From Burkholderia seminalis DSM 23518 (GTDB lineage Bacteria > Pseudomonadota > Gammaproteobacteria > Burkholderiales > Burkholderiaceae), in contig NZ_CADFDK010000009.1 in the NCBI RefSeq assembly GCF_902832885.1, positions 223,814-287,813 on the forward strand: DNA of 64,000 nucleotides, written 5' to 3'. The notes under the pieces were generated by a model. That model saw only the letters and a list, made by a program, of their open reading frames with translations. It was not told the DNA's origin and made no database searches. A program made the position numbers and the translations under genes. Positions within the stretch are counted from its first letter, which is position 1. The number at the start of each line of letters is the position of its first letter. Below are positions 1-64,000 of the stretch, in pieces.

Positions 1-192
1 TGGGGCGGTGAAACGAGCGTCGACGGTGCGGACAACAACGACGCGCTTCGCACGACGCGCCTGCGGCTCACCGCGGCGAAATTCGTGACGAAGTCCGATC
101 AGGTGCAAATCCAGCTCGGCACCGACCTGAGCGTGCGCAACGGCCCGAAGAACAGTGTGCTCGCGGGCCTGCGCTACGCGCACATCTTCTGA
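1..192 (+). CDS. Outer-membrane beta-barrel protein, 3' end only
   Basis: The first frame is open from base 1 to a TGA at 190-192 and gives the last 63 residues of a protein. The peptide has alternating polar and hydrophobic residues (for example LRLTAAKF and SVLAGLRYAHIF) and ends in phenylalanine, the usual C-terminal signature of a BAM-inserted outer-membrane barrel. It sits 95 bp upstream of oxd on the same strand, so it may supply substrate entry for the aldoxime pathway. The porin or MetA-pathway transporter families both fit; the N-terminal part lies outside the window, so the family cannot be decided. Confidence 0.6.
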   Translation, partial: WGGETSVDGADNNDALRTTRLRLTAAKFVTKSDQVQIQLGTDLSVRNGPKNSVLAGLRYAHIF

Positions 193-287
193 CCGGCCGC
201 ATGCGCCGGGATACGCCCGGTGCATGTCGCTCCGTGTCCCCAACGTCGATACCTCGACACCCGATTCCCTTTCCAGAGAGGTCATGC

Positions 288-1346
288 ATGGAATCCGCCA
301 TCGACAAACACCTGGTCTGCCCGCGGACGCTGTCGCGCCGCGTCGCCGATGACTACCAGCCGCCGTTCCCGATGTACGTCGCCCGGGCCGCCGAAGACCT
401 GAGCCAGGTCGTGATGGGCTATTTCGGCGTGCAATACAGCGGCGCCGACAAGCGCGCGGCGGCGCTGGCCGCGTTGCGCCGGATCGTCGCCGATTTCGGC
501 GTGCAGGACGGCCCGAACAACTTCGATCTGACGCAACACACCGACGACCAGGGTTACGAGAACCTGATCGCCGTCGGCTACTGGCGCGATCCGGCCGCGT
601 ATGCGCGCTGGATCGCGTCGCCGGCACTCGTCGAATGGTGGACCTCCGACGCGCGCCTCGCGGACGGCATCGGCTACTTCCGGGAAATCGTCGCGCCGCG
701 CGCCGAGCAGTTCGAGACGCTCTACGCATTCACGAACGATTTCCCCGGCGTCGGCGCGATCATGGACGGCGTCAGCGGCGAGATCGAGGAGCACGGTTAC
801 TGGGGATCGATGCGCGACCGGTTCCCGATCTCGCAGACGGACTGGATGCGCGCGGACGGCGAGTTGCGCATCGTCGAGGGCGATCCGGCCCGCGGCGGCC
901 GCGTGGTCGTGCTGGCGCACGACAACATCGCGCTGATTCGCTCCGGCCAGGACTGGCGCGCGGCCGAACACGACGAGCGCCGGCTGTATCTCGAGGAGAT
1001 CGAGCCGACGCTGCGCAGCGGAATGGACTTCCTGCGCGACAACGGCACGGACGTCGGCTGCTACAGCAACCGCTACGTGCGCTCGATCGATCTCGACGGC
1101 AACGTGCTCGACGAGAGCTACAACATCGGCCACTGGCGCTCGCTCGACCGCCTCGAACGATGGGCCGAATCCCATCCGACGCACCTGCGGATCTTCGTCA
1201 CCTTCTTCCGCGTCGTCACCGGGTTGTCGAAACTGCGGCTGTATCACGAGGTTTCCGTCTTCGACGCGAAGCATCAGGTCTACGAATACGTGAACTGCCA
1301 TCCGCGCACCGGGATGATGCGCGACGCCGTCGCCATCGCCCGCTGA
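288..1346 (+). CDS. oxd: Haem-dependent aldoxime dehydratase
   Basis: The 352-residue product matches the length and sequence of OxdA-type phenylacetaldoxime dehydratases, which dehydrate aldoximes to nitriles with a b-type haem. The key residues fall at exactly the family positions when counted from the ATG at 288: Arg178, Ser219, His299 (proximal haem ligand) and His320 (catalytic acid-base). The motif WGSMRDRFPISQTDW around 172-186 is also typical. An upstream in-frame ATG at 201 exists, but the 288 start has a purine-rich ribosome site (AGAGAGG, 274-280) and gives the family N-terminus MESAID. The amidase gene follows after 55 bp, as in Pseudomonas and Rhodococcus aldoxime-nitrile clusters. 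No nitrile hydratase or nitrilase gene lies in this window. Confidence 0.95.
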   Translation: MESAIDKHLVCPRTLSRRVADDYQPPFPMYVARAAEDLSQVVMGYFGVQYSGADKRAAALAALRRIVADFGVQDGPNNFDLTQHTDDQGYENLIAVGYWRDPAAYARWIASPALVEWWTSDARLADGIGYFREIVAPRAEQFETLYAFTNDFPGVGAIMDGVSGEIEEHGYWGSMRDRFPISQTDWMRADGELRIVEGDPARGGRVVVLAHDNIALIRSGQDWRAAEHDERRLYLEEIEPTLRSGMDFLRDNGTDVGCYSNRYVRSIDLDGNVLDESYNIGHWRSLDRLERWAESHPTHLRIFVTFFRVVTGLSKLRLYHEVSVFDAKHQVYEYVNCHPRTGMMRDAVAIAR

Positions 1347-1353
1347 ATCCCGC

Positions 1354-1379
1354 CGGCACCGCCGGGGCCGGCGGTGCCG
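1354..1379 (+). promoter_or_regulatory. Intercistronic hairpin between oxd and amidase
   Basis: A perfect 10-bp inverted repeat (CGGCACCGCC and GGCGGTGCCG) with a 6-base GGGGCC loop occupies most of the 55-bp gap. There is no T run, so it is not a classic terminator. It could stabilise the oxd message or tune expression of the amidase relative to oxd. Confidence 0.5.
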
Positions 1380-1401
1380 CTTACCGAACTGGAGAACGTC
1401 G

Positions 1402-2928
1402 ATGGCCATCAAACGCCCGACCCGCGAACAACTGTCCGATATTGCAGCCGGCTTCGGCTTTCATCTCGATTCCCGCCAACTCGCCGACTACGACGATGCG
1501 CTGCAGGCGAACTTCGACGCCTACGATGCGATCGACGCGCTGCCCGACTATCTGCCCGTCGTCGCGTATCCGCGCACGCCCGGCTACCGCCCGGAAGGCG
1601 ACGAGAACCGTTACGGCGCGTGGGCGCGCAAGAGCACGATCCACGGCGCCGCCGACGGCAAGCTGCGCGGCAAGACGGTGGTCGTGAAAGACAACATCTG
1701 CGTCGCCGGCGTACCGATGCGCAATGGCTCGACCACGTTCGAGGGCTACGTGCCCGACGTCGATGCGACCGTCGTCACGCGGGTGCTCGACGCCGGCGGC
1801 ACGATCGCCGGCAAGTCGACCTGCGAGTACTACTGCTTTTCCGGCGGCTCGCACACGAGCGCGTCGGGGCCGGTGCACAATCCGCGCAAGGCAGGGCACT
1901 CGTCCGGCGGCTCGTCGTCGGGCAGCGGCGCGCTCGTTGCGAGCGGCGAGGTCGACATGGCGCTCGGCGGCGACCAGGGCGGCTCGGTCCGGATCCCGTC
2001 CGCCTATTGCGGCATCTACGGGATGAAGCCGACGCACGGGCTCGTGCCGTATACCGGCGCGATGCCGATCGAGGCGACCGTCGATCATCTGGGACCGATG
2101 ACGGGCAACGTGCTCGACAACGCGCTGCTGCTCGACGTGATCGCGGGCGACGACGGGCTCGATCCGCGCCAGCGGGCGCTGCCGCCGCGCGCCGATTATC
2201 TCGGCGCGATCCGCGACGGCATCGCGGGACTGCGGATCGGCATCCTGCGCGAGGCGTTCGGGCTCGCGAATTCGGAGAACGTGGTCGACGAGGCCGTGCG
2301 GGCCGCCGCGTACCGGTTGCACAAGCTCGGCGCGCGCGTCGACGAAGTGTCGGTGCCGCTGCATGCGGCCGGCACCGCGATCTGGCTGCCGATCGCGGCC
2401 GAGGGGGCGACGCAGCAGATGATGAAGGGCAACAGCCACGGTTTCAACTGGGGCGGCCTGTACGTGACCGGCATGATCGATCACCACGCGGGCTGGCGCG
2501 AGCGCGCCGACGAGTTGCCGGATACCGTGAAGGTGACGATGCTGCTCGGCGAATATTTCACGAGCCGGTATCGCGGGCGCTACTACGCGAAGAGCCAGAA
2601 CCTCGCGCGGCGCTTGCGATCGGCTTACGACGCGGCGCTGCAGTCGTATGACGTATTGCTGATGCCGACCGTGCCGATGCGCGCGTCGAAGCTGCCGGCG
2701 CCCGGTTGCGCGATGTCCGAGTCGCTGACGCGGGCGTTCGAGATGCTCGCGAATACCGCGCCGTTCGACGTGTCCGGGCATCCGGCGATGTCGCTGCCGT
2801 GCGGGGTCGCCGACGACCTGCCGATCGGGCTGCAACTGGTCGGGCGCCGTTTCGACGAAGCGACGCTCTACCGCGTGGCGTATGCGTATGAACAGTCGTC
2901 CGACTGGCGTCGGACGACGTACGCATGA
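1402..2928 (+). CDS. Amidase signature family amidase (nitrile pathway type)
   Basis: The 508-residue product is an amidase-signature enzyme hydrolysing amides to acids and ammonia. The catalytic triad Lys96 (VVVKDN), cis-Ser171 (GGSSSGSG) and Ser195 (GDQGGSVR) lies at the same numbers as in the Rhodococcus nitrile-hydratase-linked amidases, and the length matches that subgroup. The N-terminal alpha-helical extension of about 70 residues before the signature domain is also typical of it. Start ATG at 1402 follows a GGAGAACG ribosome site. Its place directly after oxd suggests the route aldoxime to nitrile to amide to acid, with the nitrile-to-amide enzyme missing from the window. The physiological substrate is not evident. 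Confidence 0.92.
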   Translation: MAIKRPTREQLSDIAAGFGFHLDSRQLADYDDALQANFDAYDAIDALPDYLPVVAYPRTPGYRPEGDENRYGAWARKSTIHGAADGKLRGKTVVVKDNICVAGVPMRNGSTTFEGYVPDVDATVVTRVLDAGGTIAGKSTCEYYCFSGGSHTSASGPVHNPRKAGHSSGGSSSGSGALVASGEVDMALGGDQGGSVRIPSAYCGIYGMKPTHGLVPYTGAMPIEATVDHLGPMTGNVLDNALLLDVIAGDDGLDPRQRALPPRADYLGAIRDGIAGLRIGILREAFGLANSENVVDEAVRAAAYRLHKLGARVDEVSVPLHAAGTAIWLPIAAEGATQQMMKGNSHGFNWGGLYVTGMIDHHAGWRERADELPDTVKVTMLLGEYFTSRYRGRYYAKSQNLARRLRSAYDAALQSYDVLLMPTVPMRASKLPAPGCAMSESLTRAFEMLANTAPFDVSGHPAMSLPCGVADDLPIGLQLVGRRFDEATLYRVAYAYEQSSDWRRTTYA

Positions 2929-3072
2929 CATGCCCGGCGCGGTAGCGCGCGGCCGCCGCGCCGCGTGCCGGTTCGACCGGCAACGCGGCGTGCGCGGTCA
3001 TCGATTGGACAAGGCGCTTTTGAACGGGCACGCTATCGGCTGCGTGTTTGCCAACCCCTGTAGGGCACGATC

Positions 3073-4114
3073 ATGACGATGCGTCCTCTCCCGCGCGCCG
3101 CAAGCGGCGACGCGCCCGGTCCGGCGTCCGGCAGCCCGCTGGACGAACGGACGAACGCGGCCATCGAGGTGCCGATCGACGGCTCGGTCAGCCAGCGTAT
3201 CGAATTCTGGCGCGAGACGATTCTGCGCCTGTTCGCGGACGTGCAGATCGCCGCCGTGCAGAAAGCCGATTTCTTCGGCCGGGTGCGGCAGCGCAAGTGC
3301 GAAAAGATGCGAATCTCGGAAATCCACGCGAGCGAGCAGGCCGTGATCCGGCGTTATCGCCAGGCGCGCAGCGAGTACGAGGACAAGTATTTCGGGGTCT
3401 TGATGCTCGAGGGTAGCCAGTCGGTCGAGCAGGACGGCAAGATCGTCACGCTGCACCCCGGGGATTTCGCGATCTACGACGCGACACGGCCTCACCACCT
3501 GCAGTTCGGCCAGTCGTGGCGCGAGATCGTCGTCAGCATTCCCCGCGCGACCCTGAACCAGCTCGTCGTCGGGATGGAGCACCGCACGGCGTGCCCGACG
3601 CAAACCGGGGACGGCGTCGGCAGCGTCATGCGTGCGTTTCTCGAGCAGATGTCGTCGCAGATCCGCAGCGTGACCGAGGACGAGATGCGGCAGTTGTCGG
3701 ATACCGCGATCTCGCTGATCGCGATGACGCTGGGGGGGCATGCAGCGCAACGACCTCGCGCAGTCGAGGATGAAGGCGTTGACGCTGACGCGCGTGAAGC
3801 GGCATGTGCTCGAGCACCTGCACGACCCGGAGCTGAACCCGATGCTGATCGAGCAGTCGATCGGGATTTCGTCGCGGTACATCAACAAGCTGTTCGAGGC
3901 CGAGGAGGCGTCGCTGATGCGTTACGTGTGGAACCTGCGGCTCGAACGGTGCGCGCAGGATCTCGCGAATCCGCAATGCGCGGCGCTGCGCGTGTCCGAC
4001 GTCGCATTGCGCTGGGGATTCAACGACATGTCGCATTTCAGCCGCGTGTTTCGCGAGCGGTTCGCGATGTCGCCGCGGGCGTGGCGCGAGCAGAGCGGCA
4101 AGCCGCGCGCGTAA
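3073..4114 (+). pseudogene. AraC-family regulator (OxdR/FeaR-like), frameshifted
   Basis: Two adjacent frames together make one AraC regulator of about 346 residues. The first frame (3073 to about 3738) encodes a cupin-like AraC ligand-binding domain. The second (from about 3739 to 4114) encodes a complete two-helix-turn-helix AraC DNA-binding domain, including WGFNDMSHFSRVFRERF near the end. The switch occurs at a run of seven G (3732-3738). Reading six G joins the halves as AMTLGG followed by MQRNDLAQSR without loss. As sequenced, the upstream frame continues past the HTH region to a stop at 4321-4323, so it would lack DNA binding. It follows oxd and the amidase on the same strand and is the likely activator of that pathway. 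A sequencing or assembly error in the homopolymer is the main alternative to a real mutation. Confidence 0.85.
3732..3738 (+). repeat. G7 homopolymer at the frameshift
   Basis: A tract of seven G within codons for L-G-G of the AraC-family regulator. Loss of one G restores the full-length reading frame. Tracts of this length are prone to slippage in replication and to miscalls in some sequencing methods. Confidence 0.9.
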
Positions 4115-4186
4115 TGCGTCCCGGGCCGCGTTCGTGGCCGGCCAGCGCCGATCGCGGCGGCCGGACGTCGACAGGCTCGGCCGACT

Positions 4187-5653
4187 TCAGTGCAGCGCCC
4201 GCGGCGCGTGCGCCGACCGCGAATCGGCGGAGTCGACCACGCCGGTTGCACCGGTTGCGTCGCCCGCGCGCAGCGGTCCGCCCGCGCAGGGTTCCGTCGA
4301 CACCGAGAAGCCGAACGTATTGACGCCGCCCGCGCACGCGACGAACACGCCGCCGCCGTGCATCTCGGCCACGGCCTTGACGATCGACAGTCCGAGCCCG
4401 TGGTTCTCCTTGCTGTTCGCGCGTGCTTCCTCGAGCCGGTAGAAGCGCTCGAACACGTGCGAGCGCTGCACCGGATCGATCGGCTCGCCGGGGTTCGACA
4501 CGGCCATCTCGACGAGCGTGTCGCGCCGCGTGATCGTCACTTGTAACGTCGCGCCGGGCGCGGAATGCTGGATCGCGTTGATCAGCAGGTTCGTCATCGC
4601 GCGGCGGAACAGCGACGGATCGACGGCCGCGCGCGCATCGCCGTGCAGTTCGGCGTGCAATTGCGCCTCGTCGAGCGGGATCTCGAGGAAATCGAGCATG
4701 CGCCGCACCTCGTCGGCGAGCGACACGTCCTTCAGGTCGGCCGCGCGTTCGCCGCGGTCGCTGCGCGACAGGAACAGCATGTCGTTGATGATCACGCGCA
4801 GCCGCTCGAATTCCTCGAGGTTCGACTGCAGCGTCTGGCGCATCCGGTCGACCGAGCGGTCACGGCTCGTCAGCGCGACCTGGGTCTGGCCGATCAGGAT
4901 GCTGATCGGCGTGCGCAGCTCGTGTGCGACATCCGCGTTGAACGCCTCGAGTCGCGCGTAGGTTTGCTGGATCCGTTCGAGCGCGCCGTTGAACGATGTC
5001 GCGAGATCGCGCAGCTCGGTGGGCAGCGCGTCGGTCTGCAGCCGCTGGCGGCGGTTCGTCGCGCTCACGCTCGCCGCGTCCTGCGACAGCCGGTCGAGCG
5101 GCGCGAGCCCGAAGCGCGCGACCGCGCGGCTCAGCAGCAGCGTGATGACGGTCGCTGTCGCGATCAGCGCGGCCAGCGTCCAGCCGAAGCGGCGCAGCAT
5201 CCGCTGCGTGCGTTCGCACGAGGTCGCGACGACCAGCTGCAGCGTCGGCCGCTCGTCGGCGCCGGGCAGCGTGACGGTCTTGGTCATCACCGCGTAGCTG
5301 CTGTCGTTGAGCTGGTAGCGCTGGAACGCGCCGAACGGCGGGTCGAGCGGCACGCCGTCGACGGGGCTGCCGAAGCGGAACGCGGGGTTGTCGCTGACGA
5401 CCTGATAATGCGTCGAACCGTCGGGCGGTTCGAGATCGGCGAGTTTTTCCTGCATCAGGCGGCCGCGCGCGGCCGTGGTCGCGTGCGACACGATCATCGC
5501 GGCGACCTTGGCGCGCGTGTCGAGCGTCGCGCGCAACTCGGCGAACAGCTGGCGCTCCATCATCACGAACAGCCCGCAGCCGACCAGCGTGAACACGAGC
5601 AGCGACACGATGCCGAACATCGCCGAGAGCCGCAGGATGATCGAGCGCTTCAT
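4187..5653 (-). CDS. Heavy-metal-type sensor histidine kinase (IrlS/CusS-like)
   Basis: The 488-residue inner-membrane kinase has two membrane segments (about 10-32 and 157-177) flanking a periplasmic sensor region, a HAMP linker (about 178-230), an H-box with phosphoacceptor His244 (DVAHELRTP), an N-box (LLINAIQHS) and a glycine box (HGLGLSIVKAVAEMHGG). This is the layout of the heavy-metal sensor kinases such as IrlS, CopS and CusS. The last 25 residues or so extend beyond the usual end and look low in complexity. The ATG overlaps the stop of the response regulator by 4 bp, so translation is coupled. It is the last gene of the efflux operon, which would let the pump genes and their regulators rise together. 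Confidence 0.9.
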   Translation of the reverse strand: MKRSIILRLSAMFGIVSLLVFTLVGCGLFVMMERQLFAELRATLDTRAKVAAMIVSHATTAARGRLMQEKLADLEPPDGSTHYQVVSDNPAFRFGSPVDGVPLDPPFGAFQRYQLNDSSYAVMTKTVTLPGADERPTLQLVVATSCERTQRMLRRFGWTLAALIATATVITLLLSRAVARFGLAPLDRLSQDAASVSATNRRQRLQTDALPTELRDLATSFNGALERIQQTYARLEAFNADVAHELRTPISILIGQTQVALTSRDRSVDRMRQTLQSNLEEFERLRVIINDMLFLSRSDRGERAADLKDVSLADEVRRMLDFLEIPLDEAQLHAELHGDARAAVDPSLFRRAMTNLLINAIQHSAPGATLQVTITRRDTLVEMAVSNPGEPIDPVQRSHVFERFYRLEEARANSKENHGLGLSIVKAVAEMHGGGVFVACAGGVNTFGFSVSTEPCAGGPLRAGDATGATGVVDSADSRSAHAPRALH

Positions 5654-6345
5654 GCCCGCCGCTCCGTGTCGCCGTCCTCGCGTGCCTCGAGCACGTAGCC
5701 CATCCCGCGGATCGTGTGCAGCAGCTTGTCCGCGAACGGGCCGTCGAGCTTCGCGCGCAGCCGCTTGATCGCCGTCTCGACGACGTTCGCGTTGCTGTCG
5801 AAGTTCACGTCCCATACGAGTTCGGCGATCGTCGTCTTCGACAGCACCTCGCCGCTGCGCCGGGCCAGCACGCCGAGCAGCTGGAATTCCTGCGCGGTCA
5901 GGTCGAGCCGCGTGCCGTCGCGCGTCGCGCGGCGGCCGATCAGGTCGACGCGCAGGTCGCCGATCGAGATCAGCGTCGACTCCTGCACGCGCGCGCGGCG
6001 TGTCAGCGCGCGCAGCCGTTCGATCAGCTCGAGAAACGAGAAGGGCTTGGTCAGGTAGTCGTCGGCGCCGCCGCGCAGCCCGCGCACGCGATCGTCGACG
6101 CGGTCGCGCGCGGTCAGCATGATGACGGGCGTCTGCTTCTGCGTGCGCAGCGCGCGCAGCACGCCGAAGCCGTCGAGCTTCGGCAGCATCACGTCGAGCA
6201 CGACCACGTCGTAGTCGAATTCGACGGCTTTCCAGGCGCCGTCCTCGCCGTCGAGCGCGGTATCGACGACCCAGCCTTCCTCGGTCAGGCCGCTCTTCAG
6301 GTATTCGACGACTTTCGGTTCGTCTTCGACGATCAGGACTTTCAT
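5650..6345 (-). CDS. OmpR-family response regulator (IrlR/CusR-like)
   Basis: The 231-residue protein has a receiver domain with phosphoacceptor Asp51 (VVVLDVMLP), acidic residues near the N-terminus (VEDEP), a conserved Lys in LTKPF, and a C-terminal winged-helix domain. Length and sequence fit the heavy-metal response regulator group. It lies 21 bp downstream of the outer-membrane factor gene and overlaps the kinase gene by 4 bp. It likely binds upstream of the RND permease gene, where phased ACTG repeats precede a candidate -10 box. Confidence 0.92.
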   Translation of the reverse strand: MKVLIVEDEPKVVEYLKSGLTEEGWVVDTALDGEDGAWKAVEFDYDVVVLDVMLPKLDGFGVLRALRTQKQTPVIMLTARDRVDDRVRGLRGGADDYLTKPFSFLELIERLRALTRRARVQESTLISIGDLRVDLIGRRATRDGTRLDLTAQEFQLLGVLARRSGEVLSKTTIAELVWDVNFDSNANVVETAIKRLRAKLDGPFADKLLHTIRGMGYVLEAREDGDTERRA

Positions 6346-6366
6346 GAGGTTGTCCGCCTAATCGGG

Positions 6367-7866
6367 TTAAGGGCCGACGCTCTCGGCGCGCGGCGGGGCC
6401 GCGGCCGCGACGTCGGACGGCGCGGCGCCGTCCCAGCCGCCGCCGAGCGCCTTCGCGAGAAACACGACGAGCGCCGCGCGCTGGCCCTGGATCTGCACGG
6501 CCTGGCGCTCGCTCGTCAGGAGTTGCTGCTGGGCCGTCAGCACGTCGATGAACGGCGTCAGGCCGCCCGCGTAGCGGTCCTGCGCGAGCGACACGAGCTT
6601 GCGCGCGTCGTCGACGGCCGCCGATGCCTGCTGCGCGGCGTCGGCGAGCACCGACAGGCCCGTGACCGCATTTTGCACCTCCTGGAACGCGGTGAGCACG
6701 GTTTGCCGGTAGCTGGCCTGCGCGGCGACGTAGCCGGCCTGCGCGAAATCGACGCCGGCCTTCAGCCTGCCGCCTTCGAACAGCGGCTGGCTGAGCGACC
6801 CGCCGACCGACCACAGCAGCGCCGGCACGGTGAACAGGCCCGCGAACCGCGTCGCGTCCCAGCCGATGTCCGGCGACAGCGTGATGCGCGGGAAATACGC
6901 GGCGCGCGCGACGCCGATCTGCGCGTTCGCGGCGGCCATCGCGCGCTCGGCCGACGCGACGTCGGGCCGCCGCTGCAGCAGGTCGCTCGGCATGCCGGTC
7001 GGCAGCGCGGGCGCGTTGATCGGCACCACGCGCGGGGGCAGCGAGAAGGCGGGGGCCGGCGTGCCGACCAGCGTCGCGATCGCGGTTTCGACCTGCGCGC
7101 GCTGCTGGATCAGCAACTGCGCCTGCGTGCGCGTCGCGTCGAGCTGCGCGCGCTGCTGCAGCAGATCGAGACCCGACACCGCGCCGAGGTCGTGGCGCGC
7201 GCTCACGTAGTCGAGCGCCTTCTGCTGCAGGTCGATCGACCGCTTGACGACGTCGATCTCGGTATCGAGCTCGCGCAGCGCGAAATAGCTCGACGCAAGA
7301 TCGGCGCTCAGCACGAGGCGCGCGTTCGCGAAATCGTCGCGCGCCTGCTCGGTGGTCGCCTGCGCCGATTCGACGCTGCGCCGCACGCGACCGAACAGGT
7401 CGAGTTCGTAGCTGACGGCCGCGCCGACCTGGACGTCGTTCTGCACGGTCGACATGCTTTGCGTCGCGTAGTTGGTCTGCGGCCGGTCGGCGGAGATCTT
7501 GAAGCGCTGGCCGCTCGCGGTCAGGCCGACGGCCGGATACTGGGCCGACGCGACCGACGCGAGCGTCGCTTTCGCCTGGTCGTAGCGCGCGGCCACGGCC
7601 TTCAGGTTCTGGTTGTTGCGCAGCGCGTCGGTTTCGAGTGCGTCGAGTTGCGGATCGCCGAACGCGGTCCACCACGCGGGGTCGAGCGGCGCGCGGGCCG
7701 GCGCGGCCGGGTGCCAGTACGCGTCGGCCGGGTCGAGCCGCCATGCGGCCGGCGTGTCGACGGCCGGGCGCTGGTAGTCGGGGCCGACCGTGCAGCCGGC
7801 GAGGACGGTTGCCGCCGCGACGGCGGCGAGCGCCGCGGGCCGCATGCGTGCGCGCAACGCGATCAC
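6367..7866 (-). CDS. Outer-membrane efflux factor, NodT/OprM-type lipoprotein
   Basis: The 499-residue product begins with a signal peptide ending in a lipobox (VLAGC), followed by the two repeated OEP (outer membrane efflux protein) domains of TolC-like factors. It forms the trimeric exit duct of the tripartite pump. The start is a GTG at 7866 that overlaps the stop codon of the adaptor gene (GTGA), so the two genes are translationally coupled; this decides the start over the internal ATG seven codons later. The last residues are low complexity. Confidence 0.93.
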   Translation of the reverse strand: MIALRARMRPAALAAVAAATVLAGCTVGPDYQRPAVDTPAAWRLDPADAYWHPAAPARAPLDPAWWTAFGDPQLDALETDALRNNQNLKAVAARYDQAKATLASVASAQYPAVGLTASGQRFKISADRPQTNYATQSMSTVQNDVQVGAAVSYELDLFGRVRRSVESAQATTEQARDDFANARLVLSADLASSYFALRELDTEIDVVKRSIDLQQKALDYVSARHDLGAVSGLDLLQQRAQLDATRTQAQLLIQQRAQVETAIATLVGTPAPAFSLPPRVVPINAPALPTGMPSDLLQRRPDVASAERAMAAANAQIGVARAAYFPRITLSPDIGWDATRFAGLFTVPALLWSVGGSLSQPLFEGGRLKAGVDFAQAGYVAAQASYRQTVLTAFQEVQNAVTGLSVLADAAQQASAAVDDARKLVSLAQDRYAGGLTPFIDVLTAQQQLLTSERQAVQIQGQRAALVVFLAKALGGGWDGAAPSDVAAAAPPRAESVGP

Positions 7867-9092
7867 GACTTTGCTCCCGCGACGGAAGAAGCGGGCTGCG
7901 CGGCCGGCGCCTGCACGACGACCTTGTCGCCGTTCGCGAGCGCGTCGCTCGGGTTCGCGACGAGGCGGTCGTTCGGCGTGAGCGGGCCGTCGACCTCGAG
8001 CGTCTGGCCGATCGTGCGCACGACCGTCACCTGCTTCAGGTGGACCTGGCCGTTCGCATCGACGGTCGCGACCGTCGGGCCTTCGCCGCGGAACAGCAGC
8101 GTATTGGCCGGCACCTGCAGGCGGCCGATCGGCGTCATCGGCAGCGTGGCCTGCACGTACGCGCCGGGCAGCAGCCGCCCGTCGGGGTTCGGCAGCGTGA
8201 TCTCGATCTGCAGCGAGCGCGTCGCGACGTCGATCGCCTCGGACGTGCGCGTGATCGTGCCGTCGAAGGTCCGGCCCGGCAGCTCGGCCTGCGCGACGCT
8301 CACGTGCTGGCCGACCTTCACCTGCTGCGCGTAGGCCTGCGGCACCTGGACGTACAGGCGCAGCCGGTCGGCCTGCACGACCGTGAACAGCGCACGGCCC
8401 GCGTTGCCGGAACTGACGAGATCGCCGACGTCGACGTTGCGCTGCGTGACGATCCCGTCGATCGGCGCGGCGATCCGCTGGAAACCCTTCAGCTCGGTGA
8501 GCCGGCGCATGTTCGCATCGGCCGCGGCGAGGTTCGCGGTGCCCTGGTTGAACGCGCCTTGCCGGTCGTCGAGTTCCTGCTGCGACACGGCATCGCGCTG
8601 GCGCAGCTGCTGCGCGCGGTCGAACGACGTCTTCGCGAGCGCGAGCGCGGCCTGCGCCTGCTGGCGTTGCGCGGTGGCCTGCGCGAGTTCCTGGTTCAAC
8701 TCGGGCGTGTCGAGTTCGGCGAGCGTTTGCCCCTGCTTCACGTGCGTGCCGATGTCGGCCTGCCAGCGCAGCACGTAGCCGCTCGCTCGCGCATAGATCG
8801 GTGCCTCGACGAAGCCGCGCAGCGTGCCGGGCAGCGTCAGCTTGCCGCCGGTGGCCGCGTCGACCGGGTGCACGACGGTCACGTACTGGCGCGTGTTCTG
8901 CTCGGCGACAGCGTCGAGCCGGTGGCCGTTCAGCACGTTGACGACGATCGTCCGCGCGGCGCCGGCGGCCAGCAGCACGCCGATCACGATCAGGACGATG
9001 CGCCCGCGCCGCGACACCGACGTGCGCGTCGGCAGATGCATGCCGTGTTCGTCCACCTGGATGCCGACGGCGCTGTGATGTTTCTCTTCCAT
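7863..9092 (-). CDS. RND efflux periplasmic adaptor (membrane fusion protein)
   Basis: The 409-residue protein has an N-terminal membrane anchor (about 26-48, RIVLIVIGVLLAAGA), a biotinyl-lipoyl-like segment split by an alpha-hairpin rich in Ala and Gln, and beta-barrel and membrane-proximal domains of the RND adaptor family. It bridges the inner-membrane pump and the outer-membrane duct. The ATG at 9092 is chosen because it gives the family N-terminus; an in-frame start 27 codons upstream would overlap the end of the permease gene. It lies 37 bp after the permease gene. Confidence 0.9.
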   Translation of the reverse strand: MEEKHHSAVGIQVDEHGMHLPTRTSVSRRGRIVLIVIGVLLAAGAARTIVVNVLNGHRLDAVAEQNTRQYVTVVHPVDAATGGKLTLPGTLRGFVEAPIYARASGYVLRWQADIGTHVKQGQTLAELDTPELNQELAQATAQRQQAQAALALAKTSFDRAQQLRQRDAVSQQELDDRQGAFNQGTANLAAADANMRRLTELKGFQRIAAPIDGIVTQRNVDVGDLVSSGNAGRALFTVVQADRLRLYVQVPQAYAQQVKVGQHVSVAQAELPGRTFDGTITRTSEAIDVATRSLQIEITLPNPDGRLLPGAYVQATLPMTPIGRLQVPANTLLFRGEGPTVATVDANGQVHLKQVTVVRTIGQTLEVDGPLTPNDRLVANPSDALANGDKVVVQAPAAQPASSVAGAKS

Positions 9093-9129
9093 GAATTCAA
9101 CCAATTCAACCGGGTAGGGGGGACGAAAG

Positions 9130-12100
9130 TCAGTGTCCGGCCTGACGCGCACGGCGGCGGGCCAGCCGCGCATGCACGCCGCCGAACACGAGCGGCACGA
9201 ACAGCAACGTCGAAACGGTCGCGAACAGCAGTCCGCCGATCACCGCGCGGCCGAGCGGCGCGTTCTGCTCGGCGCCTTCGCCGAGACCGAGCGCCATCGG
9301 CACCATCCCGATGATCATCGCGAGCGCCGTCATCAGCACCGGCCGGATCCGCGTCGCGCCGGCCTCCAGCGCGGCCGTGAGCGGCGGCGCGCCGGCCGCG
9401 AGGCGCTGGCGCGCGAACGACACGACCAGGATGCTGTTCGCGGTCGCGACGCCGACCGTCATGATCGCGCCGGTCAGCGCGGGCACGCTCAGGTGCGTGC
9501 CGGTGATGAACAGCATCCACGCGATGCCGGCGAGCGCGGCCGGCATCGCGCTGATGATGATCAGCGGGTCGAGCCACGACTGGAAGTTGACGACGATCAG
9601 CAGGTAGACGAGCACGATCGCCATCGCGACGCCCGCGCCGAGGCCGAGATACGACGTGCGCATCGTCTCGATCTGGCCGCGCATCGTCAGGTCGGTGCCG
9701 CGCGGCAGCGTCGCGCGCGCATCCGCCACGATGCGGTCGATCTCGCCCGCGACCGCGCCGAGGTCGCGGCCCTCGACGCTCACGTACACGTCGATCGCGG
9801 GGCGGATGTTGTAGTGCGTGATCACGGCCGGGTTCGCGGTGCTGCGCACCTGCACGAGGTTGCCGAGCAGCTGCAGCGGCGTGCCCGTGCGGCCGCTCGC
9901 CGAGATCGGCGTGCCGAGCAGGTCGTCGACCGACGAGATGCTGTATTGCGGGGTCTGGATCTGCAGCGGGTACTGCACGCCGGTGCGCGGGTTGATCCAG
10001 AACGACGGCGTCGTCTGCGAACTGCCGGACAACGAGATCAGCATGTTCTGCGCGACGTTCTGCGCGGAGAGGTTGAGCTGCTGCATGCGCGTACGATCCA
10101 TGTCGGCCAGCAGGGTCGGTTCGTCGTTGCGTTGCAGCACGTGCACGTCGACGGCGCCGGGGATTTGCCTGAACTTTTTCATCAGGCTGCTCGCGATGGT
10201 CATGTTACTCGCGAGATCGTTGCCGAGCACCTGCACGTCGATCGCGGCCGGCTGACCGAAGTTGAGGATCTGCGTGATGATGTCCGACGGCTGGAAGAAG
10301 AACTCGACGCCCGGGAAGCGCTGGGGCAGCAGCGTGCGCAGCGTCTGCACGTAGTGCTGGGTCGCGCGGTGGCCCGGTTTCAGCGCGATCAGCAGCTCGC
10401 CGTCGAGCGTACCGATCGTGCCGGCGTTGCTGTACGACAGGTTGATGCCGCTCACCGGCAGGCCGAGGTTGTCGACGATTGCGCCGAGCTCGTCGGCCGG
10501 CACGGTTTCGCGGATCACGCGCTCGACCTGGTCGGCGAGGCGCGCGGTTTCCTCGATCCGGTAGCCGGTCGGCGCGCGCATGTGCAGGCGGATGTTGCCG
10601 GAATCGGCGTTCGGGAAGAAGTCGCGCCCGAGCACGAAAACCAGGCCCGTCGACAGCACGCAGAAGCCGAGGAAGCACATCGCGTAGAAGCGGCGGCGCA
10701 CCAGCAGGATGCTCAGCAGCACGATGTACCACGCACGCAGCCGCTCGAACGCGCGGTTGAACGCGTGATGGATGCGCGCGAAGCGCGACGTCGAATGGTC
10801 GGGGCCGGTGCCCGCCTGCTGCGGGCGGAACAGCAGCATCGCGAGCGTCGGCACCAGCGTGCGCGACAGCACGTACGACGCGAGCATCGCGAACACGACG
10901 GCTTCGGCGAGCGGCACGAACAGGAAGCGCGCGACGCCCGTCAGGAAGAACATCGGCACGAACACGATGCAGATGCACAGCGTCGACACGAACGCGGGCA
11001 CCGCGATCTCGCCCGCGCCTTCGAGGATCGCGTCGTGCAGGTTGGTGCCGAGATGCAGGTGCCGCTCGATGTTCTCGATCGTGACGGTCGCGTCGTCGAC
11101 GAGAATGCCGACCGCGAGCGCGAGCCCGCCGAGCGTCATGATGTTGATGGTCTCGCCGAGCGCGGACAGCGCGATCAGCGACGTGAAGATCGACAGCGGG
11201 ATCGAGATCGCGATGATCAGCGTGCTGCGCCAGTTGCCGAGGAACAGCAGGATCATCATTGCGGTCAGCACGGCGGCGATCAGTGCCTCGTGGATCACGC
11301 CCTGGACGGCCGCGTTGACGAACACCGACTGGTCGAACAACGGCGTGATCGTGAGCCCTTCGGGCAGCGTCGGGATCACCTTCGGCAGCAGCGCCTTCAG
11401 GTCCGACACGACCTTCAGCGTGGACGCGTCGCCGCTTTTCAGGATCGAGATGAGCACGCCGCGCTGGCCGTTCTGCCGCACGACGTTGGTCTGCGGCGCG
11501 AAGCCGTCGCGCACCGCCGCGACCTCGCGCAGGTAGGTCGTCGCGCCGTTGACGGTCTGGATCGGCAGGTTGCTGATGTCGGCGACGGTGTCGGCCGACG
11601 CGTTCGTGTCGATCCGGTATTCGGTCGGGCCCATCTTCGCGGTGCCGGTCGGCAGCACGAGATTCTGCGCGTTCACCGCGTTGACGATGTCGGCCGGCGT
11701 CAGGCCTTTCGCCTGCAGCGCCTGCGGATCGAGGTCGATCGCGACCACGCGCGTGCGGCCGCCGTACGGGAACGGGATCTGCACGCCGGGCACCGTGATC
11801 AGCTGCGGGCGCAGGAAGTTGAGCGCGATGTCGGCGAGCGACTGTTCGCTGAGCGTCTTGCTCGACAGCCCGAGCTGGATCACCGGGATGCTCGACGCCG
11901 AATAGGTGATCACGAGCGGCGGCGTCGCCCCCTGCGGCATCTGCCGCACGATCGCCTGCGCGGAGGACACCGTCTGCGCGATCGCCGTCTGCACGTTGGC
12001 GCCTGGCTGCAGGAACACCTTCACGACGGCGATGCCGGGCAGCGACGTCGATTCGACGTGCTGGATGTTGTTGACGGTCGTCGTCAGGATCCGTTCATGG

Positions 12101-12297
12101 ACGGACGTGATCCGGTTGGTCATCTCCGTCGCGGAGAAGCCGCTGTAATTCCAGATGACGCTGATCACGGGGATGTTGATCGCGGGCAGCACGTCGACCG
12201 GTGTGCGCATCAGCGCCAGCGGGGTGGCCAGCACGATCATGATGGCCATGACGATGAACGTGTAGGGGCGCCTGAGCGCGAGATTGACGATCCACAT
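9130..12297 (-). CDS. RND efflux permease, HAE-like, first gene of the pump operon
   Basis: The 1055-residue protein has the RND layout: a first membrane helix near the N-terminus, a large periplasmic loop, a central bundle, a second loop and a C-terminal bundle. The proton-relay motif in TM4 reads GILVDDATVTIENIERH, with the paired aspartates (about 405-406) found in drug and organic-compound pumps rather than the single-acid pattern of CusA/CzcA metal pumps. It is the first gene of a five-gene minus-strand operon, ahead of the adaptor; many related operons start with the adaptor. Substrates are likely organic, although the linked two-component system is of the metal-sensor type. Confidence 0.93.
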   Translation of the reverse strand: MWIVNLALRRPYTFIVMAIMIVLATPLALMRTPVDVLPAINIPVISVIWNYSGFSATEMTNRITSVHERILTTTVNNIQHVESTSLPGIAVVKVFLQPGANVQTAIAQTVSSAQAIVRQMPQGATPPLVITYSASSIPVIQLGLSSKTLSEQSLADIALNFLRPQLITVPGVQIPFPYGGRTRVVAIDLDPQALQAKGLTPADIVNAVNAQNLVLPTGTAKMGPTEYRIDTNASADTVADISNLPIQTVNGATTYLREVAAVRDGFAPQTNVVRQNGQRGVLISILKSGDASTLKVVSDLKALLPKVIPTLPEGLTITPLFDQSVFVNAAVQGVIHEALIAAVLTAMMILLFLGNWRSTLIIAISIPLSIFTSLIALSALGETINIMTLGGLALAVGILVDDATVTIENIERHLHLGTNLHDAILEGAGEIAVPAFVSTLCICIVFVPMFFLTGVARFLFVPLAEAVVFAMLASYVLSRTLVPTLAMLLFRPQQAGTGPDHSTSRFARIHHAFNRAFERLRAWYIVLLSILLVRRRFYAMCFLGFCVLSTGLVFVLGRDFFPNADSGNIRLHMRAPTGYRIEETARLADQVERVIRETVPADELGAIVDNLGLPVSGINLSYSNAGTIGTLDGELLIALKPGHRATQHYVQTLRTLLPQRFPGVEFFFQPSDIITQILNFGQPAAIDVQVLGNDLASNMTIASSLMKKFRQIPGAVDVHVLQRNDEPTLLADMDRTRMQQLNLSAQNVAQNMLISLSGSSQTTPSFWINPRTGVQYPLQIQTPQYSISSVDDLLGTPISASGRTGTPLQLLGNLVQVRSTANPAVITHYNIRPAIDVYVSVEGRDLGAVAGEIDRIVADARATLPRGTDLTMRGQIETMRTSYLGLGAGVAMAIVLVYLLIVVNFQSWLDPLIIISAMPAALAGIAWMLFITGTHLSVPALTGAIMTVGVATANSILVVSFARQRLAAGAPPLTAALEAGATRIRPVLMTALAMIIGMVPMALGLGEGAEQNAPLGRAVIGGLLFATVSTLLFVPLVFGGVHARLARRRARQAGH

Positions 12298-12345
12298 GGA
12301 GGCGGCGGGACAGGCGGTGATCAGGCGTCGGTGAAGGGAACCCGA

Positions 12346-12399
12346 ATGATAGGCGTCGGCGTGGAACGGGTTACTGTCGCGAAACTGGCGGAACTGTCA
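12346..12399 (-). promoter_or_regulatory. Candidate response-regulator-activated promoter of the efflux operon
   Basis: On the minus strand a TATCAT hexamer (12346-12351) is a plausible -10 box about 50 bp upstream of the permease ATG, without a good -35. Upstream of it on the plus strand, ACTG occurs three times in the contexts ACTGTC, ACTGGC and ACTGTC at 12373, 12384 and 12393, spaced 11 and 9 bp. Helically phased repeats just upstream of a -35-less promoter are what OmpR-family activators use. The assignment to this operon's response regulator is inference. Confidence 0.4.
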
Positions 12400-12483
12400 G
12401 GTTGGGGCGGGCGGGTGGTCGGCCGATTCCGCAGACGGAAGGCATGCGTCGCGATGGCGGCGGTTTCGCCGATCGTGCCGCGT

Positions 12484-13227
12484 TCACAGCTGCTCCATCC
12501 CGAAGCGCGCGAGCGCGCGCAGATCGACGACCTCGATCTGGTTGTACGCGAGCCGCAACGCGCCGAGCTTCTCGAGCTGCTGCAGCGCCTGGTTGATCCG
12601 TTGCCGCGACACGCCGACGAGCATCCCCAGTTCCTCCTGCGAGATCGACAGCGACGGGCCGGTGTCCGGATACAGGTCGGGGTTGAACAGCTGCGCGAGC
12701 GCCTGCGCGACGCGCGCGTCGACGTCGAGCAGCCGGCTGTTCTGGATCGACGCGATGAATTCGCCCATCCGGTTGTTCAGCTGATGAATCACGAAGCGCG
12801 TGAACGGCAGGCTGGTATCGAGCAGCGCGTGGAAGGTGTCGACCGGCACGAACAGCACGGTCGAGCGCTGGATCGCGACGACCTCGTACTTGCGCAGCTC
12901 GCGCTTGATCACGCTGCCTTCGCCGAACCAGCCGCCCGACGGCACGCCGGAAAACGTGCAGCCGCGCCCCGACACGTTGAAGATCGCGAGCTTCAGCAGC
13001 CCCTGGTGCACGCCGATCCAGTATTCGGACGGCGCGAGCCGGTGCGCGATCACGTCGCCGGCCTCGCATTGCTCGACGTGCGACTGCGCGAGCACGAGCG
13101 CCTGGTGCTCGGGCGCGAGCGTGCGGAACCACGCACACTGGCCGAACAGCGTCGCCAGGGCGGGCAGCGGGCCCGGTTCGGGAAGCGGGTCGGCCGCGTC
13201 GGGCGGCGCTACGGGGTGATCGTGCAT
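12484..13227 (-). CDS. Crp/Fnr-family transcriptional regulator
   Basis: The 247-residue protein has an N-terminal cyclic-nucleotide-binding-like beta-roll (about 30-150), a dimerisation helix and a C-terminal Crp-type helix-turn-helix (EELGMLVGVSRQRINQALQQLE). The N-terminus lacks the cysteine cluster of oxygen-sensing FNR. The recognition helix reads SRQRINQ, which has neither the RE..R of CRP nor the E..SR of FNR, so its DNA site should differ from both. It is divergent from the acyl-CoA synthetase gene across a 168-bp region with two inverted repeats. Start ATG at 13227 is the first good methionine before the conserved domain. Confidence 0.88.
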   Translation of the reverse strand: MHDHPVAPPDAADPLPEPGPLPALATLFGQCAWFRTLAPEHQALVLAQSHVEQCEAGDVIAHRLAPSEYWIGVHQGLLKLAIFNVSGRGCTFSGVPSGGWFGEGSVIKRELRKYEVVAIQRSTVLFVPVDTFHALLDTSLPFTRFVIHQLNNRMGEFIASIQNSRLLDVDARVAQALAQLFNPDLYPDTGPSLSISQEELGMLVGVSRQRINQALQQLEKLGALRLAYNQIEVVDLRALARFGMEQL

Positions 13228-13276
13228 GGGTGCGGGTTTGCGAGGATAGGGATAACGCGCAGCGCTCGAAAGGCAC

Positions 13277-13296
13277 TCTGTCGTTTCGATGACAGA
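13277..13296. promoter_or_regulatory. Inverted repeat, candidate operator of the Crp/Fnr-family regulator
   Basis: TCTGTC and GACAGA form perfect 6-bp arms separated by 8 bp, in the shared promoter region between the regulator and the acyl-CoA synthetase. Two 6-bp arms with this centre spacing suit a dimeric helix-turn-helix protein. Regulation of both divergent genes is inference. Confidence 0.4.
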
Positions 13297-13330
13297 CGGC
13301 TCACAATAACGCCCGTTAGGCTGTCGGCAA

Positions 13331-13344
13331 TTGAACCACATCAA
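13331..13344. promoter_or_regulatory. FNR/ANR-like box upstream of acyl-CoA synthetase
   Basis: TTGAACCACATCAA matches the FNR-type consensus TTGAT-N4-ATCAA with a single mismatch. It lies 52 bp before the ATG of the acyl-CoA synthetase and about 104 bp before that of the divergent regulator. The neighbouring regulator does not carry an FNR-type recognition helix, so a genuine ANR/FNR protein encoded elsewhere would be the expected binder. Confidence 0.45.
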
Positions 13345-13395
13345 AACGATCCGGGGTGCATGCACGCCGGTCGGCAGAATACGGGAGACAGGATC

Positions 13396-15048
13396 ATGAC
13401 GCAGATGTTCGAGGCCGGACTCGGCCGCCGCGACGCCAATTACGTGCCGCTCACCCCGATCGACTTCCTGGTCCGGACGGCCGAAGTCTACGGCGAGCGC
13501 GCGGCGATCGTGCACGGCGACGTGCGGCGCACGTGGGGCGAGACCTACACGCGTGCGAAGCAACTCGCGAGCGCGCTTGCGCGGGCCGGCGTCGAGCGCG
13601 GCGACACGGTCGCGGCGATGCTGCCGAACATCCCGGCGATGGTCGAGGCGCACTTTGGCGTGCCGATGGCCGGCGCGGTGCTCAACACGATCAACACGCG
13701 CCTCGACGTGCCGTCGGTGCTGTTCATGCTTCGTCACGGCGAGGCGAAGGTGCTGATCGTCGACACCGAGTACGCGGAGTTCGCGCATCGCGCGGCGCTC
13801 GAGGTGCCGGGCCTGAAGATCGTCAGCGTGGCCGACGCGATGCCGGCCGATCCCGAGCGGTTCGCGGGCGCGACCGACTACGAGGCGTTCGTGGCCGGCG
13901 GCGATGCCGACTACGCGTGGACGCCGCCCGCCGACGAGTGGGACGCGATCGCGCTGAACTACACGTCCGGCACGACCGGCGACCCGAAGGGCGTCGTCTA
14001 CCATCACCGCGGCGCGTATCTCGCGGCGGTCAGCAACCTCCTCGAATGGGACATGCCGAAGCACGCGGTGTATCTGTGGACGCTGCCGATGTTCCACTGC
14101 AACGGCTGGTGCTTCCCGTGGGCGGTCGCCGCGCGCGCGGGCGTGAACGTGTGCCTGCGCAGGTTCGACGCGAAGACCGTGTTCGACCTGATCCGCCGCG
14201 AGCGCGTCACGCATTACTGCGGCGCGCCGATCGTGCAGAGCGCGATCGCGAACGCGCCGGCGGAATTCCGCGCCGGAATCGACCACACGGTGCACGCGAT
14301 GGTCGCGGGTGCGGCGCCCGCGCCGGCCGTGATCGCGAAGATGAAGGAGATCGGCTTCGACCTGCTGCACGTGTACGGGCTGACCGAGGTCTACGGCCCG
14401 GCGACCGTCTGCGCGAAGCAGGCGCACTGGGACGAGCTGCCCGACGAGGACCGCGCCCGGCTCAATGCGCGCCAGGGCGTGCGCTACCACCTCGAGGCGG
14501 GCGCGACGGTGCTCGATCCCGACACGATGACGCCGGTGCCGGCCGACGGCGAGACGCTCGGCGAGATCATGTTCCGCGGCAACATCTGCATGAAGGGCTA
14601 CCTGAAGAACCCGAAGGCGACCGACGAGGCGTTCCACGGCGGCTGGTTCCATACGGGCGATCTCGCGGTGCTGATGCCGGACGGTTATATCCGGATCAAG
14701 GATCGCAAGAAGGACATCATCATCTCGGGCGGCGAGAACATCTCGAGCATCGAGGTCGAGGACGCGCTGTACCGCCATCCGGCCGTCGCCGTCGCGGCGG
14801 TCGTCGCGATGCCCGACCCGAAATGGGGCGAGGTGCCGTGCGCGTTCGTCGAGCTGCGCGAAGGCGCGAGCGCCACCGAGGCGGAGATCGTCGCGCATTG
14901 CCGGCAACTGCTGGCGGGCTTCAAGGTGCCGAAGGCCGTGCGCTTCGGCGAGCTGCCGAAGACGTCGACCGGCAAGATCCAGAAGTTCCAGCTGCGCAAC
15001 GCGGTCGGCTCGGACAAGGCGATCGACCTGGCGGGCGACAAGAAGTAG
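13396..15048 (+). CDS. AMP-forming acyl-CoA synthetase
   Basis: The 550-residue enzyme belongs to the ANL superfamily and activates a carboxylic acid to its CoA thioester through an acyl-adenylate. The P-loop motif YTSGTTGDPKG lies near residue 190, the YGLTE motif near 333, the hinge region with DRKKDIIISGGENIS near 435, and the C-terminal catalytic lysine motif KTSTGKIQK near 530. Overall it resembles the medium-chain AlkK-like ligases. The ATG at 13396 follows a GGGAGACAGGA ribosome site. It is alone on its strand and divergent from a Crp/Fnr-family regulator. The acid substrate cannot be read from sequence. Confidence 0.92.
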   Translation: MTQMFEAGLGRRDANYVPLTPIDFLVRTAEVYGERAAIVHGDVRRTWGETYTRAKQLASALARAGVERGDTVAAMLPNIPAMVEAHFGVPMAGAVLNTINTRLDVPSVLFMLRHGEAKVLIVDTEYAEFAHRAALEVPGLKIVSVADAMPADPERFAGATDYEAFVAGGDADYAWTPPADEWDAIALNYTSGTTGDPKGVVYHHRGAYLAAVSNLLEWDMPKHAVYLWTLPMFHCNGWCFPWAVAARAGVNVCLRRFDAKTVFDLIRRERVTHYCGAPIVQSAIANAPAEFRAGIDHTVHAMVAGAAPAPAVIAKMKEIGFDLLHVYGLTEVYGPATVCAKQAHWDELPDEDRARLNARQGVRYHLEAGATVLDPDTMTPVPADGETLGEIMFRGNICMKGYLKNPKATDEAFHGGWFHTGDLAVLMPDGYIRIKDRKKDIIISGGENISSIEVEDALYRHPAVAVAAVVAMPDPKWGEVPCAFVELREGASATEAEIVAHCRQLLAGFKVPKAVRFGELPKTSTGKIQKFQLRNAVGSDKAIDLAGDKK

Positions 15049-15085
15049 GCGCGGCGCCGGGCCCCGGCCGATCATCCGGCGTCCG

Positions 15086-17068
15086 TCACGCGTCGCGTTC
15101 GAGCCGGAACACGCTGACCGCGTCCGACAGCTGCGCGGCCTGGTCGCGCAGCGCGACGGCCGCGCGCTCGGCGTCCGAGATCAGCATCGCGTTCTGCTGC
15201 GTCGCGTCGCCGATCTGCGTGACGGCGAGGTTGACCTGCTCGATGCCGGTCGATTGCTCGCGCGACGCGGCGCTGATCTCGCCGATCAGCGTGCGGACCT
15301 GGTCGACCCGCGCGACGATCTCGCGCATCGTGCCGCGCGCGGCGTCCGCGATCCGGTAACCCTGTTCGACCGTCGTCGACGATTCGGCGCTCAGCGCGTC
15401 GATCTCCTTGACGGCGGCCGCGCTGCGCTGTGCAAGCGCGCGCACCTCGGCCGCGACCACCGCGAACCCCTTGCCGTGCTCGCCCGCACGGGCGGCCTCG
15501 ACGGCCGCGTTCAGCGCGAGGATGTTGGTCTGGAACGCGATGCCTTCGATCGTACCGGTGATCTCGGCGATCCGGCGCGTCGCGCGGCCGATGTCGTCCA
15601 TCGTCGCGGCCACGCGCTGCACCGCGGCGTCGCCGTTCGTCGCGGCGGCCGACGCGTCCGCGACCAGCATGTTGGCTTGCGCCGCATGCTCGGCGCTCTG
15701 CTGCACGGCGGCGGTGATCTGTTCCATGCTGGCGGCCGTCTGTTCGACGCTGCTCGCCTGCGTCGCGATCCGGGCGGCGATGTCGCCGCTGCCGGCCGCG
15801 ATGCCGACCGTGCCGTGCGCGATGTCGGCCGAGCTGTTGCGTACCTGCGCGACGATCCGCGCGAGGCCGTCGCCGATGCCGTCGACCGCCTGCACGAGCC
15901 GGCCGATCTCGTCGTTGCCGGCGCTGCCGCGCGCGTGCGCGCCGTCGCGGATGCGCACGCTGAGATCGCCCGCCGCGTAGCGCTCGGAGGCGCGGGCGGC
16001 GGCTTCCAGCGGCCGGCTCACGACACGCCGCACGACGATCACGAACAGCGTCGCGAACGCCGCGACGAGCACCGCGCCGATCATCAGGAAGCGGTTGCGG
16101 GTGGCGCGCATGGCGGCGAGCAGTTCGTCGTCGAGCGCGATGCCGCCGACGAGCCACTGCCACTGCGGAATCGTCGTGAACGACACGAATTTCGCGGTCG
16201 GGCCGCTGTCGTGCGCGGCCGGGTCGGTCGACGTGTACGCGAGCCGCCCCTGGCCGGCCGCGAGCATCCGCGCATACGGCGCACGCGTGTCGTCGGCGGG
16301 TTGGCCGGCCGCATCGGGATGCACGACGAAGGTGCCGCGCGACGGGCCCTGCGACGCATCGAGCACGAAGTAGTAGCCGTTGTCGCCGATCTTCAGCGAG
16401 CGGATGCCGTCTTCGACGAGCTTGAGTTCGTTGCCGATGTCGAGGCCGACGAACAGCGCGCCGATCACGCGGCCGCTCGCGTCGGTCACCGGCTTGTACT
16501 GCGTGATGTACGGCCGGCCGAACAGCCTCGCGAGGCCGGTATAGCTGCGCCCGGCGACCAGCGGCGCATACGCGGGCCCGGCGCGGTCGAGCCGGGTGCC
16601 GACGGCGCGCGCGCCGTCCTGCTTCTTCAGCGACGTCGTGATGCGCACGAAATCGTCGCCGTCGCGCGCGAAGATCGTCGCGATCGCGCCGCTTTTCTTC
16701 AGGAACTGGTCGGGAATCGCGTAGTCGAGGTCGAGCGGCTGGCCGCCCGCGAGGAGGGTCGGCGCGGCGACGCCGCCGATGTCGACCGTGCGGGCCGCGT
16801 CGAGCGAGAAATCGGCCGGCAGGAAGCTCGCGAACAGCGTCATCGAGCGGTTCGCTTCGGCGGTCAGGGCCTTGTCGAACAGGTCGACCATCGCGCGGAT
16901 CGACTGCTCCTTGTCGGCGATCCGCAGATGGGCTTCTTCAGCGAGCTGCTGGCCGGCGAAATGGGCGAGCGTCCACGCGAACACGGTAAACAGCAGGGCG
17001 ACGAGCACGCACGCCAGCGCGGCCAGACGCGCGCCGACGCTCACCCGGCCCAATTGGGTCGATCTCAT
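15086..17068 (-). CDS. Methyl-accepting chemotaxis protein with Cache sensor
   Basis: The 660-residue receptor starts with a membrane helix (about 13-37), then a periplasmic Cache-type sensor of roughly 290 residues, a second helix (about 328-350), a HAMP domain and a cytoplasmic signalling hairpin with the conserved tip ([19 protein letters not shown] region reads as [19 protein letters not shown]). It signals to CheA/CheW. There is no C-terminal CheR-tethering pentapeptide. The large double-Cache type sensors commonly bind small organic acids or amino acids. ATG at 17068 is chosen over one 16 codons upstream because the latter adds a polar stretch before the membrane helix. Confidence 0.93.
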
Positions 17069-17229
17069 GAAACATCCTGAGTGGGGAGAGTGAGAGGGGC
17101 GGAACGCACGCGTCACCGCAGTCCGTAAGGAAAACGGCAGATTCGGCGAAATCTTTAGCGGGACGAAGCCGGCGGCGCCGCGAACGGGCGTTGCCGGAGG
17201 TCGGCGGCGCGCGTCGGCCGGTCAGCGGG

Positions 17230-17661
17230 TCAGTGCGTCACGAGCCACGCGACGGCCAGGTAGCGGCCGACTTTCGCGATCGTCACGATGACGAGAAAGG
17301 TCGGCAGCGGCTCGCGCAGCACGCCGGCGATCATTGTCAGCGGATCGCCGATGACCGGCGCCCAGCTGAGCAGCAGCGACCAGCGGCCGTAGCGCCCGTA
17401 CCAGCGCTCGGCGCGCGCGAGCGCGGACGGCTTGACCGGAAACCAGCGGCGGTCGCGGAAGTGCTCGATGCCGCGCCCGAGCGCCCAGTTGATCACCGAG
17501 CCGGCGACGTTGCCGATGCTCGCGACGAGCACCAGCGCCCACACGGGTTCGCGCCCGGCGAGCAGCAGGCCCGCGAGCACGGCTTCGGACTGGAGCGGGA
17601 ACAGGGTCGCGGCGACCATCGACACGGCGAACAGGCCGCCGTAAGTGAGCAATTCGGACAT
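17230..17661 (-). CDS. yqaA: YqaA-family inner-membrane protein (SNARE-associated/DedA-like)
   Basis: The 143-residue protein has about four hydrophobic segments and the small-DedA pattern with FPLQSEAVLAGLL near the N-terminus, GNVAGSVINWALGRG in the middle and FRDRRWFPV before a second half. This is the YqaA branch of the VTT/DedA family of lipid-related membrane proteins. Function of YqaA itself is not established. It lies 61 bp from the potassium channel gene on the same strand. Confidence 0.85.
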   Translation of the reverse strand: MSELLTYGGLFAVSMVAATLFPLQSEAVLAGLLLAGREPVWALVLVASIGNVAGSVINWALGRGIEHFRDRRWFPVKPSALARAERWYGRYGRWSLLLSWAPVIGDPLTMIAGVLREPLPTFLVIVTIAKVGRYLAVAWLVTH

Positions 17662-17722
17662 CGCGCGATTGTACCGGCCGAATGCCGACCGGCCCGGATC
17701 AGGCGATCACGGGCGCACGATG

Positions 17723-18898
17723 CTAGGTGGCGCCGGTCGTGCCGAACAGCAGGTGCGAGATCAACGATTTGTCGACCGGTTCGTCGTTGAGCGTGCTGGC
17801 GAGCAGTTCGCCCGCGAGTTGCTGCGGCGAGAACACCATGTCGGGTTTCAGCAGGCGCAGCCGTTCGAGGTTGCGCTGCTGGTTCACGAGCGCGACCGTT
17901 CGCACCGTCGACGCGATCTCGCGGATCGCGAGGATGACGAACGCGTTTTCGGCGTCGTCGGAGCGCAGCGCGAGCACGGCACGCGCGGTCGCCGCGCCGG
18001 CGCTTTCCAGCACCGCATGATCGGCCGCGTCGCCGACGATCAGGTCGGTCGAGGCCGCGTAGTTGTGCTCGACGCCGGCCGGCACGACGACGGTCACCGC
18101 GTAGCCGCGCTTGCGCAGCCCGTCGTGTACCGCGTGCGCAACCGGCGTCGCGCCGACGATCAGGAAATGATGCTTGCGGATCACGTTCGACAGGCCTCCC
18201 TTGACGATCCGTTTCAGATTGCCGCCGATCACGGGGCCGACGACCGCGCTGATCGATGTCGCGAACACGGTGATGCCGAGCACGATCACCGAGGCGGTGA
18301 ACAGCCGCGCGGTCGGCGCGTGCGGGACGATGTCGCCGTAGCCGACCGTCGACATCGACACGATCGAGAAATAGACGGCGGTGGCGAGATCGTGGACGGG
18401 CGGCGTGAATTCGTCGCCGAGGTACAGCACGCCGAAGGTCGCGTAGATCAGCAGCGACACGATGCTCAGCAACGCGAACAGGCTGCTCGCGGCGATGCTC
18501 GCGCGGTCGAAGTGCCGCCAGTAATAGAGCAGCGCGACGACCAGCACGGCCGTGTAGACGAACACCGCGTGGCTGCGATAGCCGCCGAGCATGCTGATCG
18601 CGGCGGCCGCGACCAGCAGCACGATTGACAGCACCCACGCGACGCGGGCGCGTAGCACGATGCCGATGGCCATCGTCGCGAGGCCGGCCGCGACGACGAC
18701 TTGCGGCAGCACGACGAGCCCCGCGGTGTCGACGAGGTTCAGCGCATCGGCGAGCCACGCGTGATGCAGGCCGAGCCGCGCATGCTCGACGACGGGGCGC
18801 AGCACCATCAACGCATCGAGCGCGAGAAGGAGGGCGAGATACCAGTGCAGGCCGATCGGCGCGAACAGGCGCCGCAGGCGGGTAGTGACGTGCTTCAT
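17723..18898 (-). CDS. kch: Kch-like voltage-gated potassium channel with RCK domain
   Basis: The 391-residue protein has about six membrane segments in its first 230 residues, a pore loop with the K+ selectivity filter (MSTVGYGDIVP), and a cytoplasmic TrkA-N/RCK-type domain (HHFLIVGATPVAHAVHDGL onwards). The last S6-like helix runs into the RCK linker. It resembles E. coli Kch in order and length. The glycine-rich nucleotide motif here is GATPVA rather than the canonical GxGxxG, so NAD binding may be weakened. Confidence 0.88.
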   Translation of the reverse strand: MKHVTTRLRRLFAPIGLHWYLALLLALDALMVLRPVVEHARLGLHHAWLADALNLVDTAGLVVLPQVVVAAGLATMAIGIVLRARVAWVLSIVLLVAAAAISMLGGYRSHAVFVYTAVLVVALLYYWRHFDRASIAASSLFALLSIVSLLIYATFGVLYLGDEFTPPVHDLATAVYFSIVSMSTVGYGDIVPHAPTARLFTASVIVLGITVFATSISAVVGPVIGGNLKRIVKGGLSNVIRKHHFLIVGATPVAHAVHDGLRKRGYAVTVVVPAGVEHNYAASTDLIVGDAADHAVLESAGAATARAVLALRSDDAENAFVILAIREIASTVRTVALVNQQRNLERLRLLKPDMVFSPQQLAGELLASTLNDEPVDKSLISHLLFGTTGAT

Positions 18899-19019
18899 TC
18901 AGTCGCCCGGCGGGCCGGGCATGTCCAACGAACCAGCCGCTACCCTAAAGCATTCGGCGAGCGGCTGCTTTTTCGCGGGGCTCGACGGCGGCCGCGACGA
19001 AGCCGGCAGACCGGACCGT

Positions 19020-19676
19020 TCAGTTCCACCCGACCATGATCGCGCCCATTCCGACGAGCAGCCCGCCCGTCACGCGGTTCATCGCGCGCATCCGCGCCGG
19101 CCGCTGCAGCGCGCGGCTCAGCCGGTGCGAGAACAGCGCCATCGACGCGACGCCGCCCGCGAACAGCAACGCGAACGTCGTCGCGAGCAGCAGGAATTGA
19201 AGGTTCAGGCTCCAGTCGGCATTCGGGCTGATGAACTGCGGAAAGAACGACGGAAAGAACAGCAGCGTTTTCGGATTCAGGCCGGAGGTCGCGACGCCGC
19301 GCCAGAACAGCGCGCGGTCGGTGTCGGTGTCCTGCCGGGCGATTGCGGCTCCGGCCGCGGCATCGGTGGACGGAGCGGATGCGTTGGCCGGCGCCCGGCT
19401 GAGCCATTGCCTGGCGCCGAGCCACACGAGATACGCGGCGCCGGCCCAGCGCAGCGCGGTCAAGGCATGCGCGCTGACATGCACCAGCGAATTCAGGCAC
19501 AGCGCGGTCAGCGCGAGTTGCAGCAGCACCGCGAGCGTGCCGCCCCACACGCACGGCAGCGCGCGGCGCCAGCCGGCGCGCAGCGCCTGGTTCATCGTGA
19601 GCAGGTTGACGGGACCGGGGGCGTAGATCAGGACGACGGAAGCAGCGAGGAACGACAGATAAAGCTTGAACGACAT
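19020..19676 (-). CDS. LysE/RhtB-family amino acid exporter
   Basis: The 218-residue membrane protein has six predicted helices and the LysE signature near the N-terminus (PGPVNLLTMNQALRAGW). LysE proteins export amino acids or related metabolites. The ATG at 19676 gives the family N-terminus MSFKLYLSF; an extension of 56 codons upstream has no hydrophobic or conserved content. It is divergent from an Lrp/AsnC-type regulator 285 bp away, a common pair in which the regulator senses the exported amino acid. Confidence 0.9.
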   Translation of the reverse strand: MSFKLYLSFLAASVVLIYAPGPVNLLTMNQALRAGWRRALPCVWGGTLAVLLQLALTALCLNSLVHVSAHALTALRWAGAAYLVWLGARQWLSRAPANASAPSTDAAAGAAIARQDTDTDRALFWRGVATSGLNPKTLLFFPSFFPQFISPNADWSLNLQFLLLATTFALLFAGGVASMALFSHRLSRALQRPARMRAMNRVTGGLLVGMGAIMVGWN

Positions 19677-19886
19677 GACGGGAGTGCAGGAACAGGGCCG
19701 CGGGCACCGGCCCCGCACGCGGTCGGATAGGCGTGCGGGCGGCGGGGAATCGCATGCCTGCGGCCCGGCACCGCAACTCGTGATTGCGGCCGTGCGTCCC
19801 GCTGCGAAGGGGTGGTCGCGGGGAGCGTGCCGGGCAGCAGGCATGGTGAAAATGTATCAAGCGGCCCGGTTAAAAGGCTTCCTGTT

Positions 19887-19953
19887 TTCCGGCTAAACGG
19901 GCCTGAAACCGGAATCCTGTTCAGCTAGAATGCTGATTTTAAGTAGAAGATTC
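19887..19953. promoter_or_regulatory. Candidate Lrp operator region between lysE-like and lrp-like genes
   Basis: An inverted repeat TTCCGG-N16-CCGGAA (19887-19914) is followed by an AT-rich stretch with an imperfect AGAATG/GATTCT repeat (19926-19953) that runs up to the start of the regulator. Arms about two helical turns apart suit the octameric Lrp family. No biochemical specificity can be claimed. Confidence 0.3.
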
Positions 19954-19961
19954 TTTTCATC

Positions 19962-20444
19962 ATGGCTACCCGCGAACGCACGCCGAGAACGCTCGACAAC
20001 CAGGACCGCAAGATCCTGGGCGCATTGCAGAAAAACGCGCGCCTGTCGAACGCCGAACTCGCCGAACAGATCGGCATGTCGACCACCGCCTGCTGGAACC
20101 GCACGCGGCAACTCGAACTCGACGGCTACATCGACGGGTACGTCGCGCTGGTCAACCAGCGCATGCTCGGCTACGCGGACATCGTGATCCTCGAAGTCAC
20201 GCTCGATCGCCACGAGGACGACGCGCTCGCGCGTTTCGGTTCGGAGCTGGCGGCGCTGCCGGAAGTGCTCGAGGCGTATCTGGTGTCCGGCGAGTACGAC
20301 TACTGGATCAAGGTCGCGGTGGACGGCACGGCCGGCTACGAGCGCTTCCTGCGCGAAAAGCTGTACCGGATTTCGAGCATCCGCCACAGCCGCTCGATGT
20401 TCGCGCTGCGCTGCATGAAGGACGTGCCTTCGATCCAGGTGTGA
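19962..20444 (+). CDS. Lrp/AsnC-family transcriptional regulator
   Basis: The 160-residue protein has an N-terminal winged helix (LDNQDRKILGALQKNARLSNAEL and onward, about 11-60) and a C-terminal RAM effector-binding domain (about 75-155) with the GEYDYWIKV motif. It is divergent from the LysE-type exporter and probably activates it in response to an amino acid. ATG at 19962 is preceded by an AT-rich leader; no strong Shine-Dalgarno is visible. Confidence 0.92.
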   Translation: MATRERTPRTLDNQDRKILGALQKNARLSNAELAEQIGMSTTACWNRTRQLELDGYIDGYVALVNQRMLGYADIVILEVTLDRHEDDALARFGSELAALPEVLEAYLVSGEYDYWIKVAVDGTAGYERFLREKLYRISSIRHSRSMFALRCMKDVPSIQV

Positions 20445-20764
20445 TGGGGTGCGGAGGGCGGCCGTCGTTGAAACGACGGCGCGTGCGGCTGCGGGCGGGG
20501 CGCGGAGAAAACCGCCAAAGGGCCGACAGGCAACGCTTGCCGGCAGAGTCGGCAGGCGAGCGCGGAAAACGGATGAATCTTCCGGCGGCGGCGGTCCGGC
20601 GCAATCGTGCGCCGGCTATCGGCCTTGAAGCGGCCTCGAGATGACCTTCAAACGCTCGCGGCGCGGTGAGCTCGGCCGGCCGGCACGAGCCCGGCCTGTT
20701 TCCACGCCGGCACCGCCATGTTCCGATGCCCGACGCAGCGGCCGCTGGCGGCCGGTCGGCCTGC
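20445..20764. other. Intergenic stretch without a recognised gene
   Basis: No frame here has a start, ribosome site and protein-like composition. The only structure is a perfect 9-bp inverted repeat at 20461-20480 (GCCGTCGTT and AACGACGGC) 16 bp after the Lrp stop codon. It could be a weak terminator, but it has no T run. Confidence 0.5.
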
Positions 20765-20908
20765 TCAGCGCGGCAGGCGCGCGTGTGCTTGCGCGATGAT
20801 TTCGCAGTTCTCGAGGTGGAGCGCCCACGCTTCTGCAAGCAGCTCGCTCACACGTGCGAGCCAGCCGGTGGATTGGGTGGAACGGTTGGAGACGTTGGAC
20901 GTTTGCAT
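20765..20908 (-). CDS. Small hypothetical protein, 47 residues
   Basis: The frame gives a 47-residue protein with a polar Ser/Thr-rich N-terminus and a predicted amphipathic helix (WLARVSELLAEAWALHLENCEIIAQAHARL) holding one cysteine. An ATG at 20908 is preferred to one at 20953 because the latter overlaps the -10 box of a good promoter. Support for it being real comes from the promoter 34 bp upstream and from protein-like rather than repetitive arginine-rich composition. No family is recognised. Confidence 0.5.
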   Translation of the reverse strand: MQTSNVSNRSTQSTGWLARVSELLAEAWALHLENCEIIAQAHARLPR

Positions 20909-20933
20909 GGTGAAGCCCCGTATAGGTGGCGAG

Positions 20934-20977
20934 TTAGGGATAACCCTAATCATAGCGGAGCATCACCGCCTTGTGAA
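20934..20977 (-). promoter_or_regulatory. Sigma70-type promoter with palindromic operator for the 47-residue ORF
   Basis: On the minus strand a TTCACA -35 (20972-20977) and a TATGAT -10 (20949-20954) are separated by exactly 17 bp. Directly downstream, overlapping the expected start point, is the palindrome TTAGGG-N4-CCCTAA (20934-20949). A repressor bound there would block initiation. The 5' leader to the ATG at 20908 would be about 34 bases. Confidence 0.55.
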
Positions 20978-21012
20978 ATGCGATTTCGTTATATGAGAAT
21001 TCCTGACACTTT

Positions 21013-21032
21013 ATGTTGCTGCCGCGCAACAT
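21013..21032. promoter_or_regulatory. Palindrome ATGTTGC-N6-GCAACAT
   Basis: Perfect 7-bp arms lie in the gap between the fused IclR gene (stop at 21141) and the divergently placed promoter of the small ORF. It could be a weak terminator for the IclR-type gene or a binding site; there is no T run on either side. Confidence 0.3.
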
Positions 21033-21140
21033 GCATGTCTGACCGCGTTTGCGTCGCGGACAGGCGTGCCGAGGCCGTCCCGGCCAGGCTTCGCGGGAAG
21101 CGGGACAAGGGAAGGCGAGCGTAGGGGAAACGGGGCGCGA

Positions 21141-22799
21141 TTACCGGCCGATCCACCCGAACCGCCAGGACAGTCGCCGCGTCGCGGCGAGCAGCGCCTG
21201 TGCGAGGTCGCTGTCCGGCCCGCGCGGGAAGCCGCGCGACGAGCCGATGATCGCGATCACGAGCCGGATGCTGCCGGTGTGATCGAACACGGGCGCGGCG
21301 ACCGTGCCGATGCCCGGCACCGGCGCGTCGAATGCGAAATCGAGTTCGTCCGCGCGAATCGCCGCGAGCCGCGCACGGAATGCGGCGTCGTCCGGCGCGG
21401 TGCGGCTGCCCGCGAGGCGCACGGGCTCGTTGGCGAGCAGGTCGGCCAGCACGTCCTCGGACATGCCGGACGCGAAGATCCGGCCGATCGCCGTATTGAC
21501 GAGCGACATCACGGTGCCGACCTGCAGGCTCACGTGCTGCGGCCGTGCCGATTCCTCGAGACGGATCACGGTCGGGCCGAGCGGGCCGAGCGTCGCGGCG
21601 GCGACGCTCATGTCGGTCGCGGCGGCCAGCGCGACGATCTCGGCTTCCGCGTCGCGCGTCGGCGACACGCGCTGCATCGCGATCAGGCCGAGCGCCTGCG
21701 CGAGCGGGCCGCCGTCGAAGCAGCCGGCGTCGTCGCGGCTCAGCAGGCCGATCTTCTGCAGGCTGACGAGATGGGGGAACGCCTTCGCGGCCGGCATGCC
21801 GGCTGCCGCCGCGAGATCGCGCAACGGCAGCGCGCGGCCCGCCGACACCAGCGCGAGCAGCAGGTCGCCGGTGCTGTCGAGCGCGTTGATCCCGCGTTGC
21901 GCCTTCGCGTCGTCGGCCAGTGCCGGTGGCACGCGAGCCGGGCCCGCTGCCGGCGCGGGCAGCGGTTCGGCCTGGTTCGCCCTTTCCGCGCCGAGCGACG
22001 CGGTGGCCTGCCGCGCTGCTTCGCGCAAGGCCGTCGCAATCGGGCCGTGCCAGTCGACATCGATCGACCCGCTCGAACCGATCACCGTCAACGCAAGCTG
22101 CAGACGCCCGTGCGCGTCGAGGACGGGCACGCACATCGCGCTGACGCCGGGGCTCGGCCGGTCGATGCCGCGTTCGATGCCGCGTGCGCGGATCGCCTCG
22201 CGTTCGGCCTGCTGCACGTCCGCGTCCGGCGCCGGCTGCACGCCCTCGGCGCCCGCGAGCGTCTCGCCCGCGCCGGCCTGGCTCGCCGCCATCGCGTCGA
22301 GCTGCGCGGGTTCGCCGAATGCGCGGAACACGCGGCCGGTCGCCGTCGTGTCGAGCGACATCACCGAGCCGACGTGCAGGTTCACATGCAACGGATAACC
22401 ACCGTGCTCGATGCGCACGATCGTCGGGCCGAGCGCGCCCGGCACCGACAGCGCGACGCTCAGGCCCACGGCTTCGGCGAGTCGCACCGCGTGCGGCAGC
22501 GTCGCGCGGTAGGCCGGTTGACGCTCGATCGACATCAGCCCGAGCCGCAGCGACAGCGGGCCCGGCTCGTAGTTGCCGGTGATCGCGTCGCGCTTCACGA
22601 GCGCGAGCCGCGTCAGGCTGACGAGATAGGTATGCGCCTGCGCGGTCGACAGGTCGGCCGCCGCGGCCAGTTCCGACAGCCCGAGCGGCTTGCGCCGGCG
22701 CGCGAGCGCGTCGAGCAGCCGGCCGCCGACCTCGACACTCTGGATGCCGCGCTGCGCCTTGGGCGGCGCATCGTCCGCGCTGACTTCGTGGTTCTGCAC
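21141..22799 (-). CDS. Double IclR-family regulator (two fused IclR units)
   Basis: The 552-residue frame contains two successive IclR proteins. Unit one (about 14-272) has a winged helix (AQRGIQSVEVGGRLLDALA onward) and an IclR effector domain ending near ALREAARQATASL. Unit two (about 299-552) repeats the pattern (KAQRGINALDSTGDLLLAL onward) and ends near ALLAATRRLSW. A linker of about 25 Ala/Pro-rich residues separates them. Normal IclR proteins have about 260 residues, so this carries two DNA-binding and two ligand domains in one chain. The GTG at 22799 is chosen because AAGGAAG lies 9 bp before it; an ATG 30 codons upstream lacks this. It is divergent from an MBL-fold/MFS unit, its probable target. 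Confidence 0.85.
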   Translation of the reverse strand: MQNHEVSADDAPPKAQRGIQSVEVGGRLLDALARRRKPLGLSELAAAADLSTAQAHTYLVSLTRLALVKRDAITGNYEPGPLSLRLGLMSIERQPAYRATLPHAVRLAEAVGLSVALSVPGALGPTIVRIEHGGYPLHVNLHVGSVMSLDTTATGRVFRAFGEPAQLDAMAASQAGAGETLAGAEGVQPAPDADVQQAEREAIRARGIERGIDRPSPGVSAMCVPVLDAHGRLQLALTVIGSSGSIDVDWHGPIATALREAARQATASLGAERANQAEPLPAPAAGPARVPPALADDAKAQRGINALDSTGDLLLALVSAGRALPLRDLAAAAGMPAAKAFPHLVSLQKIGLLSRDDAGCFDGGPLAQALGLIAMQRVSPTRDAEAEIVALAAATDMSVAAATLGPLGPTVIRLEESARPQHVSLQVGTVMSLVNTAIGRIFASGMSEDVLADLLANEPVRLAGSRTAPDDAAFRARLAAIRADELDFAFDAPVPGIGTVAAPVFDHTGSIRLVIAIIGSSRGFPRGPDSDLAQALLAATRRLSWRFGWIGR

Positions 22800-22894
22800 G
22801 CGATGATTCTTCCTTGACGAAACCCCGCATGGTATCCGACGCCATTTATCGCGCCAGCCCGCAGGTTTACCCGTATTAGACAATAGCAAGCGAC

Positions 22895-22930
22895 TTTGTC
22901 ATTGACAAATATTCCATGCGGGAAGATGAT
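22895..22930 (+). promoter_or_regulatory. Promoter and palindromic operator of the MBL/MFS unit
   Basis: A TTGACA -35 (22902-22907) and a GATGAT -10 (22925-22930) are separated by 17 bp. The -35 is embedded in the palindrome TTTGTC-ATT-GACAAA (22895-22909), a likely operator for the divergent IclR-type protein. The predicted start near 22937 lies downstream of the ATG at 22916, which supports the ATG at 22976 as the true start of the MBL gene. Confidence 0.55.
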
Positions 22931-22975
22931 CCGCTCACTCCCCTCAACACATGGCTCGCAGCCACGGAACGCAAC

Positions 22976-23935
22976 ATGGCCAAAGCATTCGCCTCCCAAG
23001 CCGATCTGGAAGAGAAGAAAGTCACCTGGACGAAGCTGTCCGAGAACGCCTACGCGTACACCGCCGAAGGCGACCCGAACTCGGGCGTGATCATCGGCGA
23101 CGACAGCGTGCTGATCGTCGACACGACCGCGACGCCCGCGATGGCGCAGGACCTGATCGCGAAGATCCGCAGCGTGACCGACAAGCCGATCAAGCACGTG
23201 GTACTGTCGCATTACCACGCGGTGCGCGTGCTCGGCGCGTCCGCGTATTTCGACGAAGGCGCGCAGCACGTGATCGCGAGCCGCGGCACGTACGAGATGA
23301 TCGTCGAGCGCGGTGAGGCCGACATGAAGTCGGAGATCGAACGCTTCCCGCGCCTGTTCGCCGGCGTCGAGACGGTGCCGGGCCTGACCTGGCCGACGCT
23401 CGTGTTCGAGCGCGAGATCACGCTGTTCCTCGGCAAGCTCGAGGTGAAGATCATGCACGTCGGCTCGGGCCACACGAAGGGCGACACGATCGTCTGGCTG
23501 CCGTCGCAGAAGGTGCTGTTCTCGGGCGACCTCGTCGAGTACGACGCCGCGTGCTACTGCGGCGATGCGCAGCTCGAACAGTGGCCGGCCACGCTCGAGG
23601 CGCTGCGCGCGCTCGGCGCCGAGAAGCTCGTGCCGGGCCGCGGCCCCGCGCTGCTGAACCCGGCGGAGGTGAACAAGGGCCTCGACTACACGAAGGATTT
23701 CGTCACGACGCTGCTCGCGCAGGGCCGCAAGGCCGTCGAGCGCAATCTCGACCTGAAGGCGGCGATGGCGCTCACGCGCGAAGCGATGGACCCGAAGTTC
23801 GGCCACGTGTTCATCTACGAACACTGCCTGCCGTTCGACGTGTCGCGCGCCTTCGACGAAGCGAGCGGCATCGCGCATCCGCGCATCTGGACCGCGCAGC
23901 GCGACAAGGACATGTGGGCCGCGCTGCAGGACTGA
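22976..23935 (+). CDS. MBL-fold hydrolase with altered metal motif
   Basis: The 319-residue product has the metallo-beta-lactamase fold order of motifs: a strand-loop VLIVDT, an HxH motif at His79 and His81, a GHTKGD motif with His166, and SGD with Asp185. In standard members the first motif is HxHxDH; here it reads HYHAVR, so the Asp and His ligands of the second metal site are absent. A mononuclear centre or a different activity is likely. The start at 22976 is set by the promoter. It is followed after 179 bp by two MFS transporters, which suggests hydrolysis of an imported or cyclic/ester compound. Exact substrate unknown. Confidence 0.8.
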   Translation: MAKAFASQADLEEKKVTWTKLSENAYAYTAEGDPNSGVIIGDDSVLIVDTTATPAMAQDLIAKIRSVTDKPIKHVVLSHYHAVRVLGASAYFDEGAQHVIASRGTYEMIVERGEADMKSEIERFPRLFAGVETVPGLTWPTLVFEREITLFLGKLEVKIMHVGSGHTKGDTIVWLPSQKVLFSGDLVEYDAACYCGDAQLEQWPATLEALRALGAEKLVPGRGPALLNPAEVNKGLDYTKDFVTTLLAQGRKAVERNLDLKAAMALTREAMDPKFGHVFIYEHCLPFDVSRAFDEASGIAHPRIWTAQRDKDMWAALQD

Positions 23936-24114
23936 GCGGCACACGACGGCGAGCGCTGACGTAGGCATCGCCGTTTCCCCGACGGTTGCGGCATCCGCGG
24001 CGGCAGTGCGCCGCGGTGCCGGCAGCCGGATCCGGTCTCACAAGAAAGCAGGGCGCACGCACGCCCTCGGAGACTGCCGCGCGCGCGAATCGCGCGGCCC
24101 GTTTGGAGAGAGAC

Positions 24115-25461
24115 ATGCCCCAATCGCTTCCCGCCGGAGCGACGCTCGCGCACGCGCGTGCGTCGGCTTCGGTATCCGAATTCAGCGACGCGCAACTGTT
24201 CCGCAAGATCGCGTGGCGGATCGTCCCGTTCCTGTTCCTCTGCTACGTCGTGTCGTTTCTCGACCGCATCAACATCGGCTTCGCGCAGTTGCAGATGAAG
24301 CACGATCTCGGCTTCAGCGATGCGATGTACGGCCTCGGCGCCGCGGTGTTCTACGTCGGCTACGTATTCTGCGAAGTGCCGAGCAACATGCTGCTCGCGC
24401 GCTTCGGCGCGCGCCGGACATTCATGCGGATCATGCTGCTGTGGGGTCTCGCGTCGACCGGGATGATGTTCGTGTCGCAGCCGTCGCACTTCTACGTGCT
24501 GCGCTTCCTGCTCGGCGTGTTCGAAGCCGGCTTCTTCCCCGGCATCGTGCTGTACCTGACCTACTGGTTCCCGGCGAACCGGCGCGCGGCGGCGATCTCG
24601 GTGTTCTTCGCGGGCGTCGCGGTGGCCGGCGTGCTCGGCGGCCTGCTGTCGGGCTGGATCATGCGCGACATGAGCGGCGTGCTCGGGCTGCACGGCTGGC
24701 AATGGATGTTCGCGATCGAAGGCGCGCCGGCGATCCTGCTCGCGTTCGCCGCGTTCACGTTCCTGGTCGACCGGCCGCAGGACGCCGCATGGCTCACGGC
24801 CGACGACAAGGCGCGCGTCGCCGCGCTGTGCGCCGAAGGCCGCGGGCACGGCAGCGCGTACGACGGGCGCAGCGTGATGGCCGCGCTCGCGAACCCGCGC
24901 GTGTACCTGTTCGCGTTCATCTATTTTTCGCTGACCTGCGCGTCGCTGACGCTCAACTTCTGGATGCCGCTGATGATCCGCGACTTCGGCGTGACCGATG
25001 TCGTCGCGGTGAGCCTCTACACGGTCGTGCCGAACGCGGTCGGCGCGGTCGGGCTGGTGCTGATCGCGCGCCGCTCGGACCGCACCGGCGAGCGCCGCAA
25101 GCACTTCGCGTGCTGCACGATCGGCGGCGGGCTCGCGCTCGCGGCGCTGACGCTGCACCTGCACAGCTTCGCGGCGATGCTCGCGTGCCTGTCGATCGCG
25201 GCGACGCTGATCTTCGCCGCGCTGCCGATCTTCTGGGCCGTACCGACCCGCTACCTGTCGGGCAACGCGGCCGCGGCCGGGATCGCGCTGATCAGCAGCC
25301 TCGGGATCACGAGCGGCATCGTCAGCCCGTGGGTGATCGGGATGATCCGCACGCGCACCGGCAGCATGGATCTCGCCGTGTACCTGCTCGCCGCGCTGCT
25401 GGTGGCCAGCGGCGCCGCGCTGATGCTCGGCGTGAAGGGCGAAAGCGCGCCACGCGGCTGA
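24115..25461 (+). CDS. MFS transporter, anion:cation symporter family (first copy)
   Basis: The 448-residue protein has twelve predicted membrane helices and the ACS-family signature in the first loop (FLDRINIGFAQLQM) with GARRTFMRIMLLWG in loop 2-3. ACS members import organic anions such as tartrate, phthalate or hydroxyphenylacetate. The ATG at 24115 follows a GGAGAGAG ribosome site. Together with the MBL enzyme and the second MFS gene it forms a unit probably controlled by the fused IclR protein. Confidence 0.9.
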   Translation: MPQSLPAGATLAHARASASVSEFSDAQLFRKIAWRIVPFLFLCYVVSFLDRINIGFAQLQMKHDLGFSDAMYGLGAAVFYVGYVFCEVPSNMLLARFGARRTFMRIMLLWGLASTGMMFVSQPSHFYVLRFLLGVFEAGFFPGIVLYLTYWFPANRRAAAISVFFAGVAVAGVLGGLLSGWIMRDMSGVLGLHGWQWMFAIEGAPAILLAFAAFTFLVDRPQDAAWLTADDKARVAALCAEGRGHGSAYDGRSVMAALANPRVYLFAFIYFSLTCASLTLNFWMPLMIRDFGVTDVVAVSLYTVVPNAVGAVGLVLIARRSDRTGERRKHFACCTIGGGLALAALTLHLHSFAAMLACLSIAATLIFAALPIFWAVPTRYLSGNAAAAGIALISSLGITSGIVSPWVIGMIRTRTGSMDLAVYLLAALLVASGAALMLGVKGESAPRG

Positions 25462-25547
25462 GCACGTGACGACCGGTCGCGGCCCGCGGGCGGCGGCGGC
25501 AGGCGCTTCCTCTTCGCCCGCACCCGAATCCATCGAGGAGACGATCG

Positions 25548-26909
25548 ATGTCAGCCCCTCTTCACGCGCACGCCGCACCGGCCGCCGTGTCCGCCGCCGG
25601 TTCGACGGATGCGGCCGGCGACGATGCGCTGTACCGCCGTATCGGCCTGCGGATCGTGCCGTTCCTGTTCATCTGCTACATCGTGTCGATCCTCGATCGC
25701 AGCAACATCGGCTTCGCGCAGTTGCAGATGCGGCAGGATCTCGGCCTGACCGACGCGATGTACAGCCTCGGCGCGGTGCTGTTCTTCGTCGGCTACGTGC
25801 TGTTCGAGGTGCCGAGCAACGCGCTGCTGCGCCGCTTCGGCGCGCGCCGCACGTTCGCGCGGATCATGTGCCTGTGGGGCGCGGTGTCGGTCGCGATGAT
25901 CACCGTCGACAGCGCCCGGCACTTCTACGTGCTGCGCTTCCTGCTCGGGCTGTTCGAGGCCGGGTTCTTTCCGGGCGTGGTGTTCTACCTGACGTACTGG
26001 TACCCGGCGCGGCGGCGCGCGTCGGTGCTGTCGATCTTCTACGCGGGCGTCGCGGTGGCCGGGATGGTCGGCGGGCTGCTGTCGGGCTGGCTCATGCGCG
26101 GGATGTCCGGCGTGATGGGGCTGCACGGCTGGCAATGGATGTTCGCGATCGAAGGCGCGCCCGCGATCCTGCTCGGCGTGGTCGCGTGGTTCTGGCTGTG
26201 CGACCGGCCGGAGCACGCGCGCTGGCTGTCCGACGCCGAGCGCGAGCGGCTGGCGGCGGACCTGGCCGCCGACCGCGCCCGCACGGGCGCGCCGGCGCCG
26301 CATTCGCTGCGGCAGGTGCTGGCCGAACCGCGCACGTACCTGTTCGCGTTCATCTACTTCTCGTTGACCACCGCGCTGCTGATGCTGCTGTTCTGGATGC
26401 CGCTGATGATCCGCGAATTCGGCATTCACGACATCGTGCGGATCAGCCTGCTGTCGGTCGTGCCGAATGCGATCGGCGCGGCCGGTCTGATCGCGATCGC
26501 GCGGCGCTCGGACCGCAAGCGCGAACGGCGCCGCCACTTCGCCGCCTGTGCGTTCGGCGGCGCGGCGGCGCTCGCGCTGCTGACGCTGCACCTGCCGAGC
26601 ATCGTCGCGATGATGGCGCTGCTGTCGATCGCGGCGACGCTGATCTTCGCCGCGCATCCGGTGTTCTGGACCGTGCCGTCCGCGTATTTCTCGGGCGCCG
26701 GCGCGGCGGGCGGGATCGCGCTGATCAGCAGCATCGGCGTGTCGAGCGGGATGATCACGCCCTGGCTCGTCGGGCTGATCCGTACGCGAACCGGCAGCAT
26801 GGATCCGGCGATGCTGATGATCGCGGCGCTGCTGGCCGCGTGCGCGATCGCGATGCTGCTGGGCGTGCGGCGCGGCGAGGCGGGTGCGCGGGCGGACGCC
26901 GCGCCTTGA
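25548..26909 (+). CDS. MFS transporter, anion:cation symporter family (second copy)
   Basis: The 453-residue protein is a close paralogue of the preceding gene: long blocks match, for example ILDRSNIGFAQLQMRQDLG, HGWQWMFAIEGAPAILL and IRTRTGSMD. The two genes are 86 bp apart on the same strand, so they arose by tandem duplication or are retained for two related substrates. ATG at 25548 follows GAGGAGACG. The long leader of about 25 Ala-rich residues is unique to this copy. Confidence 0.9.
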   Translation: MSAPLHAHAAPAAVSAAGSTDAAGDDALYRRIGLRIVPFLFICYIVSILDRSNIGFAQLQMRQDLGLTDAMYSLGAVLFFVGYVLFEVPSNALLRRFGARRTFARIMCLWGAVSVAMITVDSARHFYVLRFLLGLFEAGFFPGVVFYLTYWYPARRRASVLSIFYAGVAVAGMVGGLLSGWLMRGMSGVMGLHGWQWMFAIEGAPAILLGVVAWFWLCDRPEHARWLSDAERERLAADLAADRARTGAPAPHSLRQVLAEPRTYLFAFIYFSLTTALLMLLFWMPLMIREFGIHDIVRISLLSVVPNAIGAAGLIAIARRSDRKRERRRHFAACAFGGAAALALLTLHLPSIVAMMALLSIAATLIFAAHPVFWTVPSAYFSGAGAAGGIALISSIGVSSGMITPWLVGLIRTRTGSMDPAMLMIAALLAACAIAMLLGVRRGEAGARADAAP

Positions 26910-26979
26910 CGGCGAGGCCGCGTGACCGGGCGGCGGCGGGATGCCGTCGTCCCGTTCCCGGCGGAAGCGGGCGCCGCGG

Positions 26980-28764
26980 CTACGCCCGATACACCTCGAT
27001 CCGGTTGCGGCCGCGTTCCTTCGCGAGATAGAGCGCCTTGTCGGCGCGCGACAGCGCCTGGTAGGCACCCAGGTCCGACTCCCGCATCGCGTCGATGCCG
27101 ATGCTGACGGTCAGCACGATCTGCTCGTCCTCGTGCGTGAGCTGCGTCTGCCGCGCGCGCTGCTGCACGCGCCGCGCAAAGGCCAGCGCCGTCTCGAGGT
27201 CCGATCCCGGCAGCACGATCGCGAACTCCTCGCCGCCGACCCGGCCCACGATGCAGTCCGGCCCGGTTTCCGCGAGCAGCAGCCGCGCGAAATGCCGCAG
27301 CGCGCGGTCGCCGAGCGGGTGGCCCCAGCGGTCGTTCAGCGCCTTGAAGTGATCGAGGTCGAGCATCAGCACGGCGGCAGCGTGGCCGGTCGCGCGTACG
27401 CCGCGTAGCGCCGCTTCGCTTTGCCGCATGAACGCATGGCGATTCGACAGTTGCGTCAGATGGTCGGTCGTCGCCATCCGGTGCAATTCGGCCTCGATGT
27501 GCTTGCGGTCGGTCGCATCGGTGATGAAGCCGTGCCACACGGTGCCGCCGTCGATCGTGCGCTGCGGGCGCGCATCGCCTTCGCGCCAGCGCAGGCCCTG
27601 CCCGGGCAGCAGCACGCGATACTCGAGACGCCACGGCGTCAGGTGCACCGACGATTCCTGCAGCGACTGCCGATAGGCGGCCAGGTCGGCCGGATGGATC
27701 CGCGTCTCGACCGTGTCCGCCTGGCGGGCGAGCTGCTCGGACGTCAGTTCGTAGATGTCGCGGACACCGGCGCTCGCATACGAGAAGAAGCGGCGCCCGC
27801 CGGCGGTCTGCCGCAACTGGAATACGAGCCCGGGAACCTGGTCGGTGAGGTCCGTGACGAGCGCGGCCGAGTCGAGCAGCCGCTCGGCGAGCTCGCGCAG
27901 CGCGGTGATGTCCGTGGTCGTGCCGACCATCCGCAGCGCGCGGCCGTTGCCGTCGCGCGCGATCACCTTGCCGCGGCTGCGGATCCACTTGTACGTGCCG
28001 TCCTTGCAGCGGATGCGGTGCTCGACTTCGTAGCTGTCGGTCCGGCTCTCGAAATGGGCGAGCATCGCGGCCTTCACGTCGTCGGCGTCGTCCGGGTGCA
28101 GGCGTTCGTAAGCGTCCTCGATCCGGTTGCTCAGCTCGTGCGGCGCGTAGCCGAGCATCGCCTTCCACGCCGGCGAATAATGGATCTCGCCGGTTTCCAC
28201 GTTGCGATCCCACACGCCGGTGCCGCTTTCGGTCAGCGCCAGCGCCGTCAGCGTGCTGTGCTCCTCGACGCGCGCCAGCCGTTCGCGCAACGCGGTTTCC
28301 GTGAGGGCGCGGGCCAGCGCGCGCTCGGCCACGACCGCGAGGTCGAGCAGCAGCGCGCATGGCGTGCCGTCGAGCGTCAGGGGGGTGTCGTTGGCGATGC
28401 ACAGCGTGCCGAGCGTCGTGCCGTCGGCGGTGGTCAGCTCACAGGCCGCGACGATCTGCGGCGCGTGCGGCGGGCCGTCGTCGCATCGCAGGTCGTGTAT
28501 GACGTAGCGTCTGCCGGCGGACGGATCGCGTTCGACGTGCGCTGGAAAACAGTCGGCCGGAAGCGGGTCGGGCACGGCTCCGTCGGCCGCCAGCACGCGT
28601 TGCGTGCCGCGGCCGGCGCGCGCGACGAACGCGCCGGCCGCGCGTGCATGCGCACGCGCAATACGGCAGACGGCGACGAGTTCGGGCAGCGCCGCAAGCG
28701 CCGGCTGCTTGTCGGCGGGATCGCGTGCGGCGGCCGGCGCGTCGCCGGTCTCGGTGATGAACAT
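26980..28764 (-). CDS. Diguanylate cyclase with GAF-like and two PAS domains
   Basis: The 594-residue protein has a GAF-like N-terminal region (about 20-150), two PAS/PAC modules (about 180-310 and 310-430, the first with PYSPAWKAMLGY-type motif as HYSPAWKAMLGY and HRIRCKDGTYKWI) and a C-terminal GGDEF domain. The active-site loop reads VGGEEFAIV, a form compatible with c-di-GMP synthesis; the metal Asp (LDLDHFKALND) is present. No membrane helix or HAMP is seen, so it is a soluble sensor-cyclase. The ATG at 28764 has AGGCGG upstream. It is convergent with the second MFS gene. Confidence 0.9.
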   Translation of the reverse strand: MFITETGDAPAAARDPADKQPALAALPELVAVCRIARAHARAAGAFVARAGRGTQRVLAADGAVPDPLPADCFPAHVERDPSAGRRYVIHDLRCDDGPPHAPQIVAACELTTADGTTLGTLCIANDTPLTLDGTPCALLLDLAVVAERALARALTETALRERLARVEEHSTLTALALTESGTGVWDRNVETGEIHYSPAWKAMLGYAPHELSNRIEDAYERLHPDDADDVKAAMLAHFESRTDSYEVEHRIRCKDGTYKWIRSRGKVIARDGNGRALRMVGTTTDITALRELAERLLDSAALVTDLTDQVPGLVFQLRQTAGGRRFFSYASAGVRDIYELTSEQLARQADTVETRIHPADLAAYRQSLQESSVHLTPWRLEYRVLLPGQGLRWREGDARPQRTIDGGTVWHGFITDATDRKHIEAELHRMATTDHLTQLSNRHAFMRQSEAALRGVRATGHAAAVLMLDLDHFKALNDRWGHPLGDRALRHFARLLLAETGPDCIVGRVGGEEFAIVLPGSDLETALAFARRVQQRARQTQLTHEDEQIVLTVSIGIDAMRESDLGAYQALSRADKALYLAKERGRNRIEVYRA

Positions 28765-29098
28765 ACGGAACCGCCTGGTCGAATTCCGCAACGGACGATT
28801 GCCCTCGTGATCGGACGAGGTTGCGTGGGGACTGCAATCGCAGAGCTTACTGTCGCGCGGAATGCGTGGCAAGCGTGTCGGAATCGATGGGTGGCACCGG
28901 TCATTTGTGCCGTCGGAGAACGAATTCGCGAGAGCGTTCCCGCAGACGAATCGAGCGTTCCGCGCCGGCCCGTCAACCTGCCGCCGAACGCCGGGCGACC
29001 ATCGGTCGAGTCGTCGCCGGGCATCGCCGTGTTCCGTCACGTTTGCCGGCGTTCGATCCGTTGGCCGGCCCCGCTCGGCGCGGGGCCGGCGCGATCGA
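28765..29098. other. Intergenic region upstream of the diguanylate cyclase
   Basis: No gene is supported in these 334 bases. They must hold the promoter of the minus-strand diguanylate cyclase gene, but no strong sigma70 boxes stand out. A 10-bp GC hairpin (29064-29073 with 29081-29090) lies 9 bp beyond the stop of the SDR gene and may act as its terminator, although it lacks a T run. Confidence 0.5.
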
Positions 29099-29893
29099 TC
29101 AGCTCGCGTAGCGCGGTGCGGGCGTATCGGACGACAGGTGCGGCGCCATCGTGCGGCGTGCGGTCTCGTATGCGTCCCATTCGTCGCCCGCGTGCAGCGA
29201 CGGGATCGTCACGAGTTCGCCGCGATCGAAGCCGACGAGTGCCGCGTCGACCATGTCGGGCGCCGTCATCACGATTTCCTTCGGCAGGTGCTCGAGCGGC
29301 AGGCCGCCCGTCTGCCAGAAATCGGTGGCCGTCGCGCCCGGCAGCACGGCCTGCACCCGTACGCCCTTGTCGGCGAGTTCGTGATGCAGCGACTGGCTGA
29401 ACGCGAGCACGAACGCCTTGCTGCCGCCATACACGCCGTTCAGCGTTTCCGGCGAGATCGCGACGATCGACGAAATGTTGATCACGGCGCCGCCGCCGCG
29501 CGCGACGAAGCCGGGCACGGCCGCGTAGGTCAGGCGCGTGAGCGCCGTCACGTTCAGGTCGATCATCCGCGTCATCGCGTCGACGTCGCTGTCGAGCAGC
29601 GGCGCATGCGTGCCGATGCCCGCGTTGTTCACGAGCAGCGTGATGCTCGCGTCCTGCTTGAGCTTCGCCTCGACGGCGGCGAGCGCCGCGCGGTCGTTGA
29701 GGTCCGCGTCGACGATCTCGACGCTGCGCTGCGTGTCGTTCGTGATGCGCTCGGCGAGGGCGCTCAGCCGGTCGCGATTGCGCGCGACCAGGATCAGGTC
29801 GTAGCCGCGGCGCGCGAGGCGGTCCGCGTAGACGGCGCCGATGCCCGACGAGGCGCCGGTAATGAGGGCGGTACCGCGATGTGCTTGCGTCAT
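29099..29893 (-). CDS. Short-chain dehydrogenase/reductase
   Basis: The 264-residue protein is a classical SDR: the dinucleotide motif TGASSGIG near residue 12, NNAG near 88, a serine in INISS and the catalytic YGGSK pair. It reduces or oxidises a carbonyl/hydroxyl with NAD(P). The substrate is not evident. It is divergent from a GlxA-type regulator 136 bp away, which probably controls it. A frame extending upstream of the ATG at 29893 lacks SDR content. Confidence 0.9.
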   Translation of the reverse strand: MTQAHRGTALITGASSGIGAVYADRLARRGYDLILVARNRDRLSALAERITNDTQRSVEIVDADLNDRAALAAVEAKLKQDASITLLVNNAGIGTHAPLLDSDVDAMTRMIDLNVTALTRLTYAAVPGFVARGGGAVINISSIVAISPETLNGVYGGSKAFVLAFSQSLHHELADKGVRVQAVLPGATATDFWQTGGLPLEHLPKEIVMTAPDMVDAALVGFDRGELVTIPSLHAGDEWDAYETARRTMAPHLSSDTPAPRYAS

Positions 29894-30029
29894 GATGTGC
29901 TCCGTTTCGGTGGGAATGGCCGGATGGCGTGAAGCCATTCTGGCGCCGAAGTGCGGCGACACAAATGACGTAGATGGGTATGATTCAGGACATCGGGCCG
30001 ATGACCGCGCCCGGGACCGGAGAATCCTC

Positions 30030-30989
30030 ATGCACCGAATCGGCTTTCTGATCAGCGACGGCTTCCAGATCATGGCGCTCGCCGCGCAGTCGGTGTTCGA
30101 GTACGCGAACATGGGCACGCGCGAGCCGTTCTACGTGATGGACAGCTATTCGGTCGACGGCGGCGACGTGCGCTCGTCGCTCGGGCTGACGGTCGCGACG
30201 CGCGCGCTGCGCGGGCGGATCGACGTCGATACGTGGATCGTCGCGGGCGTCAACGATCCGCTCGTCTCGCCGGCGCCGGCCGGCGTCGTCACCTACCTGA
30301 GGCGCGCGAATGCGCGCGCGCGGCGGATCGCCGGCATCTGCACGGGCGCGTTCGTGCTGGCCGAGGCCGGGCTGCTCGCGCAGCGCCGCGCGACCACGCA
30401 CTGGGCGTTCGGCCGCGACATGCAGCGGCACTACCCGGAGATTCGCGTCGAGGAAGACCGGATCTACATCGTCGACGGGCCGATCTGGACCTCGGCCGGG
30501 ATGACGGCCGGGCTGGACCTCGCGCTCGCGATGGTGGAAAAGGACCTGGGCGCCGACGCCGCGCGCTCGGTCGCGCACAAGCTCGTGATGCACCAGCGCC
30601 GCGGCGGCGGCCAGTCGCAGCATTCCGAAATGCTCGATCTCGCGCCGAAATCCGACCGGATCCAGAACGCGCTGAACTATGCGCGGCGCAACCTCGGCCG
30701 CGCGCTGACCGTCGAGGAACTCGCCGAAGCCGTCCACCTGAGCCCGCGCCAGTTCAGCCGGGTGTTCACGCTCGAAACGGGGCAGTCGCCGGCGAAGGCG
30801 ATCGAACGGCTGCGGCTCGAATCCGCGCGGCTGATGATCGAGCAGAGCCGCCATCCGCTCGACGTGATCGCGAAGGAGAACGGCTTTCGCGACCGCCGGC
30901 ACATGCGCGAGGCGTTCGTGCGCGGGTTCGGCGTGCCGCCGCAGGCGATGCGGCGCGACGCGCGGCTGGACGAACGGGAAACGGGCTGA
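30030..30989 (+). CDS. GlxA-family AraC regulator with DJ-1/PfpI domain
   Basis: The 319-residue protein has an N-terminal DJ-1/PfpI-like domain (about 1-170) with the nucleophile-elbow sequence GICTGAFVLAEAG, followed by an AraC-type DNA-binding domain (about 215-310). This two-domain form is the GlxA family, in which the first domain senses an amine or amino-acid metabolite. The ATG at 30030 follows GACCGGAGA. It probably activates the divergent SDR gene. Confidence 0.9.
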   Translation: MHRIGFLISDGFQIMALAAQSVFEYANMGTREPFYVMDSYSVDGGDVRSSLGLTVATRALRGRIDVDTWIVAGVNDPLVSPAPAGVVTYLRRANARARRIAGICTGAFVLAEAGLLAQRRATTHWAFGRDMQRHYPEIRVEEDRIYIVDGPIWTSAGMTAGLDLALAMVEKDLGADAARSVAHKLVMHQRRGGGQSQHSEMLDLAPKSDRIQNALNYARRNLGRALTVEELAEAVHLSPRQFSRVFTLETGQSPAKAIERLRLESARLMIEQSRHPLDVIAKENGFRDRRHMREAFVRGFGVPPQAMRRDARLDERETG

Positions 30990-31054
30990 CGCGGGCGCCA
31001 GCGCGGCCCGGGAAAAGCGCGCAAAATCTCCGGCACCCTTCGTGAGGAGACACC

Positions 31055-32203
31055 ATGCCCGCCGAGCCGTTCCGCATTGCGATACCCGACCATGCGCTGG
31101 ACGACCTGCGCCGGCGCCTGCGCGACAGCCGCCCGCCGCTGCTGACCCCCGCCGAGCCGTGGCAGCAGGGCGTCGACGGCGCGTGGCTGCGCGAACTGGT
31201 TGCATACTGGGCCGAAGGCTTCGACTGGCGTGCGGTGGAGCGTGCGCTGAACCGGTTGCCGCAGTTCGTTGCCGACGTAAGCGGGCAGCGCGTGCATTTC
31301 ATTCACCGGCGCGGGGCGGGACCGAAACCTTATCCGCTCGTCATCACGCACGGCTGGCCGGGCTCCGTGTTCGAATTCGACGCGCTGATCGACCGCCTGT
31401 GCGACCCGGCGGCCTTCGGCGGCGATCCCGACGACGCGTTCGACGTCGTCGTGCCGTCGTTGCCCGGCTTCCTGTTTTCGCCCGCGCCCGCGGCGCCGGG
31501 CATGGCGGCATTCCAGGTCGCCGACCGCTGGGCGGCGTTGATGTCCGGTCTCGGTTATCGGCGCTTCGGTGCGCAGGGCGGCGATCTCGGCGCGGGCGTG
31601 TCGATCGCGCTCGGCGTGCGACATGCCGACCGGGTGGACGGCATCCATCTGAACTACCTGCCCGGCAGTTACGAGCCGCCGGCCGACGCGGCGTTGCCGT
31701 TGACCGGAGACGAGCAGGCCTTCCTGACGCAGCGCGGCGAGTGGGCCGCGCTGGAAGGCGGATACGCCCATATGCACATGACCAAGCCGCAGACGCTGGC
31801 CGTCGCGCTCAACGATTCGCCGGCCGGGCTGGCCGCATGGATCGCCGAGAAATTCCGCGCGTGGAGCGATTGCGACGGCGACGTCGCGCGGCGGTTTTCG
31901 CACGATACGCTGCTGACCGGCATCTCGCTCTACTGGTTCACCGGCTGCATCGGCTCGTCGATGCAGATGTATTGGGAAAACCGGCTGCAGCCGATGCGCT
32001 TCGCGGCCGGGCAACGCGTGGCGGTGCCCGTCGCGTATGCGCGTTTCCCGAAGGAAATCGGCCGGCCGCCGCGCAGCTGGCTCGAACGCGTATTCGACGT
32101 CGTGCAGTGGACCGACATGCCGAGCGGCGGCCATTTTGCCGCGATGGAGGAGCCGGATCTGCTGGCCGACGACGTGCGGCGATTCTTCCGGCGGTTTCGG
32201 TAA
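31055..32203 (+). CDS. Epoxide hydrolase, microsomal type
   Basis: The 382-residue alpha/beta hydrolase has an N-terminal EHN domain (about 1-110, FRIAIPDHALDDLRRRL), the oxyanion motif HGWPGS (99-104), nucleophile Asp177 (GGDLG) and catalytic His360 (SGGHFAAMEEP). These are the hallmarks of microsomal-type epoxide hydrolases, which open epoxides to diols through an ester intermediate. The ribosome site GAGGAGA precedes the ATG. It follows the GlxA-type regulator by 65 bp and may belong to its regulon. Confidence 0.92.
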   Translation: MPAEPFRIAIPDHALDDLRRRLRDSRPPLLTPAEPWQQGVDGAWLRELVAYWAEGFDWRAVERALNRLPQFVADVSGQRVHFIHRRGAGPKPYPLVITHGWPGSVFEFDALIDRLCDPAAFGGDPDDAFDVVVPSLPGFLFSPAPAAPGMAAFQVADRWAALMSGLGYRRFGAQGGDLGAGVSIALGVRHADRVDGIHLNYLPGSYEPPADAALPLTGDEQAFLTQRGEWAALEGGYAHMHMTKPQTLAVALNDSPAGLAAWIAEKFRAWSDCDGDVARRFSHDTLLTGISLYWFTGCIGSSMQMYWENRLQPMRFAAGQRVAVPVAYARFPKEIGRPPRSWLERVFDVVQWTDMPSGGHFAAMEEPDLLADDVRRFFRRFR

Positions 32204-32224
32204 TGCGCGGCCGGGCCGTCTGGC

Positions 32225-32716
32225 TTACCGCGTGACGAACGGCGCGGCGTCGTCCGGCGCGGTGCGCGCATGCTTGCGCTGGCGCAGCAGCGCGACGCGG
32301 CAATTCTCGCGCGCGGTCTCGCGGCCGTCGTCGTCGAGCAGCACGAGGTCGCCGCGCATCACGTTCAGCGTGATCACGTCCTCGCCCGGCGCGCCGAGCG
32401 TTTCCGGCGTATGCACCGAGCCGGCCGGTTCGAGCACGGTCGAGCCGGCGTGCGCGACCCAGTCGTACTCCCGGTAGCGCCACGCACCCTGCAGCGTATG
32501 GACGAACACCTCGCCGTCGTGACGGTGGCGCGGCAGCGTGCCGCCGGCCGGCATCTTCAGCAGCGCGGTGAGCGTGTCCTCGGCCGCATTGATGTGCAGG
32601 TACTTGATCGCGAGCCCCGGCAGGTCGGCGCTCATCGGCAGCCACGGCAGCGCGTCGCCGGGCAGGCACGAGATCGGCGGCAGGTCGGTGGGGGGCAGGG
32701 CGGGCGGCTGCGTCAT
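32225..32716 (-). CDS. Cupin-domain protein, ChrR/dihydroxyacetophenone-dioxygenase-like
   Basis: The 163-residue protein is a single cupin with the metal motif HRHDGEVFVHTLQGAWRY (two His and a Glu) and a later His in SVHTPET. It resembles the ChrR-like cupins that include 2,4'-dihydroxyacetophenone dioxygenase and acetylacetone dioxygenase, which cleave C-C bonds with iron. It is divergent from a MarR-type regulator 168 bp away. Dioxygenase activity is inference from the family. Confidence 0.75.
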   Translation of the reverse strand: MTQPPALPPTDLPPISCLPGDALPWLPMSADLPGLAIKYLHINAAEDTLTALLKMPAGGTLPRHRHDGEVFVHTLQGAWRYREYDWVAHAGSTVLEPAGSVHTPETLGAPGEDVITLNVMRGDLVLLDDDGRETARENCRVALLRQRKHARTAPDDAAPFVTR

Positions 32717-32838
32717 GGCGGGAGGCGGAGCGGAAATGGGGAGTCAGCATTATCGCAGAGCAACTTCGCACGGCGGAACGCGGCCGTTCTCGGCGACGCG
32801 GGTCTGGCCGGGCCCACGATCCTGACAACCTGAAATAT

Positions 32839-32864
32839 ACAGCCAAACTGTACAGTTAAACTGT
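32839..32864. promoter_or_regulatory. Tandem 13-bp operator for the MarR regulator
   Basis: Two 13-mers stand head to tail: ACAGCCAAACTGT and ACAGTTAAACTGT. The second is a perfect palindrome about one centre base; both have ACAG...CTGT ends. They lie 20 bp upstream of the MarR ATG and within the region shared with the divergent cupin gene. The position would block transcription of the regulator and perhaps the cupin gene. Confidence 0.6.
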
Positions 32865-32884
32865 CGATGTGATATCGTGGCGCC

Positions 32885-33355
32885 ATGAACACGCGATCGT
32901 CCCCCTCCGATACGCGCCCGCTTGCCGGGCTCGCCGGCGAACTCCGCATCTCGGTCGGCAAGCTGATACGGCGCATGCGGGAGCAGACCCATCCGAACGA
33001 CCTCACTTCATCGCAGAAATCGGTGCTGCTGCGGCTCGACCGCGACGGCCCGGCTACCGTATCGGCGCTGGCCCGTGCCGAAAGCGTGCGCCCGCAGTCG
33101 ATGCGCGTGACGGTCGCGACGCTCGAGGCGCTCGGCGCCGTCAGCGGCGCGCCCGACCCGACCGACGGCCGGCAGACGCTGATCGCGCTCACTCCCGGGT
33201 TTCGCAAGATGCTGCAGGCCAACCGTGCAGCCAAGGACGACTGGCTGTTCCGCGCGCTGCACGCGCAGCTGTCGGCGGCGGAACAGGCCGAGCTCGCCGC
33301 TGCCGTGAAGCTGCTGCAGCGGCTCGCCGAATTTCAGGATCCCGCCCGCCCGTGA
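32885..33355 (+). CDS. MarR-family transcriptional regulator
   Basis: The 156-residue protein has the MarR layout: an N-terminal dimer helix, a winged helix with SQKSVLLRLDRDGPATVSAL and the wing (DPTDGRQTLIALT) containing the conserved D-x-R. It is a ligand-responsive repressor. A tandem operator overlaps its promoter, so it is likely autoregulated. The two following genes, a small membrane protein and an MFS exporter (overlapping by 4 bp), are probably under its control. Confidence 0.9.
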   Translation: MNTRSSPSDTRPLAGLAGELRISVGKLIRRMREQTHPNDLTSSQKSVLLRLDRDGPATVSALARAESVRPQSMRVTVATLEALGAVSGAPDPTDGRQTLIALTPGFRKMLQANRAAKDDWLFRALHAQLSAAEQAELAAAVKLLQRLAEFQDPARP

Positions 33356-33392
33356 ACCGCCTCGGCCCGCACGCCGAAAGGACCGCCCGACC

Positions 33393-33728
33393 ATGAACCT
33401 CCTGCATCTCGTGTCGTACTTCTTCGGCGGCGCGTTTCTCGCGAACGTCGTGCCGCATCTCGTCAGCGGGCTGCGCGGCGAGCCGTTCCAGACGCCGTTC
33501 GCGAATCCGTCCGGCCGCGGGCTGTCGTCGTCCACCGTGAATGTCGTGTGGGGCGTCGTGAACCTCGCGATCGCCTACGCGCTCGTGTGCCGCGTCGGCG
33601 ATTTCGACCTGAGAAGCACGGCCGACGCCGCGGCGCTCGGGCTCGGCATCCTCGCGCTCGGCCTGTTCCTCGCGTGGCACTTCGGCACCCTGCACGGCGG
33701 CAACGAGCCCGGCCGGAAGCGGCCATGA
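33393..33728 (+). CDS. Small inner-membrane protein, unknown
   Basis: The 111-residue protein has three hydrophobic segments (about 3-22, 48-66 and 80-98). It starts 38 bp after the MarR gene and its stop overlaps the ATG of the MFS gene (ATGA), so the two are translationally coupled. I do not recognise a family with confidence. A helper role for the exporter is possible. Confidence 0.75.
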   Translation: MNLLHLVSYFFGGAFLANVVPHLVSGLRGEPFQTPFANPSGRGLSSSTVNVVWGVVNLAIAYALVCRVGDFDLRSTADAAALGLGILALGLFLAWHFGTLHGGNEPGRKRP

Positions 33729-34981
33729 GCGTGCCGGCGGCGGGCGTGTTCCGCTCGCTTCGCAGCTTCAACTATCGGGTCTGGGCGATCGGCTCGCTGG
33801 TGTCGAACATCGGCACCTGGGTGCAGCGTACCGCGCAGGACTGGCTCGTCCTCACGCAGCTCACGCATCACGACGCGTCGGCCGTCGGCACGGTGATGGC
33901 GCTGCAGTTCGGGCCGCAGCTGCTGCTGTTGCCGTGGACCGGCTATGCGGCCGACCGCTTCGACCAGCGCAAGCTGCTGATGACGACCCAGGCGCTGATG
34001 GGCGTGCTGGCGTTGGCGCTCGGCATGCTGACGGTCACGGGCGCCGCACGGCTCGAGCACGTGTACGTTTTTGCGTTCCTGTTCGGCTGTGCGTCGGCGT
34101 TCGACGCGCCGGTGCGGCAAACCTTCGTCGCGGAACTGGTCGGCGATCGCGAGCTGGCGAATGCGGTCGCGCTCAATTCGACGTCGTTCAACGCCGCGCG
34201 GATGATCGGCCCGGCGGCGGCGGGATTCATGATCGCGTCGGTCGGCACGGGCTGGGCATTCGTTGCCAACGGGCTCAGCTTCTTCGCGGTGCTGGCATCG
34301 CTGCTGCTGCTCCGGGAGGACGAACTGCGCGCGAACCTGCGCGCGGGCCGCTCGCGTGGCGGGCTGCTCGACGGCTTCCGCTACGTGTGGCACCGCGAGG
34401 ACCTGAAGGCGATCCTCGTGATGCTGTTCCTGATCGGCACGTTCGGGCTCAACTTCCAGCTGTTCATCTCGACGATGGCCGCCAGCGTGTTTCACGTCGA
34501 TGCGCGCGGGTTCGGGTTCCTGTCGTCGATGATGGCGGTCGGCACGGTGTCCGGCGCGCTGCTGGCGGCCCGCCGCGAGCAGCCGCGCTTCGGGCATCTG
34601 TGGTTCGGCGCGGCGCTGTTCGGGCTCGGTTGCACGTTCGCCGCGCTGGCGCCCGGCTACTGGCTGTTCGCGGCCGCGCTCGTGCTGACGGGCGTCGCCG
34701 CGATCACCTTCATGAACTCGACCAACAGCCTGATGCAGCTGTCCACCGAGCCGGCGATGCGCGGCCGCGTGATGGCGCTGCGCCTCGCGGTCGCGCTCGG
34801 CGGCACGCCGATCGGCGCGCCGGTGGCCGGCTGGGTCGCGAACCATCTCGGCCCGCGCTGGGCGCTCGGCGTCGGCGCGGCGTCCGGTTTTGCCGCGGCG
34901 CTCGTCGCGACGCATTTCGTGAAGCGCAACCGCGACACGCTGCGCGCGGGACGCGCGGTCGAACAGCGCGACGCCGCCTGA
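33725..34981 (+). CDS. MFS exporter, EntS/MFS_3-like
   Basis: The 418-residue protein has twelve predicted helices and matches the MFS_3 family that includes enterobactin exporter EntS, with the N-terminal block FRSLRSFNYRVWAIGSLVSN and the motif IGTWVQRTAQDWLVL. It probably exports a small molecule sensed by the upstream MarR protein. Its ATG overlaps the stop of the preceding gene. The predicted C-terminal tail is polar. Confidence 0.88.
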   Translation: MSVPAAGVFRSLRSFNYRVWAIGSLVSNIGTWVQRTAQDWLVLTQLTHHDASAVGTVMALQFGPQLLLLPWTGYAADRFDQRKLLMTTQALMGVLALALGMLTVTGAARLEHVYVFAFLFGCASAFDAPVRQTFVAELVGDRELANAVALNSTSFNAARMIGPAAAGFMIASVGTGWAFVANGLSFFAVLASLLLLREDELRANLRAGRSRGGLLDGFRYVWHREDLKAILVMLFLIGTFGLNFQLFISTMAASVFHVDARGFGFLSSMMAVGTVSGALLAARREQPRFGHLWFGAALFGLGCTFAALAPGYWLFAAALVLTGVAAITFMNSTNSLMQLSTEPAMRGRVMALRLAVALGGTPIGAPVAGWVANHLGPRWALGVGAASGFAAALVATHFVKRNRDTLRAGRAVEQRDAA

Positions 34982-35053
34982 TGCACGCAAGGCGGCGGGC
35001 GGCGCGTCCGCCCGTCATGCGATGCCGCCGCCGGGATGACCCGCGCGAGCTGT

Positions 35054-36004
35054 CTACGCCGCCGGCCGCACGGCCGCATGCGCGGCTTCCAGGCACGACT
35101 GGAACAGCAGCGCGGCCCGCGACGGCCGCGGCGAGCGCCGCAGCAGGCTCACGAACCGGCACCGGTAATTGAACCGGTGCGGCGCGATCGGCTGCATCAG
35201 CCCCTTGTTTTCGAAACTTTCCGCGTAGTGGTCGGGCAGGAAGCCGAGGTAGCGGCCGGACAGGATCAGCGTCGCGATCGACTCCTGGTCCGACGCGGTC
35301 GCGCTGCGCGTGAGCTTCGCGCGATGACTCAGCTCCATGTTCGGTGAATGGAAGCCGAGCCCGGCGAACGCGTGGTTGCGGATCGTCGTCCACGTGAGCT
35401 TGCCGTGCGGCGCATCGAACAGCGGATGCTGACGGCCGCAGTAGAGCAGCATCCGTTCGTCGAACAGCTCCGCATACTCGAGGCTGCCCGAATTGCGGTG
35501 CGCGGGAATGATCCCGACCTGATAGCTGCCGTCGATGATCCCGCGCTCGACTTCGTTGATCGACGCGACATGCAGGTTCAGCGTGACGTCGGGCGCCTCG
35601 TCGGCGAACTGGCGGATCGCGTCGCCGAGGCGCGCATGCGGGTTGGTGGCCGTCTTGTCGAACACGGCGACGTGCAATTCTCCGCCCATCTTGTCGTGAA
35701 TGCCGTCGATCCTGCTGCGAAATGCTTCCATCGACGCCAGCAGGCGCAGCGTCTCCTCGTACACCGTCTGGCCTTCCGGCGTCAGCGTGAAGCCGGCGCG
35801 GCCGCGCCGGCACAGCACCAGGCCGAGGCGCGTTTCGAGATCCTTCACGTGCCGGCTGATCGTCGAGATGCCGATATTCAGTTCCAGTTCGGCCGCCGCC
35901 ATCCCGCCGCACTGCACGACGCCCTTGAAGACCCGCAGCAGGCGCAGGTCCATGTCGCTGAGCTGCCCCAGCAGCGCGCGGCTCTTCGGTTTCTTTGCTT
36001 GCAT
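35054..36004 (-). CDS. LysR-family regulator of the omega-aminotransferase/mmsA operon
   Basis: The 316-residue protein has an N-terminal LysR winged helix (about 17-80, MDLRLLRVFKGVVQCGGMAAAELEL) and a substrate-binding domain of two alpha/beta lobes. It is divergent from the aminotransferase gene and the 105-bp gap carries a classic LysR-type box, so it very likely controls that operon. ATG at 36004 was chosen over one six codons upstream; both are possible. An amine or omega-amino acid is the likely effector. Confidence 0.9.
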   Translation of the reverse strand: MQAKKPKSRALLGQLSDMDLRLLRVFKGVVQCGGMAAAELELNIGISTISRHVKDLETRLGLVLCRRGRAGFTLTPEGQTVYEETLRLLASMEAFRSRIDGIHDKMGGELHVAVFDKTATNPHARLGDAIRQFADEAPDVTLNLHVASINEVERGIIDGSYQVGIIPAHRNSGSLEYAELFDERMLLYCGRQHPLFDAPHGKLTWTTIRNHAFAGLGFHSPNMELSHRAKLTRSATASDQESIATLILSGRYLGFLPDHYAESFENKGLMQPIAPHRFNYRCRFVSLLRRSPRPSRAALLFQSCLEAAHAAVRPAA

Positions 36005-36047
36005 AGTTGAGCAAGTGAACATTGATATTGCGATATTCAAAAGACTA

Positions 36048-36064
36048 ATTGTCGTCCCGACAAT
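36048..36064. promoter_or_regulatory. LysR-type box ATTGTCG-TCC-CGACAAT
   Basis: Perfect 7-bp arms with a 3-bp centre contain the T-N11-A core typical of LysR operators (ATTGT and ACAAT). It lies midway between the divergent starts of the LysR gene and the aminotransferase gene. Confidence 0.65.
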
Positions 36065-36109
36065 GTGCAACATCATCACAAGGAAGAGGGGCGCGCCGCG
36101 CCGACCGAC

Positions 36110-37465
36110 ATGACCGACATCACCACCGCCCAGCACGACGACACGAACCTGCGCACCGACGCCGCGTGGCTCGACGCGCACTGGATGCCGTTCACGGCCA
36201 ATCGCCAGTTCAAGGCCGATCCGCGCATGATCGTGTCGGGCAAGGGCGCGTATTACACGGACGCCGAAGGCCGCAAGATCTTCGACGGCCTGTCGGGCCT
36301 CTGGTGCACGGGCCTCGGTCACGGCCGCACGGAGATCGTCGAGGCCGTGAGCCGCCAGATCGCGCAGCTCGACTACGCGCCGGCATTCCAGTTCGGCCAC
36401 CCGAAATCGTTCGAACTCGCGAACAAGATCAAGGAGCTGACGCCGGCCGGCCTCGACTACGTGTTCTTCACGGGCTCGGGTTCGGAAGCCGCCGACACGT
36501 CGCTGAAGCTGGCCCGCGCATACTGGCGCGCGAAGGGCAAGGGCACGAAGACGCGCCTGATCGGCCGCGAGAAGGGCTACCACGGCGTGAACTTCGGCGG
36601 CATCTCGGTCGGCGGGATCGGGCCGAACCGCAAGCTGTTCGGCCAGGGCCTCGACGCCGATTTCCTGCCGCACACGCAACTCGCCGAGAACAAGTTCTCG
36701 CGCGGGATGCCCGAGCACGGCGCCGAGCTGGCCGACCGCCTGCTCGAGCTGATCGCGCTGCACGACGCGTCGAACATCGCGGCCGTGATCGTCGAGCCGT
36801 TTTCCGGTTCGGCGGGCGTGGTCGTGCCGCCGAAGGGCTATCTGAAGCGCCTGCGCGACATCTGTACCGCGCACGACATCCTGCTGATCTTCGACGAGGT
36901 CATCACGGGCTTCGGCCGTGCCGGCGCGATGACGGGCGCCGACGCATTCGGCGTGGTGCCGGACATCATGAACTTCGCGAAGCAGGTGACGAACGGCGCG
37001 CAGCCGCTCGGCGGCGTGATCGCGACGAAGGAGATCTACGACACGTTCATGGCCGCGGGCGGCCCCGAGTACATGCTCGAGTTCCCGCACGGCTACACGT
37101 ATTCGGCGCACCCGGTCGCGTGCGCGGCCGGCGTCGCGGCGCTGGACCTGCTGGTGAAGGAGGACGCGGTGGCCCGCGTGCGCGATCTCGCGCCGCATTT
37201 CGAGGCGGCCGTGCACGGGCTGAAGGGCCAGCGCCACATCGCGGACATCCGCAACTACGGGCTGGCGGCCGGCCTGACGATCGCGGCACTGCCGGGCGAG
37301 CCGGCACGACGTCCGTACGAGATCGCGATGCGCTGCTGGGCGAAGGGCTTCTACGTGCGCTACGGCGGCGACACGATCCAGCTCGCGCCGCCGTTCATCG
37401 CCGAGAAGCGCGAGATCGACAACCTGGTCAACGCGCTGTCCGACGCACTGAACGAAGTGGACTGA
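36110..37465 (+). CDS. Omega-amino acid:pyruvate aminotransferase (BauA-like)
   Basis: The 451-residue protein is a class III PLP aminotransferase. It matches beta-alanine:pyruvate transaminases: FDGLSGLWCTGLGHGR near the N-terminus, GSGSEAADTSLKLAR near 125, DEVITGFGR near 270 and the PLP lysine in MNFAKQVTNGAQPLGG near 290. It moves the amino group of beta-alanine or related omega-amino acids to pyruvate, giving malonate semialdehyde. The next gene, mmsA, would convert that to acetyl-CoA. A GTG at 36065 could extend the protein by 15 residues; it has AAGGAAGAGG in its own codons, so I prefer ATG 36110. Confidence 0.92.
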   Translation: MTDITTAQHDDTNLRTDAAWLDAHWMPFTANRQFKADPRMIVSGKGAYYTDAEGRKIFDGLSGLWCTGLGHGRTEIVEAVSRQIAQLDYAPAFQFGHPKSFELANKIKELTPAGLDYVFFTGSGSEAADTSLKLARAYWRAKGKGTKTRLIGREKGYHGVNFGGISVGGIGPNRKLFGQGLDADFLPHTQLAENKFSRGMPEHGAELADRLLELIALHDASNIAAVIVEPFSGSAGVVVPPKGYLKRLRDICTAHDILLIFDEVITGFGRAGAMTGADAFGVVPDIMNFAKQVTNGAQPLGGVIATKEIYDTFMAAGGPEYMLEFPHGYTYSAHPVACAAGVAALDLLVKEDAVARVRDLAPHFEAAVHGLKGQRHIADIRNYGLAAGLTIAALPGEPARRPYEIAMRCWAKGFYVRYGGDTIQLAPPFIAEKREIDNLVNALSDALNEVD

Positions 37466-37513
37466 GCCGCGGCTCGCCCCCGCGACAACCGCATTCACGA
37501 AAGAGCCTCAACG

Positions 37514-39031
37514 ATGAAACACGACAGCAACGTCACCTCCACCATCGGCCACCTGATCGACGGCAAGCGCGTCGACGGCGGCCACCGCGTCCAGCCGGTG
37601 TTCGACCCGGCCACCGGCGATTCGGACAAGAGCGTCGCGCTCGCCAACAAGGCGACCGTCGAAGCCGCGATCGCGTCCGCGCAGGCCGCGTTCCCGGCGT
37701 GGCGCAACACGCCGCCGCTGAAGCGCGCGCGCGTGATGAGCCGCTTCAAGACGCTGCTCGAAGAGCATGCCGACGAGCTGTGCGCGCTGATCACGGCCGA
37801 GCACGGCAAGGTGCTCGCCGACGCGATGGGGGAACTGCAGCGCGGGATCGAGAACGTCGAATACGCGACGTACGTGCCCGAGCTGCTGAAGGGTGAGCAC
37901 AGCAAGAACGTCGGCCCCGCGATCGATTCGTGGAGCGAGTTCCAGGCGCTCGGCGTCGTCTCCGGCATCACGCCGTTCAACTTCCCGGTGATGGTGCCGC
38001 TGTGGATGTGGCCGATGGCCGTCGCGTGCGGCAACACGTTCGTGCTGAAGCCGTCCGAGCGCACGCCGTCGTCGACGCTGCGCATGGCCGAGCTCGCGCT
38101 CGAGGCCGGCCTGCCGCCGGGCGTGCTGAACGTCGTGAACGGCGACAAGGAAGCGGTCGACACGATCCTGACCGACCCGCGCGTGAAAGCCGTGAGCTTC
38201 GTCGGCTCGACGCCGATCGCCGAATACATCTACTCGACCGGCTGCGCGCACGGCAAGCGCGTGCAGGCGCTCGGCGGCGCGAAGAACTTCGCGGTCGTGA
38301 TGCCGGACGCCGACATCGGCAATGCGGTGAACGCGCTGATGGGCGCCGCGTACGGCTCGTGCGGCGAGCGCTGCATGGCGATTCCGCTCGTCGTCGCGAT
38401 CGGCGACGAGACGGGCGACCAGGTCGTCGCGGGGTTGAAGGCCGAGATCGAGAAGATGAAGGTCGGCCCGGGCAACGGCGCGGGTGTCGACATGGGCCCG
38501 CTCGTGACGCGGCAGCACTTCGAGAAGGTGACGGGCTTCGTCGATGCGGGCGTCGCGGCGGGCGCGACGCTCGTCGTCGACGGCCGCGGCGTGAAGGTCG
38601 ACGGCCACGACGGCGGCTACTACCTCGGCCCGTGCCTGTTCGACAACGTGAAGCCCGGCATGCCGATCTACCAGCACGAGATCTTCGGGCCCGTGCTCGG
38701 CGTGATCCGCCTGAAGTCGCTCGACGAGGCGATGGCGCTGATCGACGCGCACGAATACGGCAACGGCACGTGCCTGTTCACGCGCGACGGCGAGGCCGCG
38801 CGTTACTTCAGCGACAACATCCAGATCGGCATGGTCGGCATCAACGTGCCGCTGCCGGTGCCGGTCGCGTACCACTCGTTCGGCGGCTGGAAGCGTTCGC
38901 TGTTCGGCGACCTGCACGCATACGGCCCGGACGCCGTGCGTTTCTACACGAAACGCAAGACGATCACGCAGCGCTGGCCGTCGGCCGGCGTGCGCGAAGG
39001 GACGGTATTCAGCTTCCCGTCGAGCCGCTGA
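37514..39031 (+). CDS. mmsA: CoA-acylating methylmalonate-semialdehyde dehydrogenase
   Basis: The 505-residue aldehyde dehydrogenase converts malonate or methylmalonate semialdehyde to acetyl- or propionyl-CoA with NAD and CoA. It has the MmsA-specific motifs GYGSCGERCMA-type (AYGSCGERCMAIPLV around the catalytic Cys near 290) and the N-terminal HLIDGKRVDGG. The gene follows the aminotransferase by 48 bp with an AAGAG ribosome site, completing a two-step omega-amino acid to CoA route. A strong terminator lies 38 bp downstream, ending the operon. Confidence 0.94.
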   Translation: MKHDSNVTSTIGHLIDGKRVDGGHRVQPVFDPATGDSDKSVALANKATVEAAIASAQAAFPAWRNTPPLKRARVMSRFKTLLEEHADELCALITAEHGKVLADAMGELQRGIENVEYATYVPELLKGEHSKNVGPAIDSWSEFQALGVVSGITPFNFPVMVPLWMWPMAVACGNTFVLKPSERTPSSTLRMAELALEAGLPPGVLNVVNGDKEAVDTILTDPRVKAVSFVGSTPIAEYIYSTGCAHGKRVQALGGAKNFAVVMPDADIGNAVNALMGAAYGSCGERCMAIPLVVAIGDETGDQVVAGLKAEIEKMKVGPGNGAGVDMGPLVTRQHFEKVTGFVDAGVAAGATLVVDGRGVKVDGHDGGYYLGPCLFDNVKPGMPIYQHEIFGPVLGVIRLKSLDEAMALIDAHEYGNGTCLFTRDGEAARYFSDNIQIGMVGINVPLPVPVAYHSFGGWKRSLFGDLHAYGPDAVRFYTKRKTITQRWPSAGVREGTVFSFPSSR

Positions 39032-39069
39032 CGCGCAAGCCGGCTGCACGCAGCCGGCGCGACGTGCCG

Positions 39070-39105
39070 AAGCCTGCCCCGGTCGACGATCGGGGCAGGC
39101 TTTTT
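39070..39105 (+). terminator. Rho-independent terminator of the aminotransferase-mmsA operon
   Basis: A 12-bp stem (AAGCCTGCCCCG with CGGGGCAGGCTT) encloses a 9-base loop and runs into five T. It lies 38 bp after the mmsA stop codon. It is the clearest intrinsic terminator in the window. Confidence 0.9.
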
Positions 39106-39145
39106 GGCTTGTGCACGGATCGTGCGGAAGGCGGCGGAAGGACGC

Positions 39146-39520
39146 TTACGGCGCAACCACGTGCCACATGTTCTTGAAGTTGTCGCCGTTGCGGTCGCCC
39201 TGTTTCATGTCCTTCGAGAAGAAGTACAGCGGCTTGCCCTTGTAGGCCCATTGCGGGCTGCCGTCGTCGCGCTTGACGATCGTGTAGGGGCCGACCGGGA
39301 CGTCGGTCGCGCTGGCCTTGTAGGGCGGCCAGAAGGATTCGCACTGGCCCGTGCAGGCGCTGGTGCCGGCATTGGGTTTGTCGTGGTCGAACGTGTAGAC
39401 GGTCATCCCGTTGGCGGCGACGAGCGCGCCGTTTTCTTCCTTCGTGATGGAACCCTGGGCCGTAGCCGAAGCGGATGCAATGGCGAGCAGAGCGGAGCTG
39501 ACGAGCAGCACGGCTTTCAT
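39146..39520 (-). CDS. Secreted protein with YxFxxD repeats (COG4315-like)
   Basis: The 124-residue protein has an N-terminal signal peptide (MKAVLLVSSALLAIASASATAQ) and two secreted-repeat motifs, YTFDHD and YFFSKD, with a C-x3-C pair (CTGQC) between them. This matches the family of small periplasmic proteins with YxFxxD repeats. Their function is unknown. It is alone on its strand and faces the terminator of mmsA. Confidence 0.85.
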   Translation of the reverse strand: MKAVLLVSSALLAIASASATAQGSITKEENGALVAANGMTVYTFDHDKPNAGTSACTGQCESFWPPYKASATDVPVGPYTIVKRDDGSPQWAYKGKPLYFFSKDMKQGDRNGDNFKNMWHVVAP

Positions 39521-39809
39521 GTGTGCCTCCTGATAGTCCGGTGGGCGGCCGCAACCGCGCGCACGGGCAAGCGTGCGCGACGATCGCGATGAATGGTGCC
39601 GGAACGCGATGCCGTTGCCGTTCGCGAGCTTGACGCGGGATCGCATGGCGGCAAACGGGGCGCCTTCTTCACGATAGGCGGTTTTGCGCGGGGCTGCGAG
39701 AAGATCGGGGGGCATATCGGCCGCGCGTAGGCATCGCGCAACGGCGCGGCAATTGCCTGCACGCCGGTATTCCGCATCCGTCCCCGAACGCGCGGCGCAC
39801 GCCGGCGCG

Positions 39810-39958
39810 TCAGCGTCTGGCGCGATTGGTCAGCGCGACGCCCGTGATCACGAGCACGCCGCCGGCCAGTATCGACGGCGACAGCGGTTCGCCGAGCAGC
39901 GCGACCGACAGCAGCACGCCGAACACGGGCACCCGGTTCGTGAACACGGCGGCGCGGG
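39810..39958 (-). pseudogene. 3' remnant of an EamA/DMT transporter gene
   Basis: The minus-strand frame from about 39958 down to a stop at 39810 reads as the last two helices of a DMT transporter (AAVFTNRVPVFGVLLSVALL then LGEPLSPSILAGGVLVITGV). The frame upstream has no transporter-like sequence; instead the stop codon of the AraC-type gene lies at 39959-39961. The N-terminal nine-tenths is missing, so this is a deletion scar joining two genes. Confidence 0.75.
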
Positions 39959-40897
39959 CTACACCCACAGCCGGTACATCCAGAACGATTCGTCGTCGGC
40001 GAAGCGCCGCACGAATTCGGTCGGCGCAAAGCCCGTGATGCGCCGCGTCGCGCGGCTCAGGTGGGCCTGGTCGGCAAAGCCTTCGTCCAGCGCCAGCGCC
40101 GCCCAGTCGACCGGCTCGCCGGCTTCCTGCCGCGCCCGCGCGGCAAAGAACGCGCCTTCGCTGCGCACCAGCGTATGCCAGTCGCGCAACGAACGCCCGC
40201 TGTACGCCTTGATGCGCCGCTCGACCTGGCGCGCGCTGTGCGTGTGCCGCCATTCGCGTGCCTGCAGCGCGAGCCGTTCGGCCCAGCTGCGGCCCGCGTC
40301 ACGCAGCGACGACAGCGGCGTCGTGCCGCCGCGCAGCGCGCGCCAGCGCGGCGCCAGGTGGCGGTCGAGCGCGGCCAGCGCCGCGGCGTCGCCGTCCGCC
40401 TCGGCCAATGCGTCGAGCAGCGGCCGCCAGCCGTCGTCGAGCGCGACACGCGCATCGACGAAGCGGTCGTGAATCTCGGGCAGCCCGATCCCGAACAGCA
40501 CGCGGGCCGCGTCGGCATGGAAGCAGACGATGCCGCCCTGACCGGTGGTCGGCGCCCAGCTGACGGTCGGCGCCGACTGGCTGCCGGACAGCGTCGCCGA
40601 CGCGCCGAACGCGCGCCAGCGCGGGCCGTCGGGCGCGCTCTCGACGAGCCCCGCGTCGAGAGCGCGATACCACGCGAGACAGACGAGCGGTGACGCCGGG
40701 AAGTGCGTCAGCCGCTGCGCTGCGTCCAGCGCGAAGCCGCGCGTGTCGCGGCAGATGATCGCGACCACCGCGCCTTGCAACGCGGCCGGCGCCGGATACA
40801 GCCGCGCATGCGGCGCGCGGCCGCCGCGCAGCACGCGCGGCGCGCGCGCGAGCGGATCGGGGCATGACGGCAGGATCGGGGGCGGGCCGGAGCACAT
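39959..40897 (-). CDS. AraC-family regulator
   Basis: The 312-residue protein has a large N-terminal domain without a recognised effector fold and a C-terminal AraC helix-turn-helix pair (RQVERRIKAYSGRSLRDWHTL, then ALDEGFADQAHLSRATRRI, about 220-290). Divergent from the P450 gene across about 90 bp, so it may regulate it. The first ATG at 40897 is used. The DMT remnant begins directly after its stop codon. Confidence 0.85.
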   Translation of the reverse strand: MCSGPPPILPSCPDPLARAPRVLRGGRAPHARLYPAPAALQGAVVAIICRDTRGFALDAAQRLTHFPASPLVCLAWYRALDAGLVESAPDGPRWRAFGASATLSGSQSAPTVSWAPTTGQGGIVCFHADAARVLFGIGLPEIHDRFVDARVALDDGWRPLLDALAEADGDAAALAALDRHLAPRWRALRGGTTPLSSLRDAGRSWAERLALQAREWRHTHSARQVERRIKAYSGRSLRDWHTLVRSEGAFFAARARQEAGEPVDWAALALDEGFADQAHLSRATRRITGFAPTEFVRRFADDESFWMYRLWV

Positions 40898-40984
40898 GAC
40901 GCCGGAGTATAGGGACGGCCTGCATGCGTGTCGATGTCGTTTGCGTTCAAGACCGCCGCCGCGTCGCCGCGGACAATCCGCCGC

Positions 40985-42436
40985 ATGAACCCGCGAACCT
41001 CCTCCCCATGTCCCTTCCATGCGGGCGCCGCAGCACCGGCGCCCGTGCTTCACCCGCCCGGCGTATGGCCGCCGGGGCCGCGCGCCGGCCTGACGGGGTG
41101 GTCATTGCTGCGCGCGATGTCGCGCGACCTGCTCGGCACGCTCGCGGGCTGGCAGCGCGAGCATGGCGACGTCGTGCACTTGCGCATGTGGCCCGAGCAC
41201 GTGGTGGCCGTGACCGATCCCGCGCTCGTGCGCGAACTGCTGGTCACGCATCACGATGCGCTCGTGCGCTGGGAGCGCGGCATCCGCGTGTTCTCGCAGG
41301 TACACGGGCACAGCGTGCTGGTGGCCGAAGGCGACGCATGGCGCGACAAGCGGCACGCGTTGCAGCCGAATTTCATGCCGAAGCCGGTACAGGCGTTCGT
41401 TCCGGCGATCGCCGCGACGGCGGCCCATGCGCTCGCGCAATGGCCCGCGCACGACGCGCGTTGGCCGATCGAAAGCGCGCTGACGTCGCTCGCGATGGAC
41501 GTGATCATGCGCGCGATGTTTTCCGATGCGATCGGCGAGGATGCGCGCGTGGCCGAGGCCGCCGTGCGCACGGTGAGCGCCGTGTCCAATGCCGAGTTCT
41601 ACCAGCCGGTGAGCGCACCGGACTGGATGCCGTGGAAGCGCGGCAAGGCGCGGGCGCTCGCGGTGCTGAACGGGCTGATCGACCGGCAACTGCATGCGCG
41701 TCTCGACCGTCCCGAGCACGGCTGGCCCGACGATCTGCTGTCGCGCCTGCTGCGGCTGCATCGCGCCGACGCGCGCGTCTGGCCGCTGCAGGCCGTGCGC
41801 GACGAATGCATGACGGCGTTCCTGGCCGGACACGAGACGGCCGCGGCCACGTTGACCTGGTGGGCGTGGAGCATGGCGGCGCATCCGGACGTGCAGGCTG
41901 CCGCGCGGGACGAGGTCGTGCGCGTGCTGGACGGCCGCGCGCCGAGCGCCGACACGCGCGCGGCATTGCGCTACCTGACGCAGACGCTCGAGGAAACGAT
42001 GCGGCTGTACCCGGCGGCGCCGATCCTGATCAGCCGCCGCGCATCGCGGCCGGTTGCGCTGGGCGCCTGGCAGTTTCCCGCGCGGACGCTGTTCATGCTG
42101 CCGTTGCAGTTGATGCATCTCGACGAACGCTGGTTTCCCGAGCCGCATGCGTTCCGGCCGGCGCGCTTCGCCGACGACGCGCCGCCGCTGCCGCGCGGCG
42201 CATACATGCCGTTCGGCACCGGCCCGCGCGTGTGCCTTGGGCAGCATCTGGCGATGACGGAGATGACCGTGGTGGCCGCGATGCTCCTGCAGCGCTACGT
42301 GCTGTCGGTTCCGCCCGGCATGGCGCCGCCGCGACCGGTGTTGAACGTGACGCTGCGGCCGCGGCAGGCGTTGCATCTGGCGATCGCGTCGCCGGGGCTG
42401 ACGGCCGAGGCGGCCTCGGCACAAGGGCCGGCGTGA
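40985..42436 (+). CDS. Cytochrome P450
   Basis: The 483-residue protein has the P450 signatures: I-helix AFLAGHETAAATLTW (oxygen-binding T), ExxR in EETMR, and the haem-cysteine loop FGTGPRVCLGQ. Its length and helix order are like the class with no membrane anchor. The ATG at 40985 is used; an alternative at 40928 would add 19 residues of low complexity. Redox partners are not encoded in the window. The substrate is unknown. Confidence 0.92.
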   Translation: MNPRTSSPCPFHAGAAAPAPVLHPPGVWPPGPRAGLTGWSLLRAMSRDLLGTLAGWQREHGDVVHLRMWPEHVVAVTDPALVRELLVTHHDALVRWERGIRVFSQVHGHSVLVAEGDAWRDKRHALQPNFMPKPVQAFVPAIAATAAHALAQWPAHDARWPIESALTSLAMDVIMRAMFSDAIGEDARVAEAAVRTVSAVSNAEFYQPVSAPDWMPWKRGKARALAVLNGLIDRQLHARLDRPEHGWPDDLLSRLLRLHRADARVWPLQAVRDECMTAFLAGHETAAATLTWWAWSMAAHPDVQAAARDEVVRVLDGRAPSADTRAALRYLTQTLEETMRLYPAAPILISRRASRPVALGAWQFPARTLFMLPLQLMHLDERWFPEPHAFRPARFADDAPPLPRGAYMPFGTGPRVCLGQHLAMTEMTVVAAMLLQRYVLSVPPGMAPPRPVLNVTLRPRQALHLAIASPGLTAEAASAQGPA

Positions 42437-42608
42437 CCGAGCCGGTCACGCGCGCATCGCGCGAGTGACGACCGTGCGAGCGATGCCGTGTCGTCGAATC
42501 GTCGGAACGTGAATGCATGCCGGCAACGGTGTTCGGCGCCCTGGCGCGGCGTCGCGCAGCACCTATGCTTGAAGGGCCCAGGCCGGGCGGACCCAACGGA
42601 GGACGGTC

Positions 42609-42914
42609 ATGCGCATGCTTCTCAACATACGAATTCCTCACGAGCCGTTCAATACGCTGGTGCGCGACGGCAGCGTCGGCGACGTGATCTCGCGAATACT
42701 CGAGGCGGTCAAGCCGGAGGCCGTGTATTTCACGGAGCAGAGCGGCGGGCGCGGCGCGGTCGTGATCGTCAATCTGGACGACCCGTCGCAAATCCCGGCG
42801 CTCGCGGAGCCGTGGCTCCTGATGTTGAATGCGGACTGCGAGTTCCGCGTGGTGATGCTGCCGGACGATCTGCGGAACGCCGGGCTCGCGCAACTCGGCG
42901 CGAAGTGGCGGTAG
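42609..42914 (+). CDS. Small DUF3303-like dimeric alpha-beta-barrel protein
   Basis: The 101-residue protein has a beta-alpha-beta pattern (MLLNIRIPHEPFNTLVRDG, then FRVVMLPDDLRNAGL) that resembles small ferredoxin-like barrel proteins sometimes misnamed pantothenate synthetase. The ATG follows GGAGGA. It lies 172 bp after the P450 gene. No function can be assigned. Confidence 0.75.
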   Translation: MRMLLNIRIPHEPFNTLVRDGSVGDVISRILEAVKPEAVYFTEQSGGRGAVVIVNLDDPSQIPALAEPWLLMLNADCEFRVVMLPDDLRNAGLAQLGAKWR

Positions 42915-42986
42915 CAGGATGCCGCGCGTGGCCGTGCCCCTGCCCGACAACGGGGCGGGAGGCATGGCGCGGCGTTCGCGTGCCGA

Positions 42987-43370
42987 CTATCGCGCAGGCC
43001 GCGACGGCTCGACGGGTGCCGCCGGCCGGTCTTTCGGCCGGCACAGCAACAGCAGGCCGCTCAGCGCCGCCGCGCCGAGGAAAACGAAAAAGCACCGCGC
43101 GTTCCATGCGTTCAGGCTGTCGGATGCCACGCCGCCGGCATTTCCGGCCGTGGTGCCGGCTTCGAGCAGGAACGTGAAGACCGCCGGCACCGGCGCGGAG
43201 CCCAGGTAGGCGAGGAATGCGAACTGCAGCCGGCCGCGCGTCAGGATCGACCAGACGTCCTTGCCCATCAGGCAGGCGGCCAGCACCACGGGCGGCACGA
43301 GCACGATCGAAGCGGCGCTGACGGCGCACAGCAGCAGCCAGCCAAGTCCGATGAGCGGAACGAGCGACAT
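42987..43370 (-). CDS. Hypothetical membrane protein
   Basis: The 127-residue protein has about three hydrophobic segments (3-32, 48-70, 92-112). It is convergent with the preceding small gene and upstream of a LuxR gene on the same strand. I do not recognise a family. Confidence 0.6.
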   Translation of the reverse strand: MSLVPLIGLGWLLLCAVSAASIVLVPPVVLAACLMGKDVWSILTRGRLQFAFLAYLGSAPVPAVFTFLLEAGTTAGNAGGVASDSLNAWNARCFFVFLGAAALSGLLLLCRPKDRPAAPVEPSRPAR

Positions 43371-43508
43371 GAATCGGGTCTCCTGTATCGGGGCGGCCGC
43401 GTGGTCGGCGAAACCTCCGTGCCTGCTTCACCGGCCGATCACGGCGCGAATCGATGCACGGATAGTGCCCGATTCCGCGCCCGTTGCCATCTACCGCGAT
43501 CGAGGCGT

Positions 43509-44309
43509 TCACCCGGCCGCATCTTCCCCGAGCGCCCGGATGAACCGCGAAAACAGCTCGGGCTGCGATGAAATCCCGAGCTTCGCGTACAGATGGCGCC
43601 GATGCACCTTCACCGTTTCGGGCGATATCGCCAGCCGCTCGGCGATCGCCTTCGACGAATTGCCGCGCAGCACCATGCGCGCGATCGACATCTCGCGGTC
43701 GGTCAGCACGCCCGCGCCGAAGCGCGCGAGCGCCTGCTCGACGCGCGCGCCGAGATCGGCGTCGGGCGTCGCGCGTGCGGCGTCGCCCACCAGCCGCCAG
43801 TGCTGCCGCATCGCCGCGAGCACCCACGGCATCGCGGCCGTCAGCTTGCCGAGCGGCTCGACGTCGAAGCGCGCGGCCGCGCCGAGCGACAACGACAGCA
43901 GCGTATCGGCGTTCGGCCGCACGAGTATCTGGATCTCGTCGTCGCCGACCGCATCGCGGAAATAGCTGAGGAAATATTCGCTTTGCCGGAACAGGTCGGG
44001 CGCGACTTCCTCGAGCCGGTAGCAGCCGTCGGCGAGCCCGTCGTGCGCGGCCTGCAGGAACGGGTCGAGCAGATACACGCCGTTCAGGTAGAGCGGCACG
44101 GGCGATGCGTTGTCGGTGCCGCCGGTGTCGTATTCGTCGAGCACGAGCGGCACGCCGTCGCGGCCGACCGCGGTCGCGAGCGCGTTGTCGAACGGCACCA
44201 TTTCGTTGAGCAGCAGCACCAGGAACCGCCAGAAGCGCGGCTGGCCGAGATGATCGATTGCGCGGCCAAGCGCCTGATGCATCGCGATTTCGGAAAAGAG
44301 ACGATCCAT
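43509..44309 (-). CDS. LuxR/GerE-type transcriptional regulator
   Basis: The 266-residue protein has a C-terminal GerE helix-turn-helix (LTDREMSIARMVLRGNSSKAIAERLAISPETVKVHRRHL, about 205-262) and an N-terminal domain of about 190 residues without a recognised ligand fold. It is divergent from an amino acid permease and a P1-type peptidase, which it probably regulates. ATG at 44309 is used. Confidence 0.88.
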   Translation of the reverse strand: MDRLFSEIAMHQALGRAIDHLGQPRFWRFLVLLLNEMVPFDNALATAVGRDGVPLVLDEYDTGGTDNASPVPLYLNGVYLLDPFLQAAHDGLADGCYRLEEVAPDLFRQSEYFLSYFRDAVGDDEIQILVRPNADTLLSLSLGAAARFDVEPLGKLTAAMPWVLAAMRQHWRLVGDAARATPDADLGARVEQALARFGAGVLTDREMSIARMVLRGNSSKAIAERLAISPETVKVHRRHLYAKLGISSQPELFSRFIRALGEDAAG

Positions 44310-44441
44310 ACCACCACCGGAAGGGCGTAACACGAAGGGGGAATAGCGGTCCTGAAATTGGCTTCCTAGACTGCCACGCAATCAATCGGGCCCGAGTATG
44401 GGTGTTCAAAAATTGGCAGCAAAGGAGCACAGGAGAACGAA

Positions 44442-45848
44442 ATGGCGATGATGTCGGAATCGACGGGTAGCCTGCAAGCGGCGCCTGCAACGGAAGACGC
44501 GCCGCGCGCGCTGTCGCAGACGCTCAGCGTGCGCGACGCGGTGATGATCACCGTATCGGGCGTGACGCCTGCCAGCTCGATCTTCGTGATCGCGCCGTTC
44601 GCGATCCAGCAGGCCGGCAGCGGTGCCGTGCTGTCGTTCGTGCTCGGCGGCGTGCTTGCACTGGCGTTCGCGCTTTGCTACGCGGAGCTCAGCGCCGCGC
44701 ACCGCAGCGCGGGCGGCGAATACGTGATGGCCAAGCGCGTGTTCGGCACGCTGCCCGGCTACCTGACCTTCATCACGGTGCTGTCCGTCAGCGTGTTCAT
44801 CCCGGCCGTGCTCGCGAGCGGCGCCGCGCCCTACCTGAACAACGCGCTCGGCACGCACTTCGGCAACCAGTCGGTCGCGCTGACGATCGTGCTGCTCAGC
44901 TATCTGCTCGGCATGCTGAACATCAAGACGAACGCGTGGATCACCGGCGCGTTCCTGGTCGTCGAGATCGGCGTGCTGATGCTGATCGCGGGGCTCGGCT
45001 TCGGTTCGCCGCATCGCGGCGCCGACGTGCTGATCGCGCCGGTCGTCGCGAGCGGCAACGCGCTCGTGCCGGCGACGCTCGCGGCCATCGTGCCGGCGAT
45101 CGGCACTGCGATCTTCTGCTACAACGGCTTCGGCTCGGCTGCGTATCTCGCGGAAGACCTGCGCGGCGGCAACCGCAACGTCGCGAAGGCGGTGATCTAT
45201 TCGCTGCTCGTGATCCTCGTCGTCGAACTGGTGCCGCTCACGGCGATCGTGCTCGGCGCGCCGTCGCTCACGGAACTGACGAAGAGTGCCGACCCGATCG
45301 GCTATGTGGTGCGTTCGCTGAGCAACCCGGCCGTGTCGCGCGTGGTCAGCGGCGGGATCTTCCTGTCGGTGTTCAACGCGATCATCGCGATCGTGATCAC
45401 GATGGGCCGCCTGCTGTACAGCAGCGGCCGGCATGCACTCTGGTCGCGCGCCTGCAACCGCGCATTCTCGACGATCCATCCGCGCCTCGAATCGCCGTGG
45501 CTCGCGACGCTCGCGCTGGCGGTGCCGTCGGCCGGGCTCGTGTTCGTGTCGAGCCTCGACGAACTGACCGCGTTCACGGTCGACCTGCTGCTGCTGATCT
45601 ACCTGGTCGTCGGGCTGGCCGCGCTCGCGAGCCGGTTCGTGCGTCGCGACGTCGAGCATCATTACCGGATGCCGCTGTGGCCCGTGACGCCGCTCGTCGC
45701 GGTGGCCGGCGCGGCCTACACGCTGTACACGACGCTGGCGACCGCGACGAAGTCGACCGACCTGATCATCATCGCGGGGCTGCTGGCCGCCGCACTCGTG
45801 ATGTACGGGGTATGGGCGCGCCACAGCGAAGCGTTCCGCGCGCTCTGA
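44442..45848 (+). CDS. Amino acid permease, APC superfamily
   Basis: The 468-residue protein has twelve predicted helices and the APC signature in TM1 (VMITVSGVTPASSIFVI) with later GFGSAAYLAEDLRG. It probably imports an amino acid or small peptide. The start has a strong AGGAGA site. The next gene, a P1 family peptidase, is 64 bp downstream, so the pair likely handles beta- or D-amino acid derivatives. Confidence 0.9.
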   Translation: MAMMSESTGSLQAAPATEDAPRALSQTLSVRDAVMITVSGVTPASSIFVIAPFAIQQAGSGAVLSFVLGGVLALAFALCYAELSAAHRSAGGEYVMAKRVFGTLPGYLTFITVLSVSVFIPAVLASGAAPYLNNALGTHFGNQSVALTIVLLSYLLGMLNIKTNAWITGAFLVVEIGVLMLIAGLGFGSPHRGADVLIAPVVASGNALVPATLAAIVPAIGTAIFCYNGFGSAAYLAEDLRGGNRNVAKAVIYSLLVILVVELVPLTAIVLGAPSLTELTKSADPIGYVVRSLSNPAVSRVVSGGIFLSVFNAIIAIVITMGRLLYSSGRHALWSRACNRAFSTIHPRLESPWLATLALAVPSAGLVFVSSLDELTAFTVDLLLLIYLVVGLAALASRFVRRDVEHHYRMPLWPVTPLVAVAGAAYTLYTTLATATKSTDLIIIAGLLAAALVMYGVWARHSEAFRAL

Positions 45849-45912
45849 GCGGCGGATCGACACCTTGCAGCATCGACATACCGAACCACGGAAAGACTGG
45901 AGGAACTGCATC

Positions 45913-47022
45913 ATGCGCACGAGGGATCTCGGCATCCGCATCGGGCTCGGCACGCCGGGCCGCTTCAACGCGATCACGGACGTACCGGGCGTGCGGGTCG
46001 GACATTGCACGCTGAACGTCGAGAACGGCGACGCATCGATCCGCACCGGCGTGACCGTCATCGAGCCGCGCGCGGGCGCCGCGCACGATTCGCCGTGCTT
46101 CGCGGGTGTGCACGTGCTGAACGGCAACGGCGACGCGACGGGGCTCGAATGGATCCGCGAGGCCGGCCTGCTGACGACGCCGATCGCCTATACGAACACG
46201 CACAGCGTCGGCACGGTGCGCGACGCGCTCGTCGCGAACGAGCGTGCAGCGGCGGCCGGCCGCGTGTACTGGTGCATGCCGGTCGTGATGGAAACCTACG
46301 ACGGGCTGCTGAACGACATCTGGGGGCAGCACGTGAGCGCCGCGCACCTGCAGCGCGCGCTGGCCGCCGCGCAGTCGGGGCCGGTCGCGGAAGGCGGCGT
46401 CGGCGGCGGCACGGGGATGATCTGCCACGAGTTCAAGGGCGGCATCGGCACCGCCTCGCGCGTGCTCGCGAACGATGCGGGCGGCTGGACCGTCGGCGCG
46501 CTCGTCCAGGCAAACTACGGCGTGCGCGAAATGCTGCGGGTGGCCGGCTACCCGGTCGGCGAGGTGCTGCGGCACGTGCATTCGCCGTTCCGCGACCAGG
46601 GCGCCAAAGGCGAGCCGGGCATGGGATCGATCGTCGTGACGCTCGCGACCGATGCGCCGCTTCTGCCGCATCAGTGCACGCGCCTCGCGCAGCGCGCGAG
46701 CGTCGGGCTCGCACGCGTCGGCGGCGGTACCGAGGATTCGAGCGGCGACGTCTTCCTGGCATTCGCAACGGGCAACGACGGCCTGCCCGCGGCGAACTAC
46801 GGCAGCAAGGGCGCGCCGACCACCGATCTGAAGATGGTCAACAACGACCACATTTCCGCGCTGTTCGTCGCGGCGGCGGAAGCGGTGGAGGAAGCGATCG
46901 TGAATGCGCTGGTCGCGGGCGGCGACGTCGAATCGCGCGGTGCGCGGGTCGAGGGGCTCGGGCAGGCGCGCCTGCTCGATGCGTTGCGCGAAGTGGGGTG
47001 GCGGCCGGGGCGCGGCGCCTGA
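45913..47022 (+). CDS. P1 family peptidase (DmpA/BapA-type aminopeptidase)
   Basis: The 369-residue protein matches the self-processing P1 peptidases, which release N-terminal beta-amino acids or D-amino acids. The autoproteolysis site is the Gly238-Ser239 junction (GMGSIVV), creating the Ser nucleophile of the Ntn-like enzyme. The length and N-terminal block (DVPGVRVGHCTL) fit the family. Coupled to the APC permease and the LuxR regulator. Confidence 0.9.
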   Translation: MRTRDLGIRIGLGTPGRFNAITDVPGVRVGHCTLNVENGDASIRTGVTVIEPRAGAAHDSPCFAGVHVLNGNGDATGLEWIREAGLLTTPIAYTNTHSVGTVRDALVANERAAAAGRVYWCMPVVMETYDGLLNDIWGQHVSAAHLQRALAAAQSGPVAEGGVGGGTGMICHEFKGGIGTASRVLANDAGGWTVGALVQANYGVREMLRVAGYPVGEVLRHVHSPFRDQGAKGEPGMGSIVVTLATDAPLLPHQCTRLAQRASVGLARVGGGTEDSSGDVFLAFATGNDGLPAANYGSKGAPTTDLKMVNNDHISALFVAAAEAVEEAIVNALVAGGDVESRGARVEGLGQARLLDALREVGWRPGRGA

Positions 47023-47160
47023 AACGGCGAGCGCCGCTTCAATCGAAGCGGCGTGGAACGGGGCGGCGATGCGGCGATCGGCCGGACCGCCGTCCGCCCG
47101 CGCATGCGATGCATGCCGTGCGGGCGATGCGGGCCTGGCCGTGACGACGCGGCGTCATGC

Positions 47161-47373
47161 TCAGCTGCCGAAGTAGATGTTGCAGAAGCTGACCGGGCCG
47201 ACACAGGCGTTCGGGTCTTCCTGCTTCGATTGCGAACGATCGACACGGCCCGCGGCCTTGACGGCTTCGGCGCGGTTCGCCTGTTGCGGTGCGGCGTCCG
47301 CCGGCGCCGGCTGTGCGTGGGCGACAGCGGCGGTGAGCGACAGGGCAACGAGGGCGAGGTGCAGCGGCTTCAT
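47161..47373 (-). CDS. Small secreted protein
   Basis: The 70-residue product has a signal peptide (MKPLHLALVALSLTAAVAHAQ) and a mature part of about 48 residues ending NACVGPVSFCNIYFGS with two cysteines. It is probably periplasmic. It has a good promoter with an inverted repeat. No family is recognised. Confidence 0.7.
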   Translation of the reverse strand: MKPLHLALVALSLTAAVAHAQPAPADAAPQQANRAEAVKAAGRVDRSQSKQEDPNACVGPVSFCNIYFGS

Positions 47374-47393
47374 TTTGGGTTCTCCTGGGTGAG

Positions 47394-47447
47394 TGCCAGT
47401 CGCGCTGGCAGTGAGGAAACTATAGGCTCGCACTGCTTAAAGATTAA
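47394..47447 (-). promoter_or_regulatory. Promoter and inverted repeat of the small secreted protein
   Basis: On the minus strand, -35 TTAATC (47442-47447) and -10 TATAGT (47419-47424) are 17 bp apart. Just downstream is TGCCAG-TCGCG-CTGGCA (47394-47410), a 6-bp inverted repeat near the expected start point. It could be an operator or leader hairpin. Confidence 0.5.
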
Positions 47448-47510
47448 TCACCGGGGCTGTAGAGCTTATTTCCATCCGGAACAAGGATCCCGTTGCGCAC
47501 GCATCGATCC

Positions 47511-49694
47511 TCAATGGCGGCGCCGGTTGAACGGCGCATCCTTGTCGAGCAGCGCGGTGCGCATGAAGTGCAGGCAGCCGACGATCCGCTGCATGCTCCG
47601 GCGCGCATCGGGCACCGCGTACCAGGCCTGCAGCGTGTGCTGCGCCGCGCGGATCGCGAGATTCACCGATTTCAGCGTGCGTGCGTGATGGCCGGGCGTC
47701 GGGTCGTCGAAGAAGCGCGGCAGCTCGTGCAGCACCGCGTCGATCGAGGTGGTCCAGCGCAGCGTCTGCGGCGGTTTCGAGGCACTGAACGCGCGCAGCT
47801 CGTCGCGCAGGTCGATCACGGCGTGGCCGACCTCGAGCGTCGACAGCATCCAGCGCATGGCGTCGCGGTGCTGCCGGGTACGCCGCACGAGCAGCGTGCG
47901 CAGTTGCGCCATCAGGTCGTGCGTACTCGACTGGAAACGCTGCGCGAGGCCGACCGGCGCGCCTTCGCACGCGAGCGTGACCTGGCGGCGCAGGTCGTGG
48001 GCGATGCGGCCGGTGAGCCACGGCATGTGGGTCGGGAAGACGACCGCGAACACGAGCGAGCACGCGAGCATCGCGACGACGATCGCCAGCCCGTTGTTGA
48101 TCAGCACTTCGGGCGTATACGCGATCGCGTTGTCGGGGCCGGCGAGCAGGCAGAAGAACACCGCGAAGCCGATTCCGTAGCCGGACAGGCCGGGCCGCAT
48201 GGCGAGGAACGCGCCGAGGCCGAGCACCGGCGCGAGTGTCGCGCACAGCAGCGGGAAGCCGTCGATGTTCGGATACACGTAGCACAGGAACACGTAGCCG
48301 ACGGCGGTCGCGAACGCCGCGCCGACGCTCATCTGCGCGACGAACTTCGGCGCGCGCGGCGACGTCGAGCTGAGCGCGCACGCGATCGCGGTGGCGATCA
48401 CGGCGAGCGAGCCGCTCGGCCATTCGGACGCGATCCAGAACGCACTCATCGCGCCGACGGCCACTACCGTGCGCAGGAACGCGAAGCCGACGAAGAACGC
48501 ATTGGTCTTCACTGCGTAATGCGTGACGGAGCGCTCGAACGCGTGATCGTCCTGGTCGAGCGACGCGTAGGTATCGGCGTAGCCGAGGTATTCGCCGATG
48601 AAGCGGTACATCAGCTCGATCGCGGTATCGAAGTCGAGCAGGCCGCCCGCGGCATGTTCCTCGATGGTTCGGCGCGACGCGCGCGCGGCCTTCGGCAATG
48701 CACCGTGGAAGCGACGCAGTTCGAGCAGCGCGCCGGTGGCCGGCGTGATGCCGCGCGGCCGCTCGTCGCGCAGTGCCGCGAAGCGCAGGGCGAGCGCGTC
48801 GACGTGCGGCGCGAGCGCAGCGAGCACCGCGTCCGACTGGTTCGCGCGCAGGCGCTTGACGAGCTGGTGCAGCGCGTGCAGTCGCGTGCAGGCATTCATG
48901 AACTCGCTGTTCAGCCGCGCAAGGCGGCGGCTGCGCGCGCGAATGTGCGGATCCTCGAACGACGCGAACGCGCGGTTGGCCTCGAAACCGACGATGTCGT
49001 CGACGAAATCGGCGAAGCGCCGCTCGAAATCGCCGCGCGCGACGTCGCCAGCCAGCGCACCGGCGGCGAACGCCGCGAATGTCGCATGGCGCGCGCTCAG
49101 CGAGCGCATCAGCGCCTTCGCGGAACTCAGCGGCAGGATCAGCGCGCTGACCGCGCCCGAGCAGGCGATGCCGAGCGCGACTTCCGCGGCGCGGGTGAGC
49201 GCGGACTGGAACAGCGTCTGCGGCGTCATCACGGCCGGCAGGCCGATCAGCGCGGCCGTGTAGCCGGCGAGCACGAAGCCGTACCAGCGGAAGTGGCGGT
49301 TGCGTACCGCGAGCGCGATACAGCCGCCGATCCACAGCGTGATGCCGGCCATGTACAGCTCGGGCTGCTGCGCGAACAGTCCGCCGAGCGCGAGCGCGGC
49401 GACGAGGCCGGCCGCCGTGCCGAGCACGCGATAGAAGCTCTTCGCGAACACCATGCCCGAGAGCGGCTGCATCAGCACGAACACGGTCGTCATCGCCGTG
49501 CGCGGCTGGGACATCTCGAGGCGCATCGCGATGCCCATCGCCAGCAGTGCCGCAAGCACGGTTTTCGCGAGATGCAGCCAGATCAGCCCGTCGCGGGTCG
49601 CCCAGTCGCGCGCGGCGTCGCCGAGCGGTTCGAGCCAGGCCCTCCATCGCGCGGGTTCGATGGAAGATTGCTCGATCGCAGGTGGTGGCTTCAT
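47511..49694 (-). CDS. FUSC-family membrane protein (AaeB-like efflux)
   Basis: The 727-residue protein has two blocks of about six helices each separated by a soluble middle region, the FUSC layout shared with AaeB. AaeB exports hydroxylated aromatic acids with an AaeA partner. No adaptor gene is present here. It is divergent from a LysR gene across 200 bp with a LysR-type repeat, the arrangement of aaeR and aaeXAB. ATG at 49694 is used. Confidence 0.85.
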   Translation of the reverse strand: MKPPPAIEQSSIEPARWRAWLEPLGDAARDWATRDGLIWLHLAKTVLAALLAMGIAMRLEMSQPRTAMTTVFVLMQPLSGMVFAKSFYRVLGTAAGLVAALALGGLFAQQPELYMAGITLWIGGCIALAVRNRHFRWYGFVLAGYTAALIGLPAVMTPQTLFQSALTRAAEVALGIACSGAVSALILPLSSAKALMRSLSARHATFAAFAAGALAGDVARGDFERRFADFVDDIVGFEANRAFASFEDPHIRARSRRLARLNSEFMNACTRLHALHQLVKRLRANQSDAVLAALAPHVDALALRFAALRDERPRGITPATGALLELRRFHGALPKAARASRRTIEEHAAGGLLDFDTAIELMYRFIGEYLGYADTYASLDQDDHAFERSVTHYAVKTNAFFVGFAFLRTVVAVGAMSAFWIASEWPSGSLAVIATAIACALSSTSPRAPKFVAQMSVGAAFATAVGYVFLCYVYPNIDGFPLLCATLAPVLGLGAFLAMRPGLSGYGIGFAVFFCLLAGPDNAIAYTPEVLINNGLAIVVAMLACSLVFAVVFPTHMPWLTGRIAHDLRRQVTLACEGAPVGLAQRFQSSTHDLMAQLRTLLVRRTRQHRDAMRWMLSTLEVGHAVIDLRDELRAFSASKPPQTLRWTTSIDAVLHELPRFFDDPTPGHHARTLKSVNLAIRAAQHTLQAWYAVPDARRSMQRIVGCLHFMRTALLDKDAPFNRRRH

Positions 49695-49817
49695 GAAAAG
49701 AGGGGGCCGAGGCGGGGCCGGGGCGGGGCCGCGGCGCATCCGAACGGGTCCGTTCGACTGGTGAGGCGCCGATTGTAGGAGTGCGGCGCGTGCGCATTAA
49801 CGCAGCTCCGGGGAAAC

Positions 49818-49842
49818 GATAGTTGCAGCCGGAGTAACAATC
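49818..49842. promoter_or_regulatory. Candidate LysR operator for the FUSC gene
   Basis: GATAGTTGC-N7-GTAACAATC is an imperfect 9-bp inverted repeat (7 of 9 match) in the divergent region between the FUSC and LysR genes. LysR boxes of this spacing are typical. Confidence 0.45.
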
Positions 49843-49894
49843 TGTCGCATCCAGTGGAGGAAAATAGCGGTTCCGCTACAGGTTGCTCACAGGA

Positions 49895-50842
49895 ATGGAT
49901 ACCCTACAAAACATGCGGGTGTTTTCGCGCGTCGTCGAGACGGGCAGCTTCACGGCCGCGGCGCAATCGCTGAATTCGACGACGGGCGCGATGTCGCGCG
50001 CGGTGTCGGAACTCGAGGCGCGGCTGCGTACCCGTCTGATGAATCGCTCGACACGCCGTCTCGCGCTCACGTCGGCCGGCGAAAGCTATCTGCGGCGCTG
50101 CCGCCAGATCCTCGCCGACGTCGACCGTGCGGAAGAAGAAGCGAGTTGCGCGCACGAACGGCCGGCCGGCGTGTTGCGCATGCACAGCTTCGCGAGCGTC
50201 GGTCACCACTACGTATTGCCCGCGCTGACGCGTTATCACGCGCAGTTCCCGGACGTGTCGATCGAGCTGTCGCTGTCGCAGCGCATGCCCGACCTGTTCG
50301 ACGGCACCAGCGACATGGCCGTCGTGACCGCGTCGTCACTGCCCGATTCGGAACTTGTGTCGCACCTGCTCGGCTCCACGTTCAGCATCCTGTGCGCGTC
50401 GCCCGACTATGTGAAACGGCACGGTGCGCCGGCCCGTCCGCAGGATCTCGCCGCGCATGCGTGCCTGACGCTGTGCACGCCCGCGTTCCCGACGCACGAG
50501 TGGGTGCTCGAGGGCCCCGAAGGCGTCGAGCAGATCCACGTCTCGGGGCCGGTGCAGACCAATACGGCCGAATCGCTCGCACTGGCGATCCGCGACGGCA
50601 TCGGGATCGGCATGCTGCCGCTGTACGCGGCGATCGACGCACTGCGCGACGGCACGCTCGTGCGCGTGCTGCCCGCGCACATCCTGCAGAAGATGAACGT
50701 GTACGCGCTGTATCCGTCGCGCCGTTTCGTCGATGCGAAGGTGCGGACCTGGGTCGAGATGCTGCGTGCGCAGGTGCCGGGCATGATCGCGCGCGACGTC
50801 GAGATGCTGAACGCGATCGACCGCGAACCGCAGGCTGCCTGA
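49895..50842 (+). CDS. LysR-family regulator (AaeR-like)
   Basis: The 315-residue protein has the LysR winged helix (about 3-60, MRVFSRVVETGSFTAAAQSL) and the two-lobe effector domain. It is divergent from the FUSC exporter, so aromatic or organic acids are plausible effectors. ATG at 49895 follows CACAGGA; one four codons upstream is possible. Confidence 0.9.
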   Translation: MDTLQNMRVFSRVVETGSFTAAAQSLNSTTGAMSRAVSELEARLRTRLMNRSTRRLALTSAGESYLRRCRQILADVDRAEEEASCAHERPAGVLRMHSFASVGHHYVLPALTRYHAQFPDVSIELSLSQRMPDLFDGTSDMAVVTASSLPDSELVSHLLGSTFSILCASPDYVKRHGAPARPQDLAAHACLTLCTPAFPTHEWVLEGPEGVEQIHVSGPVQTNTAESLALAIRDGIGIGMLPLYAAIDALRDGTLVRVLPAHILQKMNVYALYPSRRFVDAKVRTWVEMLRAQVPGMIARDVEMLNAIDREPQAA

Positions 50843-50961
50843 AGGCCTGCACGCCGGGCGCACACGGGGGCGCCGTGTCCTGTCCGGCTTCTTCACGCAT
50901 GCGCGAGACGCGCGTTGCCCGCGGAACATCCCTCTCGCGGGCGAGGCGCGTCGTCACGTCG

Positions 50962-51264
50962 TCACGGCGCGGGCTTCGCCGCCGCGCCGGATTCGGTGGC
51001 CGGCTGGCCGGCCGGGCCGTACGCGGCCTGCGCGGCCTTGTGTTCCGCGAGGCGCTTCGCCTGCAGCCGTTGCTGCGCGGCCATGATGTCGTCCGGATAG
51101 TTGTCGGCTTCACCGCGCGCCGGGTTGTAGCCGACCGATTCCAGATCGATCAGTTCCTGCAGCACCTGCGCGCGCGTGACGGGCGCCTGTGCCTGCTGGG
51201 CGAACGACAGGGCCGGTGCGGCAAGCAGGACGGCAGCGGCGGCGGTAACGACGAGCGATTTCAC
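50962..51264 (-). CDS. DUF4148 periplasmic protein
   Basis: The 100-residue protein has a signal peptide (MKSLVVTAAAAVLLAAPALSF when GTG is read as Met) and the DUF4148 pattern (VTRAQVLQELIDLESVGYNP). The GTG at 51264 has AGGAG upstream, so the start is secure. Function unknown; it is typical of Burkholderiales. Confidence 0.85.
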   Translation of the reverse strand: MKSLVVTAAAAVLLAAPALSFAQQAQAPVTRAQVLQELIDLESVGYNPARGEADNYPDDIMAAQQRLQAKRLAEHKAAQAAYGPAGQPATESGAAAKPAP

Positions 51265-51407
51265 GGGGTTCTCCTGAATACGGGGTAGGTGGACGGATCG
51301 ATGCGTGATGCATGACCCGAGCCTTCGACGCCAGTCTACGTAGCGGTCGCACGCACAAAAACCCCGATTCCCGGCAGGCTGCCTTCCAGATGGAACAACA
51401 TTGGCGG

Positions 51408-51458
51408 CGCGTCGCGCGTGGCGCACGAACCGACGTTCCGTGCGCCACGCGCGACGCG
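51408..51458. terminator. Long GC hairpin after the porin gene
   Basis: A perfect 20-bp stem (51408-51427 with 51439-51458) is followed by a short inner stem GAAC/GTTC with one bulged C. It lies 12 bp past the porin stop codon on the minus strand. The extreme stability suggests a terminator or message-end protection, though there is no T tract. Confidence 0.6.
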
Positions 51459-51470
51459 GCATCACGCCGT

Positions 51471-52613
51471 TCAGAAGCGCGTGCGCATGCCGATCGTGCC
51501 GACGACCTGGTTCGCCGTGCTCGATGCGCCGCCCGACGTGTTGATGAACGCCTGGTAGCCGCGGCCCGACGCGTGCTGAAACATCGCTTCCGCGTACAGG
51601 TCGGTGCGGCGCGACAGCTTGTACACAGCCTGCAGGTCGACCTGGTGCCACTTCGGATCCGAGCCGTGCTTGCTGTCGGGATTCGACACGCTGGCGTCCG
51701 TGTACACGTAGGCGACGCCGAGGCTGACCGCCGGGGTGACCGCGTAGCGCACGTTCACGTCGTAGTTGTTGAATGCGACCTGGCCGGTGGCGCCGAACGA
51801 GCCCGTGTTGTCGTACTGCGAGCGCGTGTAGACGAAGCCGACCGTCGCCGGGCCGAACACGTAGCCGACGCCGCCGCCGTAGGCGCGCATGCGGTCCGAA
51901 CCGATCGACCAGCCGCCCTGGTTCACGCTCTTTGCCTCGGCCGAATCGGTCGCGCCGGGGCTCGCGCTCGTCGAGCCCTTCGTGCCGTTCATCTGCAGGT
52001 ACGCGCCGGCCAGCTTGAGCGGGCCGTTCGTGTAACTCGCCGCGACGCTGTACGCGCGGTTGGCGCTGAAGTTCGTCGAGTTCGAGAACGCGTACATCGC
52101 GCCGACCTTGAAACCGGCGAGCGAATCGCTCGTGTACTTGACCGCGTTGTTGATGCGCAGCGAGTGGTTCAGGTTGTCGTTGTCGAACGGATGCGCGAAG
52201 CCCGCATCGCCGAAATCGCCGGCCGTCGCGGACAGCGGCGCGACGAAGTCGACCATCGTGTCGTACTGGCGGCCGAGCGTCAGCGTGCCGTAGCCGGCCT
52301 GGCTCAGGCCGACGTACGCGTGACGGCCGAACAGCTTGCCGTCCTGGCCGAGGCCGCCGTTGTTCACGTTGAAGCCGTTCTCGAGCACGAATAGCGCCTT
52401 CAGGCCGCCGCCGAGATCCTCGGTGCCGCGCAGGCCGAAACGGCTGCCGTTGACCGTGCCGCTGGCCATGCGCCACTGCGACGCGCCGTTCACGTTGTTG
52501 GTATAGGCGATGCCGGCGTCGATCAGGCCGTACAGCGTGACCGAGCTCTGCGCATGGGCGAGCGGCGCGAACAGGGCGGCCGCGCATGCACCGGCGATCA
52601 GGGTTTTTTTCAT
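51471..52613 (-). CDS. Gram-negative porin (OmpC-like)
   Basis: The 380-residue protein has a signal peptide (MKKTLIAGACAAALFAPLAHA), the porin start SSVTLYGLIDAGIAYTNN, and a C-terminal beta-strand ending in MRTRF, the BAM signal. This is a Burkholderia-type general porin of 16 strands. A candidate -10 (TATACT) lies at 52658-52663 upstream. Confidence 0.95.
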   Translation of the reverse strand: MKKTLIAGACAAALFAPLAHAQSSVTLYGLIDAGIAYTNNVNGASQWRMASGTVNGSRFGLRGTEDLGGGLKALFVLENGFNVNNGGLGQDGKLFGRHAYVGLSQAGYGTLTLGRQYDTMVDFVAPLSATAGDFGDAGFAHPFDNDNLNHSLRINNAVKYTSDSLAGFKVGAMYAFSNSTNFSANRAYSVAASYTNGPLKLAGAYLQMNGTKGSTSASPGATDSAEAKSVNQGGWSIGSDRMRAYGGGVGYVFGPATVGFVYTRSQYDNTGSFGATGQVAFNNYDVNVRYAVTPAVSLGVAYVYTDASVSNPDSKHGSDPKWHQVDLQAVYKLSRRTDLYAEAMFQHASGRGYQAFINTSGGASSTANQVVGTIGMRTRF

Positions 52614-52951
52614 GGTGAAGCTCCTGCGTGTGGGAGGGGAAACCAAAGTTCGGCGCAAGTATAGGAACGCCCTGCGCGCGCGCGGCCGCCGGCGCGGCGA
52701 GCGCACCTTTCCGGATCCGGCAAGAGTCCTTCACAAAACCGACATGTCGCGCGGCGTGCGCGCGAGGCCGGCGGTTTTCACGTGATCGCCGACGCCGGGC
52801 TTCCGTCCGGCCGTGGCCGGCTGTCGTGCCGACGCAACATGCGCGGCGCGTGCGCGCATCGATGTTTTTCATCCATACTGGTCACCGGGATCGCACGGCC
52901 GCCGGCGCCAATCGCGCGGCGCGCGTCATGCATACAACAAGGGGCCTCCAC
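52614..52951. other. Divergent promoter region of porin and codA-like genes
   Basis: These 338 bases hold no gene. On the minus strand TATACT (52658-52663) is a likely -10 for the porin, without a good -35. The codA side shows only a ribosome site (AAGGGG) 8 bp before the ATG. Confidence 0.4.
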
Positions 52952-54193
52952 ATGAATCTGTTCAACGTACGCTTGCGCGGCCGCGACGGCCTGTTCACGA
53001 TCGGCATCGACGGCGGCACGATCGCGCGGATCGATGCGCAATCCGCGCCGATCGCGCCGGCGAACCCCGGCGATATCGACGGCGGCGGCCGGCTCGCGAT
53101 TCCGCCGCTCGTCGAGCCGCATATCCACCTCGATGCGGTGCTGACGGCCGGCGAGCCGGCATGGAACATGAGCGGCACGCTGTTCGAGGGCATCGAGCGC
53201 TGGGCCGAACGCAAGGCGACGATCACGCACGAGGACACGAAAGCGCGCGCGCATGCGGCGATCGGCATGCTGCGCGACCACGGAATCCAGCACGTGCGCA
53301 CGCACGTCGACGTGACCGATCCGACGCTCGCCGCGCTGAAGGCGATGCTGGAAGTGAAGGACGAGGCGCGCGGGCTGATCGACCTGCAGATCGTCGCGTT
53401 TCCGCAGGAGGGCATCGAATCGTTCGACGGCGGCCGCGCGTTGATGGAGCAGGCGATCGACCTCGGCGCGGATGTCGTCGGCGGCATTCCGCATTTCGAG
53501 AACACGCGCGAGCAGGGCGTCAGCTCGATCGGCTTCCTGATGGACCTCGCGGAACGCACCGGCTGCCTCGTCGACGTGCATTGCGACGAGACCGACGACC
53601 CGCATTCGCGCTTTCTGGAAGTGCTCGCCGAAGCCGCGCGCGTGCGCGGGATGGGCGCCCGCGTGACCGCGAGCCACACGACCGCGATGGGCTCGTACGA
53701 CAACGCGTACTGCTCGAAGCTGTTCCGGCTGCTGAAGCGCGCGGGCCTGAACTTCATCTCGTGCCCGACCGAGAGCATCCACCTGCAAGGACGCTTCGAT
53801 ACGTTTCCGAAGCGGCGCGGCGTCACGCGCGTCGCCGAACTCGACCGTGCCGGGCTCAACGTGTGCTTCGGGCAGGATTCGATCAAGGATCCGTGGTATC
53901 CGCTCGGCAACGGCAACATCCTGCGCGTGCTCGACGCGGGCCTCCATATCTGCCACATGATGGGTTACGAGGACCTGCAGCGCTGCCTCGACTTCGTGAC
54001 CGACCACAGCGCGACGGCGCTGCATCTCGGCGACGGCTACGGCATCGCGGCCGGGCGTCCGGCGAATCTCGTGGTGCTCGACGCGGACAGCGACTACGAA
54101 GCCGTGCGCCGGCAGGCGAAGGCCACGCTGTCGGTTCGCCACGGGAAGGTGATCATGCGGCGCGAACCGGAGCGCGTGACGTATCCGGACTGA
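52952..54193 (+). CDS. codA: Cytosine deaminase family amidohydrolase (CodA-like)
   Basis: The 413-residue amidohydrolase aligns end to end with E. coli CodA. The metal and catalytic residues are at a constant offset of minus 4: HIH (57, 59), Gln152, His210, Glu213 (HCDETDD), His242 and Asp309. The residue after the metal Asp is Ser310, where E. coli CodA has Asp314 (a position known to tune substrate preference). The segment FISCPTESIHLQGRFD differs from E. coli FVANPLVN in the same place. It may therefore act on cytosine-like rings other than cytosine. The ATG at 52952 follows AAGGGG. Confidence 0.85.
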   Translation: MNLFNVRLRGRDGLFTIGIDGGTIARIDAQSAPIAPANPGDIDGGGRLAIPPLVEPHIHLDAVLTAGEPAWNMSGTLFEGIERWAERKATITHEDTKARAHAAIGMLRDHGIQHVRTHVDVTDPTLAALKAMLEVKDEARGLIDLQIVAFPQEGIESFDGGRALMEQAIDLGADVVGGIPHFENTREQGVSSIGFLMDLAERTGCLVDVHCDETDDPHSRFLEVLAEAARVRGMGARVTASHTTAMGSYDNAYCSKLFRLLKRAGLNFISCPTESIHLQGRFDTFPKRRGVTRVAELDRAGLNVCFGQDSIKDPWYPLGNGNILRVLDAGLHICHMMGYEDLQRCLDFVTDHSATALHLGDGYGIAAGRPANLVVLDADSDYEAVRRQAKATLSVRHGKVIMRREPERVTYPD

Positions 54194-54357
54194 CGCGGAA
54201 GGCGGGGCGCACGGCCTCGTCCGATCTCATGTATTCATCAGATGCATGAGTCGATGCTAAAAATACGTTTGTCTCATGATCGGTGCGGGCCTACGATGCG
54301 GTCCTGACGACGGTGCGCGTGTTGCGCGCCGTCCTTTCGATCCCGTTCGCCGACCTC

Positions 54358-55692
54358 ATGCGCCTCGATCTGCCGTCCGCTCCCGCCTCCTCTCCGCCGC
54401 CTGCCAGCCCGTTCGCGCGGATGGCCGTCGTCACGGTCCTGACCGGTCTTGGCGCGGGCCTGGGCGGCATGCTGCTCGCGCTGCTGCTGCATGCGATCCA
54501 GCACATCGCGTACGGCTACAGCATCGCGCACGTGATCGGTTCCGAGAGCTTCCTCGACGGGGTGACCGGCGCCGATCCGCTGCGCCGGGTCGCGGTGCTG
54601 ACCGTCTGCGGAATCGTCGCCGGTGGCGGCTGGTGGGCGCTCTACCGGTATGGCCGGCCGCTCGTCAGCATCCGCCGCGCGGTGCGTGCGGCCGATCCGC
54701 GGATGCCGTTCGTCAGCACGACGATTCACGCGCTGCTGCAGATCGTCACCGTTGCGCTCGGCTCGCCGCTGGGCCGCGAAGTCGCACCGCGCGAGATCGG
54801 TTCGCTGCTGGCCGGGCGGTTTGCGCACGCCGCGGGGCTCACGCCCGACGACTGCCGGCTGATGGTCGCGTGCGGCGCCGGCGCGGGCCTCGCGGCGGTC
54901 TACAACGTGCCGCTCGGCGGCGCGATCTTCGTGCTCGAAGTGCTGCTCGGCACGTTCGAGCTGCGTGCGCTGGTCGTCGCGGTCGTGACCTCGGCGATCG
55001 CGGCGGCCGTCGCGTGGATCGGCCTCGGCAACGAGCACCAGTACACGGTGCCGCCGTTCGTGCTGAGCACGCCGCTCGTCGCGTGGTCGATCGTCTGCGG
55101 GCCGCTGTTCGGTTTCGCCGCATACGGTTTCGTGCGGCTCACGACCCGCGCGCGGGCGAACGCGCCGAAAGACTGGCGGCTGCCCCTGTTCGCGCTGGTC
55201 AATTTCATGGTGATCGGTGTGCTCGCGATGGGGTTTCCTCAACTGCTCGGCAACGGCAAGGGGCCGGCGTCGCTGGGTTTCGACGGCACGCTGACGATCG
55301 GCCTGGCCGCTGCGTTGCTCGTGCTGAAGGTGCTGATCGAGGCCGGCAGCCTGCGGGCCGGCGCGGAGGGCGGGCTGCTGACGCCGGGCCTGGCGAACGG
55401 CGCACTGATCGGCGTCGTGCTCGGCGGGCTGTGGAGCCTCGTGTGGCCGGGCGCGTCGATCGGCGGGTGTGCGCTGATCGGCGCGACCGCGTTCCTGGCC
55501 GCGTCGATGCAGATGCCGATCACGGCCGTCGTGCTGCTGCTCGAATTCACGCGCGCGAATCACGACAGCCTCGTGCCGATGCTGCTGGCCGTGGCCGGCT
55601 CGCTCGTTGCGTACCGGTTCGCGCAGCGGCTGGCGGAGCGACGGGCGAGTGCGGTTGCCGCCGTGAACGCGCCTGCGACGACGGTACGCTGA
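54358..55692 (+). CDS. ClC-family chloride channel/antiporter
   Basis: The 444-residue membrane protein has the ClC topology and the motif GSPLGREVAPREIG, where the gating Glu (GREGP in E. coli) is present but the following P-V-Q portion is altered, and GAEGGLLTPGLANG, equivalent to GGIFAP. It is probably a proton-coupled anion exchanger or channel. A GTG 25 codons upstream is possible; ATG 54358 gives a plausible cytosolic N-terminus. Confidence 0.85.
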   Translation: MRLDLPSAPASSPPPASPFARMAVVTVLTGLGAGLGGMLLALLLHAIQHIAYGYSIAHVIGSESFLDGVTGADPLRRVAVLTVCGIVAGGGWWALYRYGRPLVSIRRAVRAADPRMPFVSTTIHALLQIVTVALGSPLGREVAPREIGSLLAGRFAHAAGLTPDDCRLMVACGAGAGLAAVYNVPLGGAIFVLEVLLGTFELRALVVAVVTSAIAAAVAWIGLGNEHQYTVPPFVLSTPLVAWSIVCGPLFGFAAYGFVRLTTRARANAPKDWRLPLFALVNFMVIGVLAMGFPQLLGNGKGPASLGFDGTLTIGLAAALLVLKVLIEAGSLRAGAEGGLLTPGLANGALIGVVLGGLWSLVWPGASIGGCALIGATAFLAASMQMPITAVVLLLEFTRANHDSLVPMLLAVAGSLVAYRFAQRLAERRASAVAAVNAPATTVR

Positions 55693-55963
55693 CGCGCCCG
55701 AGCGGCTGAGGGCGGGCCACGTCGTCTGTGTCGATTCGGCGCCGCTTACCGGGGCGCCGAGGTGTCGCGGCGCGGTGCGCGGGGTTCCTCGTGCTGCGTT
55801 TCGTGCAAAAGGGCCCGCGCTCGAGGTCATGGGATACGTCGTGACGACGCGCCAGTTTTCGGGCGCGGGGTGTGTGGCGCGGATGGATCTGTTCTGATCG
55901 AGCGGGGCGAGATCCGGGCGGCGTGCTCCGTCCGCATCTCGCCATCCCGGATCCGGCCCGCCG

Positions 55964-57292
55964 TCAGCCGTGCGATCGTGCGGCCCGGCGTTCGTGCCCG
56001 TGACGCAACGCGAGACTCGCGAACGCGGCGACGAGGAGCGCGGCGGCCAGCAGCGTCAGCCCGTTCTTCGCATTGCCGGTGGCCTGTTCGATCGCGCCGA
56101 CGACGGTCGGCCCGACGAAGCCGCCGAGCAACCCGCACGTATTCACGAGCCCGAGTCCGCCCGCCAGTGCGCTACCGGCCAGCCGCGACGCGGGAAACGT
56201 GAAGACGATCGATTGCACGACGAAGAACATCGATGCGGCCACGCACACGCACAGGAGCCCCGCAACCGGCGACGTATGCGCCGCGCCGACCATCCCGGCC
56301 GCCATCACGACCAGCCCCGCGCACAGCATCCGGCGCGCATGCCGTGACTCGCGTGCAAAGCGCGGCAGCGTTGCGGCGCCGCATGCGGCGGCGAGCCAGG
56401 GCAGCGCGGTCAACAACCCCACCGCGAACGGCGAGAAGCGTCCCGAGGCGCCGATGATGCCCGGCAGGAAGAAAATCACCGTATAGATGGTCAACTGATG
56501 GCAGAAGTACACGAAGATCGCGAGCCAGATCTGCGGATCGCGCAGTGCCGCGCCGAACGCATGCCCGCCGTGCGTGCCGACGCCCGCATCCTGCTCGGCG
56601 GCCAGCGCGCGTTCGAGTGCGCGTCCGGTCTCCGGGGCAAGCCACGGCGCGGTGCCCGGACGATCCGGCAACCGTGCCCACACGACGAAGGCGAGCAGGA
56701 TCGCCGGAATCCCTTCGACGACGAACAGCCATTGCCAGCCGTGGAAACCGAGTGTGCCGTCGAGTTCGATCAGCGCGCCGGCCAGCGGGCCGCCGACGAT
56801 GTTTGCGATGCACACCCCGAGCAGGAAGTAGCCGGTGGCGCGCGCACGCTCCTCGCGACCGAACCAGTACGTCAGGTACAGCATCACGCCGGGAAACAGC
56901 CCGGCTTCGGCGGCCCCGAGCAGCAGGCGCATCACGTAGAACGACGTCTCGCCGCGGACGAACGCCATCGCGATCGACAGCGCGCCCCAGGTGATCATGA
57001 TCCGCGTGATCCAGAAGCGGGCGCCGACGCGATGCATGATCAGGTTGCTCGGAATTTCGAAGAGCGCATAGGTCAGGAAGAACAGCCCCGCGCCGAGTCC
57101 GTACGCGGCCGATGAAATGCCGAGATCGACCCCCATCGAATGTTTGGCGAACGCGATGTTGGTGCGGTCGAGAAAGCTGATCACGTATGCGGCGATCAGC
57201 AACGGCATGAGTTTGCGGAACAGCAGCCGGTTCAGCGACGCGCTCGCGTCGCCGGCGGCGGAAGGCAGGGCCTGGGCGTGATGAGTGGACAT
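55964..57292 (-). CDS. MFS transporter, anion:cation symporter family
   Basis: The 442-residue protein has twelve helices and the ACS motif (VISFLDRTNIAFAKHSMGVDLG). It is the last gene of the GntR-SDR-BKACE operon and probably imports the operon's organic acid substrate. ATG at 57292 is used; the reading frame continues upstream as low-complexity sequence. Confidence 0.88.
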   Translation of the reverse strand: MSTHHAQALPSAAGDASASLNRLLFRKLMPLLIAAYVISFLDRTNIAFAKHSMGVDLGISSAAYGLGAGLFFLTYALFEIPSNLIMHRVGARFWITRIMITWGALSIAMAFVRGETSFYVMRLLLGAAEAGLFPGVMLYLTYWFGREERARATGYFLLGVCIANIVGGPLAGALIELDGTLGFHGWQWLFVVEGIPAILLAFVVWARLPDRPGTAPWLAPETGRALERALAAEQDAGVGTHGGHAFGAALRDPQIWLAIFVYFCHQLTIYTVIFFLPGIIGASGRFSPFAVGLLTALPWLAAACGAATLPRFARESRHARRMLCAGLVVMAAGMVGAAHTSPVAGLLCVCVAASMFFVVQSIVFTFPASRLAGSALAGGLGLVNTCGLLGGFVGPTVVGAIEQATGNAKNGLTLLAAALLVAAFASLALRHGHERRAARSHG

Positions 57293-57442
57293 GCGGACGA
57301 CTCCGGTAAGGGCGAACCGGCGCGCACGGCAAGCACGGTGCGCCGCGTTCGGCAAATGCCGCTGCGGGGCATGCAGCGGATGGGCAGACGACGGAGCCGC
57401 GCCGGCGGCGCTCGAACGGAGCGGGGCGATGATGGGCGTCCG

Positions 57443-57468
57443 GGCGCCGGCCGGCTCGGGCCGGCGCC
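57443..57468. promoter_or_regulatory. GC hairpin between BKACE and MFS genes
   Basis: Perfect 10-bp arms (57443-57452 with 57459-57468) with a 6-base loop lie in the 220-bp gap between the two minus-strand genes. With no T run, it may stabilise the processed upstream message. Confidence 0.4.
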
Positions 57469-57512
57469 TTGTCACTGCGCTTGCGGGTTCGGGGGCGGGG
57501 CGCGACCCGCGG

Positions 57513-58445
57513 TCAGAAATTCACCGCGTCGCCGCCCTTGAGTGCGAGCATCGCGCGCGCTTCGGCCGGTGTCGCGATCTCCAGCGATAGACCTTCGAGC
57601 ACCTGGCGCATTTTCAGCACCTGCGCGGCGCTCGATTCCGCGAGCTTGCCCGGCGCGATCCACAGCGAATCCTCGAGCCCGACGCGCACGTTCGCGCCTT
57701 GTGCCGCGCCGATCGTCGCGAGCGGAATCTGGTTGCGGCCGGCACCGAGGATCGACCACACGTAGTCGCCGCCGAACAGGCGGTCGGCCGTGCGGCGCAT
57801 GTGCATCAGGTCTTCCGGATGGGCACCGATCCCGCCGAGCAGGCCGAACACGCTTTGCACGAAGAACGGCGGCTTCGCGAGCCCGCGGTCGACAAAATGC
57901 GCAAGGTTGTACAGGTGTGAAATGTCGTAGCACTCGAATTCGAAACGCGTACCGTTCGCTCCGCAGCGCGTGAGGATCGTCTCGATGTCGGCGAAAGTGT
58001 TCTTGAACACCAGGTCGCGGCTCTTCTCGAGGTGTTCGCGTTCCCACGGATGCTTCAGCTCCCGAAAGCGCTCGAGCATCGGGTACAGCCCGAAGTTCAT
58101 CGACCCCATGTTCAGCGAAGCGACCTCGGGCTGGAAATGCAGCGCGGGCTGCAGCCGTTCGTCGACCGTCATGTGCGGGCTACCGCCCGACGTGAGGTTG
58201 ATCACCGCGTCGGTTTGCGCCTTGATGCGCGGCAGGAATTCGGCGAACACCGCCGGATCCTGGGTCGGCTTGCCGTCGGACGGATGGCGCGCGTGGAGGT
58301 GCAGGATCGCCGCGCCGGCCTCGGCGGCCGCGACGGCGGCCGTTTCGATCTCGTGCGGCGTCACGGGCAGGTACGGCGACATCGACGGCGTGTGGATCGC
58401 GCCGGTGGGCGCACAGGTGATGATGACTTTGCGAGCGTTTGCCAC
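57513..58445 (-). CDS. BKACE-family beta-keto acid cleavage enzyme (DUF849)
   Basis: The 310-residue zinc enzyme matches the BKACE family, which converts a beta-keto acid plus acetyl-CoA into acetoacetate plus an acyl-CoA. The N-terminal TCAPTGA, the zinc HLH (His49 and His51) and the later ASLNMGS/VRVGLED motifs are present. The GTG at 58445 follows AAAGGA, so the start is supported. With the SDR, it forms a hydroxy acid to keto acid to CoA route. Confidence 0.9.
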   Translation of the reverse strand: MANARKVIITCAPTGAIHTPSMSPYLPVTPHEIETAAVAAAEAGAAILHLHARHPSDGKPTQDPAVFAEFLPRIKAQTDAVINLTSGGSPHMTVDERLQPALHFQPEVASLNMGSMNFGLYPMLERFRELKHPWEREHLEKSRDLVFKNTFADIETILTRCGANGTRFEFECYDISHLYNLAHFVDRGLAKPPFFVQSVFGLLGGIGAHPEDLMHMRRTADRLFGGDYVWSILGAGRNQIPLATIGAAQGANVRVGLEDSLWIAPGKLAESSAAQVLKMRQVLEGLSLEIATPAEARAMLALKGGDAVNF

Positions 58446-58480
58446 GGATGGATTCCTTTCGGTGAACGATGCCGGGTGCG

Positions 58481-59287
58481 TCACAGCACTTCGACGTTGC
58501 CGCAGACGGAGATGGCCTGCCCCGTGATTCCGTGCCCGCCCGGCGAGCACAGGAACAGCGCGGTCGCGGCGATTTCGGCCGGGTCGGTCATGCGCCGCAG
58601 CGAGATCTTCTCGAGATAGCGCTTCTCCATTTCGTCGTAACCGATGCCCAGTTGCTGCGCGCGTGCGTCGATCACGCGGCGCATCCGCGGGCCGCGCACG
58701 ATGCCGGGCTGAATCGCGTTCACGCGGATGCCGAGCGGGCCCAGTTCGATCGCGAGGCTCTTCACGAGGCCGACCACGGCCCATTTCGTCGCGGCGTACG
58801 GCGTGCGGAACGCGTAGCCGAGCCGCCCGGCGACCGACGACAGCGCGATGATCGCGCCGCCATGTTTCGCGTCGCGCAGCAGCGGCACCGCACGGCGCGC
58901 GAACTGGAACTGTGCGTTCAGGTTGATCGCGACGGTTTGTTCCCACTGCACGGGGTCGATCTCGTCGATGCCGCCGGTCGGGCCGGCGATCCCCGCGTTG
59001 TTGACCAGCACGTCGAGGCCGCCGAGCGTTGCCGCGACGTCGTCGAACACGCGTTCGACGGCGGCCGGATCGGATACGTCCGCCAGCGTCGCGCTGATCG
59101 CACCGGCCCCGGCGCGCGGCGGCCGGTCGGCGAGTGCGGCCAGCGCGGCTGGCGACGCGTCGCACACATGCACGCGGGCGCCGCACTCGGCGAACGCGTC
59201 GGCGATGTCGAGGCCGATGCCCGATGCGCCGCCCGTCACGAGGACGCGCAGGCCGTCATAGGGTTTCAGCAGGTCGGAAGCTGTCAT
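58481..59287 (-). CDS. SDR-family dehydrogenase of the BKACE operon
   Basis: The 268-residue SDR has the nucleotide motif TGGASGIG (about 18-25), NNAG, and the catalytic Ser and YAATK. By position it should oxidise a beta-hydroxy acid to the beta-keto acid used by the BKACE enzyme 35 bp downstream. It starts 58 bp after the GntR gene. Confidence 0.9.
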   Translation of the reverse strand: MTASDLLKPYDGLRVLVTGGASGIGLDIADAFAECGARVHVCDASPAALAALADRPPRAGAGAISATLADVSDPAAVERVFDDVAATLGGLDVLVNNAGIAGPTGGIDEIDPVQWEQTVAINLNAQFQFARRAVPLLRDAKHGGAIIALSSVAGRLGYAFRTPYAATKWAVVGLVKSLAIELGPLGIRVNAIQPGIVRGPRMRRVIDARAQQLGIGYDEMEKRYLEKISLRRMTDPAEIAATALFLCSPGGHGITGQAISVCGNVEVL

Positions 59288-59345
59288 GCCGGGTTGTCTC
59301 CATCGTTGATGTTGTAGGATCGCAGCCGCCCGCGGCGGGCGGCCG

Positions 59346-60056
59346 CTACGGCTTTGCGTTCACGGTTCGCGGGGCCTGTTCGGCCCGCAAGGTTTCGGCG
59401 AGATCGTGTGCGGCGCCGCCGATGTCGAGCGCGATGCCGGCCCGCACGCCGGTGCCGTCGCGCCGTTCGAGGGCGTCGACGATCGCGCGGTGCGCGTCCA
59501 TCGAGCGCCGCATGTGCGGGATGTCGAGCGCGACCATGTTCAGGAACGGCCCGACCCGCATCCACAAGTTCTCGACGATCGCGAGCGTGCTTTCGCTGGC
59601 GCCGTGCGCGTAGATCGCGCTGTGGAAGGCGAAATTGCTTTGCAGGTAAGCGCGCGAGCGGCCGGCTTCGACGTGCGCCTGCATCGTCTCGCAGGTCTTG
59701 CGCACGGCCGCGATCTGCGCGTCGCTCATTCGTCCGCACGCACGCTCGGCGATGCAGCCCTCGAGTGCGATCCGCACGTCGCGCAGTTCGTCGAGCATGT
59801 CGAGCGTCATCGGCGGCACGACGAGCGCGCGATTCGGGCCGTCGACCAGCGCGCGCTCGGCGCGCAGCCGCGTGAGCGCGGCGCGCACGGGCATCGTCGA
59901 CGAACCGACCGCCTCGGCGACGCTGCGCAGGCTCAACGCCTGGCCGGGCGCGAAACGGCCGCTCATCAGCGCTTCGCGCAGTTGCTGGTAGACCTTGTCG
60001 GCCATCGTTTCCTGTTCGATGGCTTTCAGTGCGGGCGGGACGATACGAGGCGCCAA
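59346..60056 (-). CDS. GntR/FCD-type transcriptional regulator
   Basis: The 236-residue protein has an N-terminal GntR winged helix (about 15-75, VYQQLREALMSGRFAPGQALSL) and a C-terminal FCD effector domain with histidines that bind metal (for example FAFHSAIYAH). The start is read as TTG at 60056, 10 bp after AGGAG; the first ATG is 17 codons later. It is first in the operon with SDR, BKACE and MFS genes. Confidence 0.88.
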   Translation of the reverse strand: MAPRIVPPALKAIEQETMADKVYQQLREALMSGRFAPGQALSLRSVAEAVGSSTMPVRAALTRLRAERALVDGPNRALVVPPMTLDMLDELRDVRIALEGCIAERACGRMSDAQIAAVRKTCETMQAHVEAGRSRAYLQSNFAFHSAIYAHGASESTLAIVENLWMRVGPFLNMVALDIPHMRRSMDAHRAIVDALERRDGTGVRAGIALDIGGAAHDLAETLRAEQAPRTVNAKP

Positions 60057-60465
60057 GGCGGGGGTTCTCCTGGGTTTGATCTGCGATCTGTGATCACACT
60101 TGCGATAGGCGAAGTGTTGACGATGCGGCGGGCGGAGTCAAGACGAACGGGATCGGGGAAAACGCCGAGGAAGGGCGGACGAAGGTTGAAGGCCAGGTAC
60201 CGCTTCGGAGCATGCGCCGGACGTCATTCACGCACGGGTGGCGAAGCATCTGGCGCGGGATTATCGACATCCGGTCGTCGAAACGGATGTCGGCGACGTG
60301 AAGTTCGACTACCTGAAGTGCGTCGATCTGTACCACGGCAAAGCACGGGACGCCGCGGCGAAACAACGCGTGTGCACCCGAACGGTACCTATCGGACCAA
60401 GAAGCCGCAGAAGCCGCGCTGACGATCAAACGCCGTCGTACACCGCGCCTTCCGCGCCTCGAACC
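60057..60465. other. Intergenic region with possible decayed coding sequence
   Basis: No intact gene is supported. On the plus strand, one frame from about 60190 to 60375 is protein-like (for example YRHPVVETDVGDVKFDYLKC) and another ends NGTYRTKKPQKPR at 60422, which suggests a small gene broken by frameshifts. No family is recognised. The left edge holds the operator of the GntR gene. Confidence 0.35.
60089..60098. promoter_or_regulatory. TGTGATCACA palindrome, candidate GntR operator
   Basis: A perfect 10-bp palindrome lies 32 bp upstream of the GntR start codon, a position that fits autoregulation. FCD-type GntR proteins bind palindromes of this kind, but sequence alone does not prove it. 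Confidence 0.45.
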
Positions 60466-61257
60466 CTACTCGAGCGTCCTGATCGAATTGCTGATGCCGC
60501 GCGCGCAGTCGATCACGGCCGGCGCGAGCTTGCGGCGCGCGTCGTCGAAGGTCCAGCGGCTCGTCGGCGCAACCACGTGCACGGCCGCCACCGGCTGCCC
60601 CTGGCTGCCGAGCACGGGCGCCGCGATCGACATGTCGCCGATGAACAGTTCTTCCTGGTTGGTGGCGTAGCCTTCGCGCCGCGCGCCGTCGAGCAGCGCG
60701 ACCAGTTCGTCGAGCGCCGTGACCGTGCGCGGCGTGTGCGGCGGGCGCGCCATGGCGTCGAGACGCGCGCGCGCGTCGCCGGGCGGCAGCGCGCTCAGGA
60801 ATGCGCGGCCGCAGCCGGTGCAATACATCGGGATGCGGCTGCCGATCGGCATGTGGATCGGCACGAACTTCGTCGACACGAAACGCGCGACGTACACCAT
60901 CTCGTCCTCGTCCGGCTCGGTGAGGTTGGTGGTTTCGCCGGTCAGGTTCGTGAGCTCCGACAGAAACGGATTCGCCACGTCGATCAGCGTATCGGCCGCG
61001 AGATAGTTGAAGCCGATCCGCATCACGTGCGGCGTGAGCTGGTAGCGCCGCGTGACCGGATGCTTGCGGATGTAGCCGAGCTTCTCGAGCGTATAGACCA
61101 TGCGCTGCGCCGAGCTTTTCGTCATGCCCGCGGCGTCGGCCACTTCCGCCAGCGTCATCGTGCGCCGCTTCGCGCTGAACGCGCGCAACACGTTCAGCCC
61201 TTTCTCCAGCGACTGGTTGAACAGCAGGTCGTTTGACTGATCGGGCGACGTTTCCAT
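60466..61257 (-). CDS. IclR-family transcriptional regulator
   Basis: The 263-residue protein has an N-terminal IclR winged helix (about 15-75, LNVLRAFSAKRRTMTLAEVADAA) and a C-terminal effector domain. It is divergent from the ABC transporter operon and probably regulates it. ATG at 61257 is used; a TTG two codons upstream is possible. Confidence 0.9.
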   Translation of the reverse strand: METSPDQSNDLLFNQSLEKGLNVLRAFSAKRRTMTLAEVADAAGMTKSSAQRMVYTLEKLGYIRKHPVTRRYQLTPHVMRIGFNYLAADTLIDVANPFLSELTNLTGETTNLTEPDEDEMVYVARFVSTKFVPIHMPIGSRIPMYCTGCGRAFLSALPPGDARARLDAMARPPHTPRTVTALDELVALLDGARREGYATNQEELFIGDMSIAAPVLGSQGQPVAAVHVVAPTSRWTFDDARRKLAPAVIDCARGISNSIRTLE

Positions 61258-61313
61258 GGGCAAGGGGCCGAATCGATTCGATAACGCATCATATCGTATC
61301 GCATATCGATACT

Positions 61314-61338
61314 CAAAAATCTTTTCTCGATATTTTTG
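61314..61338. promoter_or_regulatory. CAAAAAT-N11-ATTTTTG inverted repeat
   Basis: Perfect 7-bp arms in an AT-rich stretch, unusual for this GC-rich window, between the IclR gene and the ABC operon. Likely operator or promoter element for the divergent IclR protein. Confidence 0.4.
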
Positions 61339-61418
61339 ATTCGTTTTAAGATCGAGTCATCGTCGCAGTGTCGATCCGCGACCAGTCGGCGCACCGAAGT
61401 ATTCGAGAAGGAGGCACC

Positions 61419-62195
61419 ATGGTTTCGTTCATCAAGCGGTTCGGCGCACTGGCCGCCGGTTTCGCCACCTGCATCGCGCTCGGCGCGGCATCGCCCGGCG
61501 CCGCCGCGGCCGAGCCGACGCTGAAGGTCGGCGCGACGGCCACTGGCGTGCCGTTCACGTTTCTCGACGTCAAGAGCAATTCGATCCAGGGGATGATGGT
61601 CGATGCGATCACCGCGGCCGGGCAGTCGGCCGGCTTTCGCGTCGACGTGCAGCAGACCGTGTTCTCGGCGCTGATCCCGTCGCTCACCACGCAGAAGATC
61701 GACATCATCTCGGCCGCGATGCTGAAGACGCCGGCGCGCCAGCAGGTCGTCGACTTTTCCGACACGGTCTATTCGTTCGGCGAAGGCCTGATCGTGAAGG
61801 CGGACGACCCGGGCCGCTACACGTCGATGGACGATTTCAAGGGGCAGGTGGTCGGCGCGCAGGTCGGTACGGCGTTCGTCGACGCGCTCAACAAGAAGGG
61901 CATCTTCAAGGAAGTCCGGACCTACGATTCGATCGCGGACATCATGCGCGACGTCGCGCTCGGGCGCATCAAGGCCGGCTTCGCCGACCAGCCGATCGTC
62001 GCGTACCAGATCGAACACGGCGTCAACCGTCAGGTGCGGCTCGTGCCCGAATACCAGAGCGTCGTGAAGGGGCAGGTCTGCTTCATCGTGCGCAAGGGCG
62101 ACACGGCAACGCTCGAGCAGCTCAACGGCGCGATCCGCAAGATGAAGAGCGACGGCACGCTGCAGCAGATCCTGCAGAAGTGGCACATGAGCTGA
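61419..62195 (+). CDS. ABC transporter substrate-binding protein, polar amino acid type
   Basis: The 258-residue periplasmic protein has a signal peptide ending near residue 31 (AAAAEP) and the SBP_bac_3 fold seen in amino acid and opine binding proteins. It has a strong AAGGAGG site. It begins the operon with permease, ATPase and an FAD oxidoreductase. It is the importer's specificity component. Confidence 0.92.
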   Translation: MVSFIKRFGALAAGFATCIALGAASPGAAAAEPTLKVGATATGVPFTFLDVKSNSIQGMMVDAITAAGQSAGFRVDVQQTVFSALIPSLTTQKIDIISAAMLKTPARQQVVDFSDTVYSFGEGLIVKADDPGRYTSMDDFKGQVVGAQVGTAFVDALNKKGIFKEVRTYDSIADIMRDVALGRIKAGFADQPIVAYQIEHGVNRQVRLVPEYQSVVKGQVCFIVRKGDTATLEQLNGAIRKMKSDGTLQQILQKWHMS

Positions 62196-62283
62196 GCGCC
62201 CGTCCGGGAGGCCCGGACGGTATCGCCCGCGTGTCGCGGGCACCCACTGCGGCGCGTCGCCAGGCCGTCGCATAGGAGACCTC

Positions 62284-62940
62284 ATGTTTTTTCAGAACGC
62301 GATCGATTTCCTGCCGATCCTGCTGAAGGGCGCGGTGGTCACGATCGAGATCACGGCATGCGCGTTCGTGCTCAGCTCGGTGCTCGGGCTGATCCTCGCA
62401 TTGCTGAAGGTGTCGCGCAACCGTGTCGTGGCGACGGCCGGCAGCACGGTCGTCAACGTGATCCGCGGGCTGCCGATCATCGTGCAGCTGTTCTACATGT
62501 ACTTCGTGCTGCCCGATCTCGGCATCCAGCTGTCGGCGTTCCAGGCCGGCGTGCTCGGCCTCGGCATCGCGTACTCCGCCTATCAGGCGGAAAACTTCCG
62601 CGCCGGCATCGAGGCGATCGACCGCGGCCAGATCGAGGCCGCGCACGCGATCGGCATGCGCGGCCCGATGATCATGCGGCGCGTGGTGCTGCCGCAGGCG
62701 TTCCGCATCGCGCTGCCGCCGTACGGCAACACGCTCGTGATGCTGCTGAAGGATTCATCGGTCGCATCGACGATCACGGTCGCGGAGATCACGCGCGCCG
62801 GGCAGCTGATCGCGTCGTCGACGTTCCAGAACATGAGCGTCTATACGCTCGTCGCGTTGCTGTACCTCGCGCTGGGCTTGCCGCTGATGTTCGGCGTGAA
62901 CCGGCTCGGCAAGCGGCTCTCGCTGAGGAGAAGCACATGA
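62284..62940 (+). CDS. ABC transporter permease, polar amino acid type
   Basis: The 218-residue membrane protein has about five helices and the EAA-loop signature ([21 protein letters not shown]), typical of HisM/GlnP-type permeases. Its stop overlaps the ATG of the ATPase gene. A single permease gene implies a homodimer. Confidence 0.92.
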
Positions 62941-63692
62941 TCCGGATCGATGCGATACACAAGCGTTTCCAGCAGCACGCCGTGCTGAAGGGCGTGAGCC
63001 TCGACGTGCAGCAGGGTGAGGTCGTGTGCCTGATCGGGCCGTCCGGCTCGGGCAAGTCGACCGTGCTGCGCTGTATCAACGGCTTCGAGACTTACGACGA
63101 AGGGTCGATCACGATCGACGGCGTGAAGGTCGATGCGCATTCGAAACGCATTCACGAGCTGCGGATGCGGGTCGGCATGGTCTTCCAGCGCTTCAACCTG
63201 TTCGCGCACCGCACGGCGCTCGAGAACGTGATGGAGGGGCCCGTCCACGTGCGGCGCAGGCCGGCCGCGCAAGCGCGCGAGCAGGCCCGCGCGCCGCTCG
63301 ACAAGGTCGGGCTCGCGCACCGGATGAACGCATACCCGTCCGAACTGTCGGGCGGGCAGCAGCAGCGCGTCGCGATCGCACGCGCGCTCGCGATGGAGCC
63401 GCAGGCGATCCTGTTCGACGAACCGACCTCGGCGCTCGACCCCGAACTCGTCGGCGAGGTGCTCGGCGTGATGCGCGGGCTCGCGCGCGACGGCATGACC
63501 ATGGTGGTCGTCACGCACGAAATGGCGTTCGCCCGCGAGGTGGCCGATCGCGTGTGCTTCCTGCACGACGGCACCATCTGCGAAAGCGGCGCCGCGCGCG
63601 ACGTGCTCACGCAGCCGAAGCATCCCCGCACGCAGGAATTCCTGCGTCGCCTGCTGGCGTCGGACGACGCCGCCAACCCGGATCGAACATGA
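62937..63692 (+). CDS. ABC transporter ATP-binding protein, polar amino acid type
   Basis: The 251-residue ATPase has Walker A (GPSGSGKST), the signature [15 protein letters not shown], Walker B ([13 protein letters not shown]) and the H-loop (THEM). Its ATG overlaps the permease stop and its stop overlaps the ATG of the next gene by 4 bp, so the operon is tightly coupled through to the oxidoreductase. Confidence 0.95.
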
Positions 63693-63913
63693 GTGCAAGG
63701 AACGCGGCACCCGGATGGCCCGACACGCAGTGGCCCGATTCGCTGTGGGCGGCGACCGCCGCGCCGGCGCCCGATACCCCCGCGCTCGATACGTCCGCGT
63801 CGTGCGACGTCGCGATCGTCGGCGCCGGCTTCACAGGCCTGTCGACCGCGCTCCATCTGGCCGAACGCGGCGTGAACGTGCGCGTGATCGACGGCGCGCA
63901 GCCGGGCTGGGGG
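63689..63913 (+). pseudogene. FAD-dependent oxidoreductase (DAO family), 5' fragment interrupted by an IS
   Basis: The frame starts at the ATGA overlap with the ATPase gene and encodes the first 75 residues of an FAD oxidoreductase: an N-terminal leader and the dinucleotide motif GAGFTGLSTALHLAERG (about 47-63). Homology ends at QPGWG, where family members continue with ASGRNGG. From there the DNA is insertion-sequence material, with a stop at 63947. The likely role of the intact enzyme is oxidation of an amine or amino acid imported by the ABC system. Confidence 0.85.
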
Positions 63914-64000
63914 GTGCCCCTATGTGTTTCGTCAAGCGTTAGGGGCTGACTTGGGTTGGTAAATGGTGCCGTCGCGCAGCATGGCGAACAGGACGTCGCA
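63914..64000 (-). mobile_element. Insertion sequence, end only (IS110-like)
   Basis: The last 87 bases do not continue the oxidoreductase. They include a minus-strand transposase end and, around it, a 7-bp inverted repeat GCCCCTA/TAGGGGC (63916-63922 and 63940-63946). The edge is placed where the oxidoreductase homology stops; it could be 1-3 bases earlier because of the G run. The rest of the element lies outside the window. Confidence 0.7.
63932..64000 (-). CDS. Transposase C-terminus, IS110-like, partial
   Basis: On the minus strand the frame is open from the window edge to a TGA at 63932-63934 and gives 22 residues (CDVLFAMLRDGTIYQPKSAP and two more). The CDVLFAMLRDGT pattern resembles the C-terminus of IS110/IS116/IS902-type transposases. 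Only the last residues are visible, so the family call is tentative. Confidence 0.55.
   Translation of the reverse strand, partial: CDVLFAMLRDGTIYQPKSAPNA

What the first reader, a model, noticed from the sequence alone, without database searches (positions are those of the whole stretch)
3073..4114. Presumed aldoxime-pathway activator is out of frame at a G7 tract
The sequence shows two halves of one AraC regulator in adjacent frames that join cleanly if one G is removed from the run at 3732-3738. From known aldoxime clusters, an AraC-type OxdR activates oxd and the amidase. If real, the strain may be unable to induce the pathway, or the tract may be a slippage switch.
Basis: partly seen in the sequence, partly recalled or inferred. 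Interest (0 to 1): 0.7.

Follow-up and report, generated by a model that had tools for sequence, protein, structure and literature searches.

The report
AraC regulator split at G run
A regulator gene beside an aldoxime-degradation pathway reads as broken at a run of seven Gs, but the same genome shows other unrelated genes broken at such runs and the relatives tested do not, so the break is most likely a run-length error in the assembly or a recent slip rather than a switch.

Summary
Two halves of one AraC-type regulator lie in adjacent frames (3073-3738, 3740-4114) and meet at a G7 run (3732-3738). In 19 of 19 other genomes found both halves share one frame. The gene belongs to a complete aldoxime-nitrile-amide cluster, beside oxd and amidase in 14 of 15 named loci.

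The switch reading is not supported: around the junction the 19 relatives have G runs of only 2-5, so the tract is private to this genome. Nor is the break special to this gene. At G/C runs of 7 or more, this genome shows 7 frame breaks among 84 runs looked at, six relatives 0 among 215. In 5 of the 7, both halves match one profile in order; the genes are unrelated, e.g. xylose isomerase. mutS and mutL are open.

Best reading: run-length miscalls in this draft assembly (0.6). Next: a real, recent slip that inactivated the regulator (0.33). A reversible switch is unlikely (0.04). No reads were held; reads over the tract would decide. The host is Burkholderia, so the gene was not mended or read through.

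The parts
3073..3738 (+). upstream half of AraC-type regulator (ligand-binding domain)
   Evidence: Pfam AraC_binding_2 E 4e-20; 93-98% identical to the closest four relatives
3732..3738 (+). run of seven G where the two frames meet
3740..4114 (+). downstream half of the regulator (helix-turn-helix domain), in the neighbouring frame
   Evidence: Pfam HTH_18 E 1.5e-18; 88-95% identical to the closest four relatives
288..1346 (+). aldoxime dehydratase oxd, one open frame; the ATG at 288 has a better Shine-Dalgarno match than 201
   Evidence: NCBIfam OxdA 681.7 bits, cut-off 600
1402..2928 (+). amidase, one open frame
   Evidence: NCBIfam PRK07235 859.9 bits, cut-off 545
1..192 (+). 3' end of an outer-membrane-type gene (Phenol_MetA_deg) that heads the row; nitrile hydratase alpha, beta and a CobW/P47K-type gene run the other way just left of the window

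Best explanation
The gene is the AraC-family (FeaR/NhpR/NitR-like) regulator of a complete aldoxime-nitrile-amide degradation cluster; that it is an activator of the cluster is inferred from its family and neighbours. The apparent frame break is most likely a wrong call of run length in this 55-contig draft assembly, one of several at G/C runs of 7 or more. In the living strain the regulator is then probably whole and the pathway inducible.
For: At G/C runs of 7 or more, this genome shows 7 frame breaks among 84 runs looked at (8 flagged, one of them a gene boundary by eye); six relatives show 0 among 215. Where both sides read as coding and the boundary case is dropped, it is 7 of 9 against 0 of 9 (Fisher p 0.001). 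Five of the seven are confirmed by both halves matching one profile in order: this regulator, xylose isomerase (2-187 and 191-438 of 439), a BioF-like enzyme (12-281 and 291-364 of 365), a type VI secretion baseplate gene TssK (2-176 and 180-427 of 429) and a ROK-type regulator (weakly, Mlc model). With these five alone p is 0.0016 over all runs and 0.005 where both sides are coding. A further break, at the tail of a MocR-like gene, lies at a G8 run. mutS and mutL are open over their full length, and MutS shows its usual motifs by eye from recall. In contig C9 the test flagged, besides this regulator, only one divergent gene that is split in both directions. The regulator halves show no clear decay: own-only changes are 3 silent and 3 replacement. 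The conserved promoter blocks of the cluster are kept. A study of reading-frame transitions calls unclustered frameshifts likely indel mutations or sequencing errors and expects one class of them to be errors (PMC3711429, passages).
Against: No reads were available and the sequencing method is unknown. If the 55 contigs come from short reads, a G7 is normally called well (recalled). Exact G7 runs (87) are not raised against 12 relatives (52-121); exact G8 runs (24; relatives 9-24) are only just above the densest relative per Mb, 3.0 against 2.9. A real mutator lineage would give the same pattern. Two of the seven breaks are less sure: for the TetR gene the downstream half scores below its Pfam cut-off, and for the PEMT/ICMT gene only the downstream half has an above-cut-off match. 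Whether relatives hold intact copies of the other six broken genes was not shown: no copy was in the relative DNA held. The run samples were not random.
Confidence: 0.6

Rival explanations
1. A real and recent replication slip in a G run that is long only in this lineage. The regulator is inactive, so oxd, amidase and perhaps nitrile hydratase are not induced, although the enzyme genes are open.
For: Long G runs are slip-prone (established knowledge). The run is private to this genome among 20 compared. The gene is otherwise undecayed, as expected for a fresh loss. No second close copy of the regulator was found in the genome: the upstream half has one match at E <= 1e-60, and other matches to the downstream half are 32-39% identical. 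Isolated split genes are ordinary: three own genes other than the C9 242.8-kb one are split in G008 or G039.
Against: It would need to have happened in five to seven unrelated genes of the same genome with mutS and mutL open, while six relatives show none among 215 runs.
Confidence: 0.33
2. A reversible slippage switch (phase variation) that turns the pathway on and off.
For: A homopolymer lies inside a regulator gene. Homopolymer tracts have been proposed as a general switch in prokaryotes (PMC2831843, abstract start and passages).
Against: In 19 of 19 relatives the longest G run around the junction is 2-5, so no tract has been kept. Seven Gs is short for such loci (recalled).
Confidence: 0.04
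3. Recoding or two-part expression: ribosomes or RNA polymerase slip at the run, or the DNA-binding half is made alone from the ATG at 3740 and acts without inducer.
For: The ATG at 3740 opens the downstream half, and the G run pairs well with the anti-Shine-Dalgarno (-10.4 kcal/mol).
Against: No relative has the split (0 of 19). The G run ends one base before the ATG, closer than the usual spacing (recalled). The upstream frame has no stop nearby that would allow re-initiation.
Confidence: 0.03

Closest known systems
NitR-type AraC regulators of aldoxime/nitrile clusters (Bacillus sp. OxB-1, Bradyrhizobium)
   Same: An AraC-family gene lies in the same cluster as oxd and nitrile-converting genes and is thought to regulate them (PMC8955678 passage; PMC4342420 passage).
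   Different: Those clusters use a nitrilase; this one has nitrile hydratase plus amidase. The gene here is in two frames as sequenced. Their sequences were not compared.
NhpR of Pseudomonas chlororaphis B23 (recalled; my one search found no paper holding the name)
   Same: AraC/XylS-type activator of a cluster with oxd, amidase and nitrile hydratase (recalled).
   Different: Its sequence was not compared. The nearest I could test are three Pseudomonas loci, L013-L015, at 53-58% identity for the upstream half, where the regulator is divergent from the genes.
FeaR (activator of aromatic amine breakdown; function recalled)
   Same: Both halves match its NCBIfam model in order.
   Different: Scores are 72 and 105 bits, against a cut-off of 199 for the whole protein; as halves were scored apart, membership is not settled by this.

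Membership tests
AraC-family regulator | N-terminal ligand-binding domain and C-terminal helix-turn-helix domain | tested here: met
   pieces searched apart
AraC-family regulator | both domains in one open frame in this genome | tested here: not met
   intact copies exist in 19 of 19 other genomes found
Aldoxime-nitrile pathway regulator (NitR/NhpR-like) | conserved neighbour of oxd and amidase | tested here: met
   14 of 15 named loci; in L008 only the P47K-type gene was seen in the flank held
Aldoxime-nitrile pathway regulator (NitR/NhpR-like) | activates the cluster in answer to an aldoxime | not testable with these tools
   needs a reporter assay
Phase-variable (contingency) locus | long tract kept among relatives | tested here: not met
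   longest G run around the junction 2-5 in 19 of 19 relatives
Phase-variable (contingency) locus | tract length varies within the strain | not testable with these tools
   no reads and one genome per species held
Programmed frameshift gene | frame split conserved in orthologues | tested here: not met
   0 of 19
Homopolymer run-length miscall | breaks gather at long runs in this one assembly, in unrelated genes | tested here: met
   7 of 84 against 0 of 215, five of the seven confirmed by profiles
Homopolymer run-length miscall | reads disagree with the consensus | not testable with these tools
   no reads held
Mismatch-repair mutator | broken mutS or mutL | tested here: not met
   open frames of 886 and 685 aa, no stops; a point defect or another repair gene is not excluded

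The most novel reading that the evidence does not exclude
The strain is a natural slippage mutator in which regulators and catabolic genes with G/C runs, this regulator among them, are truly switched off together and could revert, giving a many-locus metabolic bet-hedge.
Probability: 0.05. Interest if true: 0.6.

Novelty: not a real feature. Interest (0 to 1): 0.17.

Why it matters
It warns that this draft genome carries apparent pseudogenes at G/C runs of 7 or more, so losses of function read from it at such runs should not be believed without reads. The regulator and its cluster are otherwise a clean Burkholderia example of a full aldoxime-to-acid pathway with its likely regulator, which could be tested in species with intact copies.

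Tried and rejected
Reading the break as one isolated pseudogene: the first control made it look isolated. Its limits: it sees only genes with a match of 75% identity or more, it counts a 90% match as whole, and 8 of 107, 5 of 43 and 9 of 147 matched genes were not whole, of which it flagged 1, 2 and 1 as split. Checking every run of 6 or more showed a second break at a G8 run, and the wider test showed more.

Frame changes at G/C runs of 5 in C9 (3 flagged) were gene boundaries by eye, as was L127.

The three-way indel count was too noisy at short runs, because paired alignment gaps inflate it: private 1-2 base indels in genes at runs under 4 were own 23, G008 48, G039 59. At runs of 4-5, genes and other DNA together, it gave own 4, G008 11, G039 9; at runs of 6 or more own 3, G008 0, G039 1. 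It also gave a somewhat higher transition share in own (ts/tv 1.40 against 1.21 and 1.22), which a mutator reading could claim and which I did not follow.

Decay test: the numbers are too small to date the break. The C half against G039 gave dN/dS 0.56, higher than the other pairs, on 17 changes.

Search for intact relatives of the other broken genes in the relative DNA held (268 loci, 1.7 Mb) found none at 60% identity or more.

Programmed shifting was considered and dropped for lack of conservation. Strain-level comparison was not possible: one genome per species is held. The species of the host was not determined.

Full report
What is there. The window lies in a 7.97-Mb, 55-contig genome (contig C9). 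Its closest named relatives by this gene are Burkholderia sp. MS389 and B. puraquae, so the host is a Burkholderia; its species was not determined. Because the genus includes a listed agent, the gene was not mended or read through, and its halves were searched apart. Half one, 3073-3738, carries the AraC ligand-binding domain. Half two, 3740-4114, carries the helix-turn-helix domain in the neighbouring frame. They meet at G7, 3732-3738. Both match the FeaR model in order but below its cut-off.

Relatives. Of 65 genus genomes searched, 13 including own hold the upstream half at E <= 1e-60. In all 19 distinct other genomes the two halves lie in one frame. The two copies in G008 are most likely one gene counted twice: its contig ends overlap over 10.4 kb at 99.95%. 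In about 36 codons around the junction the relatives' longest G run is 2-5, so the tract is private to this genome.

Setting. To the left, mostly outside the window, lie a CobW/P47K-type gene and nitrile hydratase beta and alpha on the minus strand, then an outer-membrane-type gene, oxd, amidase and the regulator on the plus strand. oxd and the amidase are open and score above their NCBIfam cut-offs. In 14 of 15 named loci the regulator lies within 6 kb of oxd and amidase, in several gene orders and divergent in the three Pseudomonas loci and Paraburkholderia heleia. The exception is L008, where only the P47K-type gene was seen in the flank. This supports, but does not prove, a role as the pathway's regulator. 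The divergent promoter region keeps two blocks conserved in own and the seven relatives aligned. Literature seen: an AraC-family NitR in Bacillus and Bradyrhizobium oxd clusters (PMC8955678, passages), and an AraC-like gene that seems to regulate Oxd and nitrilase in OxB-1 (PMC4342420, passage). NhpR of P. chlororaphis is recalled; a search for the name found no paper in the library.

Is the break real? The first control compared called genes of contig C9 with G008 and G039. Of G008 genes with a match, 99 of 107 and 38 of 43 were full length in own; for G039 it was 138 of 147. Besides the regulator, the only gene flagged as split in own was a divergent one at C9 242.8 kb, split in both directions. 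Read the other way, own genes were split once each in the two G008 stretches (one of them that same divergent gene) and twice in G039, so isolated split genes are ordinary in these genomes. A check of every G/C run of 6 or more then showed that the one other run of 7 or more in a called gene of C9, a G8, sits where a MocR-like gene departs from both relatives near its end. Of 11 in-gene runs of exactly 6, nine are covered by an in-frame match to a relative; one gene has no close relative and one match does not reach the run.

The wider test asked, by codon usage on either side of each G/C run of 7 or more, whether the frame changes. Own: 84 runs, made up of 73 with a side not read as coding, 1 at an edge, 2 in one frame and 8 flagged. 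One flagged place is a gene boundary by eye, leaving 7 breaks. Six relatives (G039, G031, G008, G011, G046, G006): 215 runs, made up of 203 with a side not read as coding, 3 at an edge, 9 in one frame and none flagged. Fisher p is 0.001 where both sides are coding and 0.0001 over all runs. The samples were the places listed first plus whole stretches, not random draws; for G006 only exact G8 runs were taken. Five of the seven breaks are confirmed by both halves matching one profile in order: the regulator, xylose isomerase and a BioF-like enzyme, TssK and, weakly, a ROK-type regulator (Mlc model: upstream half, downstream half). For a TetR gene the two halves match TetR_N and, below the cut-off, a TetR C-terminal model. 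For a PEMT/ICMT-type gene only the downstream half has an above-cut-off match. With five breaks p is 0.005 and 0.0016. I could not show intact copies of these other genes in relatives.

Two causes fit: wrong run lengths in this assembly, or a lineage that slips at long runs. Against the second, mutS and mutL are open, and the C9 control flagged nothing clearly private to own away from long G runs, within its limits. Against the first, exact G7 counts are not raised (87; 12 relatives 52-121), exact G8 counts are only at the top of the range (24; 9-24), and no reads were at hand. A large survey of frame transitions treats unclustered frameshifts as likely indel mutation or sequencing error, and one class of them as expected errors (PMC3711429, passages). 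The start of one abstract seen in a search listing says that homopolymer-length errors are the commonest residual error of long-read-only assemblies (PMC8812927); whether this assembly is of that kind is unknown. I put 0.6 on miscalls, 0.33 on a real slip, 0.04 on a switch and 0.03 on recoding or separate expression of the DNA-binding half.

If the slip is real, the likely effect is loss of induction of an otherwise open pathway. The upstream half would carry a long out-of-frame tail, and no close second copy of the regulator was found in the genome.

Noticed in passing
L139:1998, L159:7127, L297:1997, L111:1501, L126:1998, L098:1501, and C9 54583 (L038): Other genes of this genome whose frame changes at G/C runs of 7-8 (xylose isomerase, BioF-like, TssK, ROK-type; less sure TetR and PEMT/ICMT-type; a MocR-like gene at its tail); apparent pseudogenes to be distrusted until reads are seen.
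   Followed up: partly
L047:2595-3108 (just left of the window): The divergent nitrile hydratase/outer-membrane promoter has two blocks conserved in the eight genomes aligned. TTTTNNCTTCNTA-like elements occur there as an inverted pair in own, G008, L004 and L006, and as one exact copy in L002, L003, L005, L007 and L016: candidate operators, not tested against chance.
   Followed up: partly
C9 219,243-234,859 (window up to about 11,046): The cluster region is 95% identical to G008 while most neighbouring stretches are about 90-92%, which suggests exchange of this island between species.
   Followed up: no
G008:C2 ends (L051, L070): 10.4 kb is repeated at both contig ends at 99.95%, probably an untrimmed circular contig.
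   Followed up: no
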